A stretch of DNA of 64,000 bases from Candidatus Brocadia pituitae (GTDB lineage Bacteria > Planctomycetota > Brocadiia > Brocadiales > Brocadiaceae). The notes beneath the pieces were generated by a model, which saw only the letters and a list, made by a program, of their open reading frames with translations, was not told where the DNA came from and did no database searches. This document shows, one piece after another, positions 1 to 64,000 of the stretch. The first letter of the stretch is position 1. Every line of letters begins with the position of its first letter. The position numbers were made by a program, and so were the translations under genes. The stretch is from positions 2,302,613 through 2,366,612 of the forward strand of contig AP021856.1 of NCBI GenBank assembly GCA_017347445.1, given 5' to 3'.

Positions 1-89
1 GACGTTTTTTTTAACATGTTTTTGTTCAAATACTACTTACGGTTGAAATTCGATGCTGTTCTTTATTCCTATATTATTACTCTACTTCT

Positions 90-1928
90 ATGTCATTGTT
101 CTACCTCCCTTCAACTTTCTTACGAATGAGCCGATATTTAAAGACTATGAAAGAAACAACTGACAAAATACTTCACTGCGGGATTATAATTCTGTTCCTA
201 CTCTTAGCAATATTTTTAAGGGCTGGATTACTTAGCTGGCAGCTCCCCTACTATTCGGTAGATGAAAATGATGTTGTTGAACCAGCGCTTGCTTTTCTTT
301 GCGGCGATTGGGACCCGCATTGGTATAAATATGGTCCGCTCTTTAGTTATCTGCTTGCTTTTATTTACAAGATTTGGATGTGGATGGGTAACTTGATATC
401 AGGATACAGTGCGGAGGATTTCTTTTATGCTGCTTTTTTTGAGTCGAAGCCTTTCTATATGGTGGCGAGGGCTTTTCACGTGTCAATAGTTCTAGGGATT
501 GCCGGTGTCTCCTGGCTCTTTGCCCGGCGATATTATGACTATCTGACTTCACTGGCAGCATTCATTCTTGGTCTTTCTCCGTTTCTCGATCTAAATACTA
601 ATTTTACGATCAGGGTCGATACCCTTGTAGGTTTGTTCAGCCTTCTCAGTCTTTTTTTTGCTGTTCAGTTTGGCAAGGACAGGATAAAATTCCGTCCCTA
701 TATTTTATCAGGTATCTTTGCAGGATTTGCTATAGCTTCAAAGCCTGTCGCAGGCTTTCTGGTGTTACCAGCCTTGGTGTTTGGTCATTTTTTGCACGCC
801 TGGCAGGATTCAAACTTGCCGCCCAGAAAAAAAATTAAGTTTGCAGTAATAAGACCTGACCTATGGATACTTGTATGTGCTGTATTTCTCGCCCATTCAT
901 TAGCAAACCCTTATTCTATACTCAATTTTAACGGCTTTTTTCTGGAACAATATAATCTTTTTTTTTCTGAGAAAGAATCAGCACAATTCACTTATTATCA
1001 TTCATCGTATGATTTCAGCTGGTTAGTAAACAAATGGGGCTGGATTATGGTCCTGGCGATTGCTGCATCGTTGCTGACTTCTTTAAGGCGTCCAGATAAT
1101 GCTACCCGCATATTGCTGGTTTATATAACAGCGTTTGTTGTTGGTTTTCTTCCATTTAAGTCACGAGAATATTGGTATAATGCCATGTTCCCGGCAGTTA
1201 TTCTCGTTGTTGCCCGGCAGATTACCGTTTTTGACAGGTCCGTTATCAAATATATCATAGACCGGGTCCGCTGGAAAAGGACCGATAAGGAAAAAAAGTT
1301 ATTTGAGAATACTCAATATCTTGAATTAACAACCATGGTTTTGTTGACGATTGTAGTTACTGCATATCCTTTCTTGAGAACGGGGAGCATGGTTTATAAT
1401 AATTTGTTCTCCCCGGTGAGCCCATTGAAAAGAAGGGCAGATTATGCAGCCCAGTTATGGATTGAAAAAAATTTACCTTCACATAGCTCTATTCTTATCA
1501 TAGGCAGGCATGCTGTAAACTTACCTCGTATAACGGCTGACAATCCATCGGTACAAGCAGACTGGGGAGAATACTTTAGTTACCATCGAATAGAAAACGT
1601 GTCTTGGAGAAAAAAATTCGAAAATGCATACTTTCAGCACCAGCAGACTAATAGACCGGCTTATAATTTGTTAAATATACGTGAAAAATATGTTCTTTCA
1701 AGCGATACGAAGACTAATTTGATTATAAGGGAGAATATGGCAACAACCGCGAATGATAATGGGTGTAAGTTTGTTGTGGTAGCGTCTGGAAAGAACCTTA
1801 AAGGAAAATGGGAAGAGAACGATAATATTAGATTAATTGCTTCTTTCAATCGTTCAACTGGCCATACCGGGGATGAAGTAAAAATATTTGAAGTGCTGCA
1901 GCCGGCAGTACCTGAATTCAGCAAATAA
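90..1928 (+). CDS. GT-C type membrane glycosyltransferase (ArnT/PMT-like, GT39-like)
   Basis: A polytopic membrane protein of about 600 residues with many hydrophobic segments. The short N-terminus is followed by a first membrane segment and then an acidic loop motif (VDENDVVEPA), which resembles the catalytic Asp/Glu loop of lipid-linked-sugar transferases of the ArnT/PMT fold. The C-terminal third is soluble and would face the periplasm. It likely moves a sugar from a polyprenyl-phosphate carrier to a surface glycan; the GT2 polyprenyl-phosphate glycosyltransferase at 2868-3809 could make that donor. The start is uncertain: ATG codons at 126 and 147 are also possible, and 147 (MKETTDK) gives the most natural N-terminus before the first membrane helix. 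It is the only plus-strand gene of the polysaccharide locus and converges with the deacetylase gene. Confidence 0.7.
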   Translation: MSLFYLPSTFLRMSRYLKTMKETTDKILHCGIIILFLLLAIFLRAGLLSWQLPYYSVDENDVVEPALAFLCGDWDPHWYKYGPLFSYLLAFIYKIWMWMGNLISGYSAEDFFYAAFFESKPFYMVARAFHVSIVLGIAGVSWLFARRYYDYLTSLAAFILGLSPFLDLNTNFTIRVDTLVGLFSLLSLFFAVQFGKDRIKFRPYILSGIFAGFAIASKPVAGFLVLPALVFGHFLHAWQDSNLPPRKKIKFAVIRPDLWILVCAVFLAHSLANPYSILNFNGFFLEQYNLFFSEKESAQFTYYHSSYDFSWLVNKWGWIMVLAIAASLLTSLRRPDNATRILLVYITAFVVGFLPFKSREYWYNAMFPAVILVVARQITVFDRSVIKYIIDRVRWKRTDKEKKLFENTQYLELTTMVLLTIVVTAYPFLRTGSMVYNNLFSPVSPLKRRADYAAQLWIEKNLPSHSSILIIGRHAVNLPRITADNPSVQADWGEYFSYHRIENVSWRKKFENAYFQHQQTNRPAYNLLNIREKYVLSSDTKTNLIIRENMATTANDNGCKFVVVASGKNLKGKWEENDNIRLIASFNRSTGHTGDEVKIFEVLQPAVPEFSK

Positions 1929-1989
1929 TTTTAGTATGCAAGAATTGACTTCAACAATAGTTTTACCAGTCAACAATCAATACTCACGA

Positions 1990-2850
1990 TCAAACCTGAG
2001 GCAATTCTTTAAATGTTATCAGTTTAACACCTTTTTCAGATATAAAGTCTTTAATGTGAGTCGATCTCAGCGTAGCAGAATCCGCCGCCCAATTATAATC
2101 CCAGGAATTGTAATCCGGAACATCAATACTGCCAGGCCCGGGATGGAACATGGCCTCAGCAATATCATTATTTCTGAGGGAGCCGATGTCTTTTAAAAAA
2201 ATCTTTTCATCATAACGGCCGCCGAAAGAAAAGCCTGTCATAAAATCTGGATGCCTCAGCACAGACCTGAATTTTATACGGGCAAACTTCGCAGCGAGGT
2301 GCAATGATATGAGACCAGGTACACGGTTTAATGACAAACTAAGGCGTCTCGGCGCCGCCGGCAGCCTTATCGCAGATATGCCAAAATGCTTTGCAATATT
2401 TATTACAAGTGATACAAGAAACGGAAAACAATGGATATGGCCATGGCTGTCTATATGGTCTGGTTTGAGGCCGGCGTCAAAAATTTTTCCAATCTGGGCA
2501 GACCATTCATGATAAACATCCTTGATTTTGCTTTGTCCCGTACATAACCGGGCCATGATATGAGCGCGACTCAGAAGTCTCCCATTCTTCGAAACTATTG
2601 TGGGTATATCTGCTGGATTGGACACTGGCGCTTCGCTGTCAAGTGTAAGATGAACACCTAATCCAGTGCATTGATCAAAATTTTGAGCTAACTTTATTGC
2701 TTCATCGGCAGCACGCCCGCCTGCAATCAATGACGTGCTGGTAACTATCCCTTCCTTAATGCATCGAATTATTTCCGCATTAATTGCGTTCGTAAGTCCG
2801 AAATCATCAGCATTGATGATCAGTTGGGGATATCCACTGCGTGATCTCAC
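1990..2850 (-). CDS. YdjC/ChbG family carbohydrate deacetylase (HpnK-like)
   Basis: A 286-residue protein of the YdjC family, metal-dependent deacetylases with an NodB-like fold acting on N-acetylated sugars. Family signatures are visible: an N-terminal IINADDFGLT motif (metal-binding Asp pair) and DSHGHIHCFP in the middle with metal-binding histidines. HpnK, in hopanoid clusters, belongs to the same family, but no hopanoid gene is near. It lies 17 bp downstream of a polyprenyl-phosphate GT2 and is probably cotranscribed with it, so a role in trimming an acetamido sugar during glycan or lipid-carrier modification is likely. The exact substrate cannot be read from the sequence. Confidence 0.8.
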   Translation of the reverse strand: MRSRSGYPQLIINADDFGLTNAINAEIIRCIKEGIVTSTSLIAGGRAADEAIKLAQNFDQCTGLGVHLTLDSEAPVSNPADIPTIVSKNGRLLSRAHIMARLCTGQSKIKDVYHEWSAQIGKIFDAGLKPDHIDSHGHIHCFPFLVSLVINIAKHFGISAIRLPAAPRRLSLSLNRVPGLISLHLAAKFARIKFRSVLRHPDFMTGFSFGGRYDEKIFLKDIGSLRNNDIAEAMFHPGPGSIDVPDYNSWDYNWAADSATLRSTHIKDFISEKGVKLITFKELPQV

Positions 2851-2867
2851 AAAAATCTTTGCCCCCC

Positions 2868-3809
2868 CTATTTCTCTATTCCGATGGTACGTCTGATTAT
2901 ATAGTTTGGTCTGTCCCTGATCTCGTCCAACACAACCACCAAAAATCTTCCGATTATTCCCAGAAAAACAAATTGCAGGCCATTTAAAAAAAGAATGCTT
3001 ACAATGATATCTGTATATCCAGGCAGCGCTGTACCGATAAATATTTTATGACAGATAATATAAATACCAGACCCCAGGCTTACCGCACAACACAAAACCC
3101 CAATAAAGAAAATTATCTTAAGCGGCAAGGTGCTGAAACTCAGCAAACCTGCAACCGCTAGCATTAACGATTTTTTCCAGGTATAACTTGGTTTTCCATG
3201 CAGCCTCGGGTTAGCAACGTACTCAACAGTTGCGCAACGTCCACCGATCCATGGCGTCATCCCACGTAAAAAGCGATTTTTCTCCCGCATCACGTTTAAA
3301 TTATCTGCAACCTTTCTGCTGATTAAACGAAAATCGGATGAATCTTTGCTTATATTCATCCCTGTTAAATTATTAAATACTTTATAAAAAAGAGAACTCG
3401 ACAGGTTTTTCAGGAAACCTTTTTGCCCACCTAACCTGACTGTATAGACGACATCATTGCCTTCCTGATATTTTGCAAGCATTTCTTTTATAGTTTCTGC
3501 TGGATGCTGAAGGTCAGAGTCCATAGTTATAATCACATCCCCGCTTGCTTTAGCTATTCCAGCGGTCAGGGCATTCTGATGGCCGAAATTCCGAAACAGC
3601 TGGATAAGCTTGACCCTTGGATCCTTCTGCGAAAGGGCCTCAACTGTCTCCGCAGTATTATCAGCGCTGCCGTCATCTACAAAAATTATTTCCAACCGTA
3701 ATTGTGCCTCGTTTTCTAGTACTTTAATGAGCGATTGATAAACGGGAACAACATTTTTTGCTTCGTTATAAGACGGCAGAACGACTGAAACAAATGGCAT
3801 TTTATCCAT
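2868..3809 (-). CDS. GT2 polyprenyl-phosphate glycosyltransferase (DPM1/GtrB/ArnC-like)
   Basis: A 313-residue protein with an N-terminal GT-A domain: VVLPSYNEAKN at residues 9-19, a DDGS motif near 46, and MDSDLQHP as the metal-binding DxD region near residue 95. Two C-terminal membrane segments (about residues 230-255 and 265-290) are typical of enzymes that load a sugar onto undecaprenyl phosphate at the inner membrane. It is followed after 17 bp by the deacetylase gene. Together with the GT-C protein at the start of the window it forms a plausible lipid-linked sugar synthesis and transfer set. The sugar is unknown. Confidence 0.87.
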   Translation of the reverse strand: MDKMPFVSVVLPSYNEAKNVVPVYQSLIKVLENEAQLRLEIIFVDDGSADNTAETVEALSQKDPRVKLIQLFRNFGHQNALTAGIAKASGDVIITMDSDLQHPAETIKEMLAKYQEGNDVVYTVRLGGQKGFLKNLSSSLFYKVFNNLTGMNISKDSSDFRLISRKVADNLNVMREKNRFLRGMTPWIGGRCATVEYVANPRLHGKPSYTWKKSLMLAVAGLLSFSTLPLKIIFFIGVLCCAVSLGSGIYIICHKIFIGTALPGYTDIIVSILFLNGLQFVFLGIIGRFLVVVLDEIRDRPNYIIRRTIGIEK

Positions 3810-3947
3810 GAACTACCTCCAAGTTGCTTATTTTACCAGGAAAATCTTTAACAATCCTTCGGAAAATCACAATCTTATCAATGCTCGGGTGTTGGAATAA
3901 TTTATTCTGTTAAGCTTCATAAGATAATGATAGCAATCCCAAATCAT

Positions 3948-4709
3948 TCATTCCTTTACCACAAGTAATTCCACGCTTGTAGAAAAAACATCAAGAACGG
4001 TAGTTAACGGCACAAATGAAGGGATGGCTACCGTTGACAGACCAAACTTATACCGATAATCCGGTCTGATCATAAACATTCGTTTAAAAAGTTTTTTTAA
4101 GCTGCACTTTTTGCACAGCTCGATGACCGTGCGTGTCGTAAGCCATGTTTTTCAGATTCTTTTTAAATCTTTCACCAAATAAGTTGATGTTTTGTAGATA
4201 TTGCCGGAAGGATCAATAAGCTTTAAAAAAACCGCTTCAGGCAGGAACTGTATGTATGGTAAGTTTGCAAAGATACTATTTCCGTTATGTTGATGACCAC
4301 CGAAGGGAGAAAGATAAGGAGTGTGTGTGATATAATGCAGGCCTTTATCCGATAACAGAGAAGAAATACGTGAAGGCATAGCAAAAATATCAACACAATG
4401 CTCAAGAACGTCTCGAAGCAGAATAAAATCAAATTTCTCCTGAAAGTCATATTCAAAAAAATCTGCCTTTTTAAACTCCACCCCTTTAACGGGTCTGCAT
4501 GCGGCGATCATGTTCTCACCATAATCTATTCCCATACCTTCGAGTTCAAAATGTTCGGCAAGACTATGCAGAATACCCCTTTCCCCGTATCCCACATCCA
4601 AAACACGTTTCCCCTGCAATGAAATACCATGGTATTCGAGAAACGGCAAAAGTATACCTTTTGCCAACAAGGATTCGTACTCAAAATAATCGTGAAATAT
4701 CTGTTTCAT
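3948..4709 (-). pseudogene. class I SAM methyltransferase interrupted by an in-frame TGA
   Basis: The open frame from 4709 gives 185 residues with a SAM-binding motif I (VLDVGYGERG) and a downstream LLRDVLEH segment, typical of Methyltransf_11/23 sugar or lipid methyltransferases. It stops at a TGA at 4152-4154. The same frame then continues open for 67 codons to a stop at 3948-3950. The continuation contains RPDYRYKFGLSTVAIPSF, a good match to the usual C-terminal region of this family. So the full gene is about 253 codons with one nonsense codon and no frameshift. It may be a recent pseudogene, a read-through case, or a sequencing error. The first 185 residues hold the SAM fold but lack the C-terminal strands. 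Confidence 0.75.
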
Positions 4710-4770
4710 CTTTTTTTACATTACGCGACAGTCATCCTTTTTTTGAGTTTGAAAGTCCGATACTGCTACA

Positions 4771-5667
4771 CTAAGAGCATTTTCTTGCAAATAAAACCCC
4801 ACTTAAAACATCTATATCGCTGCAGGTACTAAATCGGCCATACAAGTAGGGTTTCGCAAATCCCACTTCTTCCCTGCTTAACTGATTTATAGGTAAAAAT
4901 TTAATGTCTCCCCATCCAAACTTCTCTAAAAAATTTACATAATCATAAGGTCTTAGCCTATTTGGAGAGCCTTTAAAAGATAAAACATGATAAAGTTTGT
5001 CGGAATATCTATAAATATTGAGCGGGTCTTTTTCACGTATCCAACGGGTGTGAGTTTGAAAGTCAATAACAGAAAGAAGATATCCGTCTTTTTTGACTAT
5101 CTGACTAAGTTGTTCAAATGTTTTTTCGATATCATTAAAATGCTCAAAGGCAGCGTGGCTAAACACAAGATCAATTTTTTCTAATTTAAGTTGAGAAAAT
5201 GAAAATTTTTTATCATAGATATAGTTAAGTCGCTTGTTTTTGTCTTCATAAAATGACTGTAATTGGAATTTCAAATCGTGGATATCGGCCGCGGGAATAC
5301 GCTTCTTAATTTCCTGAAATAAGTTATCATAAAATTCTGCAGGGACTTTTTTCACTAAAAAATTAACATCAAGTGCGTTATATTTTCCCGCGCCTTTTGC
5401 CAGTAGGATTAAACCCACTCCTAATTCTGCACCTGGCCCAAGCTCGAGAATATTTTTGCCTTCTAGTGAAAAAGATGGACTCGCCAAATTCTTCATCTCA
5501 TTAAGCCAGATATCTACAACACTAAAGTCATAATCTATACACCTATGATATTGTTTTACACTAAACGGCCGCGGTGTTTTATAGCCCTCTATTTCATGTC
5601 TAACCTTATTCAGCATCATGAAGATAAGGCCGACCAGATAATACAAAGTATTTTTTAACGTTATCAT
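4771..5667 (-). CDS. class I SAM-dependent methyltransferase
   Basis: A 298-residue protein with motif I ILELGPGAELGVG around residue 73 and an acidic strand followed by LVFSHAAFEHF, the post-motif segment of type-11 methyltransferases. The N-terminus carries one hydrophobic stretch (about residues 5-20), so membrane association is possible. The substrate is unknown; the setting among glycosyltransferases suggests O-methylation of a glycan or its lipid carrier. It is one of seven methyltransferase genes in this locus. Confidence 0.8.
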   Translation of the reverse strand: MITLKNTLYYLVGLIFMMLNKVRHEIEGYKTPRPFSVKQYHRCIDYDFSVVDIWLNEMKNLASPSFSLEGKNILELGPGAELGVGLILLAKGAGKYNALDVNFLVKKVPAEFYDNLFQEIKKRIPAADIHDLKFQLQSFYEDKNKRLNYIYDKKFSFSQLKLEKIDLVFSHAAFEHFNDIEKTFEQLSQIVKKDGYLLSVIDFQTHTRWIREKDPLNIYRYSDKLYHVLSFKGSPNRLRPYDYVNFLEKFGWGDIKFLPINQLSREEVGFAKPYLYGRFSTCSDIDVLSGVLFARKCS

Positions 5668-5698
5668 CTTAAATCTTATAGAAAATAGATCACTAAAA

Positions 5699-6916
5699 TC
5701 AGTTATTTAAAGCAACTTTATAGATATTGATTAATTTTTCATAGTAGATATCAGTATTGAACTCTTCTTCGGCTTTTCTTCTAGCATTCCGTCCCATTCG
5801 CCCTATTTCTGCGCTGTTATTTGAGAGCTGTAGTATCTTTGCCTTTAGATCCTCAGCATTTCCTGATTCAAAAGTTAACCCCGTTTCATTTTCCTTTATT
5901 AGCTCAGGTATACCACCTATTCGTGCACCAATAGCTGGCTTTCCCAATGCAAATCCCTCAATTATAGAAAGGGGATTATTTTCATACCATTCAGAGGGGA
6001 GAATAACAAACATCGATTTTCTTATTTCATCCTTTAGTTCCTCTCCACTTTTGTATCCTGTAAATCTTATATTATCTAAACCCCAACTCCCAACTCTTGC
6101 CTCCAGACTCTCTTTTATCGGACCTTCACCAATGATTTTAAGATGTATATTCAATCCTTTCATTGCCTCAATTAAGGTAAACAGGCCTTTCTCTCGAGAA
6201 ACTCTGCCAAAACAGACGATAGAATTTTCTTGCCAATGATATTGCGGCTTATATTCTTCAAGATTCACAAAATTCGGCAGATGCATAATCTTCCCATGAA
6301 ATCCCATCTCTCTTATTTTATCTTTAAGGAAGATGCTTGGTGAAATAAAAACGTCAACTAAATTATAGATATGTAATATCTTATGATGTAAAAACATCTC
6401 AAAGGTATTTAAAATGCTTTTCAATCTTGAATCTTTGACACACTTATTGAACAAACAGTTATAATATTTACCATTTTTACAAGCTTCGCATATCTTCCCA
6501 CCTGATAATAGCACATATACTGCACAGACTATTTTATAGTCGTGGAGAGTCATAACTATTGGCACCTTGTATTTTTTTAGGCTGTGTAGTATTGAGGGTG
6601 AGATTTGATGATAAATATTATGAAGGTGTGCAATATCCGGTCTTTTGTGTCTTAATAATTTATCTATATTCTTTCTTGCCTCAAAAGAGTATAAAAGCCT
6701 TAAAGAACATTTTATTTCATTTATAAAACCAGATTTTTCATAATCTACATTTGAGATAAAATATTTTTCATATTCGGTTTTGACATTTCTTGGATGTTGC
6801 ATTGAAAAATACATTACCTCATGCCCTTTCTTTTGTAATACATCGGAAGAGCGAAAGAGACTATATTCACCCCCGCCTTTGGGATAAAAAAATTTATTTA
6901 CCAATAAAATATTCAT
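5699..6916 (-). CDS. GT4 family glycosyltransferase
   Basis: A 405-residue GT-B glycosyltransferase. The N-terminal domain begins ILLVNKFFYPKGGGEYSL, with the glycine-rich acceptor-side loop. The C-terminal domain has FGRVSREKGL and the E-x7-E type donor motif PLSIIEGFALGKP followed by GGIPELI. It is expected to be cytoplasmic or peripherally membrane-bound and to use a nucleotide sugar to extend the repeat unit of the polysaccharide. The cysteine-rich insert near residues 138-160 (several Cys) is a variable feature seen in some GT4 members. The sugar specificity is not predictable. Confidence 0.9.
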   Translation of the reverse strand: MNILLVNKFFYPKGGGEYSLFRSSDVLQKKGHEVMYFSMQHPRNVKTEYEKYFISNVDYEKSGFINEIKCSLRLLYSFEARKNIDKLLRHKRPDIAHLHNIYHQISPSILHSLKKYKVPIVMTLHDYKIVCAVYVLLSGGKICEACKNGKYYNCLFNKCVKDSRLKSILNTFEMFLHHKILHIYNLVDVFISPSIFLKDKIREMGFHGKIMHLPNFVNLEEYKPQYHWQENSIVCFGRVSREKGLFTLIEAMKGLNIHLKIIGEGPIKESLEARVGSWGLDNIRFTGYKSGEELKDEIRKSMFVILPSEWYENNPLSIIEGFALGKPAIGARIGGIPELIKENETGLTFESGNAEDLKAKILQLSNNSAEIGRMGRNARRKAEEEFNTDIYYEKLINIYKVALNN

Positions 6917-6949
6917 ACTTTTTTAAAAAGGTAAAAATCATTTAAAATA

Positions 6950-8107
6950 TCATAAATAATTTCTAAATTGTTGATATCTGGACTCCCAAGAATTGGCTTG
7001 AATAAAATTATCATATTTTTCCTGAGGAATAAATGCTAATTTATTTCTACCGTTAAATAATGAATCCTTAACTATCTCTATAAATTCTTCATTTGTATAT
7101 GTGACATACAAATATTCGCGGTATTCTAGTATATCCGGCAAAGCTGTTGACACTACGGGCTTTTTAAAGAATAAATATTCAAAAAGTTTTGTAGGAAACA
7201 CGCCTTTCCCGTGCTCAGTTAACAAATAAGGAATAACAAATAAATCCATATGGTGCATATAAATTGGAAGTGCTGTGTAATGCTTCCAACCAAGAAAAAT
7301 AATATTATTACAATTTAGTTTCTCCTTTGCTTCGGTAGTTTCGTTTCCTATTAATACTACAGTAGCAGAGGGGATATCCATCGCAAGTTTTTTCATAAGG
7401 TCGAAATCAAAAGACTGATGAAAACTACCAATATAACAAATTCTCTGCTTGCCCATTTCCGTCAAATCGTCAGGTATACCAGCATCGTCTATTCTGTTTT
7501 TACTGTAGTTCTTGAGATCTATTCCTTGTGGTATGCGAACTACATTTTTATTCAGGTCTTTCTTTTCAGAAAAAATAGTTATTGAATCTGCAATAACTAA
7601 ATCAACTTTTTTTGCTATGTTCCTGTCGTTAAAACTCACTTCTGAAGGAAAGTATTCATTGAATTCAAATCGCTGAACACAATCATAGATATTTTTTTTA
7701 GTGGGTATTTTATCAAAAATGTCATTAACATAATTCGCCGGATGGCTAATAATAATACTATCAAAACAATTTATTTTGTATTTTTTCATTACATTTCTTA
7801 TCTGTAAAAGTGCCAGTTTCGAATTAAGCAGACGAAAGATTCCTCTTTGAATAGGGAATATTTTCAATTGTACAAAATAAAGTTGTTTCAGCGTAAACCG
7901 GCCCTTTTTCTCAGCATTTCTTACCAAAAAGAATCTTTTAATAACTGCCTTGAGTGTTTTGATAATTCCCACATTTTTAGCACTGATTCTTTCAATATAA
8001 AATACATTAAAATCCTGAGCTAAGAATTCGACTATTGTTTGTTGTCTTTGTCTTAAAATATCCCAATCCCTAATTGAAAAAGAACCAAATATTAAAATAT
8101 TACCCAT
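6950..8107 (-). CDS. GT4-like glycosyltransferase (GT-B fold)
   Basis: The chosen start at 8107 gives about 385 residues beginning MGNILIFGSFSIRDWD, a natural first beta strand. The open frame extends 26 codons further upstream (to 8185), but that extension looks non-coding. The second domain has YIGSFHQSFDF and, near the end, LFEYLFFKKPVVSTALPDI, the donor-binding helix pattern of teichuronic-acid and rhamnan type transferases (TuaH-like). Its function is therefore sugar transfer onto the surface glycan. It is 34 bp upstream of the next GT4 gene, consistent with one transcript. Confidence 0.8.
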   Translation of the reverse strand: MGNILIFGSFSIRDWDILRQRQQTIVEFLAQDFNVFYIERISAKNVGIIKTLKAVIKRFFLVRNAEKKGRFTLKQLYFVQLKIFPIQRGIFRLLNSKLALLQIRNVMKKYKINCFDSIIISHPANYVNDIFDKIPTKKNIYDCVQRFEFNEYFPSEVSFNDRNIAKKVDLVIADSITIFSEKKDLNKNVVRIPQGIDLKNYSKNRIDDAGIPDDLTEMGKQRICYIGSFHQSFDFDLMKKLAMDIPSATVVLIGNETTEAKEKLNCNNIIFLGWKHYTALPIYMHHMDLFVIPYLLTEHGKGVFPTKLFEYLFFKKPVVSTALPDILEYREYLYVTYTNEEFIEIVKDSLFNGRNKLAFIPQEKYDNFIQANSWESRYQQFRNYL

Positions 8108-8366
8108 AGCAATTACTTCAGAAATGGTTTTGATAATTTTATAATATATCAACTTATTTATTGTAAACGCAGTAAATAAGTACACATGAACCTGCCCATG
8201 CGAGAGTGTTGGTTCGAAGCTAACTCTATGGTTTGAATGCTTCGTTTTGCTTGCAATGACAATTTATTTGTATTTACAATACATAGATAGGCAAGAAAAC
8301 GGCGTGGAACGGAACGGAGTTTCTGCACATCCATCACCGTTCATCTCATTCCAGTTATTTCCCCTT

Positions 8367-9506
8367 TCATTTTGCTTGTCCGTTCCCTTTCTTCAAGACA
8401 AAATAACATTGCGGCTCAATTCTTAAAAAAACAAGCAGTTTAAATATGAATTTTGCAATCGGACGCATGATGAATAAATAGTGTTTTATTCCCTTCGTAT
8501 TTTCTGAATAGCCATTTTCCAAGCTGTATAGGGCAAAATTGGTAAACACATTATATGGGCGACCATAATTTTTAAAAATCTTTTTAACGTGTAACGGGGA
8601 GATATAATGCGTATTCTCTAACTCATCCACTATTGCAGTGTTTGATTTTCGTGTTTTACGTATTTTGTGCCATAACACAGCTATGTATTTTGCCATTTTT
8701 TTGGGAAATATTGATACAGGAGCATCTAAATGGCCAAAATCATAAATAAAGAACTTGTTAGGACCCCAGCAAACAAAACAGGTCTCTTTGGCTACTTCAC
8801 ACATTTCTACTAATGCCTTAGTATATTCTTTAATGTGCTCCAACATCATTTGAGAAATTACAAGATCAATACTTCCCTTTTTAAAAGGAAGATTTGTCGC
8901 ATCTCCTCGAATTATCTGTACCGTAGGATTTCTTAACCTAGCTACTTCAACCCAAGTAAGATCGTAGTCTAACAATATAGATAATGTAGGATGAAAAAAG
9001 TCTGTAAGAGATTTTATTAAACCACCCTGACCACCGCCGATATCTAAAATTGTTTCAAGCTTATGATTACAAAACAATTTTAAAGTCTTAATATATTTTT
9101 CCTGTTTTTCACACCCCTTTATTCTGTAATAAATATCATTTTCCAATCTCTTTCTTAAATAACCACTTGCATTATCAGGAATTTTTATTCTTTGGCGAAC
9201 TATCTTCTCTATTTGTGAATAAGCGTCAGAATTCTGAATCGCTTTACTCCTTATAATAACAACTTCAGTGATATTTTTAAGTTTATTCAGTTCTTTTTTT
9301 TCCTGTTCAAACAACTCTTTGCATAGTCTGGGAATTCCGTTGATTACAGGGTACTCATTATTGCAACGCAAACAAAGCAAAATGCCATCAACAATATCTT
9401 CACAGGTATCACTATAAGCATTGCCGATTTGAATCTTTCGGGCTTCCATTTTTAAGGAGTCTTTACAATATGGGCAACAAAGAAATTTTAACAATTCTTT
9501 ATTCAT
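8367..9506 (-). CDS. SAM methyltransferase with N-terminal Trm112-like zinc ribbon
   Basis: A 379-residue protein. The first 60 residues carry CPYC and CLRC pairs and end in EYPVINGIPRL, the Trm112p-like zinc-ribbon pattern. A SAM domain follows with motif I ILDIGGGQG around residue 156 and LVISQMMLEHI further on. Such two-part proteins are common in bacterial glycan loci. The substrate is unknown. The 180 bp downstream before the next gene hold no recognised feature. Confidence 0.85.
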   Translation of the reverse strand: MNKELLKFLCCPYCKDSLKMEARKIQIGNAYSDTCEDIVDGILLCLRCNNEYPVINGIPRLCKELFEQEKKELNKLKNITEVVIIRSKAIQNSDAYSQIEKIVRQRIKIPDNASGYLRKRLENDIYYRIKGCEKQEKYIKTLKLFCNHKLETILDIGGGQGGLIKSLTDFFHPTLSILLDYDLTWVEVARLRNPTVQIIRGDATNLPFKKGSIDLVISQMMLEHIKEYTKALVEMCEVAKETCFVCWGPNKFFIYDFGHLDAPVSIFPKKMAKYIAVLWHKIRKTRKSNTAIVDELENTHYISPLHVKKIFKNYGRPYNVFTNFALYSLENGYSENTKGIKHYLFIMRPIAKFIFKLLVFLRIEPQCYFVLKKGNGQAK

Positions 9507-9656
9507 TTGAAATAGTGGGTTTTTCCTGCTTTAGTTAAGACTTGGACAAAGCATCCAGGTAACTTTGCCTTAAACAAAATATGTCTTTAAGGTGTACTAT
9601 AATCCTTCAACATATCGTTACAAACGGAAGTTTCATCACATGAATGTTTATACTTT

Positions 9657-10304
9657 TTACATTTCTTTCCTCAAAAATAATTGACAATTAAAAAAATCTA
9701 AGCGTGAATAGTCGCTACGTTCACGTAAAAATTCATTTATTGCCTTTGAACAATCCGTATCACTCATTGCATTAAAATCATCGAGCGCAAGTATTCCCCC
9801 TCTGCTAATCCGTGGCCATATCCAGTTAAGGGTGTCACGAGTCGGTGTATAATTATCTACATCGATAATCACAAAAGAAAATCGAACGTCGTTTGGTACT
9901 TTTTCAAAACAAGTTGGAATTAGGCCATCATACGCAAAATACTCATCTTTGGAGAATCCATGAGACTCCATGATTAATCGAAATCCAGCCAAACCTCCCA
10001 CGTCAAATCTTCCTTTAGGATGGAAGTCGCTATCAAACGATCCAGGATCATCCATTCCACGAAAACTATCAATGAGGTGTGTTTTTTTAGATTGGATGAG
10101 TGCAAGCCTTATTACTTTTCGGCTCGCTTCCCCGCGCCAAACGCCTATCTCTGCAAAATCACCCTTAACGTTTTCAACCATTGACGTAAATCTCCGAAGA
10201 TCACCCCAATACCAGTAGCCGGGGCGTCTGATGTTAAACATATACAGGACTGACCTTACTAGTCCGCGTACCACTACTAATATCTTTAAAAAAAAACGCT
10301 TCAT
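9657..10304 (-). CDS. TylF/MycF-type sugar O-methyltransferase
   Basis: A 215-residue protein matching the TylF/macrocin O-methyltransferase family (also Methyltransf_24). Visible motifs are FAEIGVWRGEASR (SAM site, about residues 51-63), HLIDSFRGM, and the metal-site segment IDVDNYTPT followed by LALDDF. Family members methylate sugar hydroxyls in a magnesium-dependent way. In this locus the target is most likely a hexose or deoxyhexose of the polysaccharide. A short hydrophobic N-terminus (about residues 5-20) may be a membrane anchor. Confidence 0.85.
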   Translation of the reverse strand: MKRFFLKILVVVRGLVRSVLYMFNIRRPGYWYWGDLRRFTSMVENVKGDFAEIGVWRGEASRKVIRLALIQSKKTHLIDSFRGMDDPGSFDSDFHPKGRFDVGGLAGFRLIMESHGFSKDEYFAYDGLIPTCFEKVPNDVRFSFVIIDVDNYTPTRDTLNWIWPRISRGGILALDDFNAMSDTDCSKAINEFLRERSDYSRLDFFNCQLFLRKEM

Positions 10305-10439
10305 TGAAAAGCACTCCGTTGTTAAGATACCATTATGATAATAAATATATTTAATCTAAAGGAAGTTTGAGTAATTATTATGTGTTCGTAAGCATATTAC
10401 ATTTGATTAAAAAAAACAATGTTATATATCATTAATATC

Positions 10440-11381
10440 TTATTTTTTCGTGAAAAAAACATATGTTCCCCTATTGAATATATTTCTGTAAAAAGGCCTT
10501 AAAAAGGCCTTCAGAATTTGTTTGAAATGATTTTTACGTATAGTATAGAGATATTGAATATGTAACGGAATTTTAACTTGTTCAAGCCCGGCTTTTTTTG
10601 CCATTGTAATTATTGAACGGTAATTAAAGCAATTTATGTGTTCAAGAGGGGCAACCGGGTTTAAGGAATTATGGGAATTCTTAGGTGCCATCCAATCTGA
10701 AATTTTAAGTCTCCTTTTAATGTCAGCCCCATTAGGAACACTTATTTTCAATAGTCCCCCAGGCTTCAACATTTTTTTCAGAGAGTTCATCATATCAAGG
10801 GGCTCTGCAATGTGTTCAAAAACTTGTTCGGTATTGATAAAATGAAAGGTATGATTTGGTAGGTCGTTCCAGCTGATCACTTTTATGCCATTTGATTTTA
10901 CATGTTCTATTCTCGTATCTGACAACTCGGTCCCGTAAGGTTTGCAACCCATGGTTTTTGCAATTTGACACCACATTCCCCATCCCATACCAAAATCAAG
11001 AAATTCAAGATGACTTGGTATTGTTCTGAAATAAGTAATTAATGTTAACACTTCTTGTGAGTACAACAAGTAATCATCAATAATAGTGTTTTGTTGAGTT
11101 TCATACGACTTTAATGGATTAATCCATTCATCGTAAATTTTTTTCATCAAGAAATCATTCGGTATATCTTCCTGATAAATTAGTCCGCAGTTATCACATT
11201 CATTTAAAATAAATTCGGAATCTCTCAGATACTCAAATTCTATGCGGCCTTGTGGCAAATAAAAAGACTCCAAGTATTCTTTAATCGGTGATTTCGTAAA
11301 TTGGCATGAATATATTTTTCTATACCTTTCTGATTTACAAGCCGGACAGACTTTGCGACTCACAAAATAAGGAGTACTCAT
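10440..11381 (-). CDS. class I SAM methyltransferase with N-terminal Cys4 zinc site
   Basis: A 313-residue protein with a CPAC pair at residues 12-15 and CDNC near residue 61, an N-terminal zinc knuckle as in glycan-locus methyltransferases of the Methyltransf_23 type. The SAM motif reads LDFGMGWGMW. The later segments NTEQVFEHI and LKPGGLLKISVPN are family hallmarks. Its start overlaps the stop of the radical SAM gene by 4 bp (ATGA), so the two are translationally coupled and probably act on the same substrate. Confidence 0.85.
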   Translation of the reverse strand: MSTPYFVSRKVCPACKSERYRKIYSCQFTKSPIKEYLESFYLPQGRIEFEYLRDSEFILNECDNCGLIYQEDIPNDFLMKKIYDEWINPLKSYETQQNTIIDDYLLYSQEVLTLITYFRTIPSHLEFLDFGMGWGMWCQIAKTMGCKPYGTELSDTRIEHVKSNGIKVISWNDLPNHTFHFINTEQVFEHIAEPLDMMNSLKKMLKPGGLLKISVPNGADIKRRLKISDWMAPKNSHNSLNPVAPLEHINCFNYRSIITMAKKAGLEQVKIPLHIQYLYTIRKNHFKQILKAFLRPFYRNIFNRGTYVFFTKK

Positions 11382-12388
11382 GGTTGTATCTCGACACAGG
11401 TTTTACAACAATCGAACATAAATTCATTTTTCAAAAAACACATTCTTAGTTTCTTTCGAAAGGCATTATTCCAAACCTGCTTGCCTTCCTGAAATAAATT
11501 TCCATATTCCCTAGAAATGCCCATTGCTCTATGACATCCTGCCGTATTGCCTTCTATATCAACGCCAAGCCAATTCCATAAGGGTTTACATATCCTCGCA
11601 GGTTTTTCCAACCCTTTTTGCACCAATTTTGGCCAGCAAACTTGAACTTTATACTTTACCCTTTTCCATTCAGAAAGTTTTGTAACGACTTCTTCATCAT
11701 CTGTAGTTAATATTCCCGTATAATCCTTATAATTGTGATGTGGTATCAAATTGTGCAAGTATAAACGACTGGCATTCATTTCTTCGGCAAATTTAATGAT
11801 TTCAGGTGTACGATAAAACAGATCGCGTGTAAGCACAAAACCAAGATCAATGGAGGGCCTAGTGGATCTCCGTTTTTCTGTCAATAGGTGAATACCTTTT
11901 AGTACATTGCTAAAGGTATCTTTATTACCTCCGCATACCAATTTATAATCTATAGCATCCAAAGAATTGATACTAATAAATATGCTGTGAAATTCAGCAT
12001 GTAAAATATCATTGATTCTCTCCAGCAAAAGCGTCCCATTCGTTACGATGCTTACTTTCATTGGACGTTTCTTAAATTCTGCGGTAATTTTAAATAAATC
12101 GTCAACCATCAAAGGTTCTCCAAATCCGGCAAGACTCAGATGGGTGGCTTTTGGATAATATTCAAGGATCCTTTGCGCAAGCTGAAATGACATGTCCGAT
12201 CTCTGATGTATATACTTCTCCGGTTCTGACTGTCTGAGACACCACTTGCATGATAAGGTACATCTATCGGTGACATAGAGACAAATCTGATTCGGCTCAT
12301 TCTTACATTCATAGGATTGAGATCCCCATTTCGCTAAAAAATAATTAGTTAGCTGAGCAAAAGAAAAAAAACGCATAATAGAAATCAA
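11378..12388 (-). CDS. radical SAM protein with SPASM-like C-terminal cysteines
   Basis: A 336-residue radical SAM enzyme. The 4Fe-4S motif is CTLSCKWC (about residues 42-49), followed by a glycine-rich strand LSLAGFGEPL. The C-terminal quarter has a scattered Cys cluster ending CCKTC, as in SPASM auxiliary-cluster proteins. Members of this group in polysaccharide loci carry out sugar epimerisation, dehydration or other modification; the reaction here is not known. Its 3' end overlaps a methyltransferase by 4 bp. The start is ambiguous: a TTG at 12388 or an ATG at 12376, with AGGAG just upstream of the TTG. Confidence 0.83.
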   Translation of the reverse strand: MISIMRFFSFAQLTNYFLAKWGSQSYECKNEPNQICLYVTDRCTLSCKWCLRQSEPEKYIHQRSDMSFQLAQRILEYYPKATHLSLAGFGEPLMVDDLFKITAEFKKRPMKVSIVTNGTLLLERINDILHAEFHSIFISINSLDAIDYKLVCGGNKDTFSNVLKGIHLLTEKRRSTRPSIDLGFVLTRDLFYRTPEIIKFAEEMNASRLYLHNLIPHHNYKDYTGILTTDDEEVVTKLSEWKRVKYKVQVCWPKLVQKGLEKPARICKPLWNWLGVDIEGNTAGCHRAMGISREYGNLFQEGKQVWNNAFRKKLRMCFLKNEFMFDCCKTCVEIQP

Positions 12389-12475
12389 GCTCCTATTTTT
12401 TTAAAAAATTCCGGAATATCACCATATTTTTCTTATCCTTATCTCCGGCCATCATCCATTGCTTAGGGATCATAC

Positions 12476-13468
12476 TCATTGTTTTTTGATCGCAAGTGAT
12501 AAATACGGTAAACAGGTAACGCCAAAAGTGGATTTGATGATTTTAAAGAAAAATTTTAGCAATACTTTAATTACTGGAAATTTAGAGTAAGCTGAGTCTG
12601 CATACCAAAGATCAATTTTATCAGTATAACCTGATTTACATGGTTCCATCAGAAGAGGCTTACCATGGCATTCTTCAAGTATTCCTATAATTTCCCCACT
12701 CGATCCGCCTCGAATCCCTTTTCGTAAAAGTGCATTATCTGACTCATCTCTTTTCAATCGTTTTGAAAATGTGCGTGCAAGAGCAAATGCCATGCGGTCT
12801 GGAAAATAATTGATAAAAGGCAATCCCCCCGTGGTGTGCGTTTCGATCGGAAAATATCTGTATGGAATTTTGACAAGAAATAAAATTCCAGAAGGATTAA
12901 TAAGGGTCCAGATTTTGGGCAACAAAATCTTGCGTTCATTTGGAAGGAGATGTTCATATACCCCATTAAGGATTACAAAATCAAATTTACCGATTTGTTC
13001 TGGAAGACTGTCACCTGCAGGTGACCGAATAAATGTTACATTAGTATGACCATAATGTTTTAATCTGCAGTTTGCAATTAACAGTGACTTCCCAACAAGC
13101 TCAACCCCAACTATGTTGCTTTTAGGAAACATTCTAGCCAAAATCATCGTTGATGCACCACCACCACAACCAAAATCCAGAATCCTCTTATTTTCAAAAT
13201 CAACATCATTCACATATCCGAAGATATGATTCTTTAATGATTTTTCAACATTCGAAATATTCTCATCACGTTTAATTTCATCACATAAACCCGCAGGTCC
13301 TAATATGTCAAGGATCTGTTTTATTAACCATATTGGATAGAATGTTTCGCACTGGTCTGTATATATAATTACTGATTTATTTAATGGACTTATAGTTATG
13401 CGCTTTTTATTCCCCTGCAACTCTGCAATATGTATTAACGCATCGGGATGCTCTAAAATAATTGACAT
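12476..13468 (-). CDS. class I SAM-dependent methyltransferase
   Basis: A 330-residue protein with a long N-terminal lead of about 90 residues before the SAM motif ILDFGCGGGAS. The later segments FVILNGVYEHL and LINPSGILFLVKIP match Methyltransf_23/25. No zinc site is visible. It lies downstream of the polymerase gene on the same strand, in line with a glycan-modifying role. The substrate is unknown. Confidence 0.82.
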   Translation of the reverse strand: MSIILEHPDALIHIAELQGNKKRITISPLNKSVIIYTDQCETFYPIWLIKQILDILGPAGLCDEIKRDENISNVEKSLKNHIFGYVNDVDFENKRILDFGCGGGASTMILARMFPKSNIVGVELVGKSLLIANCRLKHYGHTNVTFIRSPAGDSLPEQIGKFDFVILNGVYEHLLPNERKILLPKIWTLINPSGILFLVKIPYRYFPIETHTTGGLPFINYFPDRMAFALARTFSKRLKRDESDNALLRKGIRGGSSGEIIGILEECHGKPLLMEPCKSGYTDKIDLWYADSAYSKFPVIKVLLKFFFKIIKSTFGVTCLPYLSLAIKKQ

Positions 13469-13509
13469 GGTTTTTCGCTTTGCTTGCTATTAAAAAAAAT
13501 ATCCATAGA

Positions 13510-14868
13510 CTATACAGCGATACGAATTGACCGATTGCCGGGAGTATTGCGGTATTCTAACGAAGAAGGATGTTTAACAAATTTTTTACGAATAATCATT
13601 CCATGATATATACCTAGTTGAGCCCAAAATATATGGCTATATGCTAAACCATTATCTGTCATACTAAATATCATAAAGCCGATTGTCGTGATAAACGCAA
13701 TCTTGGCAAAGTCACTTTCCTGGAAATTTTTAAACGTAAAAATAATTACCGTAAATAATACTATTAAATAGCCCACGCCACCAAATATGCCTGTTTCAGC
13801 AAACATTTTCATATAATCCCCATGTGCAGCAGTTCCTTCTGACTCCATTATAGTTCCGAGACCACTACCAAACACAAGATGAGATTTTAAGACACTCAAA
13901 CCATACTGAAACATTTTAATCCTGCCCAACGATGAGCCATCAACGGTTGTTATACGAACAAGAATTCGCCCTGACATTAACAAAAAAAACAGCCCACCGG
14001 GTATTGCAAACCGCAACATCCTTTTTGGCTTGAATAAGAGGAAAAAAACAGATACCTGAATCATAGCAGCAAACCACGAAATCCTTGTGAATGTTAAAAT
14101 CAAATTTATGAGTAATAAACATAGTATAATTCCGTAAAAATTTGAATGTTCTTTTCTCTTAAAATACTGGTACAGATAGAGCGGCAAAAATATTAATATA
14201 ACAAATGAATACTGTGGAGCACCGCGAAAAACGGTGCTTATCCTCTTAAAAGTACCAATGACATGCCAACCACCATAAATATCGTATGAAATTGATCTGT
14301 TGTAAAAGACATTAAATCCGGTAATGTATTCAACAATACCGTAGACCAATAAAGGTACAAGGAGGGCTGTAATGAATTTCAAAATCTTGTCCTCGGCGTT
14401 TTTACTGTTAACGATGATAAAATAAACCAATAAGTAAAAGGAAAATGCCGAGATCATCCTGATCAAATCTCTTATCGATGACATCAAACTTTCTGAAAAT
14501 GGTATTATCATTAGTAAATAGACGGAAAAGAAAATTATCGGGTAAAGCAGTAGTTTATTCCAGAACTCTTTTCTTACCTGAAGAAAATCTATCCACTTTA
14601 AATAGACAACTAAAATTAGCATTAAATTGAGAATTCCCAGCAAATTGATGTTTTGGTTTCCCGACAAAGAAATGCTAGACTTGTCTGCAAATCCAGCTAA
14701 TACCAAATATATAAAAAAATAGATTGTTATACATGCCAACAAACTCCTTGAAATAACGCTTAAATAGAACATCATAATTATAATAGCTGCTGCAAACTTG
14801 ACATCATGCAAGAGAGAGGTCGCAAATAGAATCGATAATACTACAGCCATAATGAGATTTATCTTCAT
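13510..14868 (-). CDS. O-antigen polymerase/ligase-like membrane protein (Wzy/WaaL family)
   Basis: A 452-residue very hydrophobic protein with about ten to eleven membrane segments and one large loop between residues 290 and 360. The loop carries FGSGLGTIMESEGTAAHGDY, the G-x-G ... H pattern of the Wzy_C (O-antigen ligase) domain. It would join polysaccharide repeat units in the periplasm. It is the only polymerase-like gene in the locus, so it is the likely Wzy partner of the Wzz-like and Wza-like proteins nearby. No Wzx flippase was recognised. Confidence 0.82.
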   Translation of the reverse strand: MKINLIMAVVLSILFATSLLHDVKFAAAIIIMMFYLSVISRSLLACITIYFFIYLVLAGFADKSSISLSGNQNINLLGILNLMLILVVYLKWIDFLQVRKEFWNKLLLYPIIFFSVYLLMIIPFSESLMSSIRDLIRMISAFSFYLLVYFIIVNSKNAEDKILKFITALLVPLLVYGIVEYITGFNVFYNRSISYDIYGGWHVIGTFKRISTVFRGAPQYSFVILIFLPLYLYQYFKRKEHSNFYGIILCLLLINLILTFTRISWFAAMIQVSVFFLLFKPKRMLRFAIPGGLFFLLMSGRILVRITTVDGSSLGRIKMFQYGLSVLKSHLVFGSGLGTIMESEGTAAHGDYMKMFAETGIFGGVGYLIVLFTVIIFTFKNFQESDFAKIAFITTIGFMIFSMTDNGLAYSHIFWAQLGIYHGMIIRKKFVKHPSSLEYRNTPGNRSIRIAV

Positions 14869-14872
14869 TTCT

Positions 14873-15817
14873 TTAATGGAGGATTTTGGTTTTCATGAGG
14901 CTAATTATTCCTAAGGAAAAACCTTTTAATTGTTTATATTTTCCCTTGTTACAATTACATAATAGTTCTAAACAGTAAATTATCCATAAGCCAAAGAGAG
15001 AATAAAAAAATACCATATTGGTCAATATTGTTTTTTTTACATGTTTTTCAAAAAAATATGCATAGTTTTTAGTTTCCATAATCTTTTGAACGCAGATATC
15101 CATACGATTTGATTTGCTCTGATTATGATACAGTTTGGCTTCCGGAATCATTTCTAAAACAGTTTTTCGTGATATTCTGTATGAGAAGTCCGCATCTTCA
15201 CGATAACTATAACCAATAAACCATTCATCAAATTTATCATCCTTTAAAAATTCTCTCCGATAATTCATATTACAGCCAGAAAGCATTTCCACTTGTCTAG
15301 GTTTACCATTTTCAGCTTCAAAACCATGTAGCGGATGTCCAAAACCCGAAACCGTCATCTTACCGTTAAAGTTATCGATTAAAAATACCTTATTTAATAT
15401 CTTACGTAATTTATCTTTCCAATTATGTAATTTATTTTCAAGAATTACGTTACCACTTAGTCCACCTATTTTTTTATCAGAATAAAAGTAATCAAGCACT
15501 ATTTCATAATAATTATGAAATAGAACTACATCATCATCCAAAAAACTTACAATTTCACCAGAGGCAATATCTATGCCATTGTTTCTTGCAACTACTAAAC
15601 TCTTTTTTGTCTGGTGTCGATAGATAAGGCGGGTTTTATTCGACATGGTTAGCAGGTGAGCTTTACAACCTTCCAGATATTTTCTCGTATCATCATTTTC
15701 GCTTTGATCAATAATTATGATCTCTGCTGGCAATACTGTTTGATTTAAAATTGAATCTATAAGTTTTACTAAGTCCTCTTTTCGATTACACGTAGGGACA
15801 ATGATGGAATAATTCAT
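14873..15817 (-). CDS. GT2 family glycosyltransferase
   Basis: A 314-residue GT-A enzyme starting NYSIIVPTCNRKEDL. The metal-binding DxD region reads FLDDDVVL near residue 92. The segment EMLSGCNMNYRREFL and the acidic YREDADFSYR (E-D-x-D/S catalytic base region) follow. A hydrophobic stretch lies near residues 258-280. It is probably an extender transferase of the polysaccharide. It sits 4 bp from the polymerase gene and 5 bp from the next GT2, so the three form a tight transcript. Confidence 0.9.
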   Translation of the reverse strand: MNYSIIVPTCNRKEDLVKLIDSILNQTVLPAEIIIIDQSENDDTRKYLEGCKAHLLTMSNKTRLIYRHQTKKSLVVARNNGIDIASGEIVSFLDDDVVLFHNYYEIVLDYFYSDKKIGGLSGNVILENKLHNWKDKLRKILNKVFLIDNFNGKMTVSGFGHPLHGFEAENGKPRQVEMLSGCNMNYRREFLKDDKFDEWFIGYSYREDADFSYRISRKTVLEMIPEAKLYHNQSKSNRMDICVQKIMETKNYAYFFEKHVKKTILTNMVFFYSLFGLWIIYCLELLCNCNKGKYKQLKGFSLGIISLMKTKILH

Positions 15818-15822
15818 GCTTG

Positions 15823-16722
15823 TTATTTAAGTAGATGTCTTGCTTTTCGATATTGAATTAACCCCTTGAAATATCCCAATGTTGAAATCCGTGAGAGATA
15901 TAAAAAGTATATCCTTTGTTTTCTGAACAAGAAAAAGGCAAAAAAAAAGATGATTTTTTCCAGATACTTTTGAAACATTTTTATATAAAGAGTAACTGTG
16001 CCTTTCTGTTCATGTATTTTTTGAAATTTGTTATCATACTTTGCGTTCAAGAGGCAAGCCCCATATGCGTGAGTTTGCGTCTGTAAATAAAAACCTTTAA
16101 CACTTGCTCTGTGGTAATGATACACAATACAATCATCGGCATAAACCAGTTTCATCTTGCCATCAATTTGCATTCTCCATGAGAAATCAACATCTCCACC
16201 AGAGATCCAGTTGGTTTCAAATTTTCCTATTTTATCAAATACGACCTTTCGGTAGATCACGTTTGCCGTTATAGCAAAAGGATAATACGGATGATTAAAA
16301 AACCTTGCCTGATCAAAACCTTTGCTCCACACAATAAATTCTTCTACAAGCGTTTCTGGCTTTGTACCAAGAACTTTACCTGCTACCCCTCCCACATCTT
16401 TAAGTGTGAAATGTTTTACTGCATTTAATAACCATTGCTTATCTGCCACACAATCAGCATCGGTGAACGCCAAAACATCTCCTGTGGCTTGTGTTACACC
16501 CATATTTCTTGCAGCATAAGAACCCTTTATGTCCTTTTCTAGTACTAATTTGACTGGGTATGACTTTATTATTTGCACAGAGTGGTCAGTTGAGCCATTA
16601 TCTACAAGAATAATTTCTAATTTTTCTTTTGGATAATCAAGAACAAGTAATGATTGTATACATGCTGCAAGAGTGGCAGAACCATTATAGTTTGGAACAA
16701 TTATTGAAACCTTTGGTATCAT
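15823..16722 (-). CDS. GT2 family glycosyltransferase
   Basis: A 299-residue GT-A enzyme beginning VSIIVPNYNGSATL. The donor-site segments are LVDNGSTD and FTDADCVAD, and WISGGDVDFSWR is the catalytic base region. A hydrophobic C-terminal segment (about residues 253-270) suggests membrane attachment, as is usual for polysaccharide transferases of this type. Specificity is unknown. Confidence 0.9.
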   Translation of the reverse strand: MIPKVSIIVPNYNGSATLAACIQSLLVLDYPKEKLEIILVDNGSTDHSVQIIKSYPVKLVLEKDIKGSYAARNMGVTQATGDVLAFTDADCVADKQWLLNAVKHFTLKDVGGVAGKVLGTKPETLVEEFIVWSKGFDQARFFNHPYYPFAITANVIYRKVVFDKIGKFETNWISGGDVDFSWRMQIDGKMKLVYADDCIVYHYHRASVKGFYLQTQTHAYGACLLNAKYDNKFQKIHEQKGTVTLYIKMFQKYLEKIIFFFAFFLFRKQRIYFLYLSRISTLGYFKGLIQYRKARHLLK

Positions 16723-16747
16723 TTTTAAACCTTAATTGTAGAGAATC

Positions 16748-17524
16748 TTATAGTGGGCGTCTTGCTTCAAGGACCATCGTTTCGAATCGGTTCATATCTT
16801 CATTGCCTATAACTCTACCATGGGATTCCAGACACCGTAAATTTTTATCGTCACTTTCTCCTGGAGGATAACAAAATATTTCGGCAAACGCTGCTTTTTC
16901 TAAGGTTTCTTGAAGGGTTGCACGGTCATAGATAAATTTATGCTCCCAGCAATAGAAGAAGTTGTTAATTACAAAAACATCTTTGTTCATGCTGGTTTTT
17001 GTTTCTGGCAGAAACTCACGAATAGCCCATTCCAGGTATTGATGCTGAAAATCATTTTTTTCCTGTAAGTAAAGACCAACTATTTTTTCGAAGTCTGGAG
17101 TAGAAATACGAATTCTACCACCGGGTTTTAAAATCCGGTAGCACTCACGAAGCATGAACAGCCCTTCATGGTATGTTAGGTGCTCAATTAGATGTTCACA
17201 AAATATATAATTGAATGTACTATTTTCAAACGGAAAAGGTTGTGTTGCATTGAGGAAAACTACTTCGCTGGACGGCGGGTAGAGGTCGGTATTAAGCCAA
17301 TCTTTTAAAATATTACCCTTTGCACCAATTTGCAGCTTTCGTATCTGGTGAGAGCGAAGATAGTTTTTGATTGCCCAAGGACGGACAACATACCATACCG
17401 TCTTACGATATCCGTGCGCTATAAGTTTTACACACCGTACTATAGCAACCAGAAATCGGAACCGCTTTGTAAATCGCTTGAATTCTTTATACATCCACAT
17501 TTTTTTGGCATTAATGACCAACAA
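16748..17524 (-). CDS. class I SAM methyltransferase (type 11)
   Basis: A 258-residue protein. The SAM-binding loop is unusual (LQIGAKGN rather than a clear GxGxG), followed by the strongly conserved FCEHLIEHLTYHEG and LKPGGRIRISTPD segments. This combination is common in glycan-locus methyltransferases annotated as methyltransferase type 11. An alternative start is at 17497. It is the last biosynthetic gene before a 200-bp gap that separates it from the kinase-like and export genes. Confidence 0.8.
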   Translation of the reverse strand: MLVINAKKMWMYKEFKRFTKRFRFLVAIVRCVKLIAHGYRKTVWYVVRPWAIKNYLRSHQIRKLQIGAKGNILKDWLNTDLYPPSSEVVFLNATQPFPFENSTFNYIFCEHLIEHLTYHEGLFMLRECYRILKPGGRIRISTPDFEKIVGLYLQEKNDFQHQYLEWAIREFLPETKTSMNKDVFVINNFFYCWEHKFIYDRATLQETLEKAAFAEIFCYPPGESDDKNLRCLESHGRVIGNEDMNRFETMVLEARRPL

Positions 17525-17732
17525 ATAATACTATGTACCGTTGTATGAACAAACAATATGCTTTTTAATATATTTTACAACGCTGTTCAAATTAGCTGAG
17601 GAATCAATGAAGAGAGCATGATTTTTTGGTATTTAGACAAGGTTTGCCAAATAGAGTTTTTGTAGGGAAAAAATATTCAGTCATAATTTCTTCCCCCATG
17701 TCTTAGAATCAGTCATGCTAAAAACCAAAGAA

Positions 17733-19409
17733 CTAAAGCCTTTCATAGATCATCCTTGGGATTGCATAGGTGCGATTTTTCAGGATCACGCCGATCAGGT
17801 TGGCTTTTTTATGCTTTAAAGGTGCAATTAACGATTTTATCGTATAGTGCCTGGTCTTTCCTTCATTCACAACCAAAATAATTCCATCTAAATGAGGACA
17901 AAGGACACATGCTTCTTTAAAACTTCTCAAGTTCGCATAATCAACGAAAACAAACTCAAACTTTTCTTTGGCAATCTTCATTACGTTAGACATATTGGTC
18001 GAATCTAAAAGGGGAGTGGGATTCAGTGCTGTAGTACCCGCTGGTAACACTGTTAAATGAGAACCTAGCTCTTTAACTGCCTTTTCCAAAGATGTTTTTC
18101 CTTCAAGCACATTCGCAAGCCCTCCGTTATCTGAGATATTAAAGATTTTGTGGATTGCCGGTGCCCGTAAATTAGCGTCAATAACCATCACTTTGTGGCC
18201 TGCCTTGTTTGCTAAAAAATTGGCAAGATTGGCAATTATGGTAGTTGACCCATCAAATGAGGACGCTGCGGTTATCATAATAGACTTTAAATTTTTATCT
18301 TTCATTAAGAGATAGAGCTGATCCGAGAGGTTCTGATAGGGTTGAATCAAAGAGGCTGTCCGTCTGAGGTCTTTAATTAGTACACCATTTTTAAACCCCT
18401 TCCTTGGTATAGAGCCCAAAAGCGGTATATTAAGAAATGTCTCTACATCCTGTGGCGATTTAAAGGTATGATCAATAAATTCAAATCCGAATGCAAGGAT
18501 GATCCCTAACAACAAACTCATGCAAATGGCAAGCATTAAAATAAGACCTTTACTCTTTCCAGCTGGTTCGAGAGGTACAAGTGCCTGTTCAATAATTTTG
18601 ACACTCGCCGGACCAATTGCCTCGATGGCGGGAAGTGTTTCACCGGTGAGGTTTTTAGATATCTTATCAATGCCATTTCCTAGTTGTACTACAATTGGGT
18701 GTCTTTCTCCGTATTGAAGCTGGAATTCAGCCATTTGTTGTTCCAGATCGAAAATAATATATGAGCGGCTAACCACATTAGCAATTAATGCAGCAGCCAC
18801 AGGGCTATAGTCACTAACTTTTATCGCAAATAAATTCGTGTCAGCTATTGGCTCGACTTTTATCCTGCCTTTTAGACTTTCTACCGCCCACCGAAAGGAA
18901 TCTGCCTGCCATGCCATTTCTTCTGCGACGGATGATTTTACATTATCGTTTTCTTTCCCGGAAGGTGACGTTTCCTGTTCAGTCAAAAGAGGTACTGCTT
19001 TCAAATTATTTTTCGCCGTCTTTTGCATTTTCCGTATCTTACGTCTTACATCAATTACCCATGCTCTAAGAGGTGAACAAAAATTCTTCTCGTAATCGGA
19101 TGGACGTTCATCGAGTTTTAGAACCCTAACCGCACGCTCAATTACCGGGTTTGAAGTTACTATCTCGCTTTCGGTAGCAGATATTCCAGCACTCTGTCCA
19201 TATCCCAAACCAGTATAATAAGGTGATTTGGTCGGTTTTTCAGCAGAAATGAGCATTTTGACTTGCGATTCATATATTGGCGTCCTAAGTTCTAAACCAA
19301 GGATGGCGATTATTGTCACCGTTATGAACGTGGTTATGATAATAGCTTTATGTCTGAATACAATCCTTAAATAATCACGTAAGGTGCTTCCAGGTAAATT
19401 TAAATCCAT
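17733..19409 (-). CDS. Wzz/BY-kinase-like chain-length protein with degraded Walker A
   Basis: A 558-residue two-part protein. Residues 1-320 are a Wzz-type co-polymerase module with membrane segments at about 20-40 and 288-310 and a periplasmic loop containing a proline-rich stretch before the second helix. Residues 370-558 resemble the cytoplasmic ATPase of bacterial tyrosine kinases (CapB/Wzc). Walker A, normally GEGKST-like, reads SSFDGSTT here at 383-390: the catalytic lysine is a serine (388). Walker A prime is present (VIDANLRAP, 409-417). Walker B reads VFVDYANL and lacks the usual double proline. The C-terminal tail has only two tyrosines. The protein probably controls chain length but may not be an active kinase. 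It lies 10 bp from the Wza-like gene. Confidence 0.87.
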   Translation of the reverse strand: MDLNLPGSTLRDYLRIVFRHKAIIITTFITVTIIAILGLELRTPIYESQVKMLISAEKPTKSPYYTGLGYGQSAGISATESEIVTSNPVIERAVRVLKLDERPSDYEKNFCSPLRAWVIDVRRKIRKMQKTAKNNLKAVPLLTEQETSPSGKENDNVKSSVAEEMAWQADSFRWAVESLKGRIKVEPIADTNLFAIKVSDYSPVAAALIANVVSRSYIIFDLEQQMAEFQLQYGERHPIVVQLGNGIDKISKNLTGETLPAIEAIGPASVKIIEQALVPLEPAGKSKGLILMLAICMSLLLGIILAFGFEFIDHTFKSPQDVETFLNIPLLGSIPRKGFKNGVLIKDLRRTASLIQPYQNLSDQLYLLMKDKNLKSIMITAASSFDGSTTIIANLANFLANKAGHKVMVIDANLRAPAIHKIFNISDNGGLANVLEGKTSLEKAVKELGSHLTVLPAGTTALNPTPLLDSTNMSNVMKIAKEKFEFVFVDYANLRSFKEACVLCPHLDGIILVVNEGKTRHYTIKSLIAPLKHKKANLIGVILKNRTYAIPRMIYERL

Positions 19410-19419
19410 ATATCCCCCT

Positions 19420-20538
19420 CTAAAGAATGCCTTCCATTACAATTACTATATCTCCCGATTCTAAACGGATATCCTTATCAACATCTCCTTTCACAGCACC
19501 TTTCGTGTCGACTTTAATATTTTCATATCGCGTATTACCATGCACTGTTCTGAGTATCTTGACCCTGTCAGGAGATCCAAATTTTGCAAAGCCACCCGCA
19601 ATGGATATCGCCCGCAGTACCGTCATTTGATCCTCGAGGGTATATTTACCAGGTCTGGCAACTTCACCATATACAAAGAAATCTTTATTACGTTCCACCA
19701 CGATTACATCCCCATCCTCTACAGGCATATCACTGTTCATAGCATTTTCTTTGGTATTTTTAAAATCGATGTTGATCTCCTTGTATGCGCCTTCCATTTT
19801 TTGTTTTCGCCTGACTTTTATCTTGCCATACAGGCCATTCGTAGTAATACCTCCCGCAATGGATATCGCCTGTAGTACCGTCATTTGATCCCCAAGGGTA
19901 TATTTGCCAGGTTTGGAAACTTCACCATATACATAGAAATCTTTATTACGTTCCACGACTATTACATCCTCATCTTCTACAGGCATATCGCAATTCATCA
20001 TGCTTTCTTTGATATTTTTAAGATTAATGTTTATTTCCTGGTATGTGCCACCCACTTTTTGCCGGCGTCTCACCTTTACTTTGCCATAAATACCATCTGA
20101 AGTAATGCCTCCTGCCGATGAAATGGCCTTGAATACGGTCATATTGCCTTCAAGGGTATATCTTCCCGGATTTTTAACCTCACCATATACAAAAAATTTC
20201 ACATTCTCAAACCTGGTCAAGGTTACAGACACCACAGGGTACTTTATATAACTGCTGGAAAGCCTTTTTTCTATTTCCTTTTCAATATCTGATAAACTCA
20301 AACCCTTAACGTTGATGCTACCAATATAAGGAAAAGTTATTGAACCGTCTGAGGTAACGGGCGCTGTGGTCTTAAGTTCATCGTGATCAAGTACACTTAT
20401 GTCAAGGACGTCGCCCAAACCAACTTTATAGTGCTGCAGCTCCTCTTGAGGTTCATCTGCGTGACAAAGAGAGGATGCAACAAACATATTAAACAATACT
20501 AACAAAACAATAAAAATATTTTTTACCATCTTTATCAC
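19420..20538 (-). CDS. Wza-like polysaccharide export protein with three SLBB-type units
   Basis: A 372-residue secreted protein. Residues 1-27 form a signal peptide (hydrophobic 7-22, likely cleavage after HA). The Poly_export domain follows: YKVGLGDVLDISV at about 37-49. From residue 115 to the end the protein is three consecutive 86-residue units, each with a VYGEV-x3-G-x-YTL start and an AIS-x-AGG turn, the SLBB pattern. Units 1 and 2 are almost identical. It should form the periplasmic or outer-membrane export channel working with the Wzz-like protein. It begins the minus-strand polysaccharide run, so the operon promoter probably lies in the upstream gap. Confidence 0.9.
   Translation of the reverse strand: MIKMVKNIFIVLLVLFNMFVASSLCHADEPQEELQHYKVGLGDVLDISVLDHDELKTTAPVTSDGSITFPYIGSINVKGLSLSDIEKEIEKRLSSSYIKYPVVSVTLTRFENVKFFVYGEVKNPGRYTLEGNMTVFKAISSAGGITSDGIYGKVKVRRRQKVGGTYQEININLKNIKESMMNCDMPVEDEDVIVVERNKDFYVYGEVSKPGKYTLGDQMTVLQAISIAGGITTNGLYGKIKVRRKQKMEGAYKEINIDFKNTKENAMNSDMPVEDGDVIVVERNKDFFVYGEVARPGKYTLEDQMTVLRAISIAGGFAKFGSPDRVKILRTVHGNTRYENIKVDTKGAVKGDVDKDIRLESGDIVIVMEGIL
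19681..20196 (-). repeat. two near-identical 258-bp tandem units inside the export gene
   Basis: Codons 115-200 and 201-286 of the export protein encode two copies of an 86-residue unit. Both carry MPVEDxDVIVVERNKD and the intervening KVRR-QK motif. A third, more diverged unit completes the gene. The similarity of the first two at DNA level points to a recent in-frame duplication or to gene conversion. Confidence 0.8.
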
Positions 20539-21092
20539 CCTTTTAATTCAAAAATTTAAAAAAATATAAATTGTATTCCTTAAATTAATGAAGTTACACG
20601 TATTATCGACAATATATTGATAATTATTTAAACGTTAAACGTTGAATATTTTTACAGGTTGTCCGGGATACAAAATTAGTAAAATTAACGATGTCCAAAA
20701 AAGAATTTTAAGAGTCATTCCATTTCCTTGGCACATATCTGTTTAGCCATAGTTCTGTGTATACACAAATTCAGACCTTTATTCTAAAGACAGGCATATT
20801 GTTGGAATAATCGCAAATAATTTGCCATTCATTTCCTTGAATGGTAAATATAGTCCTTAGGACATGAATGATTGGGTGTGATAAACCTGTCTTGTGAGAA
20901 AATACTTGTTGTTATACCGAATTTTATCACAGGAAAGCAATGAAAGGCTTTTTTCTGCTTCCCTTTCCGAGAGAAGGAATACACCTGAGGTTAAACCATG
21001 TACGGTATAAAAACCAGCAGGTTGGAAAATTATATAAACAATAAAAGTTAAAAACAAGTGTTTTTTTCCCTAAACACCGCAAATTAACAATT
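20539..21092. other. intergenic region upstream of the export operon
   Basis: About 550 bp without a convincing gene. It is AT-rich and holds a direct AAACGTT repeat near 20630-20645 and a small hairpin (CCATTCA ... TGAATGG) near 20833-20853. Either could belong to the regulation of the polysaccharide operon that starts at 20538, but no clear promoter can be named. A short minus-strand frame here (20857-21057) has no supporting features. Confidence 0.5.
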
Positions 21093-21245
21093 TTGTACCA
21101 ATTTGGTTTTTTGAAAAAGTATAAGAAAGCATTTGCCTACTTGGAAGCGAGTCGATTTACGACGGTTATAGCAAATATTTCTCCTCTAAACTGGGCAGTA
21201 AACATCGTAACTATTGGGTTCTTCAGAAAACTAAATTATTACAAT
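21093..21245. mobile_element. degenerate MITE-like element with terminal inverted repeats
   Basis: The left end reads TTGTACCAATTTGGTTTTTT and the right end is its diverged inverse (GAAAACTAAATTATTACAA). These match the ends of the better preserved elements at 51363-51504 and 63353-63491. The length is 153 bp. The interior has drifted and carries no gene. The right end overlaps the 3' end of the fucose synthase gene and supplies its last codons and its stop. Confidence 0.65.
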
Positions 21246-22305
21246 ATATTCTATATACCTCTTCAATTCCCTTTTGTAATGCAATAAGGGCTTTCCATCC
21301 TAATTTATTTATCTTTTCAATATTCAATAATTTCCTGGGTGTTCCGTCCGGTTTCGACTTATCCCATTGTATTTCACCTTTATATCCCACAATATCTTTA
21401 ATTAAATTGGCAAGGTCATTGATCCTGACTTCCTTTCCTGTTCCAATATTCACAAACTCACCAATATCTTTTGCATTACATTTTTGCATTAAAAATATGC
21501 AGGCATCAGCCAAATCATCTCCATGGAGGAATTCACGATAAGGTGCGCCACTCCCCCAGACCTCAACAACAACATGTTTCGAGTTTGTGAGGCAATTGTT
21601 TTTGATTCCATACTGCGACAGAAGGTTCATGATTTCTTCATTTGTCATTTTGTTTAAACCTTGAGTATCTAACGGACGCTTTATCAAATCGTTTCTTATT
21701 GAATGCAAATCACCGTTTTGCAGGCACTTTCCCAGATGCATTTTTCTTATTAGCGCAGGTAATACATGCGACGTCTTTAAATCAAAGTTGTCATTCAGAC
21801 CATAGAGGTTCGCAGGCATTGCTGAGATAAAGTTTGTCCCATACTGTTCGTTAAAATACCGGCAAAGCTTTATTGCAGATATTTTTGCTATAGCATAAGG
21901 TTCGTTGGTAGGTTCAAGACTTCCGGTAAGTAAATGATCTTCCCTCATCGGCTGAGAGGCAAATTTTGGATATATGCAAGAAGATCCAAGATTTAATAAT
22001 TTATTAACACCATATTTAAAGCTTGCGCAAATGATGTTTGCAGCTATCATGATATTCTGGTAGATAAAATCTGCCTTATAAGTACTGTTAGCCAATATCC
22101 CACCAACCTTAGCTGCAGCCACAAAAACGAATTCCGGCTTTTGATCGTAAAAAAATGCTTCTACCTCAGACTGCCTTGTTAAATCCAACTCCTTATGGGT
22201 TCTCACGACGAGGTTGTTATAACCTGAATCTTGAAGCTTACGCACAATAGCCGAGCCCACTAAACCTTTATGTCCGGCTACGTAGATTTTAGAGCCCTGG
22301 TGCAT
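21223..22305 (-). CDS. fcl: GDP-L-fucose synthase
   Basis: A 360-residue short-chain dehydrogenase of the GDP-4-keto-6-deoxy-D-mannose epimerase/reductase family, the last step in GDP-L-fucose synthesis. Motifs: N-terminal IYVAGHKGLVGSAIV (NADP site), SSCIYP (catalytic Ser), PYAIAK (Tyr and Lys). It carries an insert of about 50 residues near 195-245, found in one subtype of this enzyme. It would provide fucose for the neighbouring polysaccharide. The preceding enzyme, GDP-mannose dehydratase, is not in the window. The C-terminus (CNNLVF then stop) is encoded by a MITE-like element, so the native end was probably altered. Confidence 0.92.
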   Translation of the reverse strand: MHQGSKIYVAGHKGLVGSAIVRKLQDSGYNNLVVRTHKELDLTRQSEVEAFFYDQKPEFVFVAAAKVGGILANSTYKADFIYQNIMIAANIICASFKYGVNKLLNLGSSCIYPKFASQPMREDHLLTGSLEPTNEPYAIAKISAIKLCRYFNEQYGTNFISAMPANLYGLNDNFDLKTSHVLPALIRKMHLGKCLQNGDLHSIRNDLIKRPLDTQGLNKMTNEEIMNLLSQYGIKNNCLTNSKHVVVEVWGSGAPYREFLHGDDLADACIFLMQKCNAKDIGEFVNIGTGKEVRINDLANLIKDIVGYKGEIQWDKSKPDGTPRKLLNIEKINKLGWKALIALQKGIEEVYRIYCNNLVF

Positions 22306-22379
22306 ATTTGTTGATTTTTAAAGTTTGTGTGAGAGGGTACGATGAACAGAAAACAGAAATGACAAAGAAAATCTACCGG

Positions 22380-23096
22380 TTACCATTGATACCCACGCCT
22401 TGTGATCATATAATCCCGAAATTGAAAGGTAGTGGAATTGCCAATAATAATAACTGTCGTCATGTCAATAGCACAGGCGGTTATTTTGTCAAGTGTCGTA
22501 ATAAGAACCAATTCGTCTTCACGAGACACACCTTTCACGATGCCCACGGGGGTAGATGGCCGTTTATGTTGAAGGAGGATATGGGCCGTTTTTTCAATCT
22601 GCCAGTCCCTTTGGGAACTCTTTGGATTGTATAGCACAACGACGTAATCAGCCTCAGCGGCGCATCTCACCCGTTTTTCAATGGTCTCCCACGGTGTGAG
22701 CAAGTCGCTGAGGCTAATAACGGCATAATCATGCATAAGAGGCGCACCTAATACGGCGGCGGCGGCATTTGCGGCAGGAATACCAGAAATAATCTCTACA
22801 GGCAAATCTCTGTTTTGCCGGGCAATCACTTCCAGCACAAGCCCGGCCATGCCGTAAACACCAGGGTCGCCACTGCTAATGATGGACACGGTCTTTCCCG
22901 TTAAGGCTTCTTGAATTGCCATTTCTACACGCTCAATCTCTTTGCGCATGGCAGTGGCAATGATCTGTTTGGTTTTTATAATATCTTTTACCAGTTCGAT
23001 ATACAGTTTATAGCCAACGACCGTCTCAGAATTTTTTAATGCATCCAATGCCCTCTGACTAATCTCGTTCCTCGCTCCAGGGCCGATGCCTACCAC
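22380..23096 (-). CDS. cbiH: precorrin-3B / cobalt-factor III C17-methyltransferase
   Basis: A 238-residue SAM-dependent corrin-ring methyltransferase of the CbiH/CobJ family. It begins VGIGPGARNEIS, has the conserved ISSGDPGVYGMAG loop (about residues 75-88), and ends with VIIIGNSTTF, a typical CbiH tail. It catalyses C17 methylation and ring contraction in cobalamin synthesis. The start is a GTG at 23096 that overlaps the 3' end of cbiG by 7 bp. The homologous N-terminus (KLYVV) runs slightly upstream without an ATG. The overlap implies translational coupling. Confidence 0.93.
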   Translation of the reverse strand: MVGIGPGARNEISQRALDALKNSETVVGYKLYIELVKDIIKTKQIIATAMRKEIERVEMAIQEALTGKTVSIISSGDPGVYGMAGLVLEVIARQNRDLPVEIISGIPAANAAAAVLGAPLMHDYAVISLSDLLTPWETIEKRVRCAAEADYVVVLYNPKSSQRDWQIEKTAHILLQHKRPSTPVGIVKGVSREDELVLITTLDKITACAIDMTTVIIIGNSTTFQFRDYMITRRGYQW

Positions 23097-23902
23097 ATAA
23101 AGTTTTCCCGGGCAATGGCTACTGTCACCCCCGGAAACTTCTGTTTTTTCAGTAATAATTCAGTCTTCCTCCCTGAAAGAAGTGCAGCGGGCTCGCACAC
23201 TCCCCACACCCCGATTTTTTCCTTAACAAAATATGACTTGCTGTGATCTTTAGCACACGCACCAATTTCCTGACAGGAAACAATCCTTAACGGAATATCC
23301 AATTCCTCCGCAGCCTGTAAGAGACCAGGCTCTTCAGACTTGATCTCGATAGTAGCGAGCAGTCTGACCCGTTCTAGCGTAAGATTGGCCATATGGAGAG
23401 CATGAGAAATGGAGTGTTTTACAGCTTCTGCATCAACCCCTTTTTTGCAACCGATACCGATAATAACATCCTTCTTTGCTTCTGTGCCGGTGGTAATTAC
23501 TGCATCAGTATGCAAAATGGCGGCAATATGATGGGTCAACAGATTGGCGCCTCCTTCATGGCCGGAGAGGACGCTGATAACAAAACGACCTACGTCATCA
23601 ACCACCACCACCGCGGGATCGGTATATTTATCCTGGATATTTTTTGCAATCATTCGTACAACAATCCCCATCGCCATTATAAAGACAATTCCATCATATT
23701 GCCTGAAGACCCTGTTTACCAGTTGATGAAGTGGTTCGGAAAAAAGTATGATATGGGGATATCTCTTGTTCTCAACAAGAGAATTATTGTCGTCTCCTAT
23801 TTTCTTGAACACATAGACCAATGGTGGTGGGTTGAAACCTGTTCCAATTTTTCGTGCAGTTTTTAGCCCCTCTTCCGTTAGGGTAATAATAGCTATGTTC
23901 AA
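23090..23902 (-). CDS. cbiG: cobalt-precorrin-5A hydrolase
   Basis: A 270-residue CbiG, which opens the delta-lactone and releases acetaldehyde in the anaerobic cobalamin pathway. The N-terminal domain has FIMAMGIVVRMIA and VLSGHEGGANLLTHHIA. The C-terminal domain has IGIGCKKGVDAEA. Length is close to that of short CbiG proteins. It lies 45 bp downstream of the pentaheme cytochrome and overlaps cbiH. Only these two cobalamin genes are present here, so the rest of the pathway must be elsewhere. B12 supply is relevant to the B12-binding radical SAM enzyme at 59.5 kb. Confidence 0.93.
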   Translation of the reverse strand: MNIAIITLTEEGLKTARKIGTGFNPPPLVYVFKKIGDDNNSLVENKRYPHIILFSEPLHQLVNRVFRQYDGIVFIMAMGIVVRMIAKNIQDKYTDPAVVVVDDVGRFVISVLSGHEGGANLLTHHIAAILHTDAVITTGTEAKKDVIIGIGCKKGVDAEAVKHSISHALHMANLTLERVRLLATIEIKSEEPGLLQAAEELDIPLRIVSCQEIGACAKDHSKSYFVKEKIGVWGVCEPAALLSGRKTELLLKKQKFPGVTVAIARENFMW

Positions 23903-23947
23903 TCTCTATCTGCCAGATCCGTCAAAAGTTTCCCCGCCTTCTCCTTC

Positions 23948-25381
23948 TTACAGGCTAATTTCCTTTGATATCTCTGCCATATCAACTATAGGAAATTTTA
24001 TAGATTTTTCACCTAAGAGGGCATCTACTACTTCCTGAGGTGCACTTCGATAATTAAGTACCGCAGTTAATTTGAGTGGTGATTTAGCATCTTTGGGAAT
24101 CAGGCAAGTAAAGCTCTCTTCTTTTTGACCTTTGGGTGGAACCCGATTATCGGACAGAATTTGTGTCGCAGACCATACATGAAGCGTCGGTTTCCCGTCC
24201 TTATCACCAAACACGGTATGATATAACGTTGTGTTGGGATCAATAACCCCTTTTCCATCCACCTTTCCGCTTTGATACAGATGCTTACCCTCCGCATCTG
24301 TTACAGAAACGCTCAACCACATTTGTCTCAATTCAGTGAGTCCCGTTGGCAAATAGTGACCTGCCCCTGTATTTTTAATGATGACAGCAAATTTGAGCAC
24401 GTCACCTTTTTTGTTTTCCGTCGCAAAAGAAACCTCCAGGGTTGCCGCATTTTTCAACCTGTCTATTGCTAATTGCTTGTTTATGTCAGAACCTGCTGGT
24501 AATGATACAGGATTTGTGCTTCCACCAACAAAGTAATGAGTCCATATGTGCGGACGCTTTTTCCCACCCATAATCTCAGGAGACGCAAAACCGGGATTAT
24601 CGGGACGCTCGGTACTACCGGTACTTGGGTAACCGGGACGTTGCCTCATATGACAGTCCTGGCAATGCACAGACGTTTTAGGATCGCCTGTATTGTAAGG
24701 ACTCTGCTCCCATTCTGTGTATGTTTGTTCAATAAGGATCGCGTTTCCTGCATGTGATACGTCGTGACAACCCCCGCAAAACTCTGATCTGGTGTGCAGC
24801 TCAGAATATTTACTTTGGTGAATTGTTTCAGGACAATCGTCAAAAGGACCATATTTGGTCCCCCCTTCCATTGCTGCTGCATTACCAGGACTTAGTATAT
24901 AAGGAGCATTTCCAATACCACTAGTTGCTTTGACGGAATGGCAAAAGTCACAAATGACCCCCCCCTTTTCGTCGTCAGGCAATGGAAGCGTTTCATCTCC
25001 ACTGCTATGCCCAATAGGTATATGACAACGTACGCATGATTCTATATTTTTCTTCTCCGACTCCCCTTCGGCAGTTTTTTTCCCTAAGTTATAAAGGGCT
25101 TGAAAAAGCGGATTCCTCCATGCATTCGCATGGGTTGATCCACTCCACATCTTATATATTTCAGGATGGCAAGCACCACAAGATATTGGACTAAAAAACT
25201 GGCTTGCTCTCACGTCACCCGGCACGGTAATAGGTAAATCCAGGATATTATTCGGTCTCTTTTCTACAGGAAGTTTTCTTGTAGGAGACCATTCTTTGGG
25301 GTCACTTGCATAAGAAACGTTTACAGTTACAAGAAACAAACCAACCAGCAATGACAATGTGGATTTAACATAAAAACGCAT
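23948..25381 (-). CDS. secreted pentaheme c-type cytochrome (cytochrome c554-like)
   Basis: About 477 residues from the start chosen at 25381 (MRFYVKS); an ATG at 25405 is in frame. A signal peptide covers about 22 residues and ends near SYA. Five CxxCH heme motifs are visible: CGACH, CVRCH, CDFCH, CGGCH and CQDCH. The first is followed by W-x2-STHA, the arrangement of the cytochrome c554 family. The C-terminal part (about residues 310-470) is a heme-free beta-rich domain with NTGAGHYLPTG, seen in several multiheme cytochromes. It would act in electron transfer outside the cytoplasm (periplasm or anammoxosome lumen). It precedes cbiG on the same transcript. The redox partner is unknown. Confidence 0.88.
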   Translation of the reverse strand: MRFYVKSTLSLLVGLFLVTVNVSYASDPKEWSPTRKLPVEKRPNNILDLPITVPGDVRASQFFSPISCGACHPEIYKMWSGSTHANAWRNPLFQALYNLGKKTAEGESEKKNIESCVRCHIPIGHSSGDETLPLPDDEKGGVICDFCHSVKATSGIGNAPYILSPGNAAAMEGGTKYGPFDDCPETIHQSKYSELHTRSEFCGGCHDVSHAGNAILIEQTYTEWEQSPYNTGDPKTSVHCQDCHMRQRPGYPSTGSTERPDNPGFASPEIMGGKKRPHIWTHYFVGGSTNPVSLPAGSDINKQLAIDRLKNAATLEVSFATENKKGDVLKFAVIIKNTGAGHYLPTGLTELRQMWLSVSVTDAEGKHLYQSGKVDGKGVIDPNTTLYHTVFGDKDGKPTLHVWSATQILSDNRVPPKGQKEESFTCLIPKDAKSPLKLTAVLNYRSAPQEVVDALLGEKSIKFPIVDMAEISKEISL

Positions 25382-25508
25382 AGTTCTTAATATCCCCTCT
25401 TTCATTATAAAATGGCAAAGACATTAATCAAAAAATCTATTATATAAAAAAAAAGTATTTTTTAAATGAAAATTTTTTCCACACAATTATTGGTCACTTT
25501 TACAAAAA

Positions 25509-25544
25509 AAAAGAGGATAGACCCGGAAGGTCTATCCTCTTTTT
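25509..25544. terminator. strong bidirectional rho-independent terminator
   Basis: A perfect 12-bp stem (AGAGGATAGACC, 25512-25523, with its complement at 25529-25540) and a 5-base loop. It is flanked by A-runs on the left and T-runs on the right, so it works in both directions. On the minus strand it ends the ComEA-like gene. Confidence 0.9.
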
Positions 25545-25597
25545 AAATTAAAACGTTAACAATACAACATACCCTTTTATCTTACTTCATTTTGCTT

Positions 25598-25945
25598 TTA
25601 TTTTTGTCCTTTTTCACTCTTCGCAACCTTTGCTGACTTAATGGTGGTTTCTCCTTCCACAACAACAAAATTTCTAATCTTTTCTAATTTTTTATCACCT
25701 ACCCCATTTACCTTTTTGAGATCTTCAATTGCCCCGAATTTACCGATGGTATTTCTATACTTAATCACCTCTGAAGCCAATTTTGGACCAATGCCTGGCA
25801 GGACAGAAATCTGTTCTTCAGTTGCTGTATTAATATTAACCTTTCCTTCTATCTCATTTGCAGAAAGACAAATATTTGTTTGGCATACAAAACCAACTAC
25901 ACATACAAAAACAAAGACGCAAAATGATTTACAAACCGTAAGCAT
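25598..25945 (-). CDS. secreted ComEA-like helix-hairpin-helix protein
   Basis: A 115-residue protein with a signal peptide (about residues 1-28) and one ComEA-type double HhH domain. The hairpins are visible as ISVLPGIGPKLASEVI and LKKVNGVGDKKLEKI. Such domains bind DNA non-specifically, and ComEA-like proteins serve in DNA uptake across the envelope. No other competence gene is near, so the role is not certain. A clear ribosome binding site (AAGGAGGAG) precedes the ATG at 25945. A terminator follows 50 bp downstream. Confidence 0.88.
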   Translation of the reverse strand: MLTVCKSFCVFVFVCVVGFVCQTNICLSANEIEGKVNINTATEEQISVLPGIGPKLASEVIKYRNTIGKFGAIEDLKKVNGVGDKKLEKIRNFVVVEGETTIKSAKVAKSEKGQK

Positions 25946-26211
25946 AAATAGTCTCCTCCTTCTAAAATTTTTAAATTATTATTAAAAGACCATCAATTAC
26001 AAACACGCGTGTGACGAATAATACGAGCAAAACACAATCCAATATTTAATAAATTTGTTATAATATAAATAATACATCTTAAATGCTTATAACATAACAA
26101 TTATGAATTAACGTATGCTTACATTACAAATGAAAAGCGAGAATTATGTGAGCAAAAGTGATACAAGAACGAGCAATCAGACGAACAAAATTGTTAATTA
26201 TCTGTTTAAAC

Positions 26212-26246
26212 AAAAAAAGGACACGCGGTTGCGTGTCCTTTTTTTA
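26212..26246. terminator. bidirectional rho-independent terminator after clpP
   Basis: A perfect hairpin: stem AAAAAAAGGACACGC with its complement, loop GGTT at 26227-26230. A-runs and T-runs flank it. It lies 26 bp past the clpP stop codon. The 25946-26211 gap otherwise shows only AT-rich upstream sequence of the ComEA-like gene. Confidence 0.9.
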
Positions 26247-26271
26247 AACTTTCTGCTTTTAAATATAATGC

Positions 26272-26940
26272 TTACTTCTTTTTATCTCTCAACGACTCTA
26301 TCACCTCATCAACTAGCCCATATGCCTTTGCCTCTTGAGATGACATGTAAAAATCACGATCAACATCTGTCTCTACGCGCTCCATAGGCTGTCCGGTATG
26401 TTTTACCAGGATCTCATTCAGGCATTTTTTCATTCGCAGAATCTCCTCTGCCTGAATGCTTATGTCTGTTGCGGTACCTCTCATACCACCCCACGGCTGA
26501 TGAAGCATGATACGGGTATGCGGAAGGCCAAAACGCTTTCCCTTCGTTCCGCCGGCAAGGAGTATCGCTGCCATACTGTATGCCTGACCAATGCAAAAGG
26601 TTGCTACATCGCATTGGACAAATTGCATGGTATCGTAAATAGCCAACCCGGAGGTAATGGACCCTCCTGGTGAATTGATGTAAACATTAATATCCTGATT
26701 CTTGTTCTCATTCTGAAGAAACAGTATCTGCGCTATTACCAGATTTGCCAAGGTATCCTCAATAGCTGAGCCAATAAAAATAATGCGGTCTTTGAGCAAC
26801 CTTGAAAATATGTCATAATGCCTCTCGCCATATCCGGTTTTTTCAACAACATATGGAACAAAAAGGCTGCCATATGAAACCTTTGATTTTTCAAGAGGAA
26901 ACTCACCGTTTTCCAGATACGACAAATACTCTTTATGCAC
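26272..26940 (-). CDS. clpP: ATP-dependent Clp protease proteolytic subunit
   Basis: A 222-residue ClpP, the serine peptidase that forms tetradecameric barrels with ClpX or ClpA. The catalytic Ser is in [14 protein letters not shown], the His is in [10 protein letters not shown], and the Asp is in the C-terminal [11 protein letters not shown] region. The N-terminal lead ([14 protein letters not shown]) is about 25 residues longer than in compact ClpPs. It follows the trigger factor gene with a 56-bp gap, the usual tig-clpP order. The expected clpX is absent; a terminator comes next. Confidence 0.95.
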
Positions 26941-26996
26941 GAAAACTCCCTTTCTCCATAATGGTTACTTCTTTCCCAATGGATTTCGCTAAACCT

Positions 26997-28280
26997 TTAT
27001 TCAGCTATTTTGGCTTCCTTAATAAGTAGATTCATTACCTTTCCCTCACGCATATCACTTCGCAAATAGGATAAATTTCCTTGCCGTTCCAGTTGTTTGC
27101 GAGCCCGCATCGTATCCGTATTATAAGCCCTTGCGATACTGGCAATTCGTTGTTCAACTTCGTTTTCGGTGACTAATATTTTCTCTTTTTCAGCAATGTA
27201 ATTCATGATCAGTGACGCCTTTAACTCTCGCATCACCGATTCAGCCGATGCACTTTTGATCATTTCTGTCTGTTTTTGGATCTCTTCTAAAGGAACGCCC
27301 CTGTTTAATAGATCCAATTGATGTTTATATACCCTTTGATCTGTATGATAACTTAAAAAATCCTGAGGTAATTCAACTTTTGTCTGATCTAACAGGATAT
27401 CAAGTATCTGATTTTTCAGGTCGTCTTCGACCCATCTCTTTTTATCAGTTTCAACCCGTTTTTGCATATGGGATTTTAAGTCGTCCAGCGAATGGAAACT
27501 CAAGGTTTTCGCAAAATCTTCATTCATCTCGGGTGGTAATAAACGTTTTATTTCTTTTACGACAAGCTTCAGTTTCGCTTCTTTCCCCCGATACTCCTCG
27601 TTTGCAAAATGCTGCGAAAGTTTCACATCAATGTTACGCGTCTCGCAAGACCTTGTGCCTTCGAGTTTTGTTACGAAATCAGGAATGGTAGTATGAGCAA
27701 CTTCAACGCCATTTGTTACCAGGACTTCAATATCCTCATCTTCTAACACGACATTACCATCGACTTCTATAATACAATCGCAAATAATTTGATCTCCTCT
27801 TTGCACATTTCCGTCTTTAACTACCGTCAATTGTGCCTTCCGGGATGCGATATCCGTTAAAGCCTTCCGCATGTCGTCTTCCGTTACTTCGGCGGACTTT
27901 TTCTTTAGCGGCAAGCCCTTATATTGGCTGACTTCAAAGGAAGGCCATACTTCCAACGTTACATCAAACGTAAGCGGTTTTCCCATCTCCAGCGCTATCT
28001 CGCCAAATTTTGGATTGCCCACAGGGTTCAGTTTGTGTTCCTCAAGCGTTTTTTGGTAGCAATCACTAACTACGGATTGTTTTACCTCATCTTTAATATG
28101 GGGACCAAAGCGTTTTTCAACCAATTTACGTGGTGCGCGTCCCTTTCTGAATCCTGGTAATTCTGCCGTATCACAAACCTCCACTGTCTTCTTCTCAAAC
28201 TCACTTTCGATCGTTTCCTTTGATATTTCAAATTTTAAAACCTTTTTACAAGGACCAGCTTCTTCAATTGTGACATTCAT
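26997..28280 (-). CDS. tig: trigger factor chaperone / peptidyl-prolyl isomerase
   Basis: The chosen ATG at 28280 (MNVTIEEAGPC) gives 427 residues; the open frame runs 10 codons further upstream. The N-terminal ribosome-binding domain has the signature GFRKGRAPRKLVEKRFG (residues about 44-60). A central FKBP-like PPIase domain and a helical C-terminal chaperone domain follow. It helps nascent proteins fold at the ribosome exit. It lies just downstream of four tRNA genes on the same strand and upstream of clpP, a common arrangement. Confidence 0.93.
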   Translation of the reverse strand: MNVTIEEAGPCKKVLKFEISKETIESEFEKKTVEVCDTAELPGFRKGRAPRKLVEKRFGPHIKDEVKQSVVSDCYQKTLEEHKLNPVGNPKFGEIALEMGKPLTFDVTLEVWPSFEVSQYKGLPLKKKSAEVTEDDMRKALTDIASRKAQLTVVKDGNVQRGDQIICDCIIEVDGNVVLEDEDIEVLVTNGVEVAHTTIPDFVTKLEGTRSCETRNIDVKLSQHFANEEYRGKEAKLKLVVKEIKRLLPPEMNEDFAKTLSFHSLDDLKSHMQKRVETDKKRWVEDDLKNQILDILLDQTKVELPQDFLSYHTDQRVYKHQLDLLNRGVPLEEIQKQTEMIKSASAESVMRELKASLIMNYIAEKEKILVTENEVEQRIASIARAYNTDTMRARKQLERQGNLSYLRSDMREGKVMNLLIKEAKIAE

Positions 28281-28320
28281 AATGATATTTATCCTGCAAT
28301 ACGTTCCCATCTAAAATAAA

Positions 28321-28395
28321 TGGAGCGGGTGATGGGGTTCGAACCCACGACATTCACGTTGGCAACGTGACGCTCTACCACTGAGCTACACCCGC
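28321..28395 (-). tRNA. tRNA-Gly (GCC)
   Basis: On the minus strand the cloverleaf is complete: acceptor GCGGGTG with CACCCGC, a D arm with TAGCTCAGTGG, anticodon loop reading GCC, and T arm with GGGTTCGAACCC. The 3' CCA is encoded (28321-28323). Confidence 0.96.
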
Positions 28396-28412
28396 TTCTT
28401 GTTTTTTTCATC

Positions 28413-28497
28413 TGGTGCGAGAGGGGGGAATCGAACCCCCACGCCGTAAGGCACAAGATCCTAAATCTTGCGCGTCTGCCAGTTCCGCCACCCTCGC
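28413..28497 (-). tRNA. tRNA-Leu (TAG)
   Basis: A class II tRNA with a long variable arm (TGCCTTACGGCGT). Acceptor GCGAGGG pairs with CTCTCGC. The anticodon stem CAAGA/TCTTG encloses a loop with TAG. The 3' CCA is encoded (28413-28415). Confidence 0.95.
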
Positions 28498-28614
28498 CCA
28501 ATACGGCATTTTTTTCGCTGCTACCCTATGGCGGAACCCCTAAATCCCGATTCAAGAATTTAGTAGTGTATTCATAAAAACATATAAGTGTCTCATACAT
28601 ACAAGAAAAATTTA

Positions 28615-28690
28615 TGGTGCGCCCTGAAAGATTCGAACTTTCGACCCACTGATTAAGAGTCAGTTGCTCTACCAACTGAGCTAAGGGCGC
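28615..28690 (-). tRNA. tRNA-Lys (CTT)
   Basis: Acceptor GCGCCCT pairs with AGGGCGC. The D arm has TAGCTCAGTTGG, the anticodon loop reads CTCTTAA (anticodon CTT), and the T arm has AAGTTCGAATCTT. The 3' CCA is encoded (28615-28617). Confidence 0.96.
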
Positions 28691-28734
28691 ACTTTTTAAT
28701 GATTTGACGAAAACCCGTATCGGATTATTTACAA

Positions 28735-28808
28735 CGCGCCCGGCAGGACTTGAACCTGCAACCGTTGGATTCGAAGTCCACCACTCTATCCAATTGAGCT
28801 ACGAGCGC
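28735..28808 (-). tRNA. tRNA-Arg (TCG), no encoded CCA
   Basis: Acceptor GCGCTCG pairs with CGGGCGC. The anticodon loop CTTCGAA gives TCG. The T arm has CAGGTTCAAGTCCTG. Unlike the other three tRNAs in this group, the 3' flank reads GTTG and not CCA, so the CCA end must be added enzymatically. Confidence 0.95.
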
Positions 28809-29072
28809 AGAAATCTACGCGTAATGAAAAAAAGATAAAATCAGATGGAACAAAGATAACAATATCAACAAAAATTTACAAGTTATGAATTATAATTATT
28901 TTTATAAAAAAGTCAACTGCATTATACCCTGCAAAACACACAAGGGATTTTTACGGATAAATAACAGAAAGATTTTTTGTCAAATCAACGCTTTTGCCAG
29001 CGAGCTTCTTCATAATATGAAATCCAAAATATTCTATGTTGCCGAAGAGGATTCTTGTATAATACAAAAACG

Positions 29073-30059
29073 ATGAAACATAAATACTTTCTTCTTATTT
29101 CGGCCGCTATTTTGATTTTCTGTCTCGCCTTTACTTCCGGCTGCAGTTTTATATCCATTTCCCTGTTACCATCAATCGAACCACTCAGGGAAACCACAGT
29201 CTCGGGAAGTGGGAAAGAAAAAATCCTTATTATAGATATTTCTGGCATTATTTCTGAAGAGCGGCAACGAGGCTTCGTGGGAATCTCTGAAGATCCTGAT
29301 ATGGTTGCCCGCATCAAAGAAGAACTAAAAATGGCAACCAGAGATAAACATGTGAAAGCTATCATCCTCCGTATTAATAGCCCGGGCGGCACCGTAACCG
29401 CATCCGACATGATTTATCATGAAATCGTGCAATTCAAGAAAAATACTGCTATAAAAGTCGTTGCGTGCATCATGGATTTAGGGGCATCAGGTGGTTACTA
29501 TGTGGCCGCCTCCGCAGACAGGATTATAGCCCATCCTACGACGGTTACCGGCAGCATTGGCGTTATCATGCTCAATCTTAGCGTTGAGGGGCTTCTCCAA
29601 AAGATTGGCATCGCGGACACATCCATTAAGACCGGTGAATACAAAGACATGGGCTCACCATTAAAAACGATGACGGAAGAGGAAAGAAGGATATTCCAAG
29701 GCATAATGGATAGCCTGTATGAAAGATTTTTGACAGCCATTTCTGAGAATAGAAAGGAACTACCCCTGGAAAAACTAAGATCACTTGCCGATGGTAGGAT
29801 TTATACTGCCCAGCAAGCATTAGAAAACGGGCTTATTGATCAGATTGGGTATCTCGATGAAGCCGTTGCGCTGGCAAAGAAAGAATCAGGTCTTACTGGG
29901 GCACGTGTTATCACATATCACAGACCCAGAGTTTATAAGAATAATATTTATTCGCAGCTCAGCAATACCGGTTTTGGCACCATCAATCTTCTCAACATCG
30001 ACTTAAAAACATTTATTCATTCAGGTACACCTTCATTTCTGTATCTCTGGGCACCGTAA
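29073..30059 (+). CDS. sppA: signal peptide peptidase SppA (short form)
   Basis: From the ATG at 29073 (MKHKYFL) it is 328 residues. An N-terminal hydrophobic segment ends in TSGC, a possible lipoprotein cleavage site. The catalytic Ser is in LGASGGYYVA and the Lys dyad partner in KTGEYKDMGSP, as in 36-kDa-type SppA of the S49 family. It degrades leftover signal peptides at the membrane. The frame is open six codons further upstream (29055). Its 3' end runs 27 bp into a transposase remnant on the other strand. Confidence 0.93.
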   Translation: MKHKYFLLISAAILIFCLAFTSGCSFISISLLPSIEPLRETTVSGSGKEKILIIDISGIISEERQRGFVGISEDPDMVARIKEELKMATRDKHVKAIILRINSPGGTVTASDMIYHEIVQFKKNTAIKVVACIMDLGASGGYYVAASADRIIAHPTTVTGSIGVIMLNLSVEGLLQKIGIADTSIKTGEYKDMGSPLKTMTEEERRIFQGIMDSLYERFLTAISENRKELPLEKLRSLADGRIYTAQQALENGLIDQIGYLDEAVALAKKESGLTGARVITYHRPRVYKNNIYSQLSNTGFGTINLLNIDLKTFIHSGTPSFLYLWAP

Positions 30060-30440
30060 AAACAAATCACATACCAAAAACTTCCCGTTCACAAGAGATG
30101 CAGTCGTTGTCACAGAAATCAGATTGACAATCGTTTCATAATCCCAAAGCGACTCACAGCGCCAATTCGATGAGATGAACGAGAACAACCTATGCTCTAC
30201 CTTGTTCCATTTGCTGGTACCAGGCGGAAAGTGACAGACGGAAATTGAAAGGCCTGTCTCATACGAGAACTTCTGCGACTCCAATTTCCAAAGCCACAGA
30301 CGCAAACCATTGCTCCTTCCTCCATCCGCCGTAATGAGCAACATCTGCGCATCTGAATACAAAGCTTGGTCTCGTGACGCCATCACCATCGTATTGATGT
30401 TACCGCAAATGCCCCAGGCATGATTGCCCTCGGAGACGCC
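30033..30440 (-). pseudogene. ISAzo13-like transposase remnant (C-terminal part)
   Basis: A 118-codon frame (from 30389) contains LLITADGGRSNG and CHFPPGTSKWNKVEHRLFSF, hallmarks of the DDE domain of ISAzo13-type transposases common in planctomycetes. The N-terminal two thirds are missing and the end after VTTTA is scrambled. Weak similarity continues upstream to about 30440. No terminal repeats were seen. It is a decayed insertion-sequence relic. Confidence 0.8.
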
Positions 30441-30452
30441 TACGTACCCTAA

Positions 30453-30837
30453 TTAATGGGCTTCATTTGTGGCCATGAGACGACGACTGAGCTCATCAAG
30501 CAGTATCACTCGTCCTTTTTTTATATTGTTACTATCAGCATTCGTTATCCGGATATTGGTGCCAGAAATCGTATTATTGAAAGCCCGTGGTAAAGGTATA
30601 CCTGCTGTGGATTGTTGTCTCATACCATTGCTTGAGTCTTTTAAATCGTGCATACTCCTGGCCGGTATTTTCATCCGAAGCAGTGAATGCAAAGAAAGGG
30701 TTTAGCCTGTTGCGGGGATTAGAGGGGAATAGCGTTTCTCGCGAAGTGATGAATTTTTTAAAAGATCCTGCCATGGCCGTAATAGTGGTAAATAAAATGT
30801 ATGTAATAAGAAATGAAATATCCTTGGAGACTTTCAT
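30453..30837 (-). pseudogene. decayed YVTN/NHL-type beta-propeller gene (copy 1)
   Basis: From 30837 a frame of 87 codons encodes a signal peptide (MKVSKDISFLITYILFTT...), then NPFFAFTASDENTG and WYETTIHSRYTF, and stops at 30574. The next frame carries SGTNIRITNADSNN, which resembles the repeat core (GTNIWVTN..SNN) of YVTN beta propellers. So the gene is frameshifted and cut short. It closely resembles 41019-41473, and both lie next to copies of the same membrane gene. Confidence 0.65.
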
Positions 30838-30862
30838 TGTTTCTCCTTTTATGTAAAGATGG

Positions 30863-31429
30863 TTACGGAGGTGACATGATCTCGATTTCCTGCAGTACCG
30901 GAATAACGATCTTACCAACGTATCTAAATGACTCCAGAAGCGTGAAAAAGAAGACACCGACCGCTATGGCAATAATAACTGCTCCTGCCCAATGCTGAAA
31001 ACGAAACCGTTTCAATGAAGGAGCAAAAGCAATCAGGCCAAATACAGATGAAAGCACCGTTATTGCGTCCAGACTTGCCCGTTGCCAGTAAAGGCCTCCC
31101 AAATGCAACCACATTCCAAACTCATCAAATGTTAATGCCATACCGCTTCCATAAACTATCGCAACTATTTCTAAGTTTCTCCCAATCGGATGCCAAAACA
31201 ACAGATATGCACCTACACCAGCAAGGAGAAAAATACCGTAGTTAAGATGGTGAACGTGTGTTCCGCCCAGATGCAAGTAAAGATCGGGTATTCTCCTTGA
31301 CATAATCAAAAAGACAAGCACTCGAGTCACGATGAACGTCAAGATGAAGGTAACAAGCACCAGCCGAGCCAGGTGGGGGGAAATTCGAGGTGGCACATTA
31401 TTCTTTACGTTATAAGACATCAGCAACAA
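30863..31429 (-). CDS. integral membrane protein of unknown function
   Basis: A 188-residue protein with about five membrane segments. Conserved-looking polar features are HLGGTHVHHLNYG (about residues 53-65) and FDEFGMWLHLGG (about 101-112). These recall metal-binding or catalytic histidines but match no function I can name. Its start overlaps the end of the MprF-like gene by 20 bp, so the two are translationally coupled and may work together at the membrane. A truncated relative of its C-terminus lies at 41499-41690. Confidence 0.75.
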   Translation of the reverse strand: MLLMSYNVKNNVPPRISPHLARLVLVTFILTFIVTRVLVFLIMSRRIPDLYLHLGGTHVHHLNYGIFLLAGVGAYLLFWHPIGRNLEIVAIVYGSGMALTFDEFGMWLHLGGLYWQRASLDAITVLSSVFGLIAFAPSLKRFRFQHWAGAVIIAIAVGVFFFTLLESFRYVGKIVIPVLQEIEIMSPP

Positions 31430-33965
31430 CTCCTTTTGGACTTTTCGAGATAAGAAAAGCGATGTTGGTAAGAATACGTGGTAGTTTTAAACCACCCGGC
31501 AATGCAAGATATTTCGGTTCCCATTCAGGATCGAACTTTTCTTTGTACCGCCGTAAACCCTGAAAATTATAAAAATGTTCCCCGTGACGGAAAACCAACG
31601 ATCCAAGCCTGTTCCATAGTGGCGCAAGTGCATACTCCTCAAGTCCAGAGAGAGGCGCCATTCCCATGTTAAACCACGTATATCCTTCCTGTTTTCCCCA
31701 CAACATGAGCTGGACGAACAGATATTCCATAACACCGTTTGCAGCGCCGGTAAGGTATCGCATGAGATCCCCGGAGAGTTCTTCTTTCTCAGCTCCTTGC
31801 CAGATATTCATGAAGGCAATGATTTTGCCATTCTTTCGTACTATCCCAGCGGGGTGATGTTTCAGGTACTCTATATTGAAGAACCCTATGCTGAATCCTT
31901 TCTCTTTGATGTTTTTTCCCAACAGCCACTCGTCTGATATTGCCTTGAGTTCCGGCAGTAAAGACGGTATTGCAGCAGTTGGGATTAACTCAAATGTATA
32001 ACCCTCTTTCTCAATCCGATTACAGGTGTGGCGTAACCCCTTCCGGGTGGATCCTTCAAGAGAAAAAGTTGCCAAGGGGACACGAGCCTCTTCTCCAAGC
32101 TTAAGCAATGTTAGACCGAGGTCGATATAGATATGGAGATTCCTCCGTTCTATTTCATAGAAGACCGTCCATCCATCATGACAATCGCATATCTCACGGA
32201 ATTTCCAGATCAGTTCAGGCATTTCATCTTCTGGGCCGACAGGGTCACCCAGTGCCACCCAACTTCTGCCATTGATAGCGTACATTATAAATGCCGTCCT
32301 GCGTTCGTTCACCAGGAATAATTTATCCCCAAGCAGGGCAAAGTTTGCGTATGTCTTTCTTGAATTTTTCACTATAGTACGGACTCTTTCTAAGTCGATC
32401 ATTAGTGAAAGCGAGGGCTTTGAGAATGCTGGATGTAGGAGTTTTAACACGGCAAAAAAAAGCGCCACGGTTACAACTCCCACAGTGGCACGGAGAAATC
32501 GTGGCGCATCACCCGACAGGCTGAAATGCCACCATAACTCATTGGAATACGCAACATGCTTGTGACAGAAGAATCCCAACCAGACTGAGCAGAGCATAAC
32601 AATAACGATAGTTGCGACCCAGCGAGCAGTAAACGGCTCATTGATGAGAGATGTCTTGCGATAAAAATGACGACGTGAAGGCAGGAACGCGGATAACATG
32701 ATTACTAAAACAACTGCCTCCTCATAGTCAAAACCTTTGAGCAGTGAAAAGACAATTCCTGCAATAAGAAGTGCAACGGTAAAGGGATATGCGGCATTAA
32801 GTCTGCGTCGCAGACCCCATGATAAGAAGAGAAGCAAAACGCCGACAAGACTTCCCAAAAAGTGAGAGATTTCCATAACCGGTAATGGGAGTAGCGCTCT
32901 GAGCCACATCATACGAATGTTTACTTCGGGGGTTGCTCCGGAAAAGAGAAGAATGGCGCCACCAACGAGAGAAGTAATGGAGAGTACCGTTGGTACAATC
33001 TCTGGTGTCCATTGTCCAAAGATACGGGCAAACAGTCTGAATACCTCTTTTTTCTGAAGGAGCTCGTGGATACTAAGCAACACTGTGGCGATACAGATAG
33101 GCAGTAAATAGTATATTCCACGGAAGACTAAAAGCGATCCAAGGATGGAAGAAGCCGGTAGCGTGGGCGAGAGGAAGATGATGAATACTGTTTCAATAAT
33201 CCCAAGTCCGCCGGGAACCTGGCTTATTAACGCTGCTACCTGTGACAGAACAAAGATACCAAGAAACCTGGGATAAGACAGTTTTTCAACAGAGGGAAGC
33301 AAGACATAGAGCACGCTTCCGTTCAGTATCACATCAAGGCATGCAATTACTGTTGCAGAAAGAGAGAACTTGAGAGAGGGAATAGAAAACGCCCATTTCA
33401 AAATCTTGAGAGGTCTCTTTCTCAGGGCGCTGCATAACAGGTACCCTGTAACAAAAACAAGAAAAAGTATCCCAAGGTGCGGTTCAGAGACAAAACGGAG
33501 GTGCATCAATGCAGGAATTTCTAATGGCTCTAAAAGAAAAACGACTCCACCTGTGGCGAAGATGCCCAGCCAATAGCTTAAACCACAGAAGACAACCATT
33601 TTTGTTACCTCTATTGCAGAAAGCCCCCATGCCGGGTATAGCCGGTAACGAATTGCGGCGTGCATAGGTGTCCCGACGCTATTGCCGAAGGCATAACCAA
33701 TGAAACCTGCCGTGGCAAACTTACCATACCCGAGCGGATGGTGTACATAGCGAAGTGCAACGGAGTCATACCCTATCAGTACTAAATAACTAAGCACGGT
33801 AAGTAAAAGAGCGCTGAGAATGTAGTAAACCGGGATTGCTTTCAGTTGACGTACTATATCATGATAATGGTATTCTTTTAATTCATAATAGAGCACATAT
33901 AGTGCAACGGCGAAGAGTAAAATGCCACATAGGGAGCCGAGACTATGGAGAAGCTTTTTTTTCAT
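31410..33965 (-). CDS. MprF-like bifunctional membrane protein (flippase plus aminoacyl-PG synthase domain)
   Basis: An 851-residue protein. The N-terminal 530 residues hold about 13-14 membrane segments, including the LPG_synthase_TM flippase domain with QVPGGLGIIETVFI. The C-terminal 300 residues are a DUF2156 GNAT-like catalytic domain: YAINGRSWVALGDPVGP, LEGSTRKGLRH and FNMGMAPLSG. MprF proteins transfer Lys or Ala from tRNA to phosphatidylglycerol and flip it outward, giving resistance to cationic peptides. The amino acid used here is unknown. The small membrane gene downstream overlaps it by 20 bp. Confidence 0.88.
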   Translation of the reverse strand: MKKKLLHSLGSLCGILLFAVALYVLYYELKEYHYHDIVRQLKAIPVYYILSALLLTVLSYLVLIGYDSVALRYVHHPLGYGKFATAGFIGYAFGNSVGTPMHAAIRYRLYPAWGLSAIEVTKMVVFCGLSYWLGIFATGGVVFLLEPLEIPALMHLRFVSEPHLGILFLVFVTGYLLCSALRKRPLKILKWAFSIPSLKFSLSATVIACLDVILNGSVLYVLLPSVEKLSYPRFLGIFVLSQVAALISQVPGGLGIIETVFIIFLSPTLPASSILGSLLVFRGIYYLLPICIATVLLSIHELLQKKEVFRLFARIFGQWTPEIVPTVLSITSLVGGAILLFSGATPEVNIRMMWLRALLPLPVMEISHFLGSLVGVLLLFLSWGLRRRLNAAYPFTVALLIAGIVFSLLKGFDYEEAVVLVIMLSAFLPSRRHFYRKTSLINEPFTARWVATIVIVMLCSVWLGFFCHKHVAYSNELWWHFSLSGDAPRFLRATVGVVTVALFFAVLKLLHPAFSKPSLSLMIDLERVRTIVKNSRKTYANFALLGDKLFLVNERRTAFIMYAINGRSWVALGDPVGPEDEMPELIWKFREICDCHDGWTVFYEIERRNLHIYIDLGLTLLKLGEEARVPLATFSLEGSTRKGLRHTCNRIEKEGYTFELIPTAAIPSLLPELKAISDEWLLGKNIKEKGFSIGFFNIEYLKHHPAGIVRKNGKIIAFMNIWQGAEKEELSGDLMRYLTGAANGVMEYLFVQLMLWGKQEGYTWFNMGMAPLSGLEEYALAPLWNRLGSLVFRHGEHFYNFQGLRRYKEKFDPEWEPKYLALPGGLKLPRILTNIAFLISKSPKGVVADVL

Positions 33966-34083
33966 ATGCGAATAGGTAATTCAGACATGAATCTGCAATA
34001 GCAAGACAAACCTCTTTTGAACGCAACCCTTCGTAAATACAATATAAACTATCTGAAACGTGCACATAGATTAGTATTGCTTG

Positions 34084-36066
34084 CTAATCTGCATTGGTTG
34101 CATACTTGAGGCCGAAGTTGGTATCGTCATAATAGCCGATATGCGCCTTGCCTAATGTGTCCACGGCGATGGAGGCATACTCGCCTACACTTCCACCACT
34201 GTCTATAGTTTTGGTTGCCCATAAACCGGAAGCATTGGTTGCATACTTGAGGTCAAAGTTAGTACTGTCATAATAGCTGATGTGTGTCTTGCCCGATGTG
34301 TCCACGGCGATGGAGGTGTATCCACCTACATTTCCACTGCTGTCTACAGTCTTGGTTGCCCACGAACCAGAGGTATTTGTGGCATACTTGAGATCGCCAT
34401 GAGTATAATCATAATAACTCATGTGCACCTTGCCTGATGTGTCTATTGCTATGGAGGTAAACTGCCCGACATCACCATCGCTATCAATAGTCTTGATTGT
34501 CCATGAGCCAGCAGCGTTCGTGGCATTGGTGGCATATTTAAGGACATTTTTTGTGTCGTCATAATAGCTTATATGCACCCTGCCGGACACATCGACTGTT
34601 ATAGCGGTATGCTCTCCTACATTTCCATTACTATCAATGGTCTTGGTTCTCCACGAACCTGAAGTATTCGTAGCGTACTTGAGGTCTTCGTTCGTGCAAT
34701 CATAATAGCTTATGTGTGTCTTACCAGACGCGTCCACTTTAATGGCGGTAAACTCTCCTACATTTCCATTGCTATCAACAATCTCGGTTATCCACGAACC
34801 AGAGGCATTGATGGCATATCTGAGATCACCATTTTTGCTATCATAATAGCTTATGTGTACTTTGTCTGATGTGTCCACGGCAATGGAGGTATACCCGCCT
34901 ACATTTCCGCTACTGTCTATAGTTTTGGTTACCCATGAACCGGAAGTATTGGTTGCATACTTGAGGGAGAAGTTAGTACTGTCATAATAGCTGATATGTA
35001 TCTTGCCTGCTGTGTCCACGGCAATGGATGCATACTCATATACATTTCCACCTCTGTCCACAGTTTCAGTTGTCCATAAACCAGGTGTATTGGTGGCATA
35101 CTTGATACTACCATTAATGCTGTCATAATAACTTATATACACATTGCCAGAGGTACCCACTGCTATGGAAGAATAACTACCAACATTTACATTCATAGCC
35201 ACAGGCTTTATTATCCATGTGCCAGTGGTATTGACAGCGTACCTGATGCTACCGTTAGTGATATCATAATAGCTGATGTGTGCCTTACCCGCTATGTCAA
35301 TTGTTATGGAGGAATATCCACCTATATTTCCGCTATTATCTACCGTAGTTGCTTTCCATACGCCAGAGGCATTGGTAGCGTATTTGAGGTTCTTGTTGGT
35401 AAGATCGTAATAGCTGATGTGAGTCTTGCCAGATACGTCGACTGTTATGGAGGTGTACTCACCCACCCATTCACTTTTGTCCACAGTTGCTGTTGACCAT
35501 GATCCAGAGGAATTCGTGGCATATTTGAGATTTTTTCTTGTGCGATCATAATAACTGATATGCACCTTACCCGATGTGTCTGCCGCTATGGAGGTATATG
35601 CCCCCACATCTCCGTTATTATCTACCGTAGTTGTTATCCATGCGCCAGAGGCATTTGTGGCATACTTGAGATCGCCGTTAATATCGTCATAATAACTGAG
35701 ATGTACCTTACTTGAGGTATCAAGCGCTATGGAAAGGTATCCACCTATTTTTCCACTGTTGTCCACAATAACGGTTATCCATGAGCCAGAGACATTAGTA
35801 GCATACTTGAGGTTTTTATTCATAAGATCGTAATAGCCGATGTGTGCCCTGCCCGATTTATCCATCGCTATTGAGGCACACCCGCCTACTCCCGGCAATG
35901 AATCCACTGTCATAATATGCCATTTACTACCGTCATGGTATGCATAGAAGAGACTGGTGCCGCCACAAACAATGTGAGGATGGCCATGAGCATCAAGAGC
36001 GAGTGCCCTTGAAGAAAAATTCTGGGAATATTTTTCTTTAACCACGGTCTCTGTCGTCCACGGTGC
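34084..36066 (-). repeat. 141-bp tandem repeat array, 14 units
   Basis: The DNA behind the repeat protein has a 141-bp period. Internal units share long identical stretches around the ATAGCTTAT/ATAATAGCTG segment that encodes SYYD, while the first and last units have drifted. This pattern fits expansion by unequal exchange in the centre of the array. Confidence 0.8.
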
Positions 36067-36156
36067 CGCTGATAATGCATTTACAACAAAAAGAAAATTG
36101 ATAAAAATTAGGGAAAAAGTTGATAAAGCCTTTTTGCTCAAAATCATTCCCGTCAT
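34084..36156 (-). CDS. secreted protein of fourteen 47-residue repeats (probable beta propeller)
   Basis: A 690-residue protein with a good ribosome binding site (AGGAGG) before the ATG and a signal peptide ending near LSA (residue 30). The rest is fourteen tandem units of 47 residues; the first is diverged. The consensus core is SIAVDTSGKVHISYYD followed by LKYATNASGSW. Unit 10-11 has a 3-residue insertion (ATNATNA). A repeat with an H-I-S-Y-Y-D strand resembles sialidase/BNR-type blades, and fourteen equals two seven-bladed propellers. Function is unknown; cell-surface or periplasmic binding is likely. Confidence 0.8.
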   Translation of the reverse strand: MTGMILSKKALSTFSLIFINFLFVVNALSAAPWTTETVVKEKYSQNFSSRALALDAHGHPHIVCGGTSLFYAYHDGSKWHIMTVDSLPGVGGCASIAMDKSGRAHIGYYDLMNKNLKYATNVSGSWITVIVDNSGKIGGYLSIALDTSSKVHLSYYDDINGDLKYATNASGAWITTTVDNNGDVGAYTSIAADTSGKVHISYYDRTRKNLKYATNSSGSWSTATVDKSEWVGEYTSITVDVSGKTHISYYDLTNKNLKYATNASGVWKATTVDNSGNIGGYSSITIDIAGKAHISYYDITNGSIRYAVNTTGTWIIKPVAMNVNVGSYSSIAVGTSGNVYISYYDSINGSIKYATNTPGLWTTETVDRGGNVYEYASIAVDTAGKIHISYYDSTNFSLKYATNTSGSWVTKTIDSSGNVGGYTSIAVDTSDKVHISYYDSKNGDLRYAINASGSWITEIVDSNGNVGEFTAIKVDASGKTHISYYDCTNEDLKYATNTSGSWRTKTIDSNGNVGEHTAITVDVSGRVHISYYDDTKNVLKYATNATNAAGSWTIKTIDSDGDVGQFTSIAIDTSGKVHMSYYDYTHGDLKYATNTSGSWATKTVDSSGNVGGYTSIAVDTSGKTHISYYDSTNFDLKYATNASGLWATKTIDSGGSVGEYASIAVDTLGKAHIGYYDDTNFGLKYATNAD

Positions 36157-36518
36157 TTGCGGCCTCCTATTAGTATTGTTGAATTATAATATCAAGATTC
36201 TCCGGACCCTTTTGTACGTGGTGAATGCTCAGACAGGTTGCATAGATCATTCGGGTAATAAATCTGTGCATTTATGAAACCTGTGATTGTATTTTTATGC
36301 AAACTCATGGTTAAAAATAATCAACAGAGAATTTTTTTATTATACATTTTAAAATAGGATAACTCACGTGATTTTTCTATAATATTTAAAAGTTTCAGGA
36401 AAAAAGTTCTTATCTGTGTTACGACAATTCGAGAAATACGAGTGCAAATATATTTAAGGTCATCGTAGGAATGAGTGGGTGAGATTTGCATTTTTGTATC
36501 TCAGGAAACATACACGTC

Positions 36519-36904
36519 AGAATCTTTAGGCTGAAAACTGGAATTGTAACACCGATAGTTTTTATTGGAGCAACTTCAGGGAGTTTTTTTTCAGATATGT
36601 CAGGAGTAGATAAGGCAACTTTTTCTGCACTTGGCTTAGTGAGCCTTTTGGCTGGGGCTGCTAACATCCCTATTGCTGCAAGTATTATGGCATTAGAATT
36701 ATTTGGCCCGAAGTTGGGACCATACGCTGCCATAGCATGCGTTGTTAGTTCTCTTATGACTGGTCATAGAAGTGTCTTTCCATCTCGGATGATCGATTTT
36801 AGGAAGTCTTCATTTATCACCTGGAAGCGGGAGAGGAGATTGAAGATGTAAAGGTACATGTTAAACCGAGAAGGAAAAGTTTGATAGGGATAGGTGACAG
36901 ATAG
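36519..36904 (+). pseudogene. ClC chloride channel remnant (C-terminal part, frameshifted)
   Basis: The translated segment contains KTGIVTPIVFIGATSGSFF, AGAANIPIAASIMALELFGP and GPYAAIACVVSSLMTGHRSV, which are the last helices of ClC-family chloride channels. The N-terminal three quarters are missing. After RKSSF a frameshift occurs; the other frame continues HLEAGEEIEDVKVHVKPR and stops at 36904. It is a dead gene fragment. The 36157-36485 stretch before it is the upstream region of the repeat protein and shows nothing else. Confidence 0.85.
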
Positions 36905-36961
36905 GTTTGTTGATTGGCAAAACAATTAAGGAAAAATTCACGAAGAGAAAAGATACGAGTT

Positions 36962-37053
36962 CATTACGGTAGGGGCAGGTTTCAAACCTGCCCCTACATA
37001 ACGACGGCATACCGTTGTCACTGTTGAAATTTTGCAAAAAACTAAATTGTTAC
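36962..37053. mobile_element. truncated MITE-like element
   Basis: It contains the inner palindrome (GGTAGGGGCAGGTTT ... AAACCTGCCCCTAC) and one intact terminal repeat (AAAAACTAAATTGTTAC), in the opposite order to the copies at 51.4 and 63.4 kb. The other terminal repeat is missing. It lies directly downstream of the ClC remnant. Confidence 0.7.
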
Positions 37054-37115
37054 GAAAAATGTACTTTTTATATTTCTTATACATTTCACCCCAGACTTTA
37101 CGAGATAAAAAATGT

Positions 37116-38480
37116 CTATTGATAAATTCCCTGTGGTGATACCAATATTTTAACGAAGATATAATATCTTAACCAGATATAGATATTTGATATAATAATT
37201 GTTTCCATGGTGATAGGTATTGCATAGACAAGGAATTTTTTGAATGATATGGGGTATCCAGCTTTTTCCGAAAGACCAATGGTAATAACGTTTGCGGATG
37301 CCCCAACGGGAGTGCCATTCCCACCAAGACAAGCCCCCAGCGCTAATGACCACCACACAGGCATAAGGGTTGAGTGCTGGATAACCGATTTAACATCCAT
37401 TCCCGGCGGCAGGACTGCATGTGCCGTATCTGTAACCAGAGGAATCATGCTAGCCACAAAGGGGATATTGTCAACAATCGCAGAACTAAGAGCAGAAAAC
37501 CATAAGGTAGTGATTGCTGTAAAAAACATATTTTCTGCGCTTGGCTTTGTCAGTGAAATCATACCTTCAGAGAGCTTCGAAAGTAAACCTACCTTAACGA
37601 CACCGCCCACAATTATGAAGAGACCAATAAAAAAGAAGAGTGTTGGCCATTCCAGTTCTCTTAGTACCTGATGAGGGTCTTCCTTTGATATAATGAGAAG
37701 GACGGCAGCTCCGAAAATAGCAATCGTTGCAGGTTCGTAATGGAATATACCATGGGTAATAAATCCCAGAATGACCATTCCCAATACGCAGAGCGATTTT
37801 TTTAACAGAGTATAGTTTTTAATCAGCTTATATTCATCGATGGCTAGTATCTTTTGACTTAACCCTTCCTTAACTTGAAGTTTTCTGCCAAAGAGGAATT
37901 TTATGGTCAAGAGGAAGAATGCAAAAATAAAGAAAACTGCTGGTGTTGTATGATAGATAAAATCCATGAATGTGAGTTGTACCTTGCTTGCGATCATGAT
38001 ATTGGGTGGGTCACCAATGAGTGTTGCTGTACCACCAATGTTTGCAGCCATAACTTCTGATATTAAGAATGGAAAGGGATCCAACTCTAGTTCATCAGCA
38101 GTAAAGAGCGTTACGGGGACGAGAAGCAATACAGTCGTCACGTTATCGAGGAGGGCAGAGAGAATGGCCGTGATGCAGGTAAAAAAAATGAGGATCAAGA
38201 ATGGTTTCCCTTTCGCCAATTTTGCAGATTTTATTGCCAGGAATTGGAATATGCCTGTTTTACTGAGGATGTTGACGATAATCATCATGCCGATAAGTAA
38301 AAATATGACATTGTAATCTATGGCGTATTTTTCATGATAAAAGGCCTCGTGTTGACTCACGATTTTGAGTATCATCATCAAACCCGCACCAATTAATGCA
38401 ACCTTTGTTTTATCGAGTTTTTCAGAGACAATTAATCCATAGGATATGATAAAAATCGTAGTGGCAATCCAGAAGACCAT
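37116..38480 (-). CDS. ArsB/NhaD-superfamily ion transporter
   Basis: A 454-residue membrane protein with about eleven to twelve helices. The two inverted halves each carry a D-N motif (LLDNVTTVLLLVP and AIVDNIPFVASMIP), and each half has a helix-break segment (GGTATLIGDPPN and GGNGTPVGASANV). This is the pattern of the ArsB/NhaD/SLC13 ion transporter superfamily; sodium/proton antiport is the likeliest activity. The two-CBS-domain protein gene lies 41 bp upstream on the same strand and may regulate it. Confidence 0.87.
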   Translation of the reverse strand: MVFWIATTIFIISYGLIVSEKLDKTKVALIGAGLMMILKIVSQHEAFYHEKYAIDYNVIFLLIGMMIIVNILSKTGIFQFLAIKSAKLAKGKPFLILIFFTCITAILSALLDNVTTVLLLVPVTLFTADELELDPFPFLISEVMAANIGGTATLIGDPPNIMIASKVQLTFMDFIYHTTPAVFFIFAFFLLTIKFLFGRKLQVKEGLSQKILAIDEYKLIKNYTLLKKSLCVLGMVILGFITHGIFHYEPATIAIFGAAVLLIISKEDPHQVLRELEWPTLFFFIGLFIIVGGVVKVGLLSKLSEGMISLTKPSAENMFFTAITTLWFSALSSAIVDNIPFVASMIPLVTDTAHAVLPPGMDVKSVIQHSTLMPVWWSLALGACLGGNGTPVGASANVITIGLSEKAGYPISFKKFLVYAIPITMETIIISNIYIWLRYYIFVKILVSPQGIYQ

Positions 38481-38521
38481 GCGTTTATTTTCCTTTTATA
38501 AAACTTGATGTATAATTAGTT

Positions 38522-39004
38522 TTAGTATACAGAAAGAACTTTTGTTATATATTTTATCAGGGTGAGGCGTGGTATAATTCCTACGACTTTACCGTCTCTG
38601 ATTACGGGCAGAGTATGTATCTTGTTCACAACCATGAGTGCAGCCGCCTTAATTATGGTATCCTCTTCACTTACAGTAAAAGTTGTTGTTGACATAATAT
38701 TGTTGATCGTTAAATTTCTATTTTCTCTGCATTTTCTTTCAAAATAATTTGCATCCATTACTGAGATGAGTAATTCATCCACACGTATATACTTGGGAAT
38801 AAGTACTTTTATGATGTCTCCTTCAGTTACGATCCCTACCAGTTTGTCCTCTTTATCTACCACAAAGACGACATGATATTTAACCTCGTCCAGTATTTTT
38901 ATGAGGTGCTCAAAGGTGTCAGATGTCCGAATGAGGTTTGGTGATGGGTCCATAATATCTTTTATTTTCACAATTTTATACTCCTCGAAATATTTGTAAA
39001 TCAA
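38522..39004 (-). CDS. two-CBS-domain protein
   Basis: A 160-residue protein made of two CBS domains: the first around residues 15-75 (MDPSPNLIRTSDTF ... GIVTEGDIIK), the second around 100-158 (MSTTTFTVSEEDT ... GIIPRLTLIKYI). CBS pairs bind adenosyl nucleotides and control partner proteins. The downstream transporter gene, 41 bp away, is the natural candidate partner. An alternative start is a few codons inside. Confidence 0.9.
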   Translation of the reverse strand: MIYKYFEEYKIVKIKDIMDPSPNLIRTSDTFEHLIKILDEVKYHVVFVVDKEDKLVGIVTEGDIIKVLIPKYIRVDELLISVMDANYFERKCRENRNLTINNIMSTTTFTVSEEDTIIKAAALMVVNKIHTLPVIRDGKVVGIIPRLTLIKYITKVLSVY

Positions 39005-39076
39005 TCTGCAATATCAAAGCCCATTTCTGTTTTCTGCAAGGAGATGGGAGTTCGCCAGAAAGTTTGTAACTATCTG

Positions 39077-40156
39077 TTACATAACAGGAATTAGATGAAC
39101 AAAAGCCTCGTCAATAGAGAGAGTGACCGACATCCCATGGGTGAGCTTAAGCTCTTTGGCAACGATCCGGCTTATACGTATCTTAAGGACTTCTTTGGGG
39201 GTAACCAACACCTTGATTTCGAGGTCTCTTCCAATCGGATGAATGGATTCTATTGTCCCTATAAAAACGTTTTTGCCCGGTTGCATATGATGGGTACTAA
39301 GATGGATAGCACCGGGGCGAATGCACATAGTTACGTGATCTCCTTCTGACAATTCCAAGGAAGTATACGTTTTTAAAACAATGTCATTTGTCTGAATGGT
39401 TGCCTTGTTTCCAAACTTATGAATGATTTTTCCCTTCAGCATATTTTCTGTATTCAGAAAGCGGGCAACAAATAAAGTTTTCGGCTTATAGAAAACCTCG
39501 TCCGGACTTCCAAATTGTTCTATTGTACCGTTGTTTAAAATACCAAGCCGGTCTGCCAACTCCAATGTTTCCTGATGATCATGCGTAATATAGACCATGG
39601 TGATGTGGAACTTCTTTTGAAGCTCTTTCAGTTCTGCCTTGATCTTTTGCCTTGTTTCTATGTCCAGGGCACTTACCGGTTCATCCAACAATAGGAGCGA
39701 TGGTTCAACAATCAATGCCCTTGCCAATGCCACCCTCTGCATCTGCCCGCCACTCAATTGAAATGGAAACCGGTATTCGAGTCCCTGCAAGCCAAAATCA
39801 TCAATAAGCTGTCTAACCTTTGTTTGTATAATATTTTTCGAGACCTTGCGCAAACGTAAGCCAAAGGCAATATTGTCAAAGACCGTGTGATTGGGGAAGA
39901 GCGCGTAATTTTGCGGCACATACCCAATGTTGCGTTCACCAGGACGAAGGGTTGTTACATTTATTCCATCGATAACAACCTGGCCGCTGTCAAATTGTTG
40001 CAGGCCAAGGATACCAAGAAGCAAGGTTGATTTCCCACACCCGCTGCTACCGAGAATGATAAATAGTTCATCTGGAAAAATCTCTAAAGATAAATCCTTC
40101 AAGACAATTTGCGAACCAAAGGCTTTTGATATATCGATCAATTGCAATTTATGCAT
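39077..40156 (-). CDS. modC: molybdate/tungstate-type ABC transporter ATPase with TOBE domain
   Basis: A 359-residue ABC ATPase. Walker A is GSSGCGKST, the signature is LSGGQMQR, and Walker B is LLLLDEP with the downstream H-loop (YITHDHQET). Residues about 290-358 form a TOBE-like domain as in ModC/CysA/PotA. The adjacent permease best fits molybdate or tungstate transport, but sulfate or related oxyanions cannot be excluded. It overlaps the permease gene by 8 bp. The gene symbol is a best guess. Confidence 0.82.
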   Translation of the reverse strand: MHKLQLIDISKAFGSQIVLKDLSLEIFPDELFIILGSSGCGKSTLLLGILGLQQFDSGQVVIDGINVTTLRPGERNIGYVPQNYALFPNHTVFDNIAFGLRLRKVSKNIIQTKVRQLIDDFGLQGLEYRFPFQLSGGQMQRVALARALIVEPSLLLLDEPVSALDIETRQKIKAELKELQKKFHITMVYITHDHQETLELADRLGILNNGTIEQFGSPDEVFYKPKTLFVARFLNTENMLKGKIIHKFGNKATIQTNDIVLKTYTSLELSEGDHVTMCIRPGAIHLSTHHMQPGKNVFIGTIESIHPIGRDLEIKVLVTPKEVLKIRISRIVAKELKLTHGMSVTLSIDEAFVHLIPVM

Positions 40157-40973
40157 GGAATTTATGGTTCTTTTCTCTAAAGAAGAATTTTATAACGGTC
40201 AATAAGATAAACGTCAGAAATTCCAGAATAATGGCAAGGGCGATGGCCTTATCCATATCTCCTTTCTGAGTGGCAAAATAGATCAATACCGACATCGTTC
40301 CCGTAGAAGAGGTCAAACCGCCAGCAAAGATTAGGGTGGCCCCGATCTCGCCCAAACTCTTCGAAAGGGCCATGATGAGCCCCTTCAGTACACCCCAAAT
40401 GGAAAGAGGAAATGTGAGTTTGTAAAATATCTGGAAGGGATTTGCACCCAAGGTAGATGCCACATTCTCAATATTTTTGTCTACACGATCAAATGCTTCC
40501 CGTACGAAGCTGATCATGAAGGGAATGCTTACAAAGAGTTTGAGCAGGACTACGGCTGTAAAGGTATAGGGAACGTAGATATGAAAATATCCGAAAAATT
40601 TACCCAGGATACCCGTCCTGGATAATAAGAGCAGAAGAATGAGACCATCGACGCCAGGCGGGAAAGATAGGGGTAAATCAACCACTACCGTCTCCAGGAT
40701 ACGTTTTCCCCAAAAGGTTTTTCGGGAAAATACATAAGCAGTGGGCACACTGAAAACAAAAACTATCAGGGATGCAAGAAAAGAGGAGCCGAATGTCACG
40801 GCGATGGAAACAAGTATCACACGACTACTCATTTGCTGAAAAAAGGCAGATGGGGTTGTTGTAAAGAACAATGATCCGATAATCAAAAACATGAAGGCAA
40901 TAAGAACAAAGGAGAAGAAATAATTAGTAACTTCAAACGTCTTATTCACCGCTTTTAAATAAAGTTTTCTCAT
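40149..40973 (-). CDS. modB: molybdate/tungstate-type ABC transporter permease
   Basis: A 274-residue permease with about six membrane helices. The EAA loop reads ALSKSLGEIGATLIFAGG (about residues 204-221), the classic ModB/CysT pattern that contacts the ATPase. It is followed with overlap by the ATPase gene. No periplasmic binding protein (modA) gene lies upstream; that space holds decayed beta-propeller sequence. Confidence 0.83.
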   Translation of the reverse strand: MRKLYLKAVNKTFEVTNYFFSFVLIAFMFLIIGSLFFTTTPSAFFQQMSSRVILVSIAVTFGSSFLASLIVFVFSVPTAYVFSRKTFWGKRILETVVVDLPLSFPPGVDGLILLLLLSRTGILGKFFGYFHIYVPYTFTAVVLLKLFVSIPFMISFVREAFDRVDKNIENVASTLGANPFQIFYKLTFPLSIWGVLKGLIMALSKSLGEIGATLIFAGGLTSSTGTMSVLIYFATQKGDMDKAIALAIILEFLTFILLTVIKFFFREKNHKFHA

Positions 40974-41018
40974 AGTGGCTCTTTGAGATTCCCAAAATAG
41001 GTTTTGGTATAAAACCGT

Positions 41019-41473
41019 TTACAACTTCGTTATCGTGTCGCTGTCATAGTTTGCCACCTAAAGATTCGTACCATCGAAGGTCACATCTCGCGGGTTGAAG
41101 CCCACGACATAAGTACCGGGCACGTTTTCATCGCTTACCCTTTGCTTTGTAATGCAGATACAACCAGATTCATCACTCAAATATTGATGCCATCAAAAGC
41201 CACAGTGTATGGTTGACAGCCCACGGTAAAGGTAGACCTGCTGTGGATTGTTGTCTCGTACCATTGCCTGGGTTTTATATATCGTGTATCCGCCTGGCTG
41301 GTATTTTCATTCGAGGCGGTGAGTGCAAAGAAAGAGCTTAGACTGTTGCGGGGAATAGAGGAGAATATCGTTTCTCCAGGAGTTATGGATTTTTCAACAG
41401 ACCCAGCCCGGACTGTAATGGTGGCGAATAAAATGCATGTCACAAAAAAGGAATTATCCTTGGAGATTTTCAT
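41019..41473 (-). pseudogene. decayed YVTN-type beta-propeller gene (copy 2)
   Basis: From 41473 a 98-codon frame encodes a signal peptide (MKISKDNSFFVTC...), a linker, and the first propeller strand (FTVGCQPYTVAFDGINI), then stops with TGA at 41177. Read-through gives VMN, so the lost codon is the expected Trp. After a frameshift the next repeat reads VGFNPRDVTFDGTNL, a TAG in place of Trp, then VANYDSDTITKL and a stop at 41019. So two Trp codons became stops and there is a frameshift. It is paralogous to 30453-30837. Confidence 0.75.
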
Positions 41474-41498
41474 TGTTTATCTTTTCATGTGAAGATGG

Positions 41499-41690
41499 TT
41501 ACAGAGGTGGCATGATCTCGATTTCCTGTAGTACCGGAATAACGATTTTACCAACGTTTCTAAATGACTCCAGGAGCTTGACATAAAAGATACCGACCGC
41601 TATTGCAATAATAACCGCTCCTACCCAACACTGAAGACGAAACCGTTTCAATGAAGGAACAAAAGCAATAAAGCAAAAAACACACTGGCT
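41499..41690 (-). pseudogene. truncated copy of the membrane protein at 30863
   Basis: On the minus strand this encodes GAVIIAIAVGIF, LLESFRNVGKIVIPVLQ and EIEIMPPL then stop, nearly the same as the last 60 residues of the protein at 30863-31429. The N-terminal two thirds are missing. It lies in the same position relative to the beta-propeller relic as the intact gene does, so a whole block was duplicated. Confidence 0.8.
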
Positions 41691-42485
41691 TTTTACCCAC
41701 TAAATGCAAGAATATTCCCCTTCCCACGGTTATGAACCCTCCGGAATCTTACCCATCGAGAATGGTATAATACGTGAAACCCCTCAGCAGCAGGGCATTC
41801 ACGAGTTCCATGTCGTCTTCGTGAATGATTGGGAATAGCGGTTTTTACTGGATTTCATTTCGTAACCGTGACAACATCTTTACTGCGCCATCCTTTACAT
41901 AGTATTTCGATTCATTTGCCTGATGTATTATACAAGATGGACAATGTTATTTTGTAATCTAATTTCTTTATTAGTCAAATATTTTCTCATGTCCCCCCCG
42001 GGAAACGAGCCTTTCGCCATCGTGCAATTTTCAACCTTATGCGTATTTTACAAATCTATTACCACGTCCTGACGCTTCCTTTCCTTGATCTAAAAGGAAG
42101 TTTTTTGTTTATGCGTCTGTTCTATTCCAAGTCTTTCTCTGGGTACGCAGCGTACTCTATGGTAAATCCCGTTTCTCTGCGATTTCGTGTCTTTGTGTGA
42201 TTCCTATTTAAACAAAAAAGCCTTCTAACAAAAAAATATTTATTGAAACCATTTTCGGCAATAAGGTTGTCTTTTCCCATAAAACTGTTTAAACGGCTTG
42301 AAAAACCCTGTTACTTTGCGTCCCCTGATCTCTCAGGGTTTGCCTTTGTCGTCTCTTTGTTGTAGTTGTTGTTTAAATTAGCAGACGCACACCCATATTC
42401 ATGGGTATTTGTCAAGAGAAAATATGCAATGCCATAGTATCAATTTTGGGTATTTCTCTCCTGGAAATTCTCTAGCATTTAAATC
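41691..42485. other. intergenic region, no gene recognised
   Basis: About 800 bp without a supported reading frame on either strand. It holds only a weak inverted repeat (AACCCTG ... CAGGGTTT, near 42303-42343) and a small hairpin (CCCAT ... ATGGG, near 42392-42406). It is likely debris beside the duplicated block. Confidence 0.5.
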
Positions 42486-42514
42486 TTGACATTTCCTGCT
42501 ATGCTCCTTATATT
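42486..42514 (+). promoter_or_regulatory. sigma70-type promoter for the plus-strand gene run
   Basis: The -35 box is TTGACA (42486-42491), a perfect consensus. A 17-bp spacer is followed by TATATT (42509-42514). It lies about 110 bp upstream of the first gene of the run and points the right way. Confidence 0.75.
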
Positions 42515-42626
42515 TGAAGTGTTGCAAAGAGATCGTCGTTACTTATCAAGAACGTGTGTTCGTTCTATCTTAAGAAAAGATCATTTCCGGCAGGGAATGA
42601 CATAATGCGATTCGGGAGATTTTTCT

Positions 42627-42893
42627 ATGGACGATGAACTATTTCAAAAAAGATTACTGGATTTAATTGAAGAGATTAAGCGGTTCTCTGAAACAAAGAG
42701 AGAAAGTCTTGAGATGCTTACGGGTGAAATTGGCAAAAAACATGAAGACCTTCGAAACAGTTTGTCAATATTACATGATACCCTTGATTCATTGCGATTA
42801 AATGTAAGATATCTGTTTTTTGATTTAGAGGCCACCAAAAAGGAAAATGTTGCCCTGAAAAAAAAGCTGGAAGAACAAGGAAATAATAAATAA
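42627..42893 (+). CDS. small coiled-coil protein, function unknown
   Basis: An 88-residue, highly charged, almost wholly helical protein. Heptad patterns run through residues 10-85 (LLDLIEEIKRF, LHDTLDSLRLNV, LEATKKENVALKKKLEE). There is no signal peptide or membrane segment. It is the first gene after the promoter at 42486 and sits 58 bp before the nucleotidyltransferase-like gene. Similar short coiled-coil proteins are often partners or scaffolds, but I recognise no family. Confidence 0.7.
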   Translation: MDDELFQKRLLDLIEEIKRFSETKRESLEMLTGEIGKKHEDLRNSLSILHDTLDSLRLNVRYLFFDLEATKKENVALKKKLEEQGNNK

Positions 42894-42951
42894 CTTGTCG
42901 TATTGCTGTTGAATGACAAATTTCTTTTCACCTCATTATAAAAAACCCTGA

Positions 42952-43707
42952 ATGAAAGATCTTACCCTGACCAATCTCTCTGACCAGACGCATAAGATCC
43001 TGGAACCTTTCCTCCGGGACATCCTCGGTCATTGCAAAGAAGATATTGTTTCAATCTCGGTTATCGGCAGTGCTGTAACAAAAGACTTTCATCCAAAATA
43101 TTCTGATATTAATACCCTGATTGTTGTCAAGGAAGTCAAGGTCTCATTTTTTGATTATATTGCAACTTTGGGCAAACGTTACGGAAAGAGGAGGATACGC
43201 GCCCCCCTGATCATGACCAGTGATTACATCGGAAGATCATTGGAGGTGTTTCCTTTGGAGTTCCTGGAGATGAAATTAATCCATCAGTTGGTATATGGAA
43301 TTGATGTATTAAAGAATATCCAGATCGAGAAGGCCGACGTCAGGCTCCAATGCGAACGTGAATTCAAAGGGAAACTCCAGCATCTTTGTCAGGGCTACAT
43401 CAAGGCAATGGGGAACAGGACGACATTGACTGAATTGTTTGCAGGCTCTCTCTCCGGATATTTCCCGGCGCTTCGTGGTTTGCTTTTTTTGTATGACCAA
43501 AAGATTCCGCAGGAAAAAAATGAAGTCCTTTTTGCTTTAGAAAAGTGCTTCAATATCGATACAAGTGTGTACAGAAAATTGCATGAGGTAAGATCGAAAG
43601 ATGTCTATCCATCCGTTGAAGCCCTCCGTGATATATTTGAAAACCTATATCATATATTACATATAATCATCAAGAAGGTCGATGAATTTGAGATTAAACC
43701 CGCGTAG
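42952..43707 (+). CDS. nucleotidyltransferase-like protein
   Basis: A 251-residue protein. Residues about 35-60 contain VIGSAVTKDFHPKYSDIN, a G-S ... S-D-x-N arrangement close to the DNA polymerase beta-like minimal nucleotidyltransferase motif. The usual second acidic residue is Asn here, so activity may be altered. The C-terminal part is helical. It overlaps the TPM-domain gene by 26 bp, suggesting coupled translation. Specific function is unknown. Confidence 0.65.
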   Translation: MKDLTLTNLSDQTHKILEPFLRDILGHCKEDIVSISVIGSAVTKDFHPKYSDINTLIVVKEVKVSFFDYIATLGKRYGKRRIRAPLIMTSDYIGRSLEVFPLEFLEMKLIHQLVYGIDVLKNIQIEKADVRLQCEREFKGKLQHLCQGYIKAMGNRTTLTELFAGSLSGYFPALRGLLFLYDQKIPQEKNEVLFALEKCFNIDTSVYRKLHEVRSKDVYPSVEALRDIFENLYHILHIIIKKVDEFEIKPA

Positions 43708-44482
43708 AAGAAATGGGCACCTGTACCCTGTACTTATCGTAGCATTCTTCTGTCTTTGCTTTATTACAGAGGCACAGGAGATGCCGGTTCCCCAGCGGTA
43801 TGTGGAAGACAGAGCCAACATTGTCAACGAAATTGCAGAGAAGGAACTGAATGGTTATCTCCAGGAACTGGAGCAGAAGACCGGCGCTCAGATGATCGTT
43901 CTTACCATCAATACCACCGGAGATATTCCTATTGAAACCTACGCCCTGGAACTTGCGATGAAGTGGAAGTTGGGACAAAAGGGAAAAGACAACGGCGCCC
44001 TTGTCGTTATTGCCAAAAATGACCGCACCTACCGGATCGAGGTTGGTTACGGGCTGGAAGGAATTTTGCCGGATAGTTTTTGCGGCACGATTGGCAGGAC
44101 CTATTTTGTACCCAATTTTCAAAAAGGACATTTCAGCGAAGGAATTTTTCAGGGCATAGTCATTATGGTTTATAAGATTGCGAAAGAGAATAACGTTGAG
44201 ATTACAGGCATGCCAAGTATCGCTGCGCTGAGAAAAAAATCAGCAGGGCGTCAGAATCCATACCTTTCATTATTACTCATCCTGGTTATATTACCCATTT
44301 TCATAAGTTATCTGTTTAACCGGAGACGGTACTCTTCGTATTGGTGGGGTGGGCCGCCAACCATCCATGGTGGACCGAGGGGGTTTGGTTCCGGCGGCTC
44401 TGGTGGGTTTGGCGGCTTTGGCAGCTTTGGAGGCGGCGGAGGCGGTTCTTTTGGCGGTGGAGGGGCATCAGGGCGGTGGTAA
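43682..44482 (+). CDS. TPM-domain membrane protein (YgcG-like)
   Basis: A 266-residue protein. A signal peptide (about residues 13-30) is followed by a TPM domain (residues 35-160, with YVEDRANIVNE, GAQMIVLTINTT and KDNGALVVIAKNDRTYRIEVG). A membrane helix lies near residues 195-212, and a Gly-rich tail (FGGFGSFGGGGGGSFGGG) ends the chain. Such proteins are often next to lemA, as here. The TPM domain binds metal and has phosphatase activity in some relatives; in bacteria its role is unclear. The ATG at 43682 has an AAGG just upstream. Confidence 0.87.
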   Translation: MNLRLNPRRRNGHLYPVLIVAFFCLCFITEAQEMPVPQRYVEDRANIVNEIAEKELNGYLQELEQKTGAQMIVLTINTTGDIPIETYALELAMKWKLGQKGKDNGALVVIAKNDRTYRIEVGYGLEGILPDSFCGTIGRTYFVPNFQKGHFSEGIFQGIVIMVYKIAKENNVEITGMPSIAALRKKSAGRQNPYLSLLLILVILPIFISYLFNRRRYSSYWWGGPPTIHGGPRGFGSGGSGGFGGFGSFGGGGGGSFGGGGASGRW

Positions 44483-44544
44483 GAAATTACGATTCATGGT
44501 TCATGATTACAAATGCTAAATTTTAAATCCCAAATTTATAATTG

Positions 44545-44699
44545 TAGTAACCATTTCGTTTTTTGAAAATGCAGGGGCGAAGCATTTGCAATAATTGTCA
44601 TGTACACATTCATGCCAAAACGGGCAAATGCTTCACCCCTACCATGCACGACAAATATCGCAATTATTGAAAATTTTCAATAAATTGAATTGTTACAAA
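44545..44699. mobile_element. MITE-like element (variant core)
   Basis: The left end (GTAACCATTTCGTTTTTTGAAAA) and right end (ATTGAATTGTTACAA) resemble the terminal repeats of the elements at 51.4 and 63.4 kb. The interior differs: it has an inverted pair GGGGCGAAGCATTTGC ... GCAAATGCTTCACCCC. It lies between the TPM and lemA genes. Confidence 0.6.
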
Positions 44700-44780
44700 T
44701 TGTAGATTCTTTCTATTTGAACTTTGTGCCATTGGCGAATTTTGTGATTTAACATAGTTTCATTCCCTGGAAAGCAGATT

Positions 44781-45344
44781 ATGAAAAAGATATTACCGGT
44801 AATTGCTATTGTCATTTTTTTTGGCATCATCTTCGGTGTTTGGTATGTTAAGGGGTACAATAAGGTCATCACCCTGAATGAAAATGTGAAAAATGCCTGG
44901 TCGCAGGTGGACACGCAACTCAAACGACGTTACGACCTCATTCCCAACCTTGTGGAAACAGTGAAGGGTTATGCTTCTCATGAAAAGGAAGTCTTTGAAA
45001 ATCTTGCTGAGGCAAGAAAGGGCTATTTCAGCGCCGGGACGATAGAAGACAAGGCCAGATCGGCAACACAAATAGAGGGATTTTTGTCGCGTCTCTTAAT
45101 GTTCAGAGAGACGTATCCAGAGTTAAAGGCAAATGAATCGTTTCTGAAGATGCAGGATACCCTCGAGGGCTCTGAAAACCGGATTTCCGTGGAACGAAAA
45201 CGATATAATGACGCCGTTCGTGAACTCAATACCTATATTAAAAGCTTTTATGGTCGTTTTTTTGCCGCACGCACCGGTGTTGCCGAGGCAAGGTATTTTG
45301 AAGTTGCCGAGGCTGAGAAGGAAGTACCAAAGGTAAAATTCTAA
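44781..45344 (+). CDS. lemA: LemA family protein
   Basis: A 187-residue protein with one N-terminal membrane helix (residues 5-25) and a helical domain. The LemA signatures are NAWSQVDTQLKRRYDLIPNLV near residue 35 and NRISVERKRYNDAVRELN near residue 134. LemA proteins are membrane-anchored with the bundle outside, and their function is not settled. It is separated from its usual partner, the TPM gene, by a MITE-like element of about 155 bp. Confidence 0.93.
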   Translation: MKKILPVIAIVIFFGIIFGVWYVKGYNKVITLNENVKNAWSQVDTQLKRRYDLIPNLVETVKGYASHEKEVFENLAEARKGYFSAGTIEDKARSATQIEGFLSRLLMFRETYPELKANESFLKMQDTLEGSENRISVERKRYNDAVRELNTYIKSFYGRFFAARTGVAEARYFEVAEAEKEVPKVKF

Positions 45345-45425
45345 TGAGATGTAAATCTTCGTAGCAATTTAGTATCTTGGTACCCTTTTATTTTTTGAAA
45401 TTGATGTTTTCCTGCAATCATCTAC

Positions 45426-45599
45426 ATGAGTAAATGTCAGGATAAAAAATATCCGTGTGAAGACTGTTTTAGTTGTCAGTTTTGCAGTGACGAACGCTGC
45501 GCCATGTGTTTGTGCAGTAAGCATAAAACGAGACAATTAAGCGTTGAAGAACAGATTGCCATGTATGAGGCATTAAATAAGGATATTTCTCGTAAATGA
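45426..45599 (+). CDS. 57-residue Cys-rich protein, probable zinc binder
   Basis: A short frame from ATG to TGA. The first 33 residues hold nine cysteines in closely spaced pairs (CEDC, CQFC, CAMC, CLC) and one His, a layout fitting a zinc ribbon or knuckle. The remaining helix SVEEQIAMYEALNKD is charged. No clear ribosome binding site is seen. It is on the same strand as its neighbours, and the Cys content argues against chance. Confidence 0.55.
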   Translation: MSKCQDKKYPCEDCFSCQFCSDERCAMCLCSKHKTRQLSVEEQIAMYEALNKDISRK

Positions 45600-45720
45600 T
45601 GGAAACAGATCACAACGCCAAACCTGGCAATCCAAAATCATGTTTTAGAATTACGATCTTGGATTTATGATTTGGGATATAAAAATTCAAACCGTCAACC
45701 CCAAATCGTAATTTCCTGCT

Positions 45721-45825
45721 ATTAAGCAGATTCTTCGTTTCGCTCAGCATGACAAACGGTGTCATTCTGATGGTACATACTGACTAAAGCGAAGGATGTG
45801 GAACGACCGAAGAATCTTGGTTTGT
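45721..45825. repeat. dispersed inverted-repeat sequence upstream of the U32 gene
   Basis: The segment begins AAGCAGATTCTTCGTTTCG and ends CGAAGAATCTTGG, with TCAGCATGACA and GTCATTCTGA between. This is the form of a common intergenic repeat. It argues that the U32 gene starts downstream of it, at 45849. Confidence 0.6.
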
Positions 45826-45848
45826 TATTCTTGAACATCAGGACACCC

Positions 45849-48374
45849 ATGCCTACCTCCTATTCTCAAAACAAAAAGCCCGAATTGCTCTCACCGGCCG
45901 GTACTATGGAGTGTTTTTTTGCCGCTGTTGAAAACGGGGCCGATGCCATCTATTTTGGCTTACAAGATTTCAGTGCCCGGGCAGGTGCGATAAACTTCAC
46001 CCTTGCAGACGCGAGCAAGGCCATTGCATGTGCCCACAAGAACGCCGTCAAGGTCTATATTGCTTTGAATACCCTGATTAAAACAAGCGAGATGGAAAGG
46101 GTTGCTGATCTTGTGCTTGCCCTGGAAGAGATGCAGCCAGATGCCCTGATTATCCAGGATTTTGGCCTTCTCTCTTTACTGCAATCCCGATTCCCACTGA
46201 TAAAACTCCACGCAAGCACACAGATGACCATTCACAATCTTGCAGGAGTGAAGCAATTAGAGCGGTTGGGATTCAAGCGCGTTGTATTAGCCCGTGAATT
46301 GTCGATTGATGAAATAACGAATATTGCTCAGAATGCCACGATGGAGATTGAGGTCTTCGTCCACGGAGCATTGTGTTATTCCTATTCCGGGCTCTGCTTT
46401 TTAAGCAGCATGACCGGTGGCAGGAGTGGAAATCGCGGCCGATGTGCACAGCCCTGCAGGATGCGGTATCAGACTTCTTCGGGTGATGGCGGCTATCTTT
46501 TTTCCATGAAAGACCTGCTCACCATTTCTCAGATTAACAAGCTGAAAACTGCGGGTGTTCATTCATTCAAGATCGAAGGGCGTATGAAATCGCCAGAATA
46601 CGTCGCAGTCGTAACCAATGCCTACCGGCAGGCGATCGACGGCAGACTGCATGACGAAGACGATACTATTCGCAGGATGAAGACCGTATTCAGCCGGGAA
46701 ACAACCCATGCATACCTATTTCATGAAGATTGCCGGCAAACCATAAACAGCACAAATCATCAGGTCAAGGCAGCAGACGCAATTAACCCATCATATCCCG
46801 CAAACATCGGTTCGTATGCCGGAGAAGTAATAGACGCGCGAAGAGGATACGTCGTTATACGGGCAGACAGCGATATTGGTGTGCGAGATCTCCTGCAGGT
46901 GTTTGATAATGCTCAGACAGAACCATCCTTGCTGCCTGTTAAAACCATTGCAATAGAAGGAAAACAAGCCTATGAAGTACACAAAGGCGACGTCGCAACA
47001 ATTGGTTCTGAAAAGCGTTTTATGCCGGGAGCAAGACTGTATTTGATCTCTTCGCAAAAGATCAAGGAAACGTTTCGGCCAACAGTACCTAAAAAACTCA
47101 TTTCCACCAGGATACCCGTTAATGTAGAGGTGAATGTCAGGTCAGATGGTATATCTGTAAAGGGAACCGTAAGGAATGTCACTCTAACAAAGGATTATCC
47201 TTTAAAACTGGAGCGAGGTATTCATCGGGTAATTGAAGAAGCAGTTATAAGGAACAGTTTTTCCCGCCTGGGAGAGACTCCGTTTGAGCTTAGGGATTTT
47301 CTGGCGAAAATCTCAGAAAATCTCTTTATCCCATTAAGTACATTAAACGAGATTCGAAGAGATTATTTCCAGCAGCTATCGGCATCATATGAGAAAGAGA
47401 ATGCGAATTGGTCTCAGAAGGCAAAAAAGTGGTTAAAGGAAGTAGCTATTGAATACCGTGATCAAAGCAAAAGATTTTCAGGAGAAGACGAAATCAGGTT
47501 ATCGCTGAAGACAGATCGGCTACATTATCTGAATTATGTTCCCTTAGAAAAGATTTACAAAATCTACCTTGTCTTAACAAACGAAACGATTGAGAACCTC
47601 ACAGCGCACAATGACTATAACCAAATCCCGCTTAATAAAGGGGAAATGATGGGGTTGTTTAGATCAAGCACACAAAACAACAATCAAATCATTTCGTCAC
47701 TGGCAAGAGACAAGGTCGTTTTTTCATTACCTGCCATCATGCGGGACATGGGAAATGGATTTGAAACGTATGGATTTTACAAAAAAGTCATAGAGGAATT
47801 CTTGAGGCAAGGTTTCCGGCAATTCCAGATATCCAATCTGGGCGCCATGGATTTGTTTAAGGGAGATGACGTGCAATGGTATGCTGATTATCCACTGTAT
47901 TGTATGAATCCGCTTTCTGCAGCAAGACTCACGGAATCAGGGTTTTGCCGGTATACCTTGTCTCCTGAGGATGATAATGAAAACATGCAGACGCTGTTTT
48001 CCGCGAATACTGATCTCATTATTTATCAGGACACCCCGCTCTTTACCTCTGAGACATGTGTATGGGCGAATATGAAAAGAAGATGTCCAGGCATGAGTCA
48101 GTGTAGTTTCAGGCAGGTAACTGTTGAAAATGAGTACGGTGACCGATTTATTGCCATCAATGATAGGTGTAAGACGGTGGTTCTTGGCGAAGACCCTTTT
48201 TCCCTTACCCATCGTATTCCAAATCTCATTGCCGCTGGACAGAGAGATTTCAGAATTGACCTCTGTTGGCGGGATTATACACCTGAAATGATAAAAAACA
48301 TATTCTCTGGAATACAAAACCGGACAGAGATTAAATATTCAACCATAGGAAATTTTGAGCGGGGATTAAAATAA
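45849..48374 (+). CDS. U32 family peptidase / RlhA-like RNA hydroxylation protein
   Basis: From ATG 45849 (MPTSYSQNKKPELLSPAG) it is 841 residues; the frame runs 17 codons further upstream through a dispersed repeat. The U32 region has ELLSPAGTMECFFAAVENGADAIYFG split over residues 12-40, and the signature FVHGALCYSYSGLCFLSS followed by GRCAQPCR (about residues 185-220), whose Cys residues could bind an iron-sulfur cluster. A middle DUF3656-type domain and a C-terminal repeat of the barrel follow. This architecture matches RlhA, which adds 5-hydroxycytidine to 23S rRNA. Other U32 proteins act in tRNA hydroxylation or ubiquinone synthesis. Confidence 0.87.
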   Translation: MPTSYSQNKKPELLSPAGTMECFFAAVENGADAIYFGLQDFSARAGAINFTLADASKAIACAHKNAVKVYIALNTLIKTSEMERVADLVLALEEMQPDALIIQDFGLLSLLQSRFPLIKLHASTQMTIHNLAGVKQLERLGFKRVVLARELSIDEITNIAQNATMEIEVFVHGALCYSYSGLCFLSSMTGGRSGNRGRCAQPCRMRYQTSSGDGGYLFSMKDLLTISQINKLKTAGVHSFKIEGRMKSPEYVAVVTNAYRQAIDGRLHDEDDTIRRMKTVFSRETTHAYLFHEDCRQTINSTNHQVKAADAINPSYPANIGSYAGEVIDARRGYVVIRADSDIGVRDLLQVFDNAQTEPSLLPVKTIAIEGKQAYEVHKGDVATIGSEKRFMPGARLYLISSQKIKETFRPTVPKKLISTRIPVNVEVNVRSDGISVKGTVRNVTLTKDYPLKLERGIHRVIEEAVIRNSFSRLGETPFELRDFLAKISENLFIPLSTLNEIRRDYFQQLSASYEKENANWSQKAKKWLKEVAIEYRDQSKRFSGEDEIRLSLKTDRLHYLNYVPLEKIYKIYLVLTNETIENLTAHNDYNQIPLNKGEMMGLFRSSTQNNNQIISSLARDKVVFSLPAIMRDMGNGFETYGFYKKVIEEFLRQGFRQFQISNLGAMDLFKGDDVQWYADYPLYCMNPLSAARLTESGFCRYTLSPEDDNENMQTLFSANTDLIIYQDTPLFTSETCVWANMKRRCPGMSQCSFRQVTVENEYGDRFIAINDRCKTVVLGEDPFSLTHRIPNLIAAGQRDFRIDLCWRDYTPEMIKNIFSGIQNRTEIKYSTIGNFERGLK

Positions 48375-48539
48375 GACGTTTATTCCTGATGGGCGTGGCT
48401 TGACCCGACTTTCGCAAATCGAGTGGTAGGTAAGCCGCTAAACCAGTAAATCCAAGAGGTAGTATAAAAAGGTTGGTGCTACAGATCGACCTGTCCTAAG
48501 GCATAAACCTTAGACGGTGGTTGTTCAGGAAGCGTAAGT

Positions 48540-49030
48540 CCCACGTGTGCCAACCAGATAATCAATCCCGCGGGAACGCATCTTTTCAAACCTCTCCTCC
48601 GTTAGAATACCCAGTTCCGTAAACCAGGTGTACCGAAATTTCCCATACTGCTTTTCGATCCGTCCCAGAAACCCCTCTCATGTTGTGGTGCCTCTTGTAT
48701 TCCCAGGATAGACTTCGTAGGCTACGTGAAATCCTGCCGGGGACGGCGCAATTCTATTTTGCCCAACTGCACCCGGATGACCGCTCAAACCAATACCGGC
48801 AATTCTTTCCGGTCATCTGGAAACAATGCCTGTTGTTTTACCTTACTCTTCTCATCCCAAAGTGCCGCTATCGTCCGAACCCATCCCACCCGATGGTTAT
48901 CATTGAGCTCTCACAAATAGAGAATTTGCCGCTGCATCACCCTTATTCCACCGACCGAGCGGTTCTCTACCACACTCCAATTCCGATAGGTTTTCCCATC
49001 TTTCGTCCGTAATTTTTTTCGGGGAAACAC
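48540..49030 (-). pseudogene. DDE transposase remnant with internal deletion (IS1634/IS4-like)
   Basis: Reading the minus strand from a GTG at 49030: RTKDGKTYRNWSVVENRS, then QILYL-stop-ELNDNHRVGW, QALFPDDRKEL, LRRPRQDFT, matching the N-terminus of a large transposase family (the usual form has VLYLGEIND and ALFPEDR). Three in-frame stops are present. The sequence then jumps to GNTRGTT and GRIEKQYGKFR ... ILTEERFEKMRSRGIDYLVGT, which belongs to the C-terminal third in another frame. So the middle is deleted. The 48375-48539 stretch before it holds nothing recognised. Confidence 0.75.
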
Positions 49031-49185
49031 GCAAATATTTTCGCGGGTTCCCCTGCACGCGTCAATAGGATAGGTCAGCACCACAAGCCGGTTTGAAAAT
49101 TTACCCCTTTAATATCAAAGGTCCCCCCCCCCAGCGATACCTGCCCAAAAATAACTGTTCTTGAGTTCGAATTGCAAAGGTCGTG

Positions 49186-51210
49186 CTAAGGCATGACAGG
49201 TTTTTGAACATGGCGGTGCATGTAAAATTTGGAATTACCACATTCGGGGCAGAGGATAAGGCTTTCTCGTTTCTTCATATATTTCATCAATGTTGTAACA
49301 AAGGTTGCATGACTCCAGGTAAGCGGTGATACGGATAGCGGCGTCCCGGTGTACGGATCAACCTGCTCCGCAAGGACACCCGATGGCAAGGCTTTTTCCA
49401 CAACCCATTCCAGGACTGGGAGGGTGTTATTCAATTCCGTCAGATTTTTTGCACGCATAATTTCATACTCCGCCAGCCACAGGGTGCAAATGAACCACGG
49501 ATTTCCCGGTACCTGTCCTATATCATTACTCACCTGGTGATAATAATCATTGGTATATCTGGCGATCCCCCCCACCGTAGTCTTTATCCTCAGTCTTTCT
49601 TTTACGGCATTCATCGTTGACATAACCATTGCGTCCGCGGCACCGAAGACATCAAATGCAACAAGCCCGGCAAGACTTGCGTCCACCGTCATATCCAGAT
49701 CATATCCATTTGCCGTCCTATTCCCCATCCTTGCGAATCGTCCTTCTTCCTTATGGTAAAAATATGCTATCAGGGAGTCCTTCATTTTATCTGCCGTGTC
49801 ACGATATTTATCGCCACATTCCTGCTCACCGAAAGCGCGGGCAAAATCGCCCGCTGCGCGCAAACCCGCAATGACCGCAGATACGGTAAAGGTATGCACC
49901 CCGTAGCGTTCTTCCCACAAATCATAAGAATTGAGCGGCAGACCGGTTTCCTCGTCTCTGAATTTTATCATGAATTCCGCGGCATTGAGGATCAAACTTC
50001 GGTACAACGGTTTTATAAATTCAATATCCCTGAATTCATCGTAATGATTCCATAATGACCAAATAACCAGAGCAATCCCATCTTCCTGGATAGGGAGGCT
50101 CTTCTTGTCGTCCTTCAACCAGGGGTGCCAGGAACTGGCAAAAGACCGATCAGGATTATATTTATGGAGCAGATAGCCGTCTTTGGAAATGACATCGGCA
50201 CAAAACTGAAAGAAACGTTTGGACGCATCTATATACCCGGTCTTAGTAAGGGCATATGCCACCAGGGCACCATCCCTCGGCCACATATAAGAATACGTGT
50301 CTCGCCCGAACTGGATAATATCTGAATCATTTGCGGCAATAATGGCGCCTCCATTATCTATCTGTGTCCGGATAAGCAGCAGGCTTCTCTTAAAAAGGGA
50401 GACAATACTCTGAGGAATATCAAAGAAGTTAAACGTTTCTTTATTCACCCATAATTTCCAGTAATTTTCTGTCCGCCGCATCAACTCTTCAGGTGTTTTT
50501 TCCCAAATAACCTTATTAAGTTTTACGACTTCGTCGTATTTCATCCCCACGGCAATCCAATAATGAGCTATATTTTCGCTGTATGCCTTCACATGAATAT
50601 TGATACCCAGGGTTGAATCTACCGAACCCTGGGCAATGGAATTGCCGCTTAAGACACCATCCTCAGCATCTTTCCATGTCCCTTCAGCGCCATGCACTTC
50701 TTTGATTCCCGTTGCAAAATGATCTATACCGCACTTGGTAGGGTCACAACAGTTAATCAGAAAATAACGCTGGGACTTGTAGTGGACAATAGCCCTTGTA
50801 TCCGGGTCGTAATACGCGGTATCCCCAATCTCATTTTCATAAATGTGAAAATCATGATTGAAAAAGAGTCGTATCTCCCGATCCCTTCCCTCAAGATTCC
50901 TGACGATAATTTCCTTCACAAAGATGTTTAAGTGGAAATCCACGGTATCATACATCTGAAGCTCGATCTTCAACCGGTCGTTTCGTGCATTCACATCAGT
51001 TACCAGGGTATCCTCTTTGTATCGTAATGTCTTTCGCCATTCTCCTCCCAACCAGCTGAATTGCCCATCCACCCACACCCCCATGCGGCAAGGGTGCCCT
51101 ATCGTGTGATTCTCCTTTCCCACATACGGGTAGTAGAGATCACGAATCTGATACTCCCGATCAAAGGTAACAAGTAACGAACCATTTCCAACGGGTATGT
51201 CTCTGGGCAT
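49186..51210 (-). CDS. glycoside hydrolase family 15 (glucoamylase-type)
   Basis: A 674-residue protein. An N-terminal beta-sandwich domain (MPRDIPVGNGSLLVTFD) is followed by the alpha/alpha barrel of GH15. Catalytic-region motifs are YSYMWPRDGALVAYAL, PIQEDGIALVIWSLW, and the C-terminal EQVDPYTGTPLSVSPLTWSHA. GH15 enzymes release glucose from alpha-glucans or cleave trehalose. No signal peptide is seen, so it is probably cytoplasmic. The last 25 residues are odd: LCPECGNSKFYMHRH looks like an added zinc-ribbon piece. It lies on the same strand as the zwf/pgl genes, so it may feed glucose into that pathway. Confidence 0.9.
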   Translation of the reverse strand: MPRDIPVGNGSLLVTFDREYQIRDLYYPYVGKENHTIGHPCRMGVWVDGQFSWLGGEWRKTLRYKEDTLVTDVNARNDRLKIELQMYDTVDFHLNIFVKEIIVRNLEGRDREIRLFFNHDFHIYENEIGDTAYYDPDTRAIVHYKSQRYFLINCCDPTKCGIDHFATGIKEVHGAEGTWKDAEDGVLSGNSIAQGSVDSTLGINIHVKAYSENIAHYWIAVGMKYDEVVKLNKVIWEKTPEELMRRTENYWKLWVNKETFNFFDIPQSIVSLFKRSLLLIRTQIDNGGAIIAANDSDIIQFGRDTYSYMWPRDGALVAYALTKTGYIDASKRFFQFCADVISKDGYLLHKYNPDRSFASSWHPWLKDDKKSLPIQEDGIALVIWSLWNHYDEFRDIEFIKPLYRSLILNAAEFMIKFRDEETGLPLNSYDLWEERYGVHTFTVSAVIAGLRAAGDFARAFGEQECGDKYRDTADKMKDSLIAYFYHKEEGRFARMGNRTANGYDLDMTVDASLAGLVAFDVFGAADAMVMSTMNAVKERLRIKTTVGGIARYTNDYYHQVSNDIGQVPGNPWFICTLWLAEYEIMRAKNLTELNNTLPVLEWVVEKALPSGVLAEQVDPYTGTPLSVSPLTWSHATFVTTLMKYMKKRESLILCPECGNSKFYMHRHVQKPVMP

Positions 51211-51362
51211 AGATTTTCTTTCCTTATAACGAAGTCTTATGAGGGTATTAATGCAAAAAACCTGTTACATTTGAGAGGCAAGGGCTCAGGCGCAAGGGTC
51301 AAGTCTGTAAAGACCTGATTAAACCCTTCGACAACCTTGCTACTTCCTATCGCTTAAATTTT

Positions 51363-51504
51363 TTGTAACAATTTAGTTTTTTGAAAAATTTCAACAACAA
51401 CAACAACGGTATGCCGTCTTTATGTAGGGGCAGGTTTGAAACATGCCTCTACCGTAATGTCGATGATACCTGGAGATTGTTTTTCAAAAAACTAAATTGT
51501 TACC
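51363..51504. mobile_element. MITE-like element, well preserved
   Basis: 142 bp. Left end TTGTAACAATTTAGTTTTTT and right end AAAAAACTAAATTGTTACC form terminal inverted repeats of about 25 bp. The interior has GTAGGGGCAGGTTTGAAAC followed by ATGCCTCTACCG, a diverged palindrome. It has no gene of its own. It matches the copy at 63353-63491. Confidence 0.8.
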
Positions 51505-51993
51505 ATTTTTTTCAATCAGATTTATTTGACTAAATTACTGAATCGGATACCGTCCTCACGTAGCTATCTCAGTTGCGTTCCGGGTTTGTAGCGATTCTCA
51601 GGTGGCTGCGTCATTTACAGGCTCAATTACAGAACAGGAACATGCGGATCAGGATAAATATGCCGGAGCACTGACCATGTAACGTGATCAAACCCCCATT
51701 CCTCATAATTAAGATGAATTTCTGGATTGCCTGGTGCAGGATATTGAATGGCAAAGGGTTTCTCAGAAAATCCGTAAAATTATGAATTGTTTTTTGGTGT
51801 TTTATGTGTGCAACTCATGTACCTTCAGTCATCCAATACGCTGGAATACACAAAATGGCATTTGGTTCAGGACAAAGCTACGGAGTTTTACGAGAGCTCG
51901 TGTAAATGGATTATTCTCAAGGGCATTCTTAGGTGAGTCATGACCTGTGAACAAAAACGGGTATTACGATCCGCAGTTCGTGTGTTTTGTTTT
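51505..51993. other. intergenic region, no gene recognised
   Basis: About 490 bp after the MITE-like element. Short frames exist on the plus strand (one at 51734-51943), but they have no recognisable motif, signal or ribosome binding site. It may be a worn-out remnant. Confidence 0.5.
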
Positions 51994-52644
51994 CTATTTC
52001 ATTGGATTGCCCTTTTGTGAGTCCTCGGCTTTTATACCTTCGGTCCACAGACGAATTTTAACTTCGTCACCAACAGCAGGCCCAATACCGATCTTATCGT
52101 CATAGTTGATATTGAAGTCCTTTCTGTTCACTTTTGCAGTTGCTTTCAGGGCTGCACGCTGTTGACCCCACGGGTCCTTCACTGCCCCAGTGTATTTGCA
52201 GTCAAATACTACGTCTTTGGTCACATCTTTAATGGTCAGCGCCGCTATCATCTTGAAAGATTCAGGAGTACCGCTGATAGATTTGCTTACAAGCTTCATT
52301 TCCGGATATTTCGTTACTTCAAAAAAATCCTTTGCCAGGAGGTGGTCATCACGTTCCTTACTACCGGTATCGATGGATTTAACTGGAATTGTGGCGATCA
52401 CCCTGGATTCAGTAAAAGGCTCAGACAAGGTAAATTCTCCTTTCACATCATTGAACCGGCCCTCCACTTCAGAAACAACAAAGTGTGGAACAATAAATGA
52501 AATGCGACTATGAACAGGATCAACGTTATATTTACCTTTCAGGTAATCGGTTGCTGCAAACACGTTTACGAAAAGGGTTAGTGTGAAAAATACCGTTAAT
52601 ATCCGTAAAACGTGAAGCCCTAATCTAATTTTATTCATAAACAA
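51994..52644 (-). CDS. YceI family periplasmic protein
   Basis: A 216-residue protein with a signal peptide (about residues 1-30, ending VFA). The YceI lipocalin-like domain follows: GKYNVDPVHSRISFIVPHF at about 35-53, DYFEVTKYP-type segment (KDFFEVTKYPEMKLVS), and GDEVKIRLWTEGIKA at the end. YceI proteins bind isoprenoid lipids. The surrounding genes do not show its partner. Confidence 0.93.
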   Translation of the reverse strand: MFMNKIRLGLHVLRILTVFFTLTLFVNVFAATDYLKGKYNVDPVHSRISFIVPHFVVSEVEGRFNDVKGEFTLSEPFTESRVIATIPVKSIDTGSKERDDHLLAKDFFEVTKYPEMKLVSKSISGTPESFKMIAALTIKDVTKDVVFDCKYTGAVKDPWGQQRAALKATAKVNRKDFNINYDDKIGIGPAVGDEVKIRLWTEGIKAEDSQKGNPMK

Positions 52645-52759
52645 GTCCTCCCTATTGTCAGATCGATAAAGTATTCGTTCACTGCAAATATTAAAACGTA
52701 GTACTCCGACATAAATTCAATCGTATGTTACATCCCCGGCATCGACCTATAAGGCCTTT

Positions 52760-53524
52760 TTACTCGTAACTCTTTAATTTGCTCGCAGCCGATAAGTCAG
52801 CAATAAACCAAAGCCTGCCATTCACAGGCTGGATGAGCTGGGACGGTAATCTCTTTGGCTGGTAATCACCTTCAAGGACTTCCCGTAACACCGATGCTTT
52901 CGATGTGCCGGAAATCAAAAATATAACTTCCCTTGCCTGATTTAACGTGGGAACCGAAAAGGTAAGGCGGTACACGCCAAGTTTTTCTACGTAATTTGCT
53001 AGAACGAGGCGATCCGTTTCGTCAAGTGCAGTGGTAAAAGGAAAGAGGGATGCGGTATGACCGTCATCTCCCATACCAAGCAGGATTAAGTCAAAACGGG
53101 GAAACGCTCCTGCCTTCAGATGAAAAAATGTCCTTAATGCCTGCTCATATTCCATTGCCGCACGAGCTCGATCTTCCTGCTCCGCCGGTATCCGGTAAAT
53201 ATTTTCTTTCGGAATAGGTACCCGGTTAATAAGCGCTTCGCATACCATATGATAATTACTCTCGGGGTGATCCGGCGGGACACAGCGTTCGTCTCCCCAG
53301 AACAGATGAACATGCGGCCAGGTCACCTGTTCACGATACGTATCGCTGGCAAGTTGCAGATAGAGTCCCCTCGGAGTGGAGCCGCCAGACAAGGCAACCG
53401 TGAAAAATCCTTTCGCGCGAATTGCCACATCAGCCAGAAGAACAAACTCTTCTGCTGCCCTGTGGCTTAATTCATCGGGGTTCCCGACAATCAGGATTTC
53501 ACGTGTAACAGGTATTTTGGTCAT
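52760..53524 (-). CDS. pgl: 6-phosphogluconolactonase
   Basis: A 254-residue DevB-type enzyme that hydrolyses 6-phosphogluconolactone. Motifs are VALSGGSTPRGLYLQL near residue 42, FWGDERCVPPDHPESN near 74, and GMGDDGHTASLFP near 148. It lies 19 bp downstream of zwf, so both first steps of the oxidative pentose phosphate pathway are cotranscribed. The gene for 6-phosphogluconate dehydrogenase is not in the window. Confidence 0.95.
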   Translation of the reverse strand: MTKIPVTREILIVGNPDELSHRAAEEFVLLADVAIRAKGFFTVALSGGSTPRGLYLQLASDTYREQVTWPHVHLFWGDERCVPPDHPESNYHMVCEALINRVPIPKENIYRIPAEQEDRARAAMEYEQALRTFFHLKAGAFPRFDLILLGMGDDGHTASLFPFTTALDETDRLVLANYVEKLGVYRLTFSVPTLNQAREVIFLISGTSKASVLREVLEGDYQPKRLPSQLIQPVNGRLWFIADLSAASKLKSYE

Positions 53525-53543
53525 ATCTCCTCTTCATCAAAAA

Positions 53544-55082
53544 TCACCGGCCGCATTTCCTCCATTCCCGTCCGTCCCTTGCTATCAACTCATCAGCCTC
53601 CTGCGGACCCGAGGTACCCGCTGCATAATTAGGGTATTTTCGATTTGGCAGCGCTTTCCATACATCTTGTATCGTTGACACCACACCCCAGCTGGCCTCA
53701 ACCATGTCAGCGCGCTGAAACAGGGTTGCATCACCCAGCATGCAGTCATACAGCAGCCGCTCGTGCCCGGTGCTTGGCGTACGACCGAAGTAATCCTCAT
53801 ATTTGAATTCCATATCGACCGTTCCCATACGCACCAGGGGACCGGGAATCTTGGCACCAAAATTAAGCGAAATACCCTCATTTGGCTGGATATGGAGCAC
53901 CAGTAAGTTTGGTTTCAGTTGTTCTACCGTAGTTTTACGAAACAATACAAATGGAGCGCTCTTGAACTGAATGGCAATCTCGGTAAACCGGCAAGGGAGC
54001 CGTTTTCCGGTCCGCAGGTAAAACGGCACGTTAGCCCAGCGCCAGTTATCAATATACAGCTTCATTGCCACGAACGTCTCAGTAAAGGAATTAGGCGGTA
54101 CGCTTGGTTCAGACCGGTAAGCGGGCACGCGCTGTCCTTGTACTACGCCTTCACCATATTGTCCTCTGACCGTACACCTGAGGACTCCTTCCGGAGTTAT
54201 CGACTGAATGGCATGTAAAATTTTGACCTGTTCATCACGCACAGCATCAGCTTCAAAGGAAATTGGCGGTTCCATCGCCGTCAACGTAAGCAACTGAAAC
54301 ATATGGTTTGGCACCATATCCCGCAGCGCGCCGGCATTGTCGTAGTAGTCGCCCCGCTGCCCCACGCCAATATCCTCAGCAACCGTGATTTGTACGTGGT
54401 CAATGTAACGGCGGTTCCAAATGGGCTCAAAGATACCGTTGGCAAAACGGAAGACCATAATATTTTGTACGGTTTCCTTGCCCAGGTAATGGTCTATGCG
54501 GTATATCTGACTCTCACTCAGGACCTTTCTGATTTCCTGATTCAGGGCACGGGCAGATTCAATATCCCGCCCGAATGGCTTTTCAATAATGACCCGGCGC
54601 CAGCACCCGTTGTCTTCACGGGCAAGACCAGCGGCGCCAATGTGCTGAATAATTGGAGAAAACAGCTCAGGTGAGGTTGCAAGATAATAGAGATAATTTC
54701 CCCGGGTACCCCGCTCACTATCCACTTTCAACAAAAGGTCTTTGAGTTCCAGATAATCATTTGGATCCTGGATATCCCCCGGTGAATAATAGAGTCGCTG
54801 AACAAACCAGTTCCACAAGTCCGGATCAATCGCCACTGTCGCGTGCTCTTTCATATCTTTGCTAATTCTCTCACGGAACTCATCATGGCTCATCTTGGTG
54901 CGGGAAAAGCCGACGATGGCAAATTCTCTTGATAATAAACGTTCACGTGCAAGATTATACAACGCCGGAATAAGTTTCCGCTTGGCCAGGTCACCCGAAG
55001 CTCCGAATATGACCATAACACAAGGGTTACCAGGCTTTCCCAACGGCTCACTAACGGCAATCATTTCATTTGTGCATTCCAT
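53544..55082 (-). CDS. zwf: glucose-6-phosphate 1-dehydrogenase
   Basis: A 512-residue enzyme. The NADP site reads [19 protein letters not shown] (about residues 24-42). The active-site signature RIDHYLGKE lies near residue 197, and [14 protein letters not shown] follows. Length is normal for the family. It oxidises glucose-6-phosphate to the lactone used by Pgl next door, producing NADPH. A crotonase-like gene is 31 bp upstream. Confidence 0.97.
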
Positions 55083-55113
55083 TTGTATCCCCTTTTCATG
55101 ATCTCTTTGTTGA

Positions 55114-55926
55114 TTAATCTTGTTTGTTTGTGTTTACGAGTTTTAGGCGCATCATCTCTGCAAAGAGCCCCACCTCATATTCAATACCTTTGAGAATGTC
55201 ATTTTCTCCGGCAAAATTTATACACTTCTTCATCTCCTTGAGCGCCCTTGCATCCCTTTCCAGGAGAATCTTTGCCATAGCAATTGCATGATCATAAACT
55301 TCCTTGTGAGGCACGATCTGGTTGACAAGGCCCCATTCCAAAGCAGTTTCAGCGCGAATCATCTTACCGAGGAACAACATCTCTTTTGCGCGGGCTGCGC
55401 CAATAAAACGCGGCAGGCGCTGCGTACCGCCAAGCCCGGGAATAATGCTCAGCTCAGGCTTTGCCTCCGGCAGGCTAAAAAATGAGGTTTCCGAAGCAAC
55501 CCGCAAATCACACAACATGGCAAGCTCCAGACCTGCCCCGATAGTGACACCGTTAATAGCAGCAATAACGGGTTTTTTGCAATTTTCAATTTCGACAAAC
55601 ATATCATGGGCGCGTTTGAATCGCTCGTAATTCTTTTCCGCAACGAGACCGGAAATCCACGAGCCAAAGAGTTCGTCGCGGTCGGCACCGTCGCTGAATA
55701 CCCCACGGAGTTTGCTGGCAATAATAATAGCTCCAATCGTATCATCTCCTTCATACTGGTCCATTTTGTCATAGATGGCGTCCAGCAACCACGAACCGAT
55801 AGAATTCCGGGGCGGTTTTTTCATGGAGATAATGCCGATAGCCTTACCATTCTCTCCGGAAATTTTTTCAAACTCAATGTGGTCATATCCAGCGTTATCA
55901 CCACGATTCATACGAATGTCTTTCAT
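55114..55926 (-). CDS. enoyl-CoA hydratase/isomerase (crotonase) family protein
   Basis: A 270-residue crotonase. Oxyanion-hole segments are [17 protein letters not shown] and [20 protein letters not shown]. The [13 protein letters not shown]-type segment ([16 protein letters not shown]) follows. The first acidic residue of the usual catalytic pair appears replaced by the Gly/Gly pair region, so hydratase activity is not assured. It is upstream of zwf on the same strand. The substrate is unknown; a link to the nearby ketosynthase cluster is possible. Confidence 0.85.
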
Positions 55927-56152
55927 TGTTTAAAACATAATTCTGATATTTTTACGATTGTTCCTACCACCTCAATGCGTGCCCGGCATCCTATTCACTT
56001 CTGAAAGGGATAACGCCTTCAACAAAACAGATCTCCATTAAAATTGACTCGAATCTTGGTCATGATAAGATAGACGCATACAAATGTCAAGATTTGTTCT
56101 CGTTGCATATTTGCGAGGATTCTCGATTTTCAACAATAATTCTCTCCATACT

Positions 56153-56619
56153 TCATGAATATGCAGAATTTATCTTAAAAAAACTTAATATCCATCTTGA
56201 GATAATAAGCCCGGTGTTTCCCGTTTGCTGTGGCCATACGGGTATATTTTTGAAACGCCTACGTGGCTGCATGATGTCATTCACAAAACCGGATTCAATT
56301 GCGGTGGCGTGGAGTAGTTTGCGGTCGGTGTCCATCGTGGAATAACAGAGCCGTCCGTCTTCATCCTTAATCCCGTGGCAGGAGAAATAAAGGAGCAGCA
56401 GGTCATCGCGGGTACGGTCTATGAAGAACGCCTCAATTTCACGCCGGACGCGGTGTGATTGTTCGTTCAGCAGCGTCCTGACCTCAAACCCTCCAATATC
56501 CGGGTCTTTCAGGACACTTGCCAGCGCCTCGGATCGTGGGCGGGTGAAATTAATTGGCGTAAATCCTTGTCTTCGTATTCGTCGGTAGCGATGATTAAGG
56601 CAATGCGTTTTTCTGTCAT
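56153..56619 (-). pseudogene. caspase-like (C14) protease remnant
   Basis: From an ATG at 56619: MTEKRIALIIATDEYEDKDL, then a frameshift near 56550. The second frame carries EALASVLKDPDIGGFEVRTL and LLLLYFSCHGIKDEDGRL. These are the first strands of a peptidase C14 domain. The His of the FSxHG motif is kept, but the usual Gly is Cys. The chain becomes unrelated after VNDIMQ, before the catalytic Cys region. So this is a frameshifted and truncated gene. Confidence 0.82.
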
Positions 56620-56788
56620 GGTTTTACAGCCTTCCCTGGTGATTCTCCTTTTGAACAAAGAGAAACAACCCCCTACGCCCCCTTTTTTAAGGAGGATTTT
56701 TGTCTGTTACTCCTCAATATCCGCATTAATAAAATAAACACACGCCTTCTCCCTCTTGACTGCGTCGTGCGCACTCAGCAAGTAGCAA

Positions 56789-56903
56789 GTAGGGTGGATT
56801 AAACGAAGTGATCCACCATCATTGCCCAGATAGAGAGGAGAAAAGGTATCGTTATAAAGGTGGATTCAGCGTGAAAAGACGCACGCCTTAACCCACGCTA
56901 CTT
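56789..56903. repeat. two copies of a GGTGGATT-type dispersed repeat
   Basis: Copy one (56789-56817) reads GTAGGGTGGATTAAACGAAG then TGATCCACC, an imperfect palindrome. Copy two (56861-56903) is inverted, with the AGTAGCGTGGGTTAAGGCG end on the minus strand. Copy two overlaps the 3' end of the downstream-most ketosynthase-like gene and supplies its stop codon. Confidence 0.6.
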
Positions 56904-58120
56904 ATTACCAAACATGAATTATTCCCATCGTAATCCATGGTGTTTATCAATGCATTTTTGATTTCTTTTCTAAAAGGTTTTTCAAGGATAAGATCCAGAT
57001 TAATCTCTGGATCTTTGTTGCAGTGATTCATGATGTGTGGTATTTGACCTGTGCTTATTGACATGATAGATGAAATGAGCTGGGCTGCGCCAGCGGTTCC
57101 GTACGATTCGCCGATGTTCGATTTTATTGCAGATACGGGAATACGATCGCTCCCTGCGCCGAATAACGATTGAATAGCCTTCGCCTCGACCGCATCCTGC
57201 ATCCTGCATCCATTTGCATTGGCGCTGATGAAGTCAACGTCTTCCCTTTTTATTCCGGCATCTTCCAGCGCATCATGCATGGCTTTTTCGGTACGACGCA
57301 CTCTTACCTCTGCCGGATGGTCTTTACCGCCCACGAAGGTATTGCCAAATCCCTTTACCTCTGTATAGATATGAGCACCCCTGTCCAGGGCATGCTGGAG
57401 TTCTTCCAGAATAACCACGTAACTGCCTTCTGCCATGACAAAACCGTTTCTCTCTTTATCGAGGGGCAGGCTCGCCTCTCTTGCGCCATCAAGACCGGAC
57501 AACAAACCACGCAGGTAGAATATCAGATACAAATCGATGGAAATCTGTTCGACACCACCCGCTACGATTACCTTTACCATATCGCGCTGTATCATCTTGA
57601 ACGCGTCGCCGATGGCATCGCTGCTTGATGTGAAACCTGCAGATATAGTACGGGCAAGGCCTTTTATTTTGAAAATGACGGATACATAGTTAATGGAAGA
57701 ATTTAAGGCAACATCATAGCTGAGCATGGGTGACAACTCGGAGGGATTATTCCTGATAATCTCATAGAAATAATCTGTTGTCTCTGAAAAGTTACCCAGG
57801 GATGAGCCAATGACAATGCCCATCTTTTCTGACAGAGTGCCATCTGTTGGAAGCCTTGCATCATCGATAGCCATCTTTGCTGCAGACCCCAAAAAACGCG
57901 TCCCTTTGTTTAAATACTTTAAGCCTTTGCTGCCAAGGTATATTTCTGGTTTAAGGTCTCTCACCTCCCCGCCGAGTTTGCATTTATAGGGTAAGAGGTC
58001 GAGAGAGGCCATAGGCGCTATGCCAGACTTCCCGGCAATAAGATTATCCCAAAAAATCTCTTTTCCGCATCCTAGAGGGGATACGACACCCAACCCGGTA
58101 ATAACGACTCGTTTTTTCAT
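56888..58120 (-). CDS. catalytically dead beta-ketoacyl synthase homologue (chain-length-factor-like)
   Basis: A 410-residue protein with the full thiolase fold of FabF (start VVITGLGVVSPLG, C-terminal GG-type loop region replaced by YDGNNSC). All three catalytic residues are changed: the nucleophile position is Phe163 (SAGFTSSSDAIGDAF), the first His is Asn303 (SANANGCRMQD), and the second His is Glu338 (KSNIGESYGTAGA). Lys333 remains. Its gene is 34 bp downstream of an intact ketosynthase, the layout of KS/chain-length-factor pairs. It probably forms a heterodimer that sets chain length or binds the substrate. The C-terminus (SSVG, stop) lies in a dispersed repeat. Confidence 0.85.
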   Translation of the reverse strand: MKKRVVITGLGVVSPLGCGKEIFWDNLIAGKSGIAPMASLDLLPYKCKLGGEVRDLKPEIYLGSKGLKYLNKGTRFLGSAAKMAIDDARLPTDGTLSEKMGIVIGSSLGNFSETTDYFYEIIRNNPSELSPMLSYDVALNSSINYVSVIFKIKGLARTISAGFTSSSDAIGDAFKMIQRDMVKVIVAGGVEQISIDLYLIFYLRGLLSGLDGAREASLPLDKERNGFVMAEGSYVVILEELQHALDRGAHIYTEVKGFGNTFVGGKDHPAEVRVRRTEKAMHDALEDAGIKREDVDFISANANGCRMQDAVEAKAIQSLFGAGSDRIPVSAIKSNIGESYGTAGAAQLISSIMSISTGQIPHIMNHCNKDPEINLDLILEKPFRKEIKNALINTMDYDGNNSCLVISSVG

Positions 58121-58140
58121 ATACTTTTAGACGTAAATGA

Positions 58141-58169
58141 TGGATTCGCTTCGCTTAACCCATCCTACT
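58141..58169. repeat. dispersed repeat at the 3' end of the ketosynthase gene
   Basis: On the minus strand it reads AGTAGGATGGGTTAAGCGAA then GCGAATCCA, the same family as the copies at 56789-56903. It contains the last three codons (RMG) and the TAA stop of the upstream ketosynthase. Confidence 0.6.
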
Positions 58170-59366
58170 AAATATGGTAGTTGCATTGTTTCCGCCAAAG
58201 GCAAAGGAATTATTTAATACATGATCCACTTTTACCGTGCGCGCCGCGTTGGGTACGTAATCAAGATCGCATTCCGGATCGGGTGTTTCGTAATTAATCG
58301 TCGGAGGAATTACTCCATGCCTCAACACCAGACAGCAGACAACTGATTCCACAGCACTCGCTGCACCCATGAGGTGACCAATCATGGATTTCGTGGAACT
58401 ACAGGGAATCTTATATGCGCCTTCGCTAAATACGCGCTTTATAGCGGTAGTCTCCGTCTTGTCATTATGTGGTGTGCCCGTGCCATGAGCATTGATGTAT
58501 CCAATTTCTTGAGAAGAAAGACTTGACATCTTTAGCGCATCGCTCATGCACTTTACTGCCCCGTCACCTTCCGGATGGGGCGCCGTCATGTGAAATCCAT
58601 CGCAGCTCAATCCATAACCCGCCATCTCAGCAATAATCGTTGCCCCGCGTTTTTTGGCAAATTCGTATCGCTCCATAATGAGTATCCCCGCCCCTTCTCC
58701 AATCATAAGACCTTGACGGTTTTTATCGAATGGCTGGCAACGTTCAGGAGCTAAGGCCTTGAGATTATGAAAGTGGGTAAATTCTGTTTGAGGGATCATG
58801 TCACCACCACCGACCATTACCACATCCACCTTATTATCCACAAGGAGGTCGTACGCCCAGGCAATGGCGTGATTGCCTGATGAACAGGCGTTCAGCGAGA
58901 TCATGGCGGGACCTTCAAACTCGAAATTTTTAGAAAGAATATTGGTAATCGAATTGGGCGGGTAAACTGCAGCGACGATTTTATCGAAGCCATTGTCTTT
59001 TTTTGAGGTATCTAACCGCAAAAGCCTTTCAAACGGGGTTAATTCAGCTGCTAATGTCCCGATGGCAATGCCGAATCGTTCCCGGTTGAATTTTTTGTCA
59101 TGCAATAAACCACTTTCCTGGAGTGCCTCCCTGGCTGCGTAATAGACATATTTGTGAATCGTGTTTTCTTTTATCTGATTTTCCAGTGAAAAGTCCCATT
59201 GGAAATTCTTTATCTCACAGGAGCGATGAACTTTGTATTTTGAGGTATCGAAGGATTTCATCTCATTGGCCCCGTTCGTACCCCGGATGAAGGAATCCCA
59301 GCTTTGCCTGACGCCAATCCCAATGGGCGTAACTAACCCCAACCCAGTAATTACAACCTTTTCCAT
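58155..59366 (-). CDS. beta-ketoacyl-ACP synthase (FabF/KAS II-like), intact
   Basis: A 403-residue condensing enzyme. The catalytic triad is complete: Cys161 (LNACSSGNHAIAW), His294 (NAHGTGTPHND) and His331 (KSMIGHLMGAASA), with Lys326. It starts VVITGLGLVTPIGIG and ends FGGNNATTIF, the usual C-terminal glycine loop. It elongates an acyl chain on ACP. Next to a radical SAM enzyme and AcpS it looks like part of a specialised lipid or polyketide pathway, probably ladderane-related, and not housekeeping fatty acid synthesis. Confidence 0.93.
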   Translation of the reverse strand: MEKVVITGLGLVTPIGIGVRQSWDSFIRGTNGANEMKSFDTSKYKVHRSCEIKNFQWDFSLENQIKENTIHKYVYYAAREALQESGLLHDKKFNRERFGIAIGTLAAELTPFERLLRLDTSKKDNGFDKIVAAVYPPNSITNILSKNFEFEGPAMISLNACSSGNHAIAWAYDLLVDNKVDVVMVGGGDMIPQTEFTHFHNLKALAPERCQPFDKNRQGLMIGEGAGILIMERYEFAKKRGATIIAEMAGYGLSCDGFHMTAPHPEGDGAVKCMSDALKMSSLSSQEIGYINAHGTGTPHNDKTETTAIKRVFSEGAYKIPCSSTKSMIGHLMGAASAVESVVCCLVLRHGVIPPTINYETPDPECDLDYVPNAARTVKVDHVLNNSFAFGGNNATTIFSRMG

Positions 59367-59374
59367 ATTTTAGA

Positions 59375-59408
59375 GTTGTGGAGACGCAAAATCTTACGCC
59401 TCTACAAC
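59375..59408. repeat. palindromic hairpin in the ketosynthase / radical SAM gap
   Basis: The segment GTTGTGGAGACGCAAAATC then TTACGCCTCTACAAC is an imperfect 34-bp inverted repeat between the radical SAM gene and the ketosynthase gene. It resembles a common intergenic GTAGAGACGC-type repeat. It could also act as a processing or attenuation hairpin in the transcript. Confidence 0.6.
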
Positions 59409-59530
59409 ACCATTGATTTTTTCTGAATATTAAATAAGAAAGATCAACTATTCACATGAAAATAGTTCCAGCGAATATGTTGACCTTAAAAAATACCCAA
59501 CCTCTCTAAAGATAGGAAGGATAACTGCTT

Positions 59531-61012
59531 TTATGATGACACCTCAATCGGCGTCAATTCCACCTTTTTCCCTGTTTTTTTCGATTGATTGTAGCGTTTT
59601 AATGCCTCATCATAAAACCCTGATGTCTGCAATTCTTTGAGATTTTGAATCAGGTGCTGATAAACGGACTGCCAATCCAGATTGACTCTGAAGGCAAACA
59701 TGGCGGCATTCATATTATCTTTCAGCACCTCTTTCGCATTCTGGAATCTCTGCCGCAGTACCTCGGTGGCATAAATCCTGTCGTAGAGATATTGAAATCC
59801 ATCAATAAGTTCCTGAAGGGACATGTTTTTCAGGACATAGGTAAGATGATGAGATGTGTAATACTTCCAATCCTCCGGAAAGTTTGTTCTGAAAAGCCTT
59901 TCATCACCGTTTAACCGGTGATACAGCGGCGTATTAATGAACGGGCACAAAATGCCACAGGTCATGATGTCGACGTGGGAATCCAGGACAAAATCGGCAA
60001 CCTGTTTAAAGGTATCAGGGGTATCGGCATCATTGCCAAAGACCATGGTCCCCCACACGGCAAGGCCGTGTTTGCGAATATTGGCTATCGCCTCAAAATA
60101 ATTTTCGATGGAGATGCGCAAATTCACGTTCTTGTTCATCGTCTTCAATGCTTCTTCATTGATTGATTCAATCCCAATAAGCACACCGACGCACCCACTC
60201 TTTCTCATGTATTCTAGGGTTTCATCATCTTTATAGATATTGAGCGAGGTAAACCCGAACCAGTTCTGGTAAATACCCCTTTCCACCATACCCTTAAAAA
60301 GGTCGCGGACGCGTTCATTAGACTTTTTGCTGTGGCCGTAAAAATTTTCATCCGTCAGGATCAGTCCGCGATATTGACCCTTAATAGATTCGAATTCATC
60401 AAGCACGTCTTCAATGGGTCTTTCCCGGTATTTTCTCCCCTGGAACTGAGGCACAGAACAAAACTCACAGCTAAAGGGACAACCGGCGGTAGTAATGATC
60501 CCTGAATACCGGTATTTGTATTTGTCCTTCAAATATTTTCTATCGGACCGTAATCCATGATACAATTCCATAGGGGTAAGACTACCCTCGTATCTTTTTT
60601 GGAGACCGCCCTTTTCAAAATCACTAACAATCTTTTCCCAGAGAGTTATGGCCTCCCTGGTTACAACGCAGTCCACATACTTTGCAGCCTCTTCCGGATA
60701 GCTGGTCGCATGAATACCACCCATGATTACTGGTATCCCCCGCTTTCGGCAGGCAGCAGCTATTTGATAAGCGCGATGGGCCTGATAACTCACCGACGTA
60801 ATGCCAACCAGGTCAGCACCGCCAAAGGTAATATCTCCCGTCTTTTCGTCAATCGCAAGCTCCTGGGTTTCATCAATAATATCAACCTGCCAGTGTTTGG
60901 GCGTTAATACCTTTAGATAACCAAGGTTCACGGGCATTTGATTTAATACCGAGACATTTTCCTCTCCCACATTTCCAATCGGATGAGGGTTAATAAGCAC
61001 AAGTTTTTTCAT
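59531..61012 (-). CDS. B12-binding radical SAM enzyme
   Basis: About 493 residues from ATG 61012 (MKKLVLINPHPIGN); the open frame runs upstream of it. Residues 1-140 form a cobalamin-binding Rossmann domain (VGITSVSYQAHRA, IPVIMGGIHATSYPEE). The 4Fe-4S motif is CPFSCEFC (about residues 178-185). The TIM-barrel body and a long C-terminal helical region follow. Class B radical SAM enzymes methylate or cyclise unreactive carbon. The start overlaps the acpS stop by 4 bp (ATGA). In a lipid gene run this is a candidate for ring-forming or chain-modifying steps of ladderane synthesis; that is inference. Confidence 0.9.
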   Translation of the reverse strand: MKKLVLINPHPIGNVGEENVSVLNQMPVNLGYLKVLTPKHWQVDIIDETQELAIDEKTGDITFGGADLVGITSVSYQAHRAYQIAAACRKRGIPVIMGGIHATSYPEEAAKYVDCVVTREAITLWEKIVSDFEKGGLQKRYEGSLTPMELYHGLRSDRKYLKDKYKYRYSGIITTAGCPFSCEFCSVPQFQGRKYRERPIEDVLDEFESIKGQYRGLILTDENFYGHSKKSNERVRDLFKGMVERGIYQNWFGFTSLNIYKDDETLEYMRKSGCVGVLIGIESINEEALKTMNKNVNLRISIENYFEAIANIRKHGLAVWGTMVFGNDADTPDTFKQVADFVLDSHVDIMTCGILCPFINTPLYHRLNGDERLFRTNFPEDWKYYTSHHLTYVLKNMSLQELIDGFQYLYDRIYATEVLRQRFQNAKEVLKDNMNAAMFAFRVNLDWQSVYQHLIQNLKELQTSGFYDEALKRYNQSKKTGKKVELTPIEVSS

Positions 61013-61395
61013 GAACATTCCTCTTTTTTTGGCACCAACAAAACCTGGGCAATGGCATAGTCCTGACAATGGGATAATGATACAGAAATATTGCTTATCT
61101 GTTTTTCATCCGCCAACTCTTTTACCCTGCCGTAAAGATTCACATAGGGTCTCCCTTTTTCGTCATTCAGGAGCTCAATATCCGTCCATTTCATCTTACC
61201 GGCCCAGCCTGTTCCCAGCGCCTTGAACATCGCCTCTTTTGAGGCAAAACGGGCTGCAAAATGCTGATATTTATTCTTCCTTTGCCTGCAATACTCTACC
61301 TCTTTTTCCGTATAAATCCTTCTGAGAAAATTCTCATTGGCAGAAAACAACCTTTCGATACGTTTTATTTCGATAATATCAATACCAACATACAT
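61009..61395 (-). CDS. acpS: holo-[acyl-carrier-protein] synthase
   Basis: From ATG 61395 (MYVGIDIIEIKRIERL) it is 128 residues; the frame is open 15 codons further. The magnesium and CoA site residues are in GIDIIEI and the second signature FAARFASKEAMFKALG. It transfers 4-phosphopantetheine from CoA to a serine of an acyl carrier protein. It is coupled by 4-bp overlap to the radical SAM gene. No ACP gene is in the window. Its place at the head of the lipid run suggests it primes a dedicated ACP. Confidence 0.94.
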   Translation of the reverse strand: MYVGIDIIEIKRIERLFSANENFLRRIYTEKEVEYCRQRKNKYQHFAARFASKEAMFKALGTGWAGKMKWTDIELLNDEKGRPYVNLYGRVKELADEKQISNISVSLSHCQDYAIAQVLLVPKKEECS

Positions 61396-61687
61396 AGGTG
61401 AATTACTGGCAATTTCGATCAGTGTAACTGCTTGTAGCATAAGTATCTATTCAGGAAATGGCATTCTACAGCGTTGCAAAAATAATGTCAACGACAATTT
61501 ATCACCCTACCACTGCCATACAACGGGCGAGAGGAGAAGGCTTACCGCCTGTTTAGATGTGTATACAAATCCTGGATTGTTTTGAGTTCTCCATAATCGC
61601 AGGGAGAGAACTTGATGAGGTTGCAAGAGAAGGCTGAAGAATTTCGGCAACAAGCTTTGTACGATACCGTAAAAAGCCAATGCGAAA

Positions 61688-61990
61688 TCAGAAAATGGTT
61701 ACCCGGCTATCCTTGATTTTTTGGTAAATAGAGGACCATGATCTCTTCGCATAGACAATCGGTATGTTCCGGTTAACGGCCATTTTCTTTATTTTATATG
61801 CCAGGTTATGATTCACAAAATCATAAAGGAGAATAATAAAATCAACGTTCTCCGGAATTTTTCCCCGCATCTTTTGTCCACTCCTGCCAGTAAAGTGTTG
61901 AATTTCCGTAACCCCAATTCTATCAAGTTCCCGTGGTATGCTTCCTAAATGATCGCCGCCCACAATGATGACGGATATTTTGTATTTCAT
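61688..61990 (-). CDS. DUF2325 family protein
   Basis: A 100-residue protein from ATG 61990 (MKYKISVIIVGGDHLG); a start at 62005 is possible. It matches DUF2325: the IIVGGDHL N-terminus, the central FIILLYDFVNHNLA and the C-terminal IPIVYAKRSWSSI. The fold recalls a receiver domain without the phospho-acceptor. Function is unknown. It lies between the HD-GYP gene and acpS on the same strand; the 250-bp gap before acpS holds no recognised gene. Confidence 0.8.
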   Translation of the reverse strand: MKYKISVIIVGGDHLGSIPRELDRIGVTEIQHFTGRSGQKMRGKIPENVDFIILLYDFVNHNLAYKIKKMAVNRNIPIVYAKRSWSSIYQKIKDSRVTIF

Positions 61991-62054
61991 TTTACCAACA
62001 CCCATAATGAATCTAACAAAGATATGTATCCGTGTCTTCCATCGCCATACTAAA

Positions 62055-63212
62055 TCAAACTTTTAATAAAATTTCTTCAAGGGACTTTAAAGGTGAATAA
62101 TACTCATGCGCAAAGGTAAATCCTTTTTCACGAAACACAGCCAAACATGCGCACACCACATTGAAATCATACCGAATGCCTCTGTTTTGTAAAATTTCCT
62201 GCAGTGCTTCATCCAGAGCAAAGAAATTCCTGTAAGAACGGTAAGAAGTCATAGCATCAACAACATCGGCCACACCAAGAATTTTTGCTTCCAGGAGCAT
62301 ATCTTCACCGATAAGTCCGTCAGGATAGCCTGAGCCATCAACCCTTTCATGATGCTGAAGCACGATCTGAGCAATAGGCATAGAGAATTCTATCACCTTC
62401 AATATGTCATATCCTGCAACGGAATGCCCTCTCATCATGTCGAGTTCAGATTCGGTAAGCTGTCCGTTCTTACGAAAAATTTCAGGGGACACCGAAACCC
62501 GTCCTATATCATGAACCATTGCGGCTAAATAAATACCAGCAATCCTTTCTTTTGAAATGCCCATCTCTTCTGCCATGCAACATGCCAGACTGGCTACCCG
62601 TTTCTGGTGATCAGCAAAGTGAGGATCCCTTGCTTCCACTGTCAACGCGAGGGTCTGAATCACTCCCATTAAGGATTTTTTTTGTTTCTCCATACCGTGC
62701 TTCAATTCCCTTTTGAGCCGTTCACATTCATTCATTTCCTTCGTCAACTCTTCATTTAACTCCATCAGCCTTGAGGTATGCTCAATTACCCTTTTCTCCA
62801 AAGGTTCGTTCAGTGCCTTCAGTTGCTCTTCATCTTGTCTGCGGGCCGTGATGTCCCTGGCTATCCCCATTACGCCAACGAGACTTCCTCTTTGATCCCT
62901 TAACGGAAAGTTCTTATATTCACACAGCACCCTTGTATTCCGAAAATAAAGCTTGTATTCCGGACTCTTTCCTTTCAATGTCTCCGCAAAGGCATCCTTT
63001 GCCTTTTTTAAGTTATCTTCATCAAAAAGGGTTGCGAATGACCTTCCATAAAACTCCTCAGGTCTATGACCCGTAAATTTTTCAAATACTTTATTTACAA
63101 ATAAGATATTTCCCTCACAATCATAAATATAGGTAAGGTCAGTTACTCCAGAAAACAGGACCCTCATCAGTTCGTTTTCCATAAATGTATAAACAATTTT
63201 TGACATTTCCAT
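62055..63212 (-). CDS. PAS and HD-GYP domain signalling protein
   Basis: About 385 residues from ATG 63212, which has a strong ribosome binding site (GGAGGAG). Residues 15-135 form a PAS/PAC sensor (LTYIYDCEGNILFVNKVF, GVMGIARDITARR). A coiled-coil linker of about 60 residues follows. The HD-GYP domain has VHDIGRVSVSPEIF and HHERVDGSGYPDGL, the residues that degrade cyclic-di-GMP. The Lys of the usual HDIGK is Arg. The ligand of the PAS domain is unknown. It is probably a cytoplasmic sensor that lowers cyclic-di-GMP. Confidence 0.92.
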   Translation of the reverse strand: MEMSKIVYTFMENELMRVLFSGVTDLTYIYDCEGNILFVNKVFEKFTGHRPEEFYGRSFATLFDEDNLKKAKDAFAETLKGKSPEYKLYFRNTRVLCEYKNFPLRDQRGSLVGVMGIARDITARRQDEEQLKALNEPLEKRVIEHTSRLMELNEELTKEMNECERLKRELKHGMEKQKKSLMGVIQTLALTVEARDPHFADHQKRVASLACCMAEEMGISKERIAGIYLAAMVHDIGRVSVSPEIFRKNGQLTESELDMMRGHSVAGYDILKVIEFSMPIAQIVLQHHERVDGSGYPDGLIGEDMLLEAKILGVADVVDAMTSYRSYRNFFALDEALQEILQNRGIRYDFNVVCACLAVFREKGFTFAHEYYSPLKSLEEILLKV

Positions 63213-63352
63213 GCAAGCTACTCCTCCGGTAATAGAAAATTTCAACGTAATTACTGCAGATCAAATAACCCTCAGAGCTTCTTCACATATCTTTATGAGA
63301 AGACTATCATTGTAAGGGTGATCAGTATGTTGATTATTAAAAAGAAAAATAT

Positions 63353-63491
63353 TTGTAACAATTTAGTTTTTTGAAAAATTTCAATAATGACAACGGTAGC
63401 CGTTGTTATGCAGGGGCAGGTTTGAAACCTGCCCCTACCGTAATGTCGATGATACATGGATATTGTTTTTCAAAAAACTAAATTGTTACAA
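63353..63491. mobile_element. MITE-like element, best preserved copy
   Basis: 139 bp. Terminal inverted repeats TTGTAACAATTTAGTTTTTT and AAAAAACTAAATTGTTACAA are nearly perfect over about 25 bp, and flanking ATAT bases extend the symmetry. The inner CAGGGGCAGGTTTGAAACCT then GCCCCTAC is an almost perfect palindrome. It carries no gene. It lies between the HD-GYP gene and the regulator fragment. The rest of 63213-63749 is AT-rich and shows nothing else. Confidence 0.85.
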
Positions 63492-63749
63492 ATATACCCA
63501 TATTTTTCCGTCTGACTTATCCCTGTTTTTTTCTGCTCCATAATTCTCTTTCTAAAAGGGAATCAAATCATATACCAGAAAATTAAAATATAATTTTATT
63601 ATTCGAAAACAGCGAGACCATTCGTTATTTGTCCCGATTATCGGGAGAAAAACGAACAATCATCTTTCGGGATAAACTCTTTTTGAGATTTTTAATTATG
63701 AAATGTCTAAAAGGAATGCAATAACAGGGTTGAATAGAGCTCTAAAACA

Positions 63750-63815
63750 ATAAAAAAGTGTGCCATGTCACACTTGTGTGACGTCACACAAGTGTGACAT
63801 GGCACACTTTTTTAT
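63750..63815. terminator. perfect 66-bp palindrome, bidirectional terminator or operator
   Basis: Bases pair without a mismatch around a centre between 63782 and 63783 (core GTGTGACGTCACAC), with A and T runs at the ends. It lies 30 bp past the stop of the Fis-type regulator, so termination is the simplest role. It also contains three TGTG/CACA-type half-site pairs like those of CRP/FNR regulators. Confidence 0.75.
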
Positions 63816-63844
63816 AAAAACTTGGGGTAAAATATAAGGAATGC

Positions 63845-64000
63845 CTAATTCTTGTAATCGATTTCCTTCACTTCTATTTTATAATCTTTTATTTTTCGAT
63901 AGAGCGTTCTTCGGCTCATGCCTAACAAACGTGCAGCCCTTACCTTATTCCATGCAGCCTGCTCAAGTGCCCTGCGGATTGAATGCAATTCTTCAACTTT
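63845..64000 (-). CDS. Fis-type HTH end of a sigma54-type response regulator (partial)
   Basis: Only the last 51 codons are in the window; the gene runs past the right edge. The translated end is ELHSIRRALEQAAWNKVRAA followed by RLLGMSRRTLYRKIKDYKI, the Fis-type helix-turn-helix of NtrC-family activators. The AAA+ and receiver parts would be outside. The target promoters are unknown. Confidence 0.85.
   Translation of the reverse strand, partial: KVEELHSIRRALEQAAWNKVRAARLLGMSRRTLYRKIKDYKIEVKEIDYKN

Follow-up and report, generated by a model that had tools for sequence, protein, structure and literature searches.

Two adjacent genes of a complete 4.08 Mb Brocadiales genome very probably encode the two subunits of an anammox-specific condensing enzyme: KS1, an intact ketosynthase, and CLF1, a catalytically dead protein of the same fold that would serve as a non-catalytic, chain-length-factor-like subunit in a 1:1 heterodimer with KS1. 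The likeness to ketosynthase/chain-length-factor (KS/CLF) pairs, proposed in the initial annotation of this DNA, is well supported by the adjacency of the genes, by the duplication of both together, by the conservation profile of CLF1 and by the occurrence of the paralogous chains together in entries of the Protein Data Bank (PDB). The pathway that KS1/CLF1 most likely serves, though unproven, is the assembly of the fatty acids of ladderanes, the unusual ladder-shaped lipids of anammox membranes.

Organization of the locus

The window, the whole stretch of 64,000 nucleotides that was analysed, carries four genes on its minus strand that are transcribed in the order acpS, B12-radical-SAM, KS1 and CLF1. 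The holo-ACP synthase gene acpS (61009–61440, Kuste2802 type) is followed by the gene of a B12-binding radical SAM protein (59531–61018, Kuste2803 type), the open reading frame of which extends up to 61069; an ATG where acpS ends, at either 61018 or 61012, is its likely start. KS1 (58155–59366, 403 amino acids, Kuste2804 orthologue) is separated by 34 bp from CLF1 (56888–58120, 410 amino acids, Kuste2805 orthologue). Gene order, annotation and active-site residues given in two earlier studies (PMC2649909 and PMC4790861) indicate that the four genes are orthologues of Kuenenia kuste2802–2805. A possible sigma-70 promoter, TTGACA-17-TAGAAT, is located upstream of acpS (61463–61491, minus strand), such sites being no commoner in the region than expected by chance. 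The cluster, referred to here as operon 1, contains acpS, and no ACP gene was seen in it.

Elsewhere in the window, positions 34084–36156 encode a long protein with repeated units HISYYDxTNxDLKYATNxSGSW, related to a second long protein with such repeats at L069:13064–14956. A Pfam search with the window protein, the one of the two that was checked, gave no convincing family.

Active sites of KS1 and CLF1

Both proteins are full-length members of the ketosynthase fold, matching the Pfam ketoacyl-synt family with E values of 4e-29 (CLF1) and 2e-33 (KS1), and the whole length of CLF1 can be aligned with KS1 and with FabF. The catalytic set of KS1 comprises Cys161 (the nucleophile, encoded at 58884–58886 on the minus strand), His294, Lys326 and His331, in agreement with the initial annotation, which had called this neighbour intact on the strength of the Cys and the two His residues. 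In CLF1, the alignments place Phe163 (codon TTC, 57632–57634) at the position of the catalytic Cys, Asn301 (57218–57220) at that of the first catalytic His and Glu338 (57107–57109) at that of the second, and the catalytic-site Lys is kept as Lys333 (57122–57124, all on the minus strand). Phe163, Glu338 and Lys333 are the residues that had been named from the sequence, and the accompanying claim of a preserved fold is borne out by the Pfam match and by the complete ketosynthase fold of the structure model. The first His had been assigned to Asn303, which must be corrected to Asn301; the counterpart of Asn303 in the alignment is the Thr of the His-Gly-Thr motif. The annotation had also named another Cys at the active site of CLF1 as a finding that would speak against it, and no Cys aligned with the active site was found.

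CLF1 thus combines a ketosynthase fold with the loss of the catalytic Cys and His residues, as chain-length factors do, and lacks the Cys-His-His triad of FabF and FabB. Further ketosynthase hallmarks are gone as well: FabF Glu349 is replaced by Gln347, and the GFGG gating loop reads D-Y-D-G. Against the NCBIfam fabF model, CLF1 scores 315 bits, the cut-off being 494. A further divergent ketosynthase of this genome, at G000:C1:1113743–1114966 (also L071:6738–7979), has C/H/K/Q at the catalytic positions, with the Cys and the first His kept and Gln in place of the second His.

Conservation and distribution

Orthologues of CLF1 (49–92% identity) are present in 56 of 62 Brocadiales genomes, covering all five families; the six genomes without one are fragmented metagenome-assembled genomes. 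Phe163, Lys333 and Glu338 are invariant across every orthologue compared, and Asn301 is invariant save in one genome, which has Gly there, so that the residue pattern of CLF1 is not due to chance. Among close relatives, dN/dS is 0.06–0.09 for CLF1 and 0.03–0.05 for KS1. The loss of all three catalytic residues might by itself suggest a functionless, decaying duplicate of KS1, a reading made exceedingly improbable by these dN/dS values and the invariant replacements, which rule out pseudogene decay, and further by the presence of the gene in 56 of 62 genomes and its placement in an ancient separate clade.

In each of the 49 stretches of sufficient length, KS1 directly precedes CLF1 on the same strand or lies farther upstream of it, and the two genes, which often overlap or abut, are less than 1 kb apart in 48 of them (five families). 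The adjacency and shared direction that mark the genes of KS/CLF heterodimers are therefore found in 48 of 49 stretches, and throughout the anammox order the genes keep the arrangement acpS, B12-radical-SAM, KS, dead KS. Membership of one operon could also, by itself, be what keeps CLF1 with KS1. In the sole case with a spacing above 1 kb, L081:2030–5829 (Brocadiaceae), a cassette of a NotI-type restriction endonuclease, a D12 DNA methylase and AIPR is inserted between KS1 and CLF1, both of which are intact despite the insertion.

A scan for CLF1 across 84,980 bacterial and archaeal species yielded 46 loci, all of them in Brocadiales. The named genera are Brocadia, Jettenia, Kuenenia, Loosdrechtia, Scalindua and Anammoxibacter, and the unnamed remainder match Brocadiales genomes of the 62-genome survey. 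No orthologue was found in the 13 other genomes of the class. Candidate relatives elsewhere in the phylum proved to be ordinary FabF proteins, 32–35% identical at best, and a viral origin was discarded on finding viral contigs devoid of any relative. Hydrazine synthase alpha was found in 40 of the 62 genomes, which represent four of the five families; fragmented assemblies are frequent among the remainder. The genome scans, together with PMC9387917, support the restriction of KS1/CLF1 to the anammox order; ladderanes have been measured in only part of these lineages.

Conservation profile and structure model of CLF1

In known chain-length factors, the segment around the position of FabF Phe133 lines the acyl tunnel of the partner subunit. 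The most constrained segment of CLF1, residues 105–160 (57641–57808, minus strand), is homologous to the FabF dimer-contact stretch that enters the partner's pocket, with Leu133 at the position of FabF Phe133. For this segment (residues 101–160 in KS1 numbering), column entropy relative to that of the protein as a whole (average 1.0) is 0.55 in CLF1, 0.41 in the paralogous CLF2 described below and 0.68 in five Streptomyces CLFs, as against 1.21, 1.10 and 1.15 in the respective partners KS1, KS2 and Streptomyces KS, and 1.03 in FabF. The pocket-forming dimer segment of the dead subunit is thus under tighter constraint than that of its KS partner. The relation is reversed in the catalytic loops, where the relative entropy is 0.23–0.28 in KS1 and 0.87–0.93 in CLF1. 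The contrast in conservation between the C-terminal and N-terminal halves is only moderately extreme, a difference as large being reached in 18 of 400 circular shifts. The conservation profile of CLF1 is therefore like that of the Streptomyces chain-length factors, with the pocket segment constrained and the catalytic loops relaxed.

Across CLF1 orthologues the position of FabF Phe133 is occupied by Leu, Ala, Gln or Cys, the kind of variability that a pocket-tuning residue would display. The FabF Ile108 gate is Ala or Gly in KS1 and KS2, a replacement that should admit bulkier chains. The AlphaFold2 model of CLF1 (pTM 0.87) comprises a complete ketosynthase fold with both halves and matches FabF structures and the actinorhodin KS with Z scores of approximately 50. 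Its lowest-confidence stretch, residues 109–133 of the modelled monomer, overlaps the conserved dimer segment, as might be expected if the partner were needed for ordering.

The paralogous pair KS2/CLF2

A second operon, ACP-FabZ-KS2-CLF2-CrtI-like-radical SAM, was found at every sampled second locus across the order and was complete wherever the contig permitted. The KS2/CLF2 pair (kuste3605/kuste3606 type) resembles KS1/CLF1 in being order-wide, in setting a ketosynthase beside a dead one, in having a B12-radical-SAM gene in its operon and in consisting of the sister proteins of KS1 and CLF1. Its operon differs from operon 1 in possessing its own ACP, FabZ and CrtI-like desaturase and in lacking acpS. 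The dead sites differ too, with Phe/Asn/Glu in CLF1 as against Val, Glu or Thr/Asn or Cys/Glu or Asp in CLF2. In two genomes of one family (f3; L066 and L067), the KS1/CLF1 and KS2/CLF2 operons lie only a few kb apart, which links both pairs.

The phylogenetic check with FabF homologues suggested in the initial annotation was carried out by maximum likelihood, and in the resulting tree the anammox CLFs (CLF1 and CLF2) form one clade and the anammox KSs (KS1 and KS2) another, each with support of 100/100. Every protein of one pair has its counterpart in the other pair as its sister (100/100), which implies that the pair was duplicated together; on the simplest reading of the tree, this duplication of the KS/CLF pair as a unit would have preceded the last common ancestor of the order. 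KS1 is nearer FabF than Streptomyces KS. Descent of CLF1 from actinobacterial CLFs was considered; the AU test (p = 0.479) speaks neither for nor against a single clade of CLF1 and the Streptomyces CLFs.

PDB entries 9s5h and 9s5i each contain both KS2-type and CLF2-type chains, with eight chains of each type over the two entries, and 9s5i also contains an ACP chain. Judged from sequences and molecule names, this co-occurrence in equal numbers points to a KS2/CLF2 heterodimer in both entries. The chains are close to the paralogues of the Kuenenia-type genome G031 and are not identical to them, so that their source is another anammox species. Entry 9s5h was not among the Foldseek and VIA matches listed and may be newer than the material searched, which extends to 8 April 2026. 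In the literature up to the same date, covering few subscription journals and no preprints, we found no paper on 9s5h or 9s5i and none that treats kuste2804/2805 as a KS/CLF pair.

The replaced residues themselves were tabulated by Rattray in 2009, as Phe163, Asn298 and Glu333 of Kuste2805 in that paper's FabB/F numbering (PMC2649909, Table 2) and as Val, Asn and Glu in the paralogue Kuste3606. They were taken to indicate a different substrate and function, or the recruitment of ladderane moieties, and CLF pairing and heterodimers are unmentioned there (PMC2649909). The residue pattern of CLF1 has thus been known since 2009, and the interpretation as a partner subunit is not in the 2009 paper. 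A different function would suit a stand-alone homodimeric enzyme in which Asn301, Lys333 and Glu338, as invariant as a catalytic site, perform non-condensing chemistry such as acyl transfer, hydration or decarboxylation. Against such an enzyme, CLF1 has no nucleophile, and its catalytic loops are relaxed where those of KS1 are constrained; moreover, the residues of CLF2 differ, leaving only the Lys common to all, and CLF2 occurs in the PDB entries together with its KS. A stand-alone enzyme is therefore improbable, and the preferred assignment for CLF1 is that of a non-catalytic partner of KS1.

A FadH-like reductase gene

In 31 of 52 stretches, from all five families, a FadH/old-yellow-enzyme-type gene of approximately 675 codons follows CLF1 within less than 1 kb, often overlapping (L075:5365–7434 and 30 other loci). 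The protein scores 371 bits against Escherichia coli 2,4-dienoyl-CoA reductase over the full length and 372 bits against the NCR reductase 6qkg. Clear orthologues exist throughout the order, and with an equal threshold none was found in other members of the class. The gene is unlinked to CLF1 in the genome studied here, where it occupies positions 907955–909976 of the chromosome, and likewise in the Kuenenia-type genome G031, which may explain its absence from the 2009 list. What is new here is the placement of this FadH-like dienoyl-CoA reductase gene in the operon as an ancestral component. The presence of such a reductase next to a KS/CLF pair suggests that the intermediates contain conjugated double bonds.

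A gene of the enoyl-CoA hydratase/isomerase family (55114–55926, minus strand), the membership of which in the unit is uncertain, lies 3′ of CLF1 in Scalinduaceae and part of the Brocadiaceae, where it comes after the FadH-like gene. In the present genome, the FadH-like gene is absent between CLF1 and this gene.

Proposed function and relation to ladderanes

From what is known of the family, Cys161, His294 and His331 of KS1 would catalyse Claisen condensation on ACP-bound chains. CLF1, which has no nucleophile and in which Phe163 would fill the dead site, would line the acyl tunnel of KS1 with its segment 105–160 and so set which chains fit. The product would be an ACP-bound unsaturated chain, on which the FadH-like and radical SAM enzymes would act. 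Together with acpS, the B12-radical-SAM protein and, ancestrally, the FadH-like reductase, KS1/CLF1 would act in an anammox-only lipid pathway.

A role of KS1/CLF1 in making ladderanes is plausible and unproven, with roughly even chances, and is consistent with the strict restriction of the pair to anammox bacteria. With a probability somewhat below even, the heterodimer is real and makes another anammox lipid, such as a polyunsaturated, branched or hydrocarbon chain, so that the two possibilities differ in the product only. No enzyme of the operon has been tied to ladderanes by experiment, and syntenic FASII clusters are also present in Desulfotalea, which produces polyunsaturated hydrocarbons and no ladderanes (PMC2649909); against a non-ladderane product, the pair is confined to the anammox order Brocadiales, and ladderanes, too, are reportedly exclusive to anammox bacteria. 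In a more far-reaching scheme, which we regard as tentative, KS1/CLF1 and KS2/CLF2 would be two anammox-only heterodimers, similar to those of type II polyketide synthases (PKSs), that assemble an ACP-bound conjugated polyene, to be reduced and cyclised to ladderanes by the FadH-like and B12-radical-SAM enzymes; the Phe/Asn/Glu subunit would shape a tunnel able to take a bulky chain or one of unusual length. The ladderane-named radical SAM model of NCBIfam, TIGR04072, is matched above its cut-off in 7 of 62 anammox genomes, lower-scoring relatives being commoner, and was therefore rejected as an anammox-wide marker.

E. coli expressing kuste3603–3608 formed no new lipid (PMC4790861). In the same 2016 study, kuste2804 and kuste2805 were placed in separate synthetic operons, with one operon per strain, and their proteins were found in the insoluble fraction or pellets only (PMC4790861). 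KS1 and CLF1 were thus kept apart in that study, and its negative outcome is no argument against the pair. Separate expression may, by analogy with AmcG, which is similarly insoluble alone (PMC10698177), be the reason for the earlier failure. Ladderane biosynthesis in anammox bacteria is a long-open question, for which KS1/CLF1 is a strong and testable candidate; two anammox-core condensing pairs are shared by the order as a whole, and the dienoyl-CoA reductase gene joins this set.

Comparison with known condensing enzymes

CLF1 shares the fold of FabF and FabB, with approximately 30–35% identity, and differs from them in lacking Cys/His/His and the GFGG gating loop. In the aryl polyene system, ApeO and ApeC likewise combine a ketosynthase with a dead partner, and work with FAS-like KR and DH to give polyenes (PMC8358021); ApeC corresponds to the first thiolase half only (PMC8358021), whereas CLF1, with 410 residues, is full length. 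AmcF and AmcG, the ketosynthase and cyclization factor of cispentacin biosynthesis, also pair a ketosynthase with a non-catalytic subunit, and co-expression with AmcF renders AmcG soluble (PMC10698177). AmcG lacks known functional motifs and also some of the secondary structures of CLFs, whereas CLF1 has the full ketosynthase fold.

The KS/CLF pairs of type II PKSs (actinorhodin, 1tqy; AntDE, 6smo and 6smp; ishigamide, 6kxd) resemble KS1/CLF1 in the tandem arrangement of a ketosynthase and a full-length dead partner, in the retention of the Lys, in the constrained dimer segment and in the loss of the gating Phe. The minimal PKS includes a cognate ACP gene, which was not seen in operon 1. At the Cys/His/Lys/His positions, Streptomyces CLFs carry Gln, Glu or Gly/Asp/Lys/Arg, whereas CLF1 carries Phe/Asn/Lys/Glu; Gln in place of Cys, the typical CLF trait, is found in three of five Streptomyces CLFs, and all CLF1 orthologues have Phe. 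The Phe/Asn/Glu signature, singled out as unusual from the sequence, is thus confirmed as distinct, and the dead site of CLF1 is built differently from that of the Streptomyces chain-length factors.
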